Below the pieces are notes generated by a model. It had not been told where the DNA came from, did not search any database, and saw only the letters and a list, made by a program, of their open reading frames with translations. Source: Puniceicoccales bacterium (lineage in GTDB: Bacteria > Verrucomicrobiota > Verrucomicrobiia > Opitutales > UBA953). Taken from it: DNA of 32,050 nucleotides. Position 1 is the stretch's first letter, and each line of letters begins with the position of its first letter. The DNA is taken from NCBI GenBank assembly GCA_031285745.1, contig JAITVQ010000096.1, positions 1 to 32,050 on the forward strand. Reading direction: 5' to 3'. The translations under genes were made by a program, and so were the position numbers. This document shows positions 1 through 32,050 of this stretch, piece after piece.

Positions 1-2
1 AG

Positions 3-428
3 CGGATCGTGGCGGATTTTGGAATTTCCATGACCTATATGGACGTGCGTTTTCTTGTCGATGACTTGGACGTTGTCTTGAAGGACAAGGAGCCGGAGCC
101 AACCAAGGCTCCTTCGCCCGAGCCCAGCAACGAGGTTGCTCCTGATGGAACTCCGCCAGCAGAGCCACCTGTTGCGGATGAGACAGGCACTGGTGATGCA
201 CCTTTGGCAGGCGGGAAAGTCAGCGTCACGGTCGATCCCATTCAACGACCCGGTGTGGCGCTGGGAGGCTCGGTTACTTTCTCGGATGGACAAACGGGGC
301 AATGGCAACTCGACCAATACGGGCAATTGGGTTTTGTTCCACCGTCGAAAGGCTACCAGCCTTCACCAGAGGACATCCGCGATTTCCAGGCGGCGCTTCA
401 ACAGGAGCTGGCGAAGTTGGGATATTAG
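3..428 (+). CDS. C-terminal fragment of a hypothetical protein with a Pro-rich linker (true start probably upstream of the window)
   Basis: Reading frame is open from the window edge to the TAG at 426-428; Pro/Glu-rich linker followed by a globular-looking C-terminus. Confidence 0.5.
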   Translation, partial: RIVADFGISMTYMDVRFLVDDLDVVLKDKEPEPTKAPSPEPSNEVAPDGTPPAEPPVADETGTGDAPLAGGKVSVTVDPIQRPGVALGGSVTFSDGQTGQWQLDQYGQLGFVPPSKGYQPSPEDIRDFQAALQQELAKLGY

Positions 429-507
429 GATTTCGCGGTCAGTGAATTTCGGCGAAAGTTTCCCAATGCGTGAGGCTGGGTGCGGGATTGGTTCCGACGT
501 TTCCTGA

Positions 508-1878
508 TTAATCCTCGGCTGTCTGTATCCAAGTGCCTTCGACAAAGTCGGCGGTTACGGTATCCAGACGCACCCAGCCCATCTGGTTGGCCAGATCTTT
601 TCCTGGGACTTGGGCAGCCGGAATGACAACACGGATATAATTATCGGTATAGCCCGGCCAGGTATTCTCACTGGGATCCTCGAACAGCACCTTTACTGTC
701 CGGCCAAGGTGTTTGGCATGGAAGTCATAAAGACGTTGGGCGGAGAGTCGCCGCAGGTGGGCGCTCCGTTTTTGACGAAGAGGAACGGGGACTTGGTCGC
801 TTCTACGGGCAGCCGGAGTTCCCTCCCGCTCGGAGTAGGTAAAAACGTGGGCGTAGGAGAAGGGATTTTCCAAAAGAAAACGGCAGGTCTCATCAAACTC
901 CTCTTCTGTTTCTCCCGGGAACCCGATCATGATGTCAGCCCCAAGGCATAATTCAGGAATGCGTTGGACGGCATCGCGGGCAAATTCGGCATATTCTTCC
1001 GTGGTGTAGCGTCGGCGCATATCATGCAGGATACGGTTGCAGCCTGATTGTAACGGCAGGTGCAGGTAGGGCAGGAGCGGGTGCTGTGGGTCTGCCATGC
1101 GATCCAGTAATTCCGGCGGAACGGTAGTGGGCTCAATGCTGCTGATCCGAAGTCGGTCTATTCCCGGCACTTGGGCCAGCGCATCGACGACATTGACGAT
1201 ATCGCATCCACCATTGCCATAAGTCCCGATGTTGACCCCGGTGAGGACCAGTTCCCGTACGCCACGGGAAGCCAACGAATTTGCTTCGTCGAGCATGTTG
1301 AGAAAGTCGCGTGATCTGGCTCGTCCCCGGGCGAAGGGAATGATGCAGAATGAACAGACGAAGTCGCAGCCTTCCTGCACCTTGAGATTGGCGCGCTTGT
1401 TGAAGGGTCTTTCCCCGGCAAATGCGATGGAGAAATCATCCCGGCTGATCCGGTCCCGGACAATGACCGGGGTGCTGTTTTTCTCCCCGGTGCCGATGTA
1501 TTCCAACACATTCAGCTTATCTTGGTTGCCTAGGATCAAGTCCACCCCGGGAATGGAAGCGATCTCCTTGGCTCCCATCTGCGAATAACATCCCACGACT
1601 GCCGTGTAGGCATGCGGGTTTTCCGTGATAAATTGCCGGATGCTCTGGCGGCACTTGGCGTCGGCCAGCCTTGTGACAGTACAGGTGTTGATAATCGCAA
1701 GGTCGGCTTTTTCGCCAAATGGGACCATGGTGTAACCCGATGCCGCGAGCTTGTCGCGCAGCAGCATCGTCTCCGCCTGGTTCAGGCGGCAGCCGAGCGT
1801 GTGCAGCGAGGCACGCTTTGACGTGGAGGCATCAAGACCCATTCGCCCGAAAAAGAAGAGGGATAACCGGGCTGTCAA
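508..1878 (-). CDS. mtaB: MiaB/MtaB-family tRNA methylthiotransferase (radical SAM), MtaB-like
   Basis: TLGCRLNQAET N-terminal motif, NTCTVT, radical-SAM CxxxCxxC (CDFVCSFC), GFPGETEEEF, C-terminal TRAM-like region. Start may be an internal Met. Confidence 0.88.
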   Translation of the reverse strand: MTARLSLFFFGRMGLDASTSKRASLHTLGCRLNQAETMLLRDKLAASGYTMVPFGEKADLAIINTCTVTRLADAKCRQSIRQFITENPHAYTAVVGCYSQMGAKEIASIPGVDLILGNQDKLNVLEYIGTGEKNSTPVIVRDRISRDDFSIAFAGERPFNKRANLKVQEGCDFVCSFCIIPFARGRARSRDFLNMLDEANSLASRGVRELVLTGVNIGTYGNGGCDIVNVVDALAQVPGIDRLRISSIEPTTVPPELLDRMADPQHPLLPYLHLPLQSGCNRILHDMRRRYTTEEYAEFARDAVQRIPELCLGADIMIGFPGETEEEFDETCRFLLENPFSYAHVFTYSEREGTPAARRSDQVPVPLRQKRSAHLRRLSAQRLYDFHAKHLGRTVKVLFEDPSENTWPGYTDNYIRVVIPAAQVPGKDLANQMGWVRLDTVTADFVEGTWIQTAED

Positions 1879-1940
1879 CTGCCGGGTATTTTCTGGAGTT
1901 CACGCTTGCCAGCCTATTGGTGGGCGATTCGATTAAACGC

Positions 1941-2312
1941 ATGGATAAATTGGAGCACATCTTTGAGATGCAGGCGCAGCTCAACAAGCGGATCGGTGTC
2001 GTGACCGACGGGATGAGTGACGAGGATAAGGGCAAGTGGGTGTTGAATTACACCCGGGCCATGCAGCAGGAAATTGCGGAACTTATTGATTCCGTGCCTT
2101 GGAAATGGTGGGCCAAATACCAGAAATTTGACGAACAAAATGCCCGGGTTGAAGTCGTTGACCTTTTCCACTTTTTGGTTTCCATTGCCCAAGTGCTGGG
2201 AATGAGTCCCGAGGACGTCTACCAAGCCTACCTCAAGAAAAACAAAGTGAACCACGAACGCCAGGATTCCGGCTACGTCGCCAAAAATGCAGATGACTCC
2301 AAGCACATCTAA
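1941..2312 (+). CDS. Dimeric dUTPase-like / all-alpha NTP pyrophosphohydrolase
   Basis: MDKLEHIFEMQAQLNKRIG...QQEIAELIDSVPWKWW...ARVEVVDLFHFLVS resembles the dimeric dUTPase fold (ExxE...ExxD pattern). ATG at 1941 preferred over the longer ORF start at 1719. Confidence 0.75.
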   Translation: MDKLEHIFEMQAQLNKRIGVVTDGMSDEDKGKWVLNYTRAMQQEIAELIDSVPWKWWAKYQKFDEQNARVEVVDLFHFLVSIAQVLGMSPEDVYQAYLKKNKVNHERQDSGYVAKNADDSKHI

Positions 2313-2350
2313 TCTCACCTCTTTTCGCTAACCCAAATCTTGTCTTCCCC

Positions 2351-3016
2351 ATGTCTCGTAAAAACAAACTTCGCTTTAGGGGTGCCTTCACCCTCATAGA
2401 ACTCCTGACAGTCATTGCCATCATTGGCATTCTTGCGGCGGCCTTCTTTGCCATTGGCAAAGGGGTCGTGGCGGCACAGAATACAGGGCGGGCTCGTGGT
2501 GATATTACCACCATGAAGCAGGCGCTTGAGGCATTCAAGAAAAGCTATAGTGAGTATCCGATGATTTCAGGTGGATCATCCGATTCAAAGGCATGGCAAC
2601 AGGCTCTTCATGATTGTTTGACCGGCACCAAGGTGCTTAAGCGGAAAGACAATCAGATCCAGTTGCTTGATTATCAATCTGCCCGCAACGATACTTCCAA
2701 GACAGCCCAGAAAAAGAGCTTTCTCTCGGAGGCAAATATCGCCGTGGATGATCCCAACAATCAAACTACTGCTGTCTTCGTTGATCCTTGGAGCAATCCT
2801 TATGAATATCGATACGCTACAATTTCCGGCGGCAGTGTCAGTACACAATGGGAACGACCAGACTATCTGCTGATTTGTGCAGGGGCGGAGTATAATGAAC
2901 CGACTACTACTGCGGACTATTTTATGGGATCAATGGAATCCGACGGGAAAGTCCCATCCAATTATTTCGATGACAAGTATCGTGCTGATAACATCACCAA
3001 CTGGAAACTTGAGTGA
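2351..3016 (+). CDS. Prepilin-type N-terminal cleavage/methylation domain protein (pseudopilin)
   Basis: RGAFTLIELLTVIAIIGILAAAFFA type IV pilin-like signal; C-terminal region resembles GspG-like pseudopilins. Confidence 0.85.
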   Translation: MSRKNKLRFRGAFTLIELLTVIAIIGILAAAFFAIGKGVVAAQNTGRARGDITTMKQALEAFKKSYSEYPMISGGSSDSKAWQQALHDCLTGTKVLKRKDNQIQLLDYQSARNDTSKTAQKKSFLSEANIAVDDPNNQTTAVFVDPWSNPYEYRYATISGGSVSTQWERPDYLLICAGAEYNEPTTTADYFMGSMESDGKVPSNYFDDKYRADNITNWKLE

Positions 3017-3057
3017 TATAGATATACCTTGTTAAGGTATCGTCAGGTTCTTTTTGA

Positions 3058-3093
3058 AATTCCTCCGGCAAGATGCTGCCGGAGGAATTTTGT
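3058..3093 (+). terminator. Intrinsic terminator after the pseudopilin gene
   Basis: attcctccggca-aga-tgctgccggaggaat hairpin followed by a T-rich tail (ttttg). Confidence 0.75.
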
Positions 3094-3105
3094 TTATGGG
3101 GAAAC

Positions 3106-3140
3106 AAAAAACACGCCTGTGGATTACAGGCGTGTTTTGA
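3106..3140 (-). terminator. Intrinsic (probably bidirectional) terminator for the minus-strand operon
   Basis: aaaaaACACGCCTGT-ggatt-ACAGGCGTGTttttg: 10-bp perfect stem with A-run on one side and T-run on the other, just downstream of the 3162 stop. Confidence 0.8.
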
Positions 3141-3161
3141 TAGAGTAATCCAAGAAGGTTA

Positions 3162-4253
3162 TTAACGCACAACTCGGGCTCCGCCGCCCTTCATGAGCTT
3201 TTCAACTTCCTTCTGGGTGGCCATGGATGTGTCACCGGGGGTGGTCGAGGCAAAGGCTCCGTGGGCGGCACCGTATTCCACAGCGAGTTGCGGATCATTC
3301 TTGGAGAGGAATCCGAATTGCAGGCCGCTGGCGAAACTGTCGCCACCGCCGACACGATCGAGAATTTCGAGGTTCGGATATTTGCGGCTTTCGTAGAATT
3401 TGCCGGCGTGCCAGCAAATGGCGCTCCAGTCGTTGATGGTGGCGGATTTCACGACACGTAGCGTGGTGGCAGCCACCTTGAAGTTCGGAAACTCTTTTAC
3501 CGCAGTCTCGATCATGGCCTTGAAGGCATCAATCTCGATGGCACTGATGTTATGATCGACGCCCTTGACTTCAAAGCCGAGCGAGGCGGTAAAGTCTTCC
3601 TCGTTTCCGATCATGACATCGACATACTTGGCGATTTCACGATTTACTTCCTGCGCCTTTTTCAAGCCACCGATGCTCTTCCAGAGGGAGGGGCGATAGT
3701 TCAGGTCGTAGGAAACAATGGTGCCGTGTTTCTTGGCAGCCTTGACCGCCTCAATGGTGAGGGCAGCAGTGGTTTCGGAGAGAGCCGCGAAAATACCACC
3801 CGTGTGGAACCAGCGGGCACCGTGCTTGCCGAAGATGTCTTCCCAATCGAAATCACCGGGTTTGAGCTGCGAGGCGGCAGTGTTGCCACGGTCGGGTACC
3901 CCGACTGCTCCGCGAATCCCGAAGCCGCGCTCGGTGAAATTGAGACCATTGCGGACGGTGCGTCCAATGCCATCGTCTTCGCGCCACTTGATGAAATCGG
4001 TGGCGACGCCTCCTTGCATGACGAAGTCTTCAATCAGGTGCCCGACTTCATTGTCCACGAAGGCGGTGCAAACAGCCGTTTTCAGGCCAAAGCATTTGCG
4101 GAGGCCGCGTGAGGTGTTGTATTCGCCGCCGCCTTCCCAGGCGGTAAACTGGCGAGCGGTGCGCACCCGGGTCTCGCCTGGGTCAAGGCGCAGCATGATT
4201 TCGCCGAGCGAAATCTGGTCGAACTGGCAGGAGGAAGCTGGTTTGATGTCCAT
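3162..4253 (-). CDS. PfkB-family sugar kinase, 2-dehydro-3-deoxygluconokinase-like
   Basis: ISLGEIMLRLDPGE N-terminus, YDLNYRPSLW, C-terminal DRVGGGDSFASGL signature (GxGD). Confidence 0.85.
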   Translation of the reverse strand: MDIKPASSCQFDQISLGEIMLRLDPGETRVRTARQFTAWEGGGEYNTSRGLRKCFGLKTAVCTAFVDNEVGHLIEDFVMQGGVATDFIKWREDDGIGRTVRNGLNFTERGFGIRGAVGVPDRGNTAASQLKPGDFDWEDIFGKHGARWFHTGGIFAALSETTAALTIEAVKAAKKHGTIVSYDLNYRPSLWKSIGGLKKAQEVNREIAKYVDVMIGNEEDFTASLGFEVKGVDHNISAIEIDAFKAMIETAVKEFPNFKVAATTLRVVKSATINDWSAICWHAGKFYESRKYPNLEILDRVGGGDSFASGLQFGFLSKNDPQLAVEYGAAHGAFASTTPGDTSMATQKEVEKLMKGGGARVVR

Positions 4254-4288
4254 AAAGGGAATGGAAAATACGATGAAAAAGAGTGGAT

Positions 4289-4390
4289 GAACCGCGAATA
4301 GACGCGAATGAACGCGAACATTTTTAGATGCAAAGACGTATAAAGGGATAAACCGAAGGATTCGTGTTCATTCGCGTCTATTCGCGGTTC
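4289..4390. repeat. Intergenic inverted repeat IR1 (30-bp arms, 29/30 complementary, 42-nt spacer)
   Basis: Left 4289-4318 gaaccgcgaatagacgcgaatgaacgcgaa; right 4361-4390 ttcgtgttcattcgcgtctattcgcggttc; one mismatch. Confidence 0.95.
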
Positions 4391-4402
4391 TTTTGCGTAT
4401 TC

Positions 4403-5491
4403 TTACACTGCGGTTTTGAATGACGACACTTCCCACTTGGGCAGGCCGCACTCTTCGGCGATTTCGTTGAAGGCGCCAATTTCGGCATCGCTGAAGAGCA
4501 GTCCGCCGTTCTTGTCGGTACGAGCCGCAGCCAGGGCTTCGATCTGTCCCGGCATGATGCAGGCTTCGTTGCCATGGCCCAGAATGTCTGCGAGAACCTT
4601 TTTTATGTTTTCCTGCTGTGCCCGCCCTTGGGCAAAGTGCCTTGATGACATTGCCTCGGGATGGATGACCTGAAAGAAGAAGCAGGGGGTCTGTTTCTCG
4701 CCGGAGACCGGCTGGCGACAGCGAAGCGTGGGTGTTGAGCCGCCGATGAAGGCTGCGTAAAGTTCGTTGATAAGTGAAAGACCATAGCCCTTGTGCGCGC
4801 CGAAAGGCAACAGGGCCACCGCTTGCTTGGGGTCTGTGGTAGGTTTGCCGTCCTTATCCACGGCAGCGTTGGGCGGGAGGTCCTTGCCTTCGCGGGCGAG
4901 TTGTTGGACGCGGCCCATGGCAACGACGGAGGTTGCCCAGTCAATGACAACGGGGTAGCCGAGGGCATCGGTGGTCGGGAGTCCCCAGCTGTGCGGGTTT
5001 GTTCCGAGGGTTGGATATTTACCGCCGAGCGGGACGACTTCGGTGAGTGCGGCAGTGCAGTTGGTGTAGGCGATGTAGCCGCGCTTGGCGGCTTCCATGA
5101 CATAGCCGCCGCCCCAGAGGTAATGGAAGGCATTGTCCACGCTGACAGTTCCCGTGCCGTATTTCTCGGCCAGTTGGATGCAGGTCTCGATGGCTTCAAG
5201 GGCGGTGGCCTGGCCGAGTTTCTTGTTGGCATCCCATATTTCCGCCGCCGCGAAGCGGGAGGGCAGTTTATCGATCCGGGCACCGGGAACACAGCCGCCG
5301 TTGCCCGAGCCGAAGAGGTGATCAAGGTGGAGGGCCTTGATGGCATTGTGGGTGCGTATACCATGGCGCGAGGCCATCGCCGCCATTCGACTGGCAGCCT
5401 TGGCTTCGTCTACACTGTAACCACGTTTTTGATACGCGGCCTCGACGAGGGCATTGTGTTGGGATTCGGGAACGACGCGGAAGGTTTCCAT
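4403..5491 (-). CDS. Malate/L-lactate/ureidoglycolate dehydrogenase family (Ldh2-type) oxidoreductase
   Basis: Ldh2 features: SRHGIRTHN, YTNCTAALTEVVPLGGKYPTLGTNPHSWGLPT, LLPFGAHKGYGLSLINELYAA. Confidence 0.85.
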   Translation of the reverse strand: METFRVVPESQHNALVEAAYQKRGYSVDEAKAASRMAAMASRHGIRTHNAIKALHLDHLFGSGNGGCVPGARIDKLPSRFAAAEIWDANKKLGQATALEAIETCIQLAEKYGTGTVSVDNAFHYLWGGGYVMEAAKRGYIAYTNCTAALTEVVPLGGKYPTLGTNPHSWGLPTTDALGYPVVIDWATSVVAMGRVQQLAREGKDLPPNAAVDKDGKPTTDPKQAVALLPFGAHKGYGLSLINELYAAFIGGSTPTLRCRQPVSGEKQTPCFFFQVIHPEAMSSRHFAQGRAQQENIKKVLADILGHGNEACIMPGQIEALAAARTDKNGGLLFSDAEIGAFNEIAEECGLPKWEVSSFKTAV

Positions 5492-5537
5492 GGAGTGCGG
5501 TGGTTGAGGCTAAGGTGAAATGTGCTATGGGATGAGG

Positions 5538-5644
5538 TAATTAAGAATTATGAATTAAAAATTAAGAATTGGGCAGCGAAGCTGCCGCTAGCGGACGCGA
5601 AGCGTCCTCATTCTTAATTCATAATTTTTAATTCATAATTAAAA
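5538..5644. repeat. Intergenic nested inverted repeat IR2 with AT-rich heptad arms and two internal GAA-loop hairpins
   Basis: Outer arms (attaagaattatgaattaaaaattaagaatt / attcttaattcataatttttaattcataatt); inside, GGCAGC-GAA-GCTGCC (5572-5586), GCTAGC (5587-5592) and GGACGC-GAA-GCGTCC (5593-5607). Confidence 0.95.
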
Positions 5645-6598
5645 TTTGTTCGCCTGGGCGATGGGTGGCTTGCCGTCGAGGAATAGGAGCAGGTTTTCCA
5701 GCGCCATGCCGGCTTGGCGTTGCACGCTCTCATGGGTACGGGAGCCAATGTGGGGCGTGACGATGCAATGGGGAGCGTGGAGGAGTGGATGGTCGGGAGG
5801 AGGCGGTTCCACATCGAGAACGTCGGTGCCGTAGCCACCGAGATGCCCGGCCTTGAGCGATTCGACCACGGCAGCATTATCGATAAGTTCGCCGCGTCCG
5901 CAATTGAGCAAGATTGAGCCTTTGCGCATGATTTTCAACGTGGTGGCATTAATCATGCCATGGGTCTTGGCCGTGAGATTGGTATGGAGCGAAATAATAT
6001 CCGAGGCGGAGAGGAGGTCGGTGAGTTTTTCACAACGGGTCACATTATGGGCCTTGGCAAAAGCATCGTCCCAATAAGTGTCGTAGGCGACGGCTGGCAT
6101 GCCGAAGGCCTTGGCGCGAATGACCATTTCCTTGCCGATGCGCCCAAGTCCGACGATGCCGATGGTTTTTCCGGCGATTTCGTGTCCGACATGGCGAGTC
6201 CAGCGTCCGGCTTTTGTCTCGGAGATGTGAAAATCGAGTTCCTTTACCAGAGTGAGCAACAGGCCGAATGTGTGTTCGGCGACGGTGGTATGATTAACTC
6301 CCGGAGTAAAGGTAACGGGGATCTTATTGGCAGTAGCTGTGGCCACGTCGATTTTATCAAGACCGATGCCATATTTGGCGATGATCTTCAGGCGGGGCAG
6401 GGATTTTTCAATGACCGCCTTGGTAATGGCGTCATCTCCGCAGAGGAATCCGTCGAATTGTCCGGCGAGCTCGAGCATGCGAGCCTCGGTGAGAGGGCCG
6501 CGTTCACAGACAACTTCGTGGCCGGATTCGGCAAGGCGTGTCAAATGCGGGCCGGGTGTGTCTTGAAATGATGTGGTGGTGAGGAGGATGCGAGCCAT
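5639..6598 (-). CDS. D-isomer-specific 2-hydroxyacid dehydrogenase (phosphoglycerate dehydrogenase-like)
   Basis: GxGxxG motif GIVGLGRIGKE, NCGRGELIDNAAVVESLKAGHLGGYGTDVLDVEPP, VTPHIGSRTHES. Confidence 0.88.
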   Translation of the reverse strand: MARILLTTTSFQDTPGPHLTRLAESGHEVVCERGPLTEARMLELAGQFDGFLCGDDAITKAVIEKSLPRLKIIAKYGIGLDKIDVATATANKIPVTFTPGVNHTTVAEHTFGLLLTLVKELDFHISETKAGRWTRHVGHEIAGKTIGIVGLGRIGKEMVIRAKAFGMPAVAYDTYWDDAFAKAHNVTRCEKLTDLLSASDIISLHTNLTAKTHGMINATTLKIMRKGSILLNCGRGELIDNAAVVESLKAGHLGGYGTDVLDVEPPPPDHPLLHAPHCIVTPHIGSRTHESVQRQAGMALENLLLFLDGKPPIAQANKF

Positions 6599-6744
6599 GG
6601 GAAAAGCAGTAGAATATAATCCATCATGCCTTTTATTTAGGGCAATTCAAGGCTAGGGTAACTGTTAAATGGTTCTGCCTTGGCACCAACCCTCACGTTT
6701 CAGGCATTGCCAAAAGGTAATAGTAACTTCACTTTTTTTTGTTC

Positions 6745-9180
6745 ATGAGTTCCACATTACACCATTTGATGGAAGCATACTGGACGACCCGTTTTGACGG
6801 GGTTGTCGGATTGTCCAAGGATTGGGTAGTGCCGGAATTACCTCCCATTGAACTGTCCGAACCAGTTCGATTGAAGCGGTTGATGCGAATGGATATAAGG
6901 GTCTGGGCTCGATATTCGGGATATTTTTGCGACAAGGGGACTTGGGTGTTCGTATTTTGGCCGGAGCTTTACCCCGATTTGAACTGGAGTGAGGATCCGC
7001 CGTGTGTGGCAGGCACCTTTAATGAGTGGAACGGCTGCAATGACAAATGGGAGTTGCATCCCGAGTCGTGGGATGGCGAGACGGTGCTCGTATTGAGGCT
7101 GGATGATGCCTTGGGGCGTGATTTGGCGGCTTCACCGCAAGACGTGGAGTTTAAATTTGTGACGCGGAATGGGAACTGGCTGGAAGTTCCTGCCGAGGTG
7201 CTTAATCGGCGAAATAACGGTTCCGGACATTTTAATTATCATTTCTCGCCGGAGCGCACGGGACTCCATGTATATCATTTTGTGACGGAGGAACCGGTCA
7301 GTTTAACCGGACATGAGTTGTTGACATGGACGGAGGCGGGGAATGTTCATTCGGTGGGAATTGGGCGATGGGATTTTCTGTTAAAGGAGCTTTCGACCCG
7401 AAAGTTAGGCGCCCAGGTTCACGGCGGGAAAACGATTTTTTCCCTGTTTGCGCCTCGGGCCACCGGAGTTGACGTGGAATTTTGGCCTGCTGACGATGCT
7501 GGAAATCCAACACGAGAAAAGCTCACTTCTCTCGGCGACGGCACATGGGAAGTCGTATATCCCAGATCATTGCATGGATGGCATTATCATTATTTTGTCA
7601 CAGGGGAAAATGCGGATGAAACCACCGAGTTTGACGAGAAATTTCCCATTCTGGACCCCTACGCATTGGCGGCAGCCGGTCGTGCAGGCCCGGGAGTGAT
7701 CGTTGACGAAGCGGTTATCCGTCGTCCGCGTTCCCAATACGTGCCTCCGGCTCCAACTAATCTGGTGATCGTGGAAGGGCATGTCCGCGATTTTGTGGCA
7801 AAATTGCCGGATAGCGGAACCCGGCCCGGATTTCGTGAACTGGCGGCCTGGATTCGCTCGCCCGATTGTTATTTAAAAAGACTGGGCGTGAATGCGCTGG
7901 AGTTGCAGCCAGTACAGGAATTCGATGTTGAGGAAGCGGAAAACTATCATTGGGGCTACATGCCGAACAACTGGTTTGCCCCGGCGAGTGCCTATTGTCG
8001 TGATGCCGCGGGAGGTTCGCAGTTTGTCGATTTTCGAGACCTTGTGGATGCCTGTCACGAGGCAGGGTTGGCCGTGATTCTGGATGTGGTTTATAACCAC
8101 GTCGGCGAACCGAATCACCTCTTGCATGTGGACAAGCAGTATTATTTCGAGACGAGCCACGATGGCACGATGTCGAATTGGAGTGGTTGTGGAAACGACA
8201 TCCGGGCGACGGCGCCAATGGCCAGACGGCTTATCGTTGATAGTATGCGCCATTGGATTGAGCAATTTGATGTGGACGGGTTCCGGCTTGATCTGGCGGA
8301 ATTACTGGGGACTCGTGTATTGTACGAGATTGAGCAGGAGTTGCGCCCGGTAAAGCCGGGCCTGATCTTGATTGCCGAACCATGGAGTTTTCGCGGACAT
8401 ATTGCCGGGGCATTGAGGAATTCGAGCTACACCTCTTGGAATGATGGATACCGGGATTTTTTTGCGAATTACGTGCACGGATCCGGAAATGCCGATGGCT
8501 TGCGATATTTTTTGTCGGGTTCGATGGGGAGTTTTACCAATCACCCAGGCCAGACCCTGAATTATACCGAGTCGCATGATGACCGGTGCTGGTTGGATCG
8601 GATTACGGAGAATGCCCATAATGATGGTACTGTTCCCACGGAAAACGATGCCCGGCGAACCCGGCTTATGGGGGCGGCATTGTTTGCTTCGCTAGGGGTA
8701 CCGATGCTGGCTGCGGGGCAGGATTTCCTGCGGAGCAAAGGGGGTGTTTCCAACACCTACTTGCGGGGTGACATCAATGCGCTGGATTACGCCCGGATGG
8801 AGCAGTTCCGCGCCACGCATGAGTATTTTCGATCGTGGATTGGGTTTCGCCTCAGCGAGGCTGGAGCTGCCTTGCGAATTGATAAAGTGGCGGGAAGAGG
8901 ATTTTTCAGGTTTTTCCAAGCCGGGCACATGAGTGCGCTGGCTGCGTGGTATAATGCCGACGGGCAGTTACCGGCTTCCCCGCTTTTTGTCGCTTTTAAC
9001 CCACACCCCTATCCGGTGGCCTTGTCGGTACCGGGCGTGGACGCAGGAGGATTCCGGCAAATTGCCGATGGAGGTCAGTTTCTGCCCGATGGTCTGGCTC
9101 CCAATGACACTTATGCATGGCAGGGAGGAATTTTGACGATACCGGCCTTGTCGGCGGGATTATGGGTGGTTCGGAAATGA
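6745..9180 (+). CDS. GH13 alpha-amylase family protein, pullulanase/branching-enzyme-like, with N-terminal carbohydrate-binding-like modules
   Basis: NYHWGYMPNNWFAP, VILDVVYNHVGE, DGFRLDLAELLG (nucleophile region), LIAEPW (acid/base region), NYTESHDD. ATG at 6745 preferred to TTG at 6739. Confidence 0.85.
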   Translation: MSSTLHHLMEAYWTTRFDGVVGLSKDWVVPELPPIELSEPVRLKRLMRMDIRVWARYSGYFCDKGTWVFVFWPELYPDLNWSEDPPCVAGTFNEWNGCNDKWELHPESWDGETVLVLRLDDALGRDLAASPQDVEFKFVTRNGNWLEVPAEVLNRRNNGSGHFNYHFSPERTGLHVYHFVTEEPVSLTGHELLTWTEAGNVHSVGIGRWDFLLKELSTRKLGAQVHGGKTIFSLFAPRATGVDVEFWPADDAGNPTREKLTSLGDGTWEVVYPRSLHGWHYHYFVTGENADETTEFDEKFPILDPYALAAAGRAGPGVIVDEAVIRRPRSQYVPPAPTNLVIVEGHVRDFVAKLPDSGTRPGFRELAAWIRSPDCYLKRLGVNALELQPVQEFDVEEAENYHWGYMPNNWFAPASAYCRDAAGGSQFVDFRDLVDACHEAGLAVILDVVYNHVGEPNHLLHVDKQYYFETSHDGTMSNWSGCGNDIRATAPMARRLIVDSMRHWIEQFDVDGFRLDLAELLGTRVLYEIEQELRPVKPGLILIAEPWSFRGHIAGALRNSSYTSWNDGYRDFFANYVHGSGNADGLRYFLSGSMGSFTNHPGQTLNYTESHDDRCWLDRITENAHNDGTVPTENDARRTRLMGAALFASLGVPMLAAGQDFLRSKGGVSNTYLRGDINALDYARMEQFRATHEYFRSWIGFRLSEAGAALRIDKVAGRGFFRFFQAGHMSALAAWYNADGQLPASPLFVAFNPHPYPVALSVPGVDAGGFRQIADGGQFLPDGLAPNDTYAWQGGILTIPALSAGLWVVRK

Positions 9181-9322
9181 AATACCTCCGTTTGCCATAT
9201 AAAATTTGCTAATACACTGATGCTTCTTCTGAAAAACTCTCTTGCACTGGCGAGGCTTGGTTCTTTTAAGAGACGCCCCGCTGGAGAATGCCTTCAGCAG
9301 GCCACTTTTTCTTTTCACCTAA

Positions 9323-10393
<1,071 letters not shown>

Positions 10394-10416
10394 TTAGAGA
10401 GTCCACTAAAACAAAA

Positions 10417-10449
10417 AAACCGCCGGGAGCATTCCCGGCGGTTTTTTTG
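10417..10449 (+). terminator. Intrinsic terminator of gapA
   Basis: aaaaccgccggga-gcat-tcccggcggttttttt: 10-bp GC-rich stem plus T-run. Confidence 0.9.
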
Positions 10450-10522
10450 TTTATCCAGCAGGAGCCAAGATAAACCCGAAGCAAAGATTGAAGCACTATA
10501 ATTTCGCCAGTTTACCTTTTTT

Positions 10523-10816
10523 GCAGGCATACGGAGCTTCCATTTCGGTTGCAGGGTTGGTTCTGCACACGCACAAAGCTCTCGTTTCAGCAGGAAAGCT
10601 TCCTCTGTACCAATACGGTGATCCCAACTCAGTTGATGAGGTCTCATCATACTAATACAGCAGAGTAAAATCAGCTGAAAACCTCCGGCCGTACGCATAC
10701 GGAGGTTCCATCTCGGACGGCAGAGGCTTTTTGTACGCGTACGGAGCGAGTAATCCACGTGGTTTCATTTCTCCGTACGCATACAGAGGGGACTTTTCGG
10801 GCGGATGGATGTCTTG
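10523..10816. repeat. Degenerate 42-bp-period tandem repeat, 7 recognisable units
   Basis: Units start at 10523, 10565, 10607, 10649, 10691, 10733, 10775 with core GTACGCATACGGAG (variants GCAGGCATACGGAG, GCACACGCACAAAG, GTACCAATACGGTG, ATACTAATACAGCA, GTACGCGTACGGAG, GTACGCATACAGAG); spacing is exactly 42 in every case. Confidence 0.85.
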
Positions 10817-11158
10817 GATCAACATTGGATGAGAGTAAATTCAGTGTGGAATGTGTCTGGATTGCATGGGGGCAAGTCACTGAAAGCGTCCAACATGTTT
10901 CACAAGCAAAGCTAGGATACCTACAATAAGGAATAGAAGTGTAAGCAGATAGCTCAGTAGCTGCGCAAGTCGCATGGAGGTTGTTTTAAACATGCCCATC
11001 TTGTTGCATGTGGTCAGGGCCGCTTTTGCTACAGAGCTTGTCCAGCCCGTATTTTTTGCCGGGCGTTTATGCTATTTCAAATTTCCCCTTCTTTTCTTGA
11101 GAAATTGTCCGAGTCGATTACCGTCGTGAATCTTTCTACTTCTATACCTGAAACCATC

Positions 11159-11758
11159 ATGCCTGACTGCGACGAAAAGAAAAATGACGCCCAGCAAAAT
11201 CCTCCGATGGGGGCCCAAATTCAGAAAAAATTTCTGGAACAGCGGAAGATTTTTCTCTGGGGTGCTGTCGATGATGATTCGGCCAAGGATATTACCGAGA
11301 AGCTGCTCTATCTTGAGGCGACCGATCCGGGCAAGGAAATCACCTTCTATATCAATACACCCGGTGGTTCCATCACGGCTGGCATGGCGATCTACGATAC
11401 CATTTTCCTTATTTCTTCTCCGGTGAAAGTGGTCGTAACCGGCATGGCGGCCAGCATGGGCTCCATTTTGCTCAGTGCCGGGAAAAAAGCAGGGAAGGGC
11501 GGGCGTTTACTCTTCCCCCATGCGCGGGTGATGATTCACCAACCACTTATCATGGGACGGATTGTTGCCCCTGCGGTGGATATTCATATCCATGCCCAGG
11601 AAATGGAAAAGACCCGCAATGAGCTAAACCATATCCTGGCAGATGTTTCCGGACAGCCTTTGTCCAAGATCGAACAGGATACCGACCGCGACTTCTATCT
11701 GGATGCCAAGGCTGCCATAGAGTATGGGCTGGCAGATGCCATTATAGATAAAATCTGA
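11159..11758 (+). CDS. clpP: ATP-dependent Clp protease proteolytic subunit
   Basis: [18 protein letters not shown], catalytic Ser in GMAASMGS, catalytic His in [12 protein letters not shown] 11159 is a plausible start; 11069 is an alternative. Confidence 0.92.
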
Positions 11759-11782
11759 GCTTGGCGACGCTCATGACTTGGA

Positions 11783-12748
11783 ATGGGACTTAGCGACAGA
11801 GAATATATGCACCCGCCTCGGTCACGTCGTGGCGGGTTTCGTTTTCAGTGGACGACAACCCGGATTATCATCGCGGTTAACCTTGTTGTTTTCCTGTTGC
11901 AACCATTGCTGCTGGCTATTCTGGGAAATAATGCCACTAACCTGCTCCTCCTTTCGGCAGCTTCGATCAAGGCGGGCTATATTTGGACAATAGTCACTTA
12001 CTCTTTCTTGCACGCTAGTTTCTTCCATTTGTTGGGGAATATGATCGGGTTGTGGTGCATGGGGGAATTTATTGATAAAAGCGAAGGGCGAGCCCGGCTT
12101 CTAACCGTCTATGCAGGCGGAATCCTGGCGGGAGCAGCGGCATGGCTGACGCTTTCCTTCCTGGCCAAGCCTGGATGGAATGTGCCATGTTTGGGGGCTT
12201 CAGCGGGTGTCTTTGCCTTGTTGGCATATGCCCTTTTCAAGCTATATAATGAACCAATCCGGATATTTATTTATTTTATCCTGCCTCTTACCTTGCGTTC
12301 GAAATGGGTGCTGGCTGGTTTGGCAGTGATAACTTTGGGAGGCTTGTTCCTTTGGGAAATTCCGGCGACTACCGGTTGGTGGCCGGTTTCCGGCTGGCTG
12401 GCAGATACTCTTCCCATCGCTCATTCGGCTCACTTGGGCGGCATGTTGTGGGGGGCGGCAGTTTTTGCCTGGGCGAAACTGAGGGCCGGGAATGGCCAAA
12501 AAGTTCAACGGAAGTTGCAACCCTTGCGGCAAACGGTATTTGTCCATAATACCAACAAGACATTTACCGGGCATAATAGTAATGCAAATCCCGGCAATAT
12601 TACGCCCTTTACCAGAAACGATCCTGAATATCTCCGTGCGGAAGCTGACCGGATTCTCGATAAGATGAACGCCGAAGGCTACAAGTCTCTGACCCAAGAG
12701 GAGCGTGAATTGCTGGGTCGGGTTGGGCCACTCTATGGAAAAAAATAA
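11783..12748 (+). CDS. Rhomboid family intramembrane serine protease with a cytosolic C-terminal extension
   Basis: TYSFLHASFFHLLGNMIGLW, GASAGVFALLAYA (GxSG), AHSAHLGGMLWG; multiple hydrophobic helices. Confidence 0.9.
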   Translation: MGLSDREYMHPPRSRRGGFRFQWTTTRIIIAVNLVVFLLQPLLLAILGNNATNLLLLSAASIKAGYIWTIVTYSFLHASFFHLLGNMIGLWCMGEFIDKSEGRARLLTVYAGGILAGAAAWLTLSFLAKPGWNVPCLGASAGVFALLAYALFKLYNEPIRIFIYFILPLTLRSKWVLAGLAVITLGGLFLWEIPATTGWWPVSGWLADTLPIAHSAHLGGMLWGAAVFAWAKLRAGNGQKVQRKLQPLRQTVFVHNTNKTFTGHNSNANPGNITPFTRNDPEYLRAEADRILDKMNAEGYKSLTQEERELLGRVGPLYGKK

Positions 12749-12884
12749 GGCAACAGCCGGAATTTTCTGTTTGGACGTCCGACAATCTTCATTTCCCGTG
12801 ATTGCATCTTTTGGCGAATTCGCGACTTTACGCTAACTTTCCTGTTTTCATTTATCCATAAACATCTTTTCTGAGCAAATCCTC

Positions 12885-15320
12885 ATGAATTACTTACGTG
12901 CCTCTTTTGCATCCGGCCTGGTCGTATTGGGACTTTTGTCCATGGCTGCCTGTGATGCTACCGGGAGCAATACTGCTTTTTCGAAGGCACCTGATAATGC
13001 GACCTTGTTTAATGGTGTTGCCGTGGCTTCGACTGCGACTGTGCCGACTTCGGTCGATACGGACAATGAGCCGACTATCAAGAAGGATGACGCCAAGGCG
13101 AATTACACCACTACGCATGAAATGCAGATGGAAACCCAGGCTACTGCCTATTGTCTGGAGCGAGGCCACATTTTGCAAAAGCCCATTCGTGCCTTGAATA
13201 CGGACGGGATTGTCAGGACTTACGCGAGTAATCTTGATTCGTTGCGATTGTTTTTTCTGGAGCCTGAGATCAAGGCTTACACGGAGCGTTTTGGCCCGTT
13301 GCTCGATTATTACTTTGGACGTGGCAACCTGAGCCCGGCTTTCTCAATCTATACCGATTTCCTGAAGCATGTGGAAAAACGGGTCGCCTGGATCAATACC
13401 CGCTTGGAGCAGCCGTTTGATTTGAATACCGACGAGACTTTTGTTGCCGACCGCAGCAAGGCCAGTTGGCCCAAGAATAAGGAAGATGCGGATCGATTGT
13501 GGGAAAAGCGGCTTAAGCTGGATCTTATCCTCGAATTACTGGGAGATGACAAAGCCGCTGCTGCCAAGTCCGATAACACTGTCGATCCCAATATTCCCAA
13601 GGCAAATGACAAGCTGCCTCCCAAGGAGATTACTCCCGAGCGCCTTGCTGAGGCCGTGAAGAAGCTGCAAAAGCGATACAACAAGATCAAGACGTACCTT
13701 TCCTTTGAGCCTTATGAGGTGGAGGAAATCTATCTAAACACCCTCACTACCCAATACGATCCGCATACCACATTTTTTTCGAAGCAATCGTTGGAAGAGT
13801 TTGATATCGCCATGCGCAATTCCCTCTTCGGGGTCGGTGCGCTCCTTCAGGATGATGACGGCTATTGTACCGTGAAGGATATTTTGCCCGGAGGTCCCAT
13901 CGAGGACTCCAAGCGTATCAAGGTCGGTGATCGCATTATCGCGATAGGACAGGGCGAAAAAGGTGAACTCGTGGATATTGTGGGCATGCGCCTCAACAAG
14001 GTCGTCAACCAGTTGCGCGGTCCGGTCGGCACCGTTGTTCGTCTTCGTATTGAGCCGGCCACGGACCGGACCGCCCGTTACACCATCAATCTTGTTCGCA
14101 GTGAAATCAAGCTCACCACCAAGCTGGCACAAGCCACTGTCTTTGAGGTGCCGGTCGGTGACAAACTTGTTCCCATTGGTCTTATTGACCTGCCTGCTTT
14201 CTATGGCAAGGGCGCAGGGGACGGAGATGCGTATAGCACTACCGACAATGTCGAGGAACTCCTTAACAAACTGAAAAAGCATAAAATCCAAGGACTGATT
14301 CTCGATCTGCGTCGCAATGGCGGAGGGCTGCTTGACGAAGCGGTCCGGCTGACCGGGCTCTTTATTCCTACCGGACCCGTTCTTCAGGCTCGCGATGTGA
14401 TGGGGAAAATTCAGCACCTTGATGATACAGATAAGAGGGTCGTCTGGGATGGGCCGTTGATCGTGCTCGTCACCAAGCTCAGCGCATCAGCCAGTGAAAT
14501 CGTGGCAGGTGCCCTGCAAGACCACCACCGGGCCATTATCGTGGGCGACGAACGCACTCACGGGAAGGGTACTGTGCAGGCGATTATTTCGTACGACAAA
14601 TTCGACAAACGCCTCAAATCTGCTGCCAAGATGACCATCCAGAAATGGTATCTGCCCAGTGGAAACTCGATTCAGGTGAAGGGCATTGCTGCGGATATCC
14701 CGGTTTCCTCTGTTTACAGTGTGCTTCCGATTGGAGAGGCGGACTTGGATAAGCCGCTCCCGTGGGATGCGATTCCTTCCATACTTGATCCCAAGGAAAA
14801 TGCCGAATGGAGAAGCTCCCTCAAGGCATTGGTCACTGATGATCTTTTGAAGGTCCTGCGTGAAGACAGTGCTCGGCGTCAGGCTGAAATGCCCGAATTT
14901 CTTAGCCTGAATCGGACAATCGCCTGGACCAAGGCCCGGGAAAAATCGCGAGCATTTCCGCTTAACTACGAGGCTCTCCGGGAGGAACGTGGCGAAGACA
15001 AGGCATTCCGGGAATCCATCCGGAGTACCTACAAGGAATTGGAATCAACCAATTATAAATCAGAATCCATCAAACTGGATGCTGCGATAGAGCAGGAAAA
15101 GAAAGAAAAGGCTCTCCATGCTGCGGACAACAAAACGGAAAAGCCGGGAGATGCTGATGAAATTGAAGGTGATGATCTGGACGACACCTGGCCTGAATTT
15201 GACATCCAGAAGCGGGAGAGTCTTCGCATCATGGGCGATTGGCTTGCCCGTTTGGATGGTGTGAGCAAAGGGGCACCTACTTCCGAGGATTTGGAAGTCG
15301 TTGCCAAAAAACAAGAGTAG
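12885..15320 (+). CDS. Carboxy-terminal (tail-specific) processing protease, S41A family, Prc-like
   Basis: PDZ-like region (GVGALLQDDDGYCTVKDILPGGPIEDSKRIKVGDRIIAIGQG), GLILDLRRNGGGLLDEAVRLTGLF, catalytic KLSASASEIVAGALQD, GKGTVQ; N-terminal lipoprotein-like MAAC. Confidence 0.92.
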   Translation: MNYLRASFASGLVVLGLLSMAACDATGSNTAFSKAPDNATLFNGVAVASTATVPTSVDTDNEPTIKKDDAKANYTTTHEMQMETQATAYCLERGHILQKPIRALNTDGIVRTYASNLDSLRLFFLEPEIKAYTERFGPLLDYYFGRGNLSPAFSIYTDFLKHVEKRVAWINTRLEQPFDLNTDETFVADRSKASWPKNKEDADRLWEKRLKLDLILELLGDDKAAAAKSDNTVDPNIPKANDKLPPKEITPERLAEAVKKLQKRYNKIKTYLSFEPYEVEEIYLNTLTTQYDPHTTFFSKQSLEEFDIAMRNSLFGVGALLQDDDGYCTVKDILPGGPIEDSKRIKVGDRIIAIGQGEKGELVDIVGMRLNKVVNQLRGPVGTVVRLRIEPATDRTARYTINLVRSEIKLTTKLAQATVFEVPVGDKLVPIGLIDLPAFYGKGAGDGDAYSTTDNVEELLNKLKKHKIQGLILDLRRNGGGLLDEAVRLTGLFIPTGPVLQARDVMGKIQHLDDTDKRVVWDGPLIVLVTKLSASASEIVAGALQDHHRAIIVGDERTHGKGTVQAIISYDKFDKRLKSAAKMTIQKWYLPSGNSIQVKGIAADIPVSSVYSVLPIGEADLDKPLPWDAIPSILDPKENAEWRSSLKALVTDDLLKVLREDSARRQAEMPEFLSLNRTIAWTKAREKSRAFPLNYEALREERGEDKAFRESIRSTYKELESTNYKSESIKLDAAIEQEKKEKALHAADNKTEKPGDADEIEGDDLDDTWPEFDIQKRESLRIMGDWLARLDGVSKGAPTSEDLEVVAKKQE

Positions 15321-15482
15321 CCGCCATCGGCAAACATGGTTTGACCGATAGGGCAGTGATACCCGGGAGATTGTCTTTGGGGTTGAGAAGCCGGTGTTTC
15401 TAGCTATAGACACTGTCTTGTCGCTTTTTCCGTGAGCGATGGGTTGGTTTTCCGACTCTGTTTTTCCCTGCGCCTGCTCCCC

Positions 15483-18400
15483 ATGAAAACGAAAAACCTC
15501 TCCTGCCTGTTCTTACTCTTCTTTCTGTCTGCGTTTATTATTCCTCTCCATGTTCAGGCCGACATTGCTGAGGATTACGCTGCGGTTACCACTGGTCTTT
15601 CAGGGACCAGCTTGAACACAATGGGATCGCCCGGCAGCGTCGCATTGCTGGGTAAGACTGCGTTCCCCTTTGTTTTGGGCGCGGGAAGTTATCGGTATGC
15701 AGTTGGTGCCGGTGGACGTTACAATGACAGTTATGATTCCAGTGCCGCGCGGGCGGTTGTTTTTGCCCACACGGGCTGGCGCTCTACCTCGGGCAATTAC
15801 GGTGTTCTCTTGGAAAACTGCGTAAAATGGACCTCGAAGAAATCAACCGGTATAACCATCGCAACAGATGACAGCCTGACGGCACTTCGCGCCTATTTTA
15901 CTTCGGCAAAAGGATACACGGTCAAGTCTGTCACCTCGTCGCTCACGGACGCAAATTTGAACAATGTCGATGTGTTGATTATCAGCCTGCACACAAATTT
16001 TTCTGAAGATGCCCTCACTGCCATAAAAAAGTACACTGCATCGGGCAAGGGGCTGATCGGGGTTGCCACACCGTGGGCGTTTGACGGATATGCACCTCAT
16101 GGCTGGGCAAATAGCCGGGAAATTTTGGGTCCGTTTGGTTTGATTTATTCGGGAAGTGGGCCGAGGGATGCTTCGTTCACGATTTCTAGTTCCGCCTATT
16201 CACCTTACTATAGTGCACTGAACAGCACCCAGGACCTTATCAAGGACAAGGAAAAGGTGATTACGATGGCAGGTGCCGATAAGTTGACCGCGGCCAATGC
16301 CATCGCGCAAGTTGTCGCCACTGACCCTGGCAATGCATTGCTGTCGTCCGAATTGGAAAAACTGAGCGATAATGCGCACTATGGTTGGATTAACATTACT
16401 CCGACAACTCCGCTCAACACCACTTCCCAACCGGTCGAGGCCATGTTGACCCGTTATCAATCGTACAAATTCGACAACCTGGCCCCGGGAGACTTGTTTG
16501 TGCATCCGTCAGCCTCAGGATATCCAGGATTGCCGACGGCAGGCTCTCCGGCGACGAAAACAATCTCGATCAATGGCAACACGCCGTCCGACTTTTACAT
16601 GAACCAGGGTTATAAGCCTGTGCGGGTTGAAACAGGTCTTTATGCTGCTCCCGGGACTGCGATTACAGTCACGATTCCACAGGATAAGATCGCAGCCGGG
16701 CTCATGGTACATATCGGAGGCTCGGAGGATGTTGCGTTTAATTTGGGGACATGGCGGGGTTTTCCCAAAATCTGGCGTCGCGTAAACCTGACCTCAACTA
16801 CCACGCAGACCGGGCATGTCTTTGGTGGGTTGGTCACATTATTGGTGCCCGCAGGATCAAATCTTGGTACCTTTGATGTTACTGTTTCTGGAGCGCTCAA
16901 GGCGCCGGCATTTGTCCTAGGGCAAATGACCGATGCCGAGTGGAATAACACCGAAAAACACAATCCGGGCGCTGCCGGTTATATTCAGACCGATAAGATG
17001 ACCATCTACCTTCCACGGGCCCATCTTGTTGCGATGAACAACCCAACGGAAGTCGCGACCTATTGGAAAAAAGTGATGGATACCAGCGATGACATTTACG
17101 GCTATACTCAATGGCGCAAGCGGGGCGAAATTCTTAGCGCCAATATACAAGTCGCCTACGGTGCCGCCTACGCCGGTTATCCCATTGAAATGGGGTGGGG
17201 ATATACCAGTGAGACCGAATTGAACAGCGCCCGGCTGGATGGACATTGGGGCGACTACCATGAACTTGGCCATGGCTATCAGGATAACTTTGATGGGGAG
17301 TTTGTCATTCCCACCCACGCCGAGGTGGATGTTAATCTGAATTGTGGGTTGCTCTACACGCTCGTTCATGACCGCACCAGTTGGGATGGTCCTACCCATT
17401 CGACTTATGATGGGGCCGGGCGTCTTTCAGATCGGACGGCATTTCTGGCCCAGAGCTCATCATCCCAAACCTGGAGCAATGCCTGTGGGCGGGCGACGGG
17501 ATATGATTTTTATTTCAACATCGCGGAAGCTTTTGGCTGGCAGGCTTACAAAAAGTTTTTCACGCGCCTCATGAATTACCTGCAAAATCCGACGAACGCG
17601 ACGGATGCTGAATTGTATGCCCTGCGGAACAATGGCGACAATCTAAGGCGCGACAGGTTTTACCTCCTGATGTGCGATGCCACGGGACGTAATCTCGACG
17701 CATATTTTCAGCGCTACGGTCTTGGTGCTACCGGCAAGGGATTTGAAATAACCCAATCCGTGAAAAATACGGTGGCGGCAAAAAATTACCCGGTCTGGAA
17801 TGGTCCGGAAGATAATCCGCCGATTAATTCCCTTTCGAATCCCGGCAGCCTTGCTGTCAACGAAGACGCTCCTGTCGGAACCGAGATTTATCAGTTTGTC
17901 GCGACACGACCGGCTACGCCGGGTGTCATCTGGGATTACAGCATTACTGCCGGGAATGGTGACGGGGCATTTTCCATCGACAAGCGTACCGGAATCTTGC
18001 GCGTGCTCGACATCGACCATGCGCGCAAATCCTCCTATGCGCTCACTGTCACTGTGCGGGATAATTGCGTTCCACGTCAGGCGAAAACCAGCTCGTTCAC
18101 CGTCAGTATCCAGGATGTTGTCGAGCCTCCCAAATTATCGAGCAGGGTTTTTTCTGCCAGTACTGCCCAGGCCCCCGGTAGTGTGGTTGGCGATATTTCC
18201 GCGGTTATCGAAGATGGCCGGACAATTGCCAGCTGTGTCATCATCGGTGGCAACGCGAATAATGCCTTTTCGATCAATTCTTCCGGAACATTGACATTGG
18301 AACATCCCGATAAGGTTTCGGCCAACACTGTTGTCGGACTCATGGTTCGAATGACAGATAACGAGGGTAGAGTCGGGGTTGCCCGGTTTTATGTGGTTAT

Positions 18401-19289
18401 CAATGCCTCCACTGGGGTAAAGGAAGAGCGCTGGAACGGAACGACCATGAGCGGCGATCCGTCAGTTGTCGGGCAATTCGCAAATTTTGCCTCACCCGAA
18501 AGAGTTGCTGACAACTATTTTCGCAGAGTATCCGGATTTCTGATCCCGCCTCGAACAGGTTACTATACTTTCTGGATTGCTTCGGATGACGAGAGCACAC
18601 TCTACCTGTCCTCCGATAGTGACGCTGATAAGAAATCCCCAATAGCCAGTGTGAGTAACTACACTTCCCACCAGAGCTTTGATGAGTATGTGTCCCAAAA
18701 ATCCACGACATTCCTCCTGCAAGGCGGAAATCCTTACTACATCGAGGCGCAGCAACGGGAGGGGAACGGCAATGACCATGTGTCGGTTGCCTGGGCTGGT
18801 CCTGGGCTTGCGCGACAGATCATTCCTGGGAGTGCGCTGATCCCGAATCTGACCGGGATCAGCATCCTTTCCGCCGAGCCGTCATCTCCGGTTAGTTATG
18901 CGGAGTGGCAATCGCAGTTTCAATGGAGTTCTCCGGAAGATAGCTTGCCTGGCGCGGATCCCGATGGCGATGGATTGGATAATCTCACTGAATACGCCTT
19001 CGGTGGAAATCCACTGCACAACGACGGGCTGGATGTCCGGCTGCTTCCGACTATGGGCCGGGATAATAACGGAAACCCCGTTTTTGTTTTCACTCGCGAC
19101 ACAATGCTGACTGATATCACCTATGAGGCTGAAAATAGCGTGGATTTGCAGAATTGGGCCACCATTCCCTTGAGCCGAATAATTGGTGTTGATATTAATG
19201 GTACCATTGAAACCTGCCAGGTTGCGACCAACTCATCGGAAAAAGGATGTTTTTACCGGATAAAAATTGTCCAGTCGGGAATTTTGTAA
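15483..19289 (+). CDS. Secreted M60-type (enhancin-like) zinc metallopeptidase with cadherin-like and PA14 domains
   Basis: Signal peptide MKTKNLSCLFLLFFLSAFIIPLHVQA; YHELGHGYQ zinc motif; cadherin-like SLAVNEDAPVGTEIYQF...FSIDKRTGILRVLDIDHARKSSYALTVTVRD; PA14-like GFLIPPRTGYYTFWIASDDESTLYLSSD. Confidence 0.85.
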   Translation: MKTKNLSCLFLLFFLSAFIIPLHVQADIAEDYAAVTTGLSGTSLNTMGSPGSVALLGKTAFPFVLGAGSYRYAVGAGGRYNDSYDSSAARAVVFAHTGWRSTSGNYGVLLENCVKWTSKKSTGITIATDDSLTALRAYFTSAKGYTVKSVTSSLTDANLNNVDVLIISLHTNFSEDALTAIKKYTASGKGLIGVATPWAFDGYAPHGWANSREILGPFGLIYSGSGPRDASFTISSSAYSPYYSALNSTQDLIKDKEKVITMAGADKLTAANAIAQVVATDPGNALLSSELEKLSDNAHYGWINITPTTPLNTTSQPVEAMLTRYQSYKFDNLAPGDLFVHPSASGYPGLPTAGSPATKTISINGNTPSDFYMNQGYKPVRVETGLYAAPGTAITVTIPQDKIAAGLMVHIGGSEDVAFNLGTWRGFPKIWRRVNLTSTTTQTGHVFGGLVTLLVPAGSNLGTFDVTVSGALKAPAFVLGQMTDAEWNNTEKHNPGAAGYIQTDKMTIYLPRAHLVAMNNPTEVATYWKKVMDTSDDIYGYTQWRKRGEILSANIQVAYGAAYAGYPIEMGWGYTSETELNSARLDGHWGDYHELGHGYQDNFDGEFVIPTHAEVDVNLNCGLLYTLVHDRTSWDGPTHSTYDGAGRLSDRTAFLAQSSSSQTWSNACGRATGYDFYFNIAEAFGWQAYKKFFTRLMNYLQNPTNATDAELYALRNNGDNLRRDRFYLLMCDATGRNLDAYFQRYGLGATGKGFEITQSVKNTVAAKNYPVWNGPEDNPPINSLSNPGSLAVNEDAPVGTEIYQFVATRPATPGVIWDYSITAGNGDGAFSIDKRTGILRVLDIDHARKSSYALTVTVRDNCVPRQAKTSSFTVSIQDVVEPPKLSSRVFSASTAQAPGSVVGDISAVIEDGRTIASCVIIGGNANNAFSINSSGTLTLEHPDKVSANTVVGLMVRMTDNEGRVGVARFYVVINASTGVKEERWNGTTMSGDPSVVGQFANFASPERVADNYFRRVSGFLIPPRTGYYTFWIASDDESTLYLSSDSDADKKSPIASVSNYTSHQSFDEYVSQKSTTFLLQGGNPYYIEAQQREGNGNDHVSVAWAGPGLARQIIPGSALIPNLTGISILSAEPSSPVSYAEWQSQFQWSSPEDSLPGADPDGDGLDNLTEYAFGGNPLHNDGLDVRLLPTMGRDNNGNPVFVFTRDTMLTDITYEAENSVDLQNWATIPLSRIIGVDINGTIETCQVATNSSEKGCFYRIKIVQSGIL

Positions 19290-19370
19290 CTCGGGGTATG
19301 ATGGACCGACAGGCAGGCTGAACTCAAATCGGAATTTCCCGGCTGAACAAAACATCCCGTTTCCCGAACA

Positions 19371-19399
19371 TTGACATCCTTGCGGCGACACCGTTTTGT
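19371..19399 (+). promoter_or_regulatory. Possible sigma70-like promoter for dnaX
   Basis: TTGACA (19371-19376), 17-nt spacer, weak -10 TTTTGT (19394-19399); dnaX ATG at 19411, so the site would give a very short or leaderless mRNA. Confidence 0.25.
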
Positions 19400-19410
19400 A
19401 GCCAGATACG

Positions 19411-21102
19411 ATGGCAGAAGGCACTTACCAAGTTATTGCACGCCGGTGGCGTCCGCAGCAGTTCGATGAGATTGTCGGGCAGGAACATATTGTTCGCACC
19501 CTGAAGAATGCCATCGAAACCAACCGGATCGGGCATGCCTACTTGTTTGTCGGTCCGCGTGGCACAGGCAAGACCACCACGGCCCGTATCTTTGCCAAGG
19601 CGCTTAACTGTACAGATGGCCCCAAGGTTAATCCACCATCCGACGATCCTATTTGTCAGGCTATTGTGGCTGGCTCCTGCATGGATGTCATTGAAATCGA
19701 CGCCGCCACGAATCGCAGCATTGAGGATGCCAAGACCATCCGCGAGGAGTGCCAGTTTGCACCTACCCAGTGTAAATTCAAAATCTTCATTATAGACGAG
19801 GTACACCAGCTTACCAAGGAGGCGTTCAACACCCTCCTCAAAACACTGGAAGAGCCGCCTCCCCATATCAAATTCATCTTTGCTACCACCGAATCCGACA
19901 AGGTATTGCCGACCATTACCTCGCGGTGCCAGCGTTTCGAATTTCAACCGATTCCCGAGGAGAAAATCGCCGGACGACTTGCCGAGATCGTCAAGGCTGA
20001 CGGCGTCGAGGCCGATCAGGATGCTTTGACGGCCATTGCCCGGTTGGCTAATGGCGGTATGCGCGACTCCCAGTCCATTCTCGACCAAGTCATTTCCTTC
20101 TGTGGAAAGAAAATCACAGCCCGTGATGTATTGGATATTTACGGCCTAGCCTCACAGGAGGACATTGAAACACTGGCCTCGGCGATGGCGGCAGGTGATT
20201 TTGCCAAAGTAGTGGCCTTGGCGGATCAACTAGTGACCGAGGGACGTGATTTGCTTCGCACGCTCCAACACACCCAAGCCCGGGTGCGTGAAGCCCTGCT
20301 GGCTTCCATCCGCGAAGGCGGCAAAACCGACAGCCTCGGCGCATCGCTGGCGACTGAACAGCTCCTGCGCATGCTGGAAACGCTCCAGTCAGGTGAGGCA
20401 GGTGTCCGTGGGGGACTTTCGGAAAGGGCCAATTTTGAAGTCACACTCCTCAAGGCGGTGGAGCAAAGTCGCTCCCGGGCGATAGACACGCTTATCAAGG
20501 AAATTTCGACGCTCGCAGCCGGCCTTCCCCAGGAAGCCGGCCAAAAAAAAATAGACAGATCGCATCTTATCCCGGAGAAAAAAACGGTTTCGGAGCCAGT
20601 GACTCCCAATCCGGTTTTACCTGCGCCCAGTGAGAAGACAGGCGCAGTTGAGGTGAATGAAACGGGAAAAGACTCTGACTCGATAGACAAAAAAAGAAAA
20701 CCGTCAAAGTCGGCTAAGGCTGATCACAAGGACAAGACGAAATCCCCAGCCCAACCTGAATCGACACCTGTTTCTCCAAAGACTTCTTCCTTGGACGATG
20801 GTCCTCCACTGGATTCCCTTGGTGGGGCAGATGATATTGAGATAAATTCGGATGGGGTGGAGATTCCCCATGAATCCTCCGATGCTTCGCTTCGACCGCC
20901 GGTAGGCGCCGACTCTCCCGAATTTAAAAAAGCGGTAGAAACACTTTCGCCGCAACTTCGGGAAATTCTTTCCGAGAAATTTCGCGCCCAATTTACTGTC
21001 CTGCGCGATATTCCGGAAGAGCGTTATTTAAAGCTGCAGGATGGTTCCAAAGAAGGACTGAGAGAGACGCCGGATTTGGATGAGGAAATTAGTACAGACT
21101 AA
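19411..21102 (+). CDS. dnaX: DNA polymerase III subunit gamma/tau
   Basis: [30 protein letters not shown], Walker [21 protein letters not shown], Walker [12 protein letters not shown], sensor region [21 protein letters not shown]. Confidence 0.95.
20519..20553 (+). promoter_or_regulatory. Candidate dnaX recoding / transcriptional slippage site
   Basis: CCGGC(C)TTCC-CCA-GGAAGCCGG hairpin immediately followed by CC-A9-TAG; in-frame codons CAA AAA AAA ATA. Confidence 0.55.
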
Positions 21103-21119
21103 GTTTGAGAATTTCTTGA

Positions 21120-21851
21120 ATGGATTCTGCTGATACAGATTTGATCAAAGAATATCGCATCGCGAAAAGGTATGTATGGCTGGCTATCGGTGGAATAGTC
21201 TTCTCCTTGGTGCTTGCTATTGCTGGAACCATGATTGCCTGCACGGATCCTGATGTAAACGAGCCGGGTTTATTTTTGTTGCTTACAAGTGCGGTAGGAG
21301 GGGGCCTCCTTGTGATCAGTCTTTATATACTAATAGCCTGTTACCGGGAAAGACTATCTCTGTATTCTTGGGGGATTCGGGACAAGGGAGTGTTCAAGAC
21401 GAAAGATATCTCTTTTTCCGATACCGATAACTTGGTCTGGGAGCCTGCCACGGGAACCGTGGTTGTTTACTCGACGGCTCTTTCCAAGACACGAATCTAT
21501 CTTCGCAATTATAATAAGGAATCCCGGCAGGAAATAATTGCATTGTTTCGGGAAAAATTAGCGGAGAATATCCAGCGGGATTGGTTGCGATTTATGCAAC
21601 TCAACATTCCCGATAGTTCGCCATCCATAGAATATCAAAAGCAACTTTGGAAAAGGAAGGCATGGTTTGCCGTGTTTATAGGGATGATCTTTTGCGGATT
21701 TGGCACAGCCTTTTTGATAATGGAGAATCCCGATAAGAAATGGGCTCGTGGGCAAAAGGAAGCAATGGTGGCAGTAAACTGGGGTGGTGCGGCAATTTTA
21801 TTTTTCAGTGCGGCTAATCACTGGCGGAAAAATCGGCGAAAAAATAAGTGA
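21120..21851 (+). CDS. Hypothetical membrane protein (four predicted hydrophobic segments)
   Basis: Hydrophobic segments WLAIGGIVFSLVLAIAGTMIA, LFLLLTSAVGGGLLVISLYILIA, AWFAVFIGMIFCGFGTAFLI, NWGGAAILFFSAA; no recognised family. Confidence 0.7.
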   Translation: MDSADTDLIKEYRIAKRYVWLAIGGIVFSLVLAIAGTMIACTDPDVNEPGLFLLLTSAVGGGLLVISLYILIACYRERLSLYSWGIRDKGVFKTKDISFSDTDNLVWEPATGTVVVYSTALSKTRIYLRNYNKESRQEIIALFREKLAENIQRDWLRFMQLNIPDSSPSIEYQKQLWKRKAWFAVFIGMIFCGFGTAFLIMENPDKKWARGQKEAMVAVNWGGAAILFFSAANHWRKNRRKNK

Positions 21852-22000
21852 TTCTGCATGGCAGATTCGCGTTTTTCTAATGCTGGGTTAATTTTCTGAA
21901 AAATGTCCTTGGAGTAGAGACTGTATCGCAACACATTTTTGGTTTATGTAAGCAGCTGGATGAAACACATCCGGTGTGCTTTCTTAACACCACTTTCTTT

Positions 22001-22498
22001 ATGAATCCCATTGAGGTTGGAATCATCAGCGACACGCACGGCGTTTTACGCCCGCAGGCACTGGAAGCGCTTCAAGGCGTCTCCATGATCCTTCATGCGG
22101 GTGACGTTTGTGGTCAGGAAATCATTCAGGAACTCTCCAAGATAGCTCCCGTTACCGGCGTGCGCGGAAACTGCGATACGGACGGCTTCGGTTCTCATCT
22201 ACCTCTCAGTGAGGCCGTGGCCGTTGGAGGAGTCTGGATCTACATGTATCACGGACACACCCGGCTCGACATATCTCCGGGTGAGGCTGGTTTCAAGGTG
22301 GTCATCAGCGGGCATACTCATGTGCCGCGCCTTAGCCAGGGAAACGGAGTCCTCTGGATAAATCCCGGCAGCGCAGGTCCGCGTCGCTTTAATCTGCCTG
22401 TCACAATTGCTCGCCTGACTATTTGCAATGGTGAGGTTGAGGCTCGCCTGATCGATATTCTGACCCATTCGGAAACAACGCTATCCTCGCAATTCTGA
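22001..22498 (+). CDS. YfcE/MJ0936-family metallophosphoesterase
   Basis: VGIISDTHG, LHAGDVCG, GVRGNCD, MYHGHT, VVISGHTHVP, INPGSAGPRR; ATG at 22001. Confidence 0.9.
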   Translation: MNPIEVGIISDTHGVLRPQALEALQGVSMILHAGDVCGQEIIQELSKIAPVTGVRGNCDTDGFGSHLPLSEAVAVGGVWIYMYHGHTRLDISPGEAGFKVVISGHTHVPRLSQGNGVLWINPGSAGPRRFNLPVTIARLTICNGEVEARLIDILTHSETTLSSQF

Positions 22499-22528
22499 GG
22501 AAAGCTGTATTGTTTTGGCGTTTCCTGA

Positions 22529-25075
22529 ATGGCTGCCGACCTTCCCATTTTCAAAATCCGTGAGTCGTTGCTCGCTGCGTGCGGAAGAACCCGCCGTATT
22601 GTGCTGCAAGCGCCTACCGGATCGGGGAAGTCCACTCAGGTGCCGCAGATGCTCTTGGATGGTGGTGCCGTTAAGACTAGGGAGAAAATAGTCATCCTCC
22701 AGCCGCGTCGTTTACCCACCCGTATGCTTGCTGCCCGCATCGCGCACGAGCGTGGTCAATCACTAGGTGGTGAAGTCGGCTACCAGATTCGTTTTGACCG
22801 GGTCGAATCGGCGGACACGCGCATCAAATTTGTCACCGAGGGGCTTTTGCTTCGGCAGATGCTCGGCGATCCACAGCTAAAGGGAGTTGGGGCGTTGGTT
22901 TTCGACGAATTTCACGAACGCCACCTCGATTCTGACCTTGCGCTGGCCTTGGCCCGGCAATTGCAGGAAACCACCCGGCCCGACCTGCTCATCATTGTCA
23001 TGTCGGCCACCCTCGACACCGAGGCGCTGGTGAAATGGTTCGCGGGCTGCGAGGCGTTGTCGGTCGATGGTCGCCTCTTTCCGATTAACATCGAATATGC
23101 CGGAGTCGGAGCCCGGACCCAAGGGACTCCTGTATGGGATGTCGCTGCCCAGCAATTCCGCAAGGCCTTCCATGCCGAGCCTGAGGGGGACTTTCTCGTC
23201 TTCATGCCAGGTTCATACGAGATCAACCGTACCATTGAAGCGATCTCGACGACCCCGGAGGGGCGGGATTGTCTCGTGTTGCCGCTGCATGGTGAGCTTC
23301 CGCCCGCCGAGCAGGACAAGGCGGTGTCGCGTCCTCCGCCTGGGATTCGCAAGGTCGTCGTTTCTACCAATGTCGCCGAGACTTCGCTGACCATCGATGG
23401 CATCCGGGTTGTCCTCGACAGCGGTCTGGCGCGCATTGCTCGTTGGGATCCGCATCGCGGCATAAACACCCTTCTCATTGAAAATATTTCGCAGGCATCC
23501 GCCGAACAAAGGGCGGGGCGTGCTGGGCGAACTGCGCCGGGATTGTGCATCCGACTTTGGAGCAAATCGGATCACGAAAGTCGGCCAACCCGAGAAACTC
23601 CGGAAGTGCGGCGTGTCGAACTTGCGGAACCGATTTTATCGCTCAAGGCCGGTGGAATCCATGACTTGGCGACATTCCCCTGGTTCGAATCTCCGGAACC
23701 CAAGGCTCTGGCTCGTGCCTTGGAGTTGCTGGCCGACCTTGGGGCACTCGACAGCGACGGCAGGATTAACGATACTGGCAAGCGCATGGCAGCATTCCCG
23801 TTGCATCCGCGCTATGCTCGCATGATGCTGGCTGCACATGAGCGACGGTGCGTTTCCGCGGTTGCCATCATTGCCGCCCTGACTCAAGGGCGTGACATCA
23901 TGCTTCCACTCCATAATCGCCGGGATGATGAGAACCGAGATGAACTGCTGGGAGAAACGAACTCCGACTTTTTTCACCGTCTCACGCTCTTTGGCATGGC
24001 GCGGAAAAAGGATTTCGATTTCGGGTTCTGTAAAAAGTGGGGCATTCATGCCCAAGCTGCTCGATTTGCCGACCGACTGGCCGACCAATTTCTCCGCATT
24101 GCCAAGGCACAGGGGCTCGATGACACGGTTAGGCCACTGGATAATGAAGCCGTCCGTAAATGCCTTCTGATTGGTTTTTCCGACCATCTGGCTATTCGGC
24201 TCGATCAAGGCACTCTGCGGTGCGCGATTGTGCATGGCCGCAAGGGGGAGTTGCGGCGGCAGAGCGCGGTGCGCGATGCCCGTCTGCTGGTGGCAGCCGA
24301 GGTGGACGAAGTGGAGGCATGCGGGGAAGTCACCGTCTTTCTTGGGTTGGCAACGGAAATCGAAGAAGCTTGGCTCAAGGAGCTTTTCCCGGATGACTTC
24401 AGCGAGAAAGTTTTTGTCCGCTATGATGCCCATCAACGAAAATGTGTTTCTCGCCACGAGCGCCGTTTTCGCGATCTCGTTCTTGATGCGCGCGAACGCG
24501 AGGATATGGTTTCTGATGAGGCTAGCCGTCTGCTGGCCGAGGAAGTAGTGACCGGACGGCTTGAATTGACCCGCTGGAACGACACTGTCGAGGCATGGAT
24601 CAATAAGGTAAACTTTGCGGCCAAGCATTTGCCGGAGCTCGGGATTGCCCCGATTGACGCCGAAGGGCGGAAAATGCTGATTGAGGAAATCTGTCTTGGC
24701 GCAACGGCTTGGCACCAGATCCGCGACAAGGATGTCTGGCCAACTTTGCGCGGATGGCTTACCCATGAGCAGGCCATGGCGATGACATCGATGTTGCCGG
24801 ACCGGATTGACCTGCCTTACAAACAGCGTTCGGCGGCGATTGAATATACCGCTGACGGCGAAGCGGTGGTCGGTGCGCGGTTGCAGGATTTATACGACAC
24901 CCCTGGTTCACATTTTCGTATCTGTGGCGGCAAGGTTCCTTTGATTATCGAGATTCAGTCCCCGGCGCGCCGCACCTTCCAGCGTACCCAGGACATGGAT
25001 GCTTTTTGGAAAACTTCCTACGAATTGGTGAAAAAAGAATTACGCGGGCGATATCCAAAGCACGAATGGCGGTAG
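22529..25075 (+). CDS. hrpB: ATP-dependent helicase HrpB
   Basis: APTGSGKSTQVPQMLLD, VFDEFHERHLDSDLAL (DEFH box), VMSATLD, STNVAETSLTIDGIRVVLDSG, QRAGRAGRTAPG, long HrpB-type C-terminus. Confidence 0.93.
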   Translation: MAADLPIFKIRESLLAACGRTRRIVLQAPTGSGKSTQVPQMLLDGGAVKTREKIVILQPRRLPTRMLAARIAHERGQSLGGEVGYQIRFDRVESADTRIKFVTEGLLLRQMLGDPQLKGVGALVFDEFHERHLDSDLALALARQLQETTRPDLLIIVMSATLDTEALVKWFAGCEALSVDGRLFPINIEYAGVGARTQGTPVWDVAAQQFRKAFHAEPEGDFLVFMPGSYEINRTIEAISTTPEGRDCLVLPLHGELPPAEQDKAVSRPPPGIRKVVVSTNVAETSLTIDGIRVVLDSGLARIARWDPHRGINTLLIENISQASAEQRAGRAGRTAPGLCIRLWSKSDHESRPTRETPEVRRVELAEPILSLKAGGIHDLATFPWFESPEPKALARALELLADLGALDSDGRINDTGKRMAAFPLHPRYARMMLAAHERRCVSAVAIIAALTQGRDIMLPLHNRRDDENRDELLGETNSDFFHRLTLFGMARKKDFDFGFCKKWGIHAQAARFADRLADQFLRIAKAQGLDDTVRPLDNEAVRKCLLIGFSDHLAIRLDQGTLRCAIVHGRKGELRRQSAVRDARLLVAAEVDEVEACGEVTVFLGLATEIEEAWLKELFPDDFSEKVFVRYDAHQRKCVSRHERRFRDLVLDAREREDMVSDEASRLLAEEVVTGRLELTRWNDTVEAWINKVNFAAKHLPELGIAPIDAEGRKMLIEEICLGATAWHQIRDKDVWPTLRGWLTHEQAMAMTSMLPDRIDLPYKQRSAAIEYTADGEAVVGARLQDLYDTPGSHFRICGGKVPLIIEIQSPARRTFQRTQDMDAFWKTSYELVKKELRGRYPKHEWR

Positions 25076-25100
25076 TTTTCTGAAAATGACTGCAGGAAGT

Positions 25101-25117
25101 GCCGACGTCTCGTCGGC
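25101..25117. repeat. Small perfect hairpin GCCGACG-TCT-CGTCGGC between hrpB and the following gene
   Basis: 7-bp perfect stem, 3-nt loop, no T-run on the + strand. Confidence 0.7.
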
Positions 25118-25195
25118 AAATTCGGACTTTCCCAAGTCAGATACATATTCAAGGCAACTTTTGCAGAGATAAATTGTATCCAATGATGCCTGCCC

Positions 25196-27931
25196 ATGAA
25201 AAATATCTTCCCTGCTCTGGCTTGTTTCCTTCTGACCTCTGCATGGAGTGTAGGACAGAGCGTCAATATCCCGCAAACCGACTGGAAGCTTAAATATGTC
25301 GATAGCTATCAAGGATCATCTTCTTCGGGAGAAATGGCCTTTGATGGGAATCCATTCACCCACTGGCATACCAAATGGGGTGAAACAGACCCGTTGCCCC
25401 ATAACATCCAAATCGACCTTGGTGCTCCCTACGAAGTCAACGGTTTTGTATATGTCCCCAGGCCGGACGGCGGGAACGGAAATATCAAAAAATATGAGCT
25501 TTATCTGAGCAAGGATGGTGAGAATTGGGGAACTCCTGTCTCTGCAGGGGAGTTTCGCAGTAAAAGCGAGCCCAACACCTTGTTTTTCGATGCTGTTCCC
25601 GGCACGCGTTATATTAAGCTGGTGGCGATATCGGGGTTTAATGGGAACCCTTACTATGCGGCGGTTGCGGAAATTCAGATTTTCCAAAAATCCACCGAGA
25701 AGCCCAAGGCGGATTTCTCTGTGCCGATTCCTTTGGTAAAAACCGGGAGTAATGTTTATTTTACTGACAAATCCGCCGTCTCGCCCGTTTCCTGGGAATG
25801 GCGTTTTCCTGGAGGAACTCCGGAGATCAGCAATGAACAAAATCCCAAGGTGTCTTATCAATGGTCGGGGAAATACCCCGTTATGCTCAAGGTGACGAAT
25901 CTCAATGGAAGTACTGAGATTACTCGCAATAATTACATCACTGTTTCGAATGAAGTTTCGAATTTAGCCCTGTGCCTTGATGGAAAGGATAATGATGTTC
26001 GCACGGGCATAGGCATCATCAAGCCGCCTTGGACCTTGGAAGCTTCGATCAAGGGTGATGACGACAAGTGGAAGGCATTGGAAGTTATTTTCGGAGGGGG
26101 CGAGTACAGCAAAACCAATGTGGCGGACAATGTACCACTGGCCTTGAAGAACGGAAGATTGCACAGCAGCCGTTTGGATATAACGGCAGATACTGTTCTC
26201 GATAATAACTGGCACCATGTCGCCGCCACCTGCGATGGAAAAAACACAACGCTGTACCTTGATGGGAAGGTTGTGGCCTCGGCTCCCAAATCTGTGGCGA
26301 TTCTTCCGGGGGCCATTGGTATCAATCAGGAATCCGGTAGCACTTTTGGCGGATTGATGGACGAGGTGCGGGTTTGGAATGCCTGCGTCTCGGCGGAGAT
26401 GATTCGCAGCTGGATGAACAAAGGCCTGAGTACGCAGCACCCGGATTTTAGAAACCTGGTCGGATATTATACATTCGATAACATGCAGGAAGAAATGGAC
26501 GTGAATTGGGTGGGGCGGGGTCATCAAGCCTATCATCTCCGCAACTGCCGGGTTAGCTACAAGGGCAAGGCTCCCTTGGCCTATGCGGTTGCCAATACCA
26601 ATCCCCATTTTGCCAATGCTCCGGTCAGGCAGGCATTTTTCAATGCGGTTACGGTTCCGAGCGAATGGGATGTCGATCCCGGCACAAAGGATACCCAAGC
26701 GCTCAAGTTACGCGTAGCTGTTACAGGTGCCTTGAATCCGCTAAACTTTACCGGGCTGACGCTTGATCTTGGAGAAACCACCGCCCTGAATGATATAGAG
26801 CGTATTCGCGTCTATCACACGGGACAGGCGGCGCGCTCTACCATCAAGCAGGAGATATTCGCGATAAATTCGCCGGACCAAGGGAAAATTGAGTGCAAAA
26901 TTCCGGCTCAAAAAATAATTCCGCTAAACCACGGGATAAATTACTTTCTGGTGACTTGTGACATCAGCCCCACGGCGAAACCTGGAAATACCATAAAGAT
27001 TGAGGTCGATTCCTTTAAACTGGGGAATGACAAAATCATTCCGGAGCAAAGCCACGGTTGCGTTCCTCAAAAGGTTGTTCCTTCCAGTAAAGATAGCCCG
27101 AATGTTTTCAGGGTTCTTGATTGGAACATCTGGCATGGTGGAGTTCACCTCGGCAATGAAGGCAGGGTCCGGGTGATTGATTTGGTCAAGGCAACCAATG
27201 CCGATGCCATTACCATGCAGGAGGCATATGGGGCTCAGGCGGAGATTGCGAAAGCGTTGGGATATCATCTGCAGACCGCGTCGGCAGGTGACAATCTGGC
27301 CTTGTTCAGTCGCTACCCGTTGGTTAAATTGCCCTCATCCAAAACATTCCAGTCCAACCCCGCCATTGTCACATTGTCCGGAGGGCGAAAGGTTTTGCTG
27401 AATTCCTGCTGGCTTCGCTATGCCTATCGTCCCGAATACACCTGTGCTTATTTCAATGATGGCATGGACCCTGCCCGGTGGATTGACGAGGACAGGGAGC
27501 TTTCAACGGCTGACATCCGTGGCATTCTGGAAAAAGACGTTAACCCCCGTCTGGCCAGGGAATCCATGCCTGTGATCATCGGTGCCGACTTCAATTCATG
27601 CAGCCATCTGGATTGGACTGCGGCAGCAGCGCATCTCCATCATGGCTATGGCCCGGTTCAGTTTCCGACGTCGCAGTATATGCTGGAGCAAGGATTCCGG
27701 GATAGTTTTCGCGAACAAAACCCTGATGAGGTTACCAGACCGGACGGAACTTTTGCCGTGATTTACGGGCAGTCGCAAACCTCGAGAATCGACTTTATTT
27801 ATTACAAGGGAACCGGAATCAAAAGCATTGCCTCCAAGATCATCAGGACTGCGCCGGAAATAGATTACGTATGGGCATCCGACCACGCGGCAGTCATCAC
27901 CACATTTGAACTGGCAGAAGAGAATGAGTGA
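25196..27931 (+). CDS. Secreted multidomain protein: F5/8C-like + PKD-like + LamG/ConA-like + sialidase-N-terminal-like + endonuclease/exonuclease/phosphatase domain
   Basis: Signal peptide MKNIFPALACFLLTSAWS; discoidin-like DGNPFTHWHTKW...DLGAPYEVNGFVYVPR; PKD-like SWEWRFPGGTPEISNEQNPKVSY; LamG-like NNWHHVAATCDGKNTTLYLDGK; EEP motifs LDWNIWHGG, TMQEAYG, IIGADFNS, SRIDFIYY, SDHAAV. Confidence 0.85.
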   Translation: MKNIFPALACFLLTSAWSVGQSVNIPQTDWKLKYVDSYQGSSSSGEMAFDGNPFTHWHTKWGETDPLPHNIQIDLGAPYEVNGFVYVPRPDGGNGNIKKYELYLSKDGENWGTPVSAGEFRSKSEPNTLFFDAVPGTRYIKLVAISGFNGNPYYAAVAEIQIFQKSTEKPKADFSVPIPLVKTGSNVYFTDKSAVSPVSWEWRFPGGTPEISNEQNPKVSYQWSGKYPVMLKVTNLNGSTEITRNNYITVSNEVSNLALCLDGKDNDVRTGIGIIKPPWTLEASIKGDDDKWKALEVIFGGGEYSKTNVADNVPLALKNGRLHSSRLDITADTVLDNNWHHVAATCDGKNTTLYLDGKVVASAPKSVAILPGAIGINQESGSTFGGLMDEVRVWNACVSAEMIRSWMNKGLSTQHPDFRNLVGYYTFDNMQEEMDVNWVGRGHQAYHLRNCRVSYKGKAPLAYAVANTNPHFANAPVRQAFFNAVTVPSEWDVDPGTKDTQALKLRVAVTGALNPLNFTGLTLDLGETTALNDIERIRVYHTGQAARSTIKQEIFAINSPDQGKIECKIPAQKIIPLNHGINYFLVTCDISPTAKPGNTIKIEVDSFKLGNDKIIPEQSHGCVPQKVVPSSKDSPNVFRVLDWNIWHGGVHLGNEGRVRVIDLVKATNADAITMQEAYGAQAEIAKALGYHLQTASAGDNLALFSRYPLVKLPSSKTFQSNPAIVTLSGGRKVLLNSCWLRYAYRPEYTCAYFNDGMDPARWIDEDRELSTADIRGILEKDVNPRLARESMPVIIGADFNSCSHLDWTAAAAHLHHGYGPVQFPTSQYMLEQGFRDSFREQNPDEVTRPDGTFAVIYGQSQTSRIDFIYYKGTGIKSIASKIIRTAPEIDYVWASDHAAVITTFELAEENE

Positions 27932-29060
27932 GCCAAAAGAAGCAGTACCTGCTGCGAAACCGCAGAACTCTGCAACATCTTCCGCCAATAAGCTGAGGCT
28001 GGTTTCCCTGGATGCCTTGCGCGGATTCGACATGTTTTGGTTGATCGGCGGAGTTCCGTTCGTCTGCGCATTGGCTAAGTGGATAGATGCATATGCCTCG
28101 GAGACCCGTTATGCCTTGAGTCATGCGGGGTTTGGCATGCCACCCCGCGCGTATGACTTGGTTATGCCTTTGTTCCTGTTCATGTCCGGCGTAGCGATGG
28201 CCTTTTCAGGTAAATGGAAAAACCCGGAAATGAAAATGGACCGGGCTCGCTGGATTAAGGTTTTCCGCAGGGTGGCCATATTGTGGATTTTGGGTATGGC
28301 AGTTCAGGGCAACTTGCTTTCCTACGATATTTCCAAGTTTTACTGGTACACCAACACGCTACAGTCGATTGCCGCCGGGGGATTGATTGCCGAACTGGTT
28401 TCTCTTCTTCCCAAGGAAAAATGGCGGCTCGGGGCGTTTGCTGCCCTACCTGTCTTATATTGGATTTTGTCGGTCCTGATTTCACCGGGCAGATACGCCA
28501 TGGAAACCAGCGGGGCCATACGTTTGGACGACATGCTATTCGGGATGGATCGCGGAAATCGCGCCTATGCCTGGGTGCTTCCCTCACTGAATTTCGGAGC
28601 CACGGTCTTGATGGGAGTCTATACCGGTCGCTGGGTGAGCAGCCTGCGCAAGCCGGGGGTCAAAACCGCAGGGTTGTTTCTTTCGGGTATTCTCGCCCTG
28701 GGCATGGCGGACTTATGGGAACCGCTGCATCCGATCAACAAACACCTTTGGACGGGTTCCTTTGTGCTCTGGTCAGGTGGCTGGTGCCTGATGATGATGG
28801 GCTTTTTCTATGGAATTGTTGATTGGCTGGGCTGGAAGCGTTGGACTTTCCCCCTGTGTGTTATCGGGATGAATTCACTGGCTGCCTACATGATGACCTC
28901 CTTGCTTAATTTTCGTCCATTTGGTCTGGTATTTATACAAGGGTTCAAGGGACGCGTGAGCAACGAGTGCTTTGAGGTGCTACACAGTGGCGCAACACTG
29001 GCGATTGTCTGGCTGATTCTCTATGTCATGTACCGGAAAAAGATTTTCCTGAAGTTTTGA
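27924..29060 (+). CDS. DUF5009 / heparan-alpha-glucosaminide N-acetyltransferase-like membrane acyltransferase
   Basis: RLVSLDALRGFDMFWLIGG, FDLVMPLFLFMSGVAMAFS-type motif (YDLVMPLFLFMSGVA), GMNSLAAYM; multiple TM helices. Overlaps the upstream stop (ATGAGTGA). Confidence 0.85.
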   Translation: MSEPKEAVPAAKPQNSATSSANKLRLVSLDALRGFDMFWLIGGVPFVCALAKWIDAYASETRYALSHAGFGMPPRAYDLVMPLFLFMSGVAMAFSGKWKNPEMKMDRARWIKVFRRVAILWILGMAVQGNLLSYDISKFYWYTNTLQSIAAGGLIAELVSLLPKEKWRLGAFAALPVLYWILSVLISPGRYAMETSGAIRLDDMLFGMDRGNRAYAWVLPSLNFGATVLMGVYTGRWVSSLRKPGVKTAGLFLSGILALGMADLWEPLHPINKHLWTGSFVLWSGGWCLMMMGFFYGIVDWLGWKRWTFPLCVIGMNSLAAYMMTSLLNFRPFGLVFIQGFKGRVSNECFEVLHSGATLAIVWLILYVMYRKKIFLKF

Positions 29061-29150
29061 TTAGAACAGCCCTAACAGGACAAGATACACATCGGAGACG
29101 TAATTCCGACTCTTTTCAAACGTGACGATTTACTACTGAAATAAAAAAAC

Positions 29151-29660
29151 TCAAGGTTGTCTTGGGTGGTGTCTATCGTGGAAGCCCCACGAAAAACCAC
29201 ATTGATGAAGATACAGTCCGGCGATCGCCTCATAGTTCTTGGTGCAAATCTGTCTTGCTCCGACGACATCTCCATTCTTTACGAGAAACTCTATTCTTTC
29301 TTTTCCAACAGGAGCTACCAACGGAATAGGGATGATGACAATTATGGGTATGATCCCGTTCCAGCGAAAATCGAATTTATATATCCAGATTTGGTCAGCC
29401 TCCTCTGTCCGAGTAAATTCGATGCTATCCGGGTTTCCCCAATTGTCTTCCAGCCAGGCTGTATCGTATTTACGAGGGGTGCCTTGCCCAGTGGTTCTAA
29501 ATGTCCTTACTCCATGGATTCCTGCTTTTTCGCTGATTTGAAGAGACTCCATTTCGTTTGTTGCTGTGTATCTTGCAACAATGCCGACGCACCCTTGCAG
29601 GGAGAGGCTTGCTATGAGTAGTGCAGCGATCTTTCCCATGATGATTTTTCGTTTCTTCAT
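29151..29660 (-). CDS. Putative lipoprotein of unknown function
   Basis: MKKRKIIMGKIAALLIASLSLQGCVG lipobox signal; minus strand favoured over the overlapping + ORF 29157-29621. Confidence 0.7.
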   Translation of the reverse strand: MKKRKIIMGKIAALLIASLSLQGCVGIVARYTATNEMESLQISEKAGIHGVRTFRTTGQGTPRKYDTAWLEDNWGNPDSIEFTRTEEADQIWIYKFDFRWNGIIPIIVIIPIPLVAPVGKERIEFLVKNGDVVGARQICTKNYEAIAGLYLHQCGFSWGFHDRHHPRQP

Positions 29661-29840
29661 ATACACAGTATAACACTGTTGGCGTATGCGGCCTAATTGA
29701 AAAAACCAATGCAAGTATTGATCAATCGGGAGGCTGTCATTGCTCCTGAATTGTTTTTAAAGCCCATTGGCATATTTTTCGCTATGCCTTGCCCGCGTTT
29801 TTGTTTACGAAGCTTGGTTTCAACATAGATTTCCCTCTGC

Positions 29841-30569
29841 ATGACACCATCTTCTCCCGAACTCGAAGGCGTACTCGTCGTTGACAAGCCCCAAGGGTGC
29901 ACCTCGCACGACGTGGTGGATCGTCTTCGCCGGGTGTTGAAAATGAAAAGAATCGGACATGCCGGTACGCTGGACCCGATGGCGACTGGGGTGTTGGTGA
30001 TCCTGGTGGGGAAGGCCACGAAGGCATCCCAGTATCTGATGAGCCGGGATAAATCCTATGACGGAACCCTGCGGCTGGGACAGGTGACGGATTCCCAGGA
30101 TGCCGATGGCGAGATCATCGAGACAAATCCTGTCCCGGAGTCCATCACTGCCGATATCATTGCCGAGGCGATGCGGAAAATGCAGGGAGACCAGTACCAG
30201 ACTCCGCCGATGTTCTCTGCCAAGAAGATCAACGGTGTTCCCCTTTACAAGATGGCCCGCAAGGGTGAGGAGGTGGCTCGCGAGCCGCGCTTCATCCATA
30301 TCGAGAAATTCGATCTGCTCAACTACACCGCTCCCGATGCTTTGTTTCGTGTGTCGTGCAGCAAGGGTACCTATGTGCGGACCCTGGCGCATGATCTGGG
30401 ACGAACCCTCGGTCCGGGATCACATCTCATCGCGCTTCGCCGGATTGCCTCCGGCGAACAGACGATTGAGCAATCCACCACCTTGTCCGACTTGGAGACG
30501 ATGCCGGTGGCGGAAATCAGGAACCGTCTGATTCCTGTCTGGAAGGCAGTGCCAAGCCACGTCTTGTGA
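29841..30569 (+). CDS. truB: tRNA pseudouridine(55) synthase
   Basis: [58 protein letters not shown]. Confidence 0.96.
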
Positions 30570-30573
30570 CATC

Positions 30574-31533
30574 ATGAAGTGCTACGAATCGCTGGAAAAG
30601 ATCCCTGCATTGCGCGGTCCCGTGCATCTGGCGGTAGGCATGTTTGATGGTGTTCATCTCGGGCACAAGGAAGTGATCGGAGGCTCCGTGGCCTCGGCTG
30701 CACAGGCAGGCGGGACTTCGGGAGTACTGACTTTCACACCCCATCCGAGCCGGTTGTTTCACCCGGAGAATCCTGTTCCGCAGATTCTCAGCCGGGAGGA
30801 CAAGGATGAGCGCATTGCGCGTCTCGGACCGGGATTCATTGTTCACCAGCCGTTCACCCGTGAGTTTGCTGCCCAGGCGGCCAAGGGTTTTCTGGAGTCA
30901 CTGCGCAATGCCATTCCCAATTTGTTTGCGATTCATGTGGGCAAGAATTTCCGGTTTGGGAAGAACCGGACGGGAGACGTTGCGTGGCTGGTGGAGCATG
31001 CCAACCGACTGGGGTTACATGTACTCAGCGCAAACGATATCCAGGCCGACGGGGAGCGCATCAGCAGTACGCGCATCCGGGGATTGATTACCGAGGGGGA
31101 GATGGCCGTCGCAAATGCATTGCTGGGATATAACTATGCCGTTCACGGCGAGGTGATTGGCGGACGGGCCTTGGGGCGAACCTTGGGTTTTCCAACCTTG
31201 AATATTCCCTGGATGCCGGAATTAAAGCCCCGACAGGGCGTATATGCGGTTCGCGCCAAGACGAAAGGCAGCGATTGGTTTTCCGGTGTAGCCAACTACG
31301 GGCAGCGCCCAACGGTGGAAAACGGACCGGTTTCCCCGTTGTTGGAAGTGCATCTTTTATCCGGTGGCGATGACGTTCGGCGGGCTGGATTTGGGCCGGG
31401 TGCCATGATGGAAGTAGAATTACTGGAGTTCATCCGGCCCGAGAAAAAGTTCAAGGGACTTGATGAGTTGCGCGCGCAAATCGCCAAGGATACTACGGCA
31501 GCCCGGCGTTTCTTTGAGACGGGGATGATGTGA
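30574..31533 (+). CDS. ribF: Bifunctional riboflavin kinase / FAD synthetase
   Basis: VGMFDGVHLGHKEVI, VGKNFRFGKNRTGDV, ISSTRIRGLI, GRALGRTLGFPTLNI, GVANYGQRPTV. Confidence 0.95.
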   Translation: MKCYESLEKIPALRGPVHLAVGMFDGVHLGHKEVIGGSVASAAQAGGTSGVLTFTPHPSRLFHPENPVPQILSREDKDERIARLGPGFIVHQPFTREFAAQAAKGFLESLRNAIPNLFAIHVGKNFRFGKNRTGDVAWLVEHANRLGLHVLSANDIQADGERISSTRIRGLITEGEMAVANALLGYNYAVHGEVIGGRALGRTLGFPTLNIPWMPELKPRQGVYAVRAKTKGSDWFSGVANYGQRPTVENGPVSPLLEVHLLSGGDDVRRAGFGPGAMMEVELLEFIRPEKKFKGLDELRAQIAKDTTAARRFFETGMM

Positions 31534-31680
31534 AGAGCGTTTAGCGTCTAGCGTGGAGCGTTTAGATTTTGAGGAAAAGAGACAGATGCAAATAGCCAAA
31601 GAGCAAGAAGAACTCTTCTGAAAACCCTATTAGCCTTGCGTTCGTCTAAACACTCCACGCTCCACGCTAAACGCTCTTCA
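31531..31680. repeat. Intergenic inverted repeat IR3 (36-bp arms, 33/36, 78-nt spacer)
   Basis: Left 31531-31566 tgaagagcgtttagcgtctagcgtggagcgtttaga; right 31645-31680 tctaaacactccacgctccacgctaaacgctcttca; three mismatches. Confidence 0.95.
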
Positions 31681-32050
31681 CCCCACCACCATCCGCCACA
31701 CAAAGGCCACTAGGGCACATATCACAATGCCGATGCCAATGGGCATAAAGGTGGCGAGGGCGGTCCATTTGATTGAGCGCGTTTCCTTGTAAATGGTGTA
31801 AATGGTGGTGCTGCAGGGGTTGTGGCAGAGACTGAAGAGCATCAGGTTTATCCCGGTGAGGATCGTCCAGCCGGATTGGGTGAGCAGCATCCTTACACTG
31901 GTATCATCCGTTTCGAACATGACTCCAGCCTCGCCTCCGGGGACGACATGGCCGGTCAGGAGGACGGTCAGCATCAGGATGGTGGGAATGACAATCTCAT
32001 TGGCGGGAATGGCGATGATGTAGGCCAGAAGGATGATGCCGTTGAGTCCG
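31678..32050 (-). CDS. feoB: Ferrous iron transport protein B, C-terminal part (continues beyond the window)
   Basis: Reading the - strand to the window edge gives [33 protein letters not shown]...[21 protein letters not shown]-type FeoB C-terminus. Confidence 0.85.

Follow-up and report, generated by a model that had tools for sequence, protein, structure and literature searches.

A seven-unit 42-bp tandem array between gapA and clpP is best described as an orphan copy of an array type associated with the protein family DUF6261

The window analysed here, a stretch of 32,050 nucleotides from a Puniceicoccales bacterium (contig C239 of a 2.96 Mb genome in 299 contigs), carries seven consecutive 42-bp units without indels at positions 10521-10814, between the terminator of gapA and clpP. 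Judged by sequence comparison, this array is best understood as a partly decayed orphan copy of a type of tandem array associated with genes of the Pfam family DUF6261 (PF19775), and it very probably belongs to that kind. We call it an orphan because its unit type matches an array linked to DUF6261 on another contig (C126), but no similarity to DUF6261 was found near the window array itself. For the DUF6261-associated array as such, the explanation that we favour, with a probability of roughly 0.5, is a transcribed hairpin array together with a partner protein.

The self-identity of the window array is 0.49 at a lag of 42 and 0.52 at a lag of 84. The lag-42 value was matched by none of 2000 dinucleotide-preserving shuffles, in which the best identity at any period from 10 to 109 was 0.38. 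The seven units and the exact 42-bp pitch of the original prediction are thus real; its spacing was correct, while its unit positions were shifted by 2 bp, the true start being 10521 (Table 1). The tandem-repeat finder that had been proposed as a check (TRF) does not call the array, because the units are only ~50% alike, while lag analysis against shuffles finds the 42-bp period. The placement behind the gapA terminator also holds. The units were assigned to the (-) strand from their homology to the C126 array, where the DUF6261 gene lies in the opposite orientation. A search of Rfam gave no match in the window array at gathering score, the sub-threshold matches lying near the gapA terminator apart from a few at chance level. 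To the right of the array, clpP (window 11069-11758) probably starts at 11159 (MPDCDEKK...) and not at 11069, relatives reading MSDCDEKK or MPDNDDEK; a start at 11159 leaves ~345 bp between array and gene.

Table 1. Features of the array region, in window positions
Feature	Start	End	Strand	Remark
gapA intrinsic terminator	10409	10452	+	Perfect 20-bp inverted repeat; left boundary, outside the array element
Duplicated segment (array plus ~100 bp of right flank)	10511	10911	.	93-95% identical to C112:3674-4074 of the same genome
Whole window array	10521	10814	.	A dyads centred at 10527/10528 + 42k, B dyads at 10548/10549 + 42k
Unit 1 (TTGCAGGCATACGGAG...)	10521	10562	-	Left A-arm lost
Unit 2 (CTGCACACGCACAAAG...)	10563	10604	-	Most decayed core
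Unit 3 (CTGTACCAATACGG...)	10605	10646	-	
Unit 4 (TCATACTAATACAG...)	10647	10688	-	In-frame stop between two tyrosine-like codons
Unit 5 (CCGTACGCATACGGAG...)	10689	10730	-	Best A dyad
Unit 6 (TTGTACGCGTACGGAG...)	10731	10772	-	
Unit 7 (CCGTACGCATACAGAG...)	10773	10814	-	

Column-wise palindrome analysis revealed a dyad every 21 bp in the window array, with A at offset 7 (CCGTA-N4-TACGG) and B at offset 28 (TCAGCTGA-like; the palindrome TCAGCTGA itself lies in unit 4). The core dyad, which had been predicted, is real: its mean complementarity at offset 7 is 0.55, a value reached by 4 of 1000 column permutations, and in the sister array on C126 the observed complementarity is reached by 0 of 1000. 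The C126 array independently yields both dyad offsets (7 and 28), 21 bp apart. With 4 or 5 of its five pairs preserved, the A stem counts as intact in three of the seven window units vs five of seven in C126, and for this reason we regard the window copy as worn. A pitch near four helical turns, as originally suggested, is supported; the second dyad, half a period away, had been missed.

Two further arrays of this type occur in the same genome. The duplicate of about 400 bp on contig C112 adjoins der, and a third array of seven units, about half identical to the window array, lies at C126:16789-17082 and adjoins a gene of family DUF6261. Searched with a sequence model of two units, the genome returned these three seven-unit arrays and one weak match (G000:C237:1023-1082, E 0.0018), possibly another decayed orphan array. 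The same model gave nothing at E <= 0.01 in 37 relatives and one marginal match (G197, E 7.5e-4) in the other genomes of a 373-genome Opitutales sample. Since the window-type unit is convincing in this genome alone, the array is not ancestral in the gapA-clpP interval; the gapA-clpP gene order is not conserved in congeners, so that no empty site can be read there. No clear target-site duplication was seen at the ends of the window/C112 duplicate, and no phage or plasmid DNA matching the window array was found. Neither the window array nor its C112 twin carries a gene, and we read both as strays or relics; their likely partner is the DUF6261 gene on C126, where the unit is of the same type. Orphan arrays with the unit of a linked array also occur in two other genomes, G377 and G378, so such orphans are a general feature; the orphan counts are lower bounds, with at least two in the window genome. 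On C126 itself (L010:5056-5519), a reverse-strand gene for a signal-peptide protein reads into the DUF6261-linked array and seems to be cut short at that point, as though the array had landed in the gene or been fused to it.

A pattern scan of public genomes identified intergenic arrays with the same core, spaced at 21 or 42 bp, in Bacteroidales, Treponema and other groups. It was this core pattern that led to the array genomes G373-G386, although most of the 55 arrays considered below are without it. When the neighbours of arrays were scanned with Pfam, DUF6261 was found beside the C126 array, one Parabacteroides array and one Bacteroidales array. The family is present in nine of nine array genomes of Bacteroidales/Opitutales vs 2 of 42 array-less controls, with 26 matches in G377 (Parabacteroides), 16 in the window genome (G000), 14 in G385, 12 in G378 and 1-4 in the others. 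Counting DUF6261 genes with at least 300 nt of upstream sequence and allowing periods of 36-47, a tandem array lies upstream in 49 of 55 distinct loci from the Opitutales window genome and gut Bacteroidales. The periods are 40, 41, 42 and 43 bp in 2, 15, 30 and 2 loci, respectively, and none falls outside this range, which strengthens the idea of a helical pitch. Three of the remaining six loci, all in G378, have the array downstream (unit identity 92-96%), so that 52 of 55 are accompanied by an array on either side. Under the same cut, the controls gave 8 of 51 downstream flanks, three of which are the G378 arrays, and 6 of 55 loci at lags 50-61. A 41-bp array also accompanies a DUF6261 locus in each of G389 and G002, genomes selected without regard to arrays.

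The array sequences are mostly unrelated between loci, each DUF6261 locus having a private array, and co-divergence of array and protein is weak (Mantel r 0.22, p 0.004 in G377; r 0.25, p 0.08 in G000). No conserved partner gene was found beside the pair of array and DUF6261 gene. Among the 373 Opitutales genomes, only the window genome and one congener pass the DUF6261 family cut-off, and on account of this distribution (2/373) the family was probably gained horizontally. DUF6261 was not found on plasmids or in IMG/VR. Among phage records, a relative is present in one unverified 6.3-kb 'Bacteriophage sp.' scaffold from human faeces (L449; MT837725.1, 2933-5992), with a 41-bp-period repeat ~200 nt upstream of it; the scaffold may be a bacterial fragment. 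In a pattern scan of viral contigs almost all matches were CCCGTA-type microsatellites. Several Treponema MAGs (L154, L155, L176, L228, L240, L247) contain CCGTAC-NN-GTACGG arrays at an exact 21-bp pitch; DUF6261 is absent from the Treponema array genomes, and these arrays either have another partner protein or represent a different phenomenon. The Bacteroidales MAG Md513_bin13 (G379, L291-L295) contains at least five intergenic 21-bp arrays near housekeeping genes such as leuS, gidB and a mutS-like gene; these arrays differ in sequence from the arrays beside its three DUF6261 genes.

In many arrays two dyads lie about half a period apart, their separations clustering at 19.5-21. Averaged over 22 arrays, the arms (offsets 2-7) are conserved, and the centre and offsets 10-13 are variable. 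Pooled over 51 arrays, arm pairing amounts to 2195 vs 2151 +/- 12 cells (z = 3.7; 0 of 1000 shuffles), against a control in which the 3' letters are reshuffled between units and which ignores the relatedness of units within an array. Such covariation of the arms inside an array speaks for pairing and not for recognition of a fixed sequence. Of 34 Bacteroidales loci, 8 have a promoter in sense orientation within the 110 nt that precede the array (1.4 expected), and 0 have one in antisense orientation (1.5 expected). These counts, on which we rely, use a Bacteroidales-type consensus with at least 9 of 10 bases, scored against shuffles; a stricter count of exact promoters gave 3 of 37 loci. A sense promoter thus stands at the 5' edge of a subset of the arrays, a placement that argues for transcription.

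These observations, together with the association, the constant unit length and the two dyads, are the basis on which we favour a transcribed hairpin array with a partner protein. On the same side stand single-strand folding that is stronger than in shuffles (mean z -3.9 on the sense strand) and an excess of G-T over A-C mismatches on the gene-sense strand. One unit of the system would comprise a single gene for an all-helical DUF6261 protein (~240-300 residues) and its private array, usually just 5' of the gene, with ~3-10 units of 40-43 bp and two inverted repeats per unit, half a unit apart. Transcribed towards the gene, the array would yield a string of alternating short hairpins at a 20-21-nt pitch. 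By analogy with known systems, the hairpins may be bound by the DUF6261 protein and perhaps processed into unit-length RNAs, each paralogue keeping its own array sequence. Several points tell against this reading. The G-T excess is marginal (193 vs 161, one-sided p about 0.05; 68 vs 47, two-sided p = 0.06, in an earlier count). The antisense strand surpasses its shuffles in folding about as clearly as the sense strand does (mean z -3.6), as the palindromes require. The periods, clustered at 41-42 bp, also fit double-stranded DNA sites, and no convincing promoter was found on the assigned strand of the window array.

Because the periods cluster so narrowly (41-42 bp, four turns), cooperative binding to double-stranded DNA stays the main rival, a serious though less probable one. 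Each unit would offer two inverted repeats 21 bp (two turns) apart, to which dimers of DUF6261 would bind cooperatively on one helix face, and the array would be an operator, a centromere-like site or a nucleoid-organising element. A dyad every 20-21 bp and a period of 40-43 in otherwise unrelated arrays agree with such phased sites. Many arrays finish less than 50 bp from the start codon, an operator-like position, and the orphans present at more than one place in G000, G377 and G378 would be additional genomic binding sites. However, arms that vary and covary between units of the same array are unexpected if a protein reads fixed half-site bases, at the three loci examined in G378 the array follows the gene, and the promoter tends to precede rather than follow the array. 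The iteron- or operator-like site of the original prediction is therefore not established, promoter placement and arm covariation leaning to a transcribed, base-paired array. Its interpretation as a whole is partly supported; the link to DUF6261 was invisible to it.

That the array is a selfish dispersed repeat of REP/BIME type, spread by DUF6261 as its mobility enzyme, seems improbable. The dispersed orphans, among them the near-identical 400-bp duplicate, would fit, as would the multicopy, patchy and probably horizontal distribution of the family. Yet the orphans are few, two in the window genome and not hundreds, the two duplicate ends have no clear target-site duplication, and DUF6261 matches no nuclease or transposase family. 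RAYT genes (PF01797) were not found beside arrays and are absent from 3 of 11 array genomes searched; conversely, no array-like core cluster lies beside any PF01797 gene in the array genomes. CRISPR was rejected, since the array has no exact repeats (units ~50% alike) and no Rfam match at gathering score, and no cas gene is present among the Pfam-scanned array neighbours. A decayed gene whose product was built of 14-residue repeats (YAYGGSxSxGRGFxxP-like frame), the alternative named originally, is hardly credible: 42 is 14 codons and one + frame of the window array, open over parts of it, reads YAYGGSISDGRGF-like repeats, but a stop interrupts the same codon in 4 of 14 units (window and C126), the frame is not kept open, the palindrome makes YxY appear on both strands, the periods of 40, 41 and 43 in homologous arrays are not multiples of 3, and no protein family matches. 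In Exiguobacterium sp. s193 (L151:330-600), near-identical 42-bp repeats (ATTCGTACGGTAAGTCTTGTTTTGCTAACGGTTTGACTACGT) look like a coding 14-residue repeat; they probably matched the core pattern by chance.

The DUF6261 protein itself was modelled with AF2 from a 35-protein alignment. The model is all-helical (mean pLDDT 92.7, pTM 0.72). Foldseek searches of PDB and BFVD gave no match at E <= 0.001, and no Nop protein is among the 50 best PDB matches. In Pfam, PF19775 is the only consistent and convincing match of the members, and PDB sequences, NCBIfam, PHROGs and PADLOC gave no meaningful match. In the open-access literature, we found a single incidental mention of DUF6261, in a paper on daptomycin resistance in Streptococcus.

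Tentatively, and at odds slightly short of even, we regard these loci as undescribed, horizontally spread array-plus-protein modules of gut bacteria. Each would pair a DUF6261 protein with a private two-hairpin RNA array, in dozens of mutually distinct copies per genome, and might be RNA-guided or defensive; the protein has no detectable relation to the Nop, Cas, ToxN or transposase families. CRISPR, TIGR-Tas and type III toxin-antitoxin, known loci that combine an array with a protein, proved to be RNA-based and widely interesting. The DUF6261 arrays span two phyla, with up to 26 family matches in one genome, and the system is directly testable in cultivable Bacteroidales. The orphan array of the window offers a way to ask whether arrays act in trans.

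In plasmid iterons and partition centromeres, direct repeats are in phase with the helical turns and adjoin the gene for the presumed binding protein. The DUF6261 arrays resemble them in this respect; unlike them, DUF6261 loci are chromosomal, can reach 26 copies in one genome, mostly unrelated in sequence, and have no replication or partition ATPase gene conserved beside the array. REP/RAYT elements likewise are palindromic intergenic repeats in several copies, tied to one protein family. However, DUF6261 is not a Y1 (HUH) transposase, the GTAG/GGAG-tagged REP design is absent, and the array copies are in tandem, at fixed pitch and few per genome. Measured against the criteria for type III toxin-antitoxin systems (ToxIN and relatives; PMC8860590), DUF6261 loci share the order of tandem array and single protein gene, and the ~3-6 or more repeats whose sequence differs between clusters; a promoter may likewise precede the array (8 of 34 Bacteroidales loci vs 1.4 expected). 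The toxin of those systems, though, is an endoribonuclease whose fold resembles that of type II RNase toxins, whereas DUF6261 is all-helical and its AF2 model gave no match to a ToxN/CptN/TenpN-like endoribonuclease fold. Their antitoxin repeats are pseudoknots, in contrast to the paired hairpin-like dyads of DUF6261 arrays, and at the DUF6261 loci array and gene often stand so close that a terminator would hardly fit between them.

The system closest in design is TIGR-Tas (Faure et al., Science 2025, PMC12045711). There, Tas proteins are defined by a Nop domain, and processing of the dual-repeat units yields 36-nt RNAs that have box C/D-like motifs and 9-nt spacers; stem-loop arrays beside a nuclease-less TasA are reported from gut metagenomes. 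Both systems have constant-length units beside one small protein gene, upstream or downstream, and in each unit two elements, repeats or dyads, that are interleaved with short variable segments; palindromic arrays occur in both. In contrast to Tas, DUF6261 is without a Nop domain (Pfam; Foldseek vs PDB), and its arrays have periods of 40-43, no evident box motif and, in many cases, near-identical spacers. Because the tests for a Nop domain, a toxin fold and a partner enzyme fail, we do not file DUF6261 and its array under TIGR-Tas, type III toxin-antitoxin or REP/RAYT; the presence of an array beside nearly every DUF6261 gene points to an undescribed system that pairs a repeat array with a protein.
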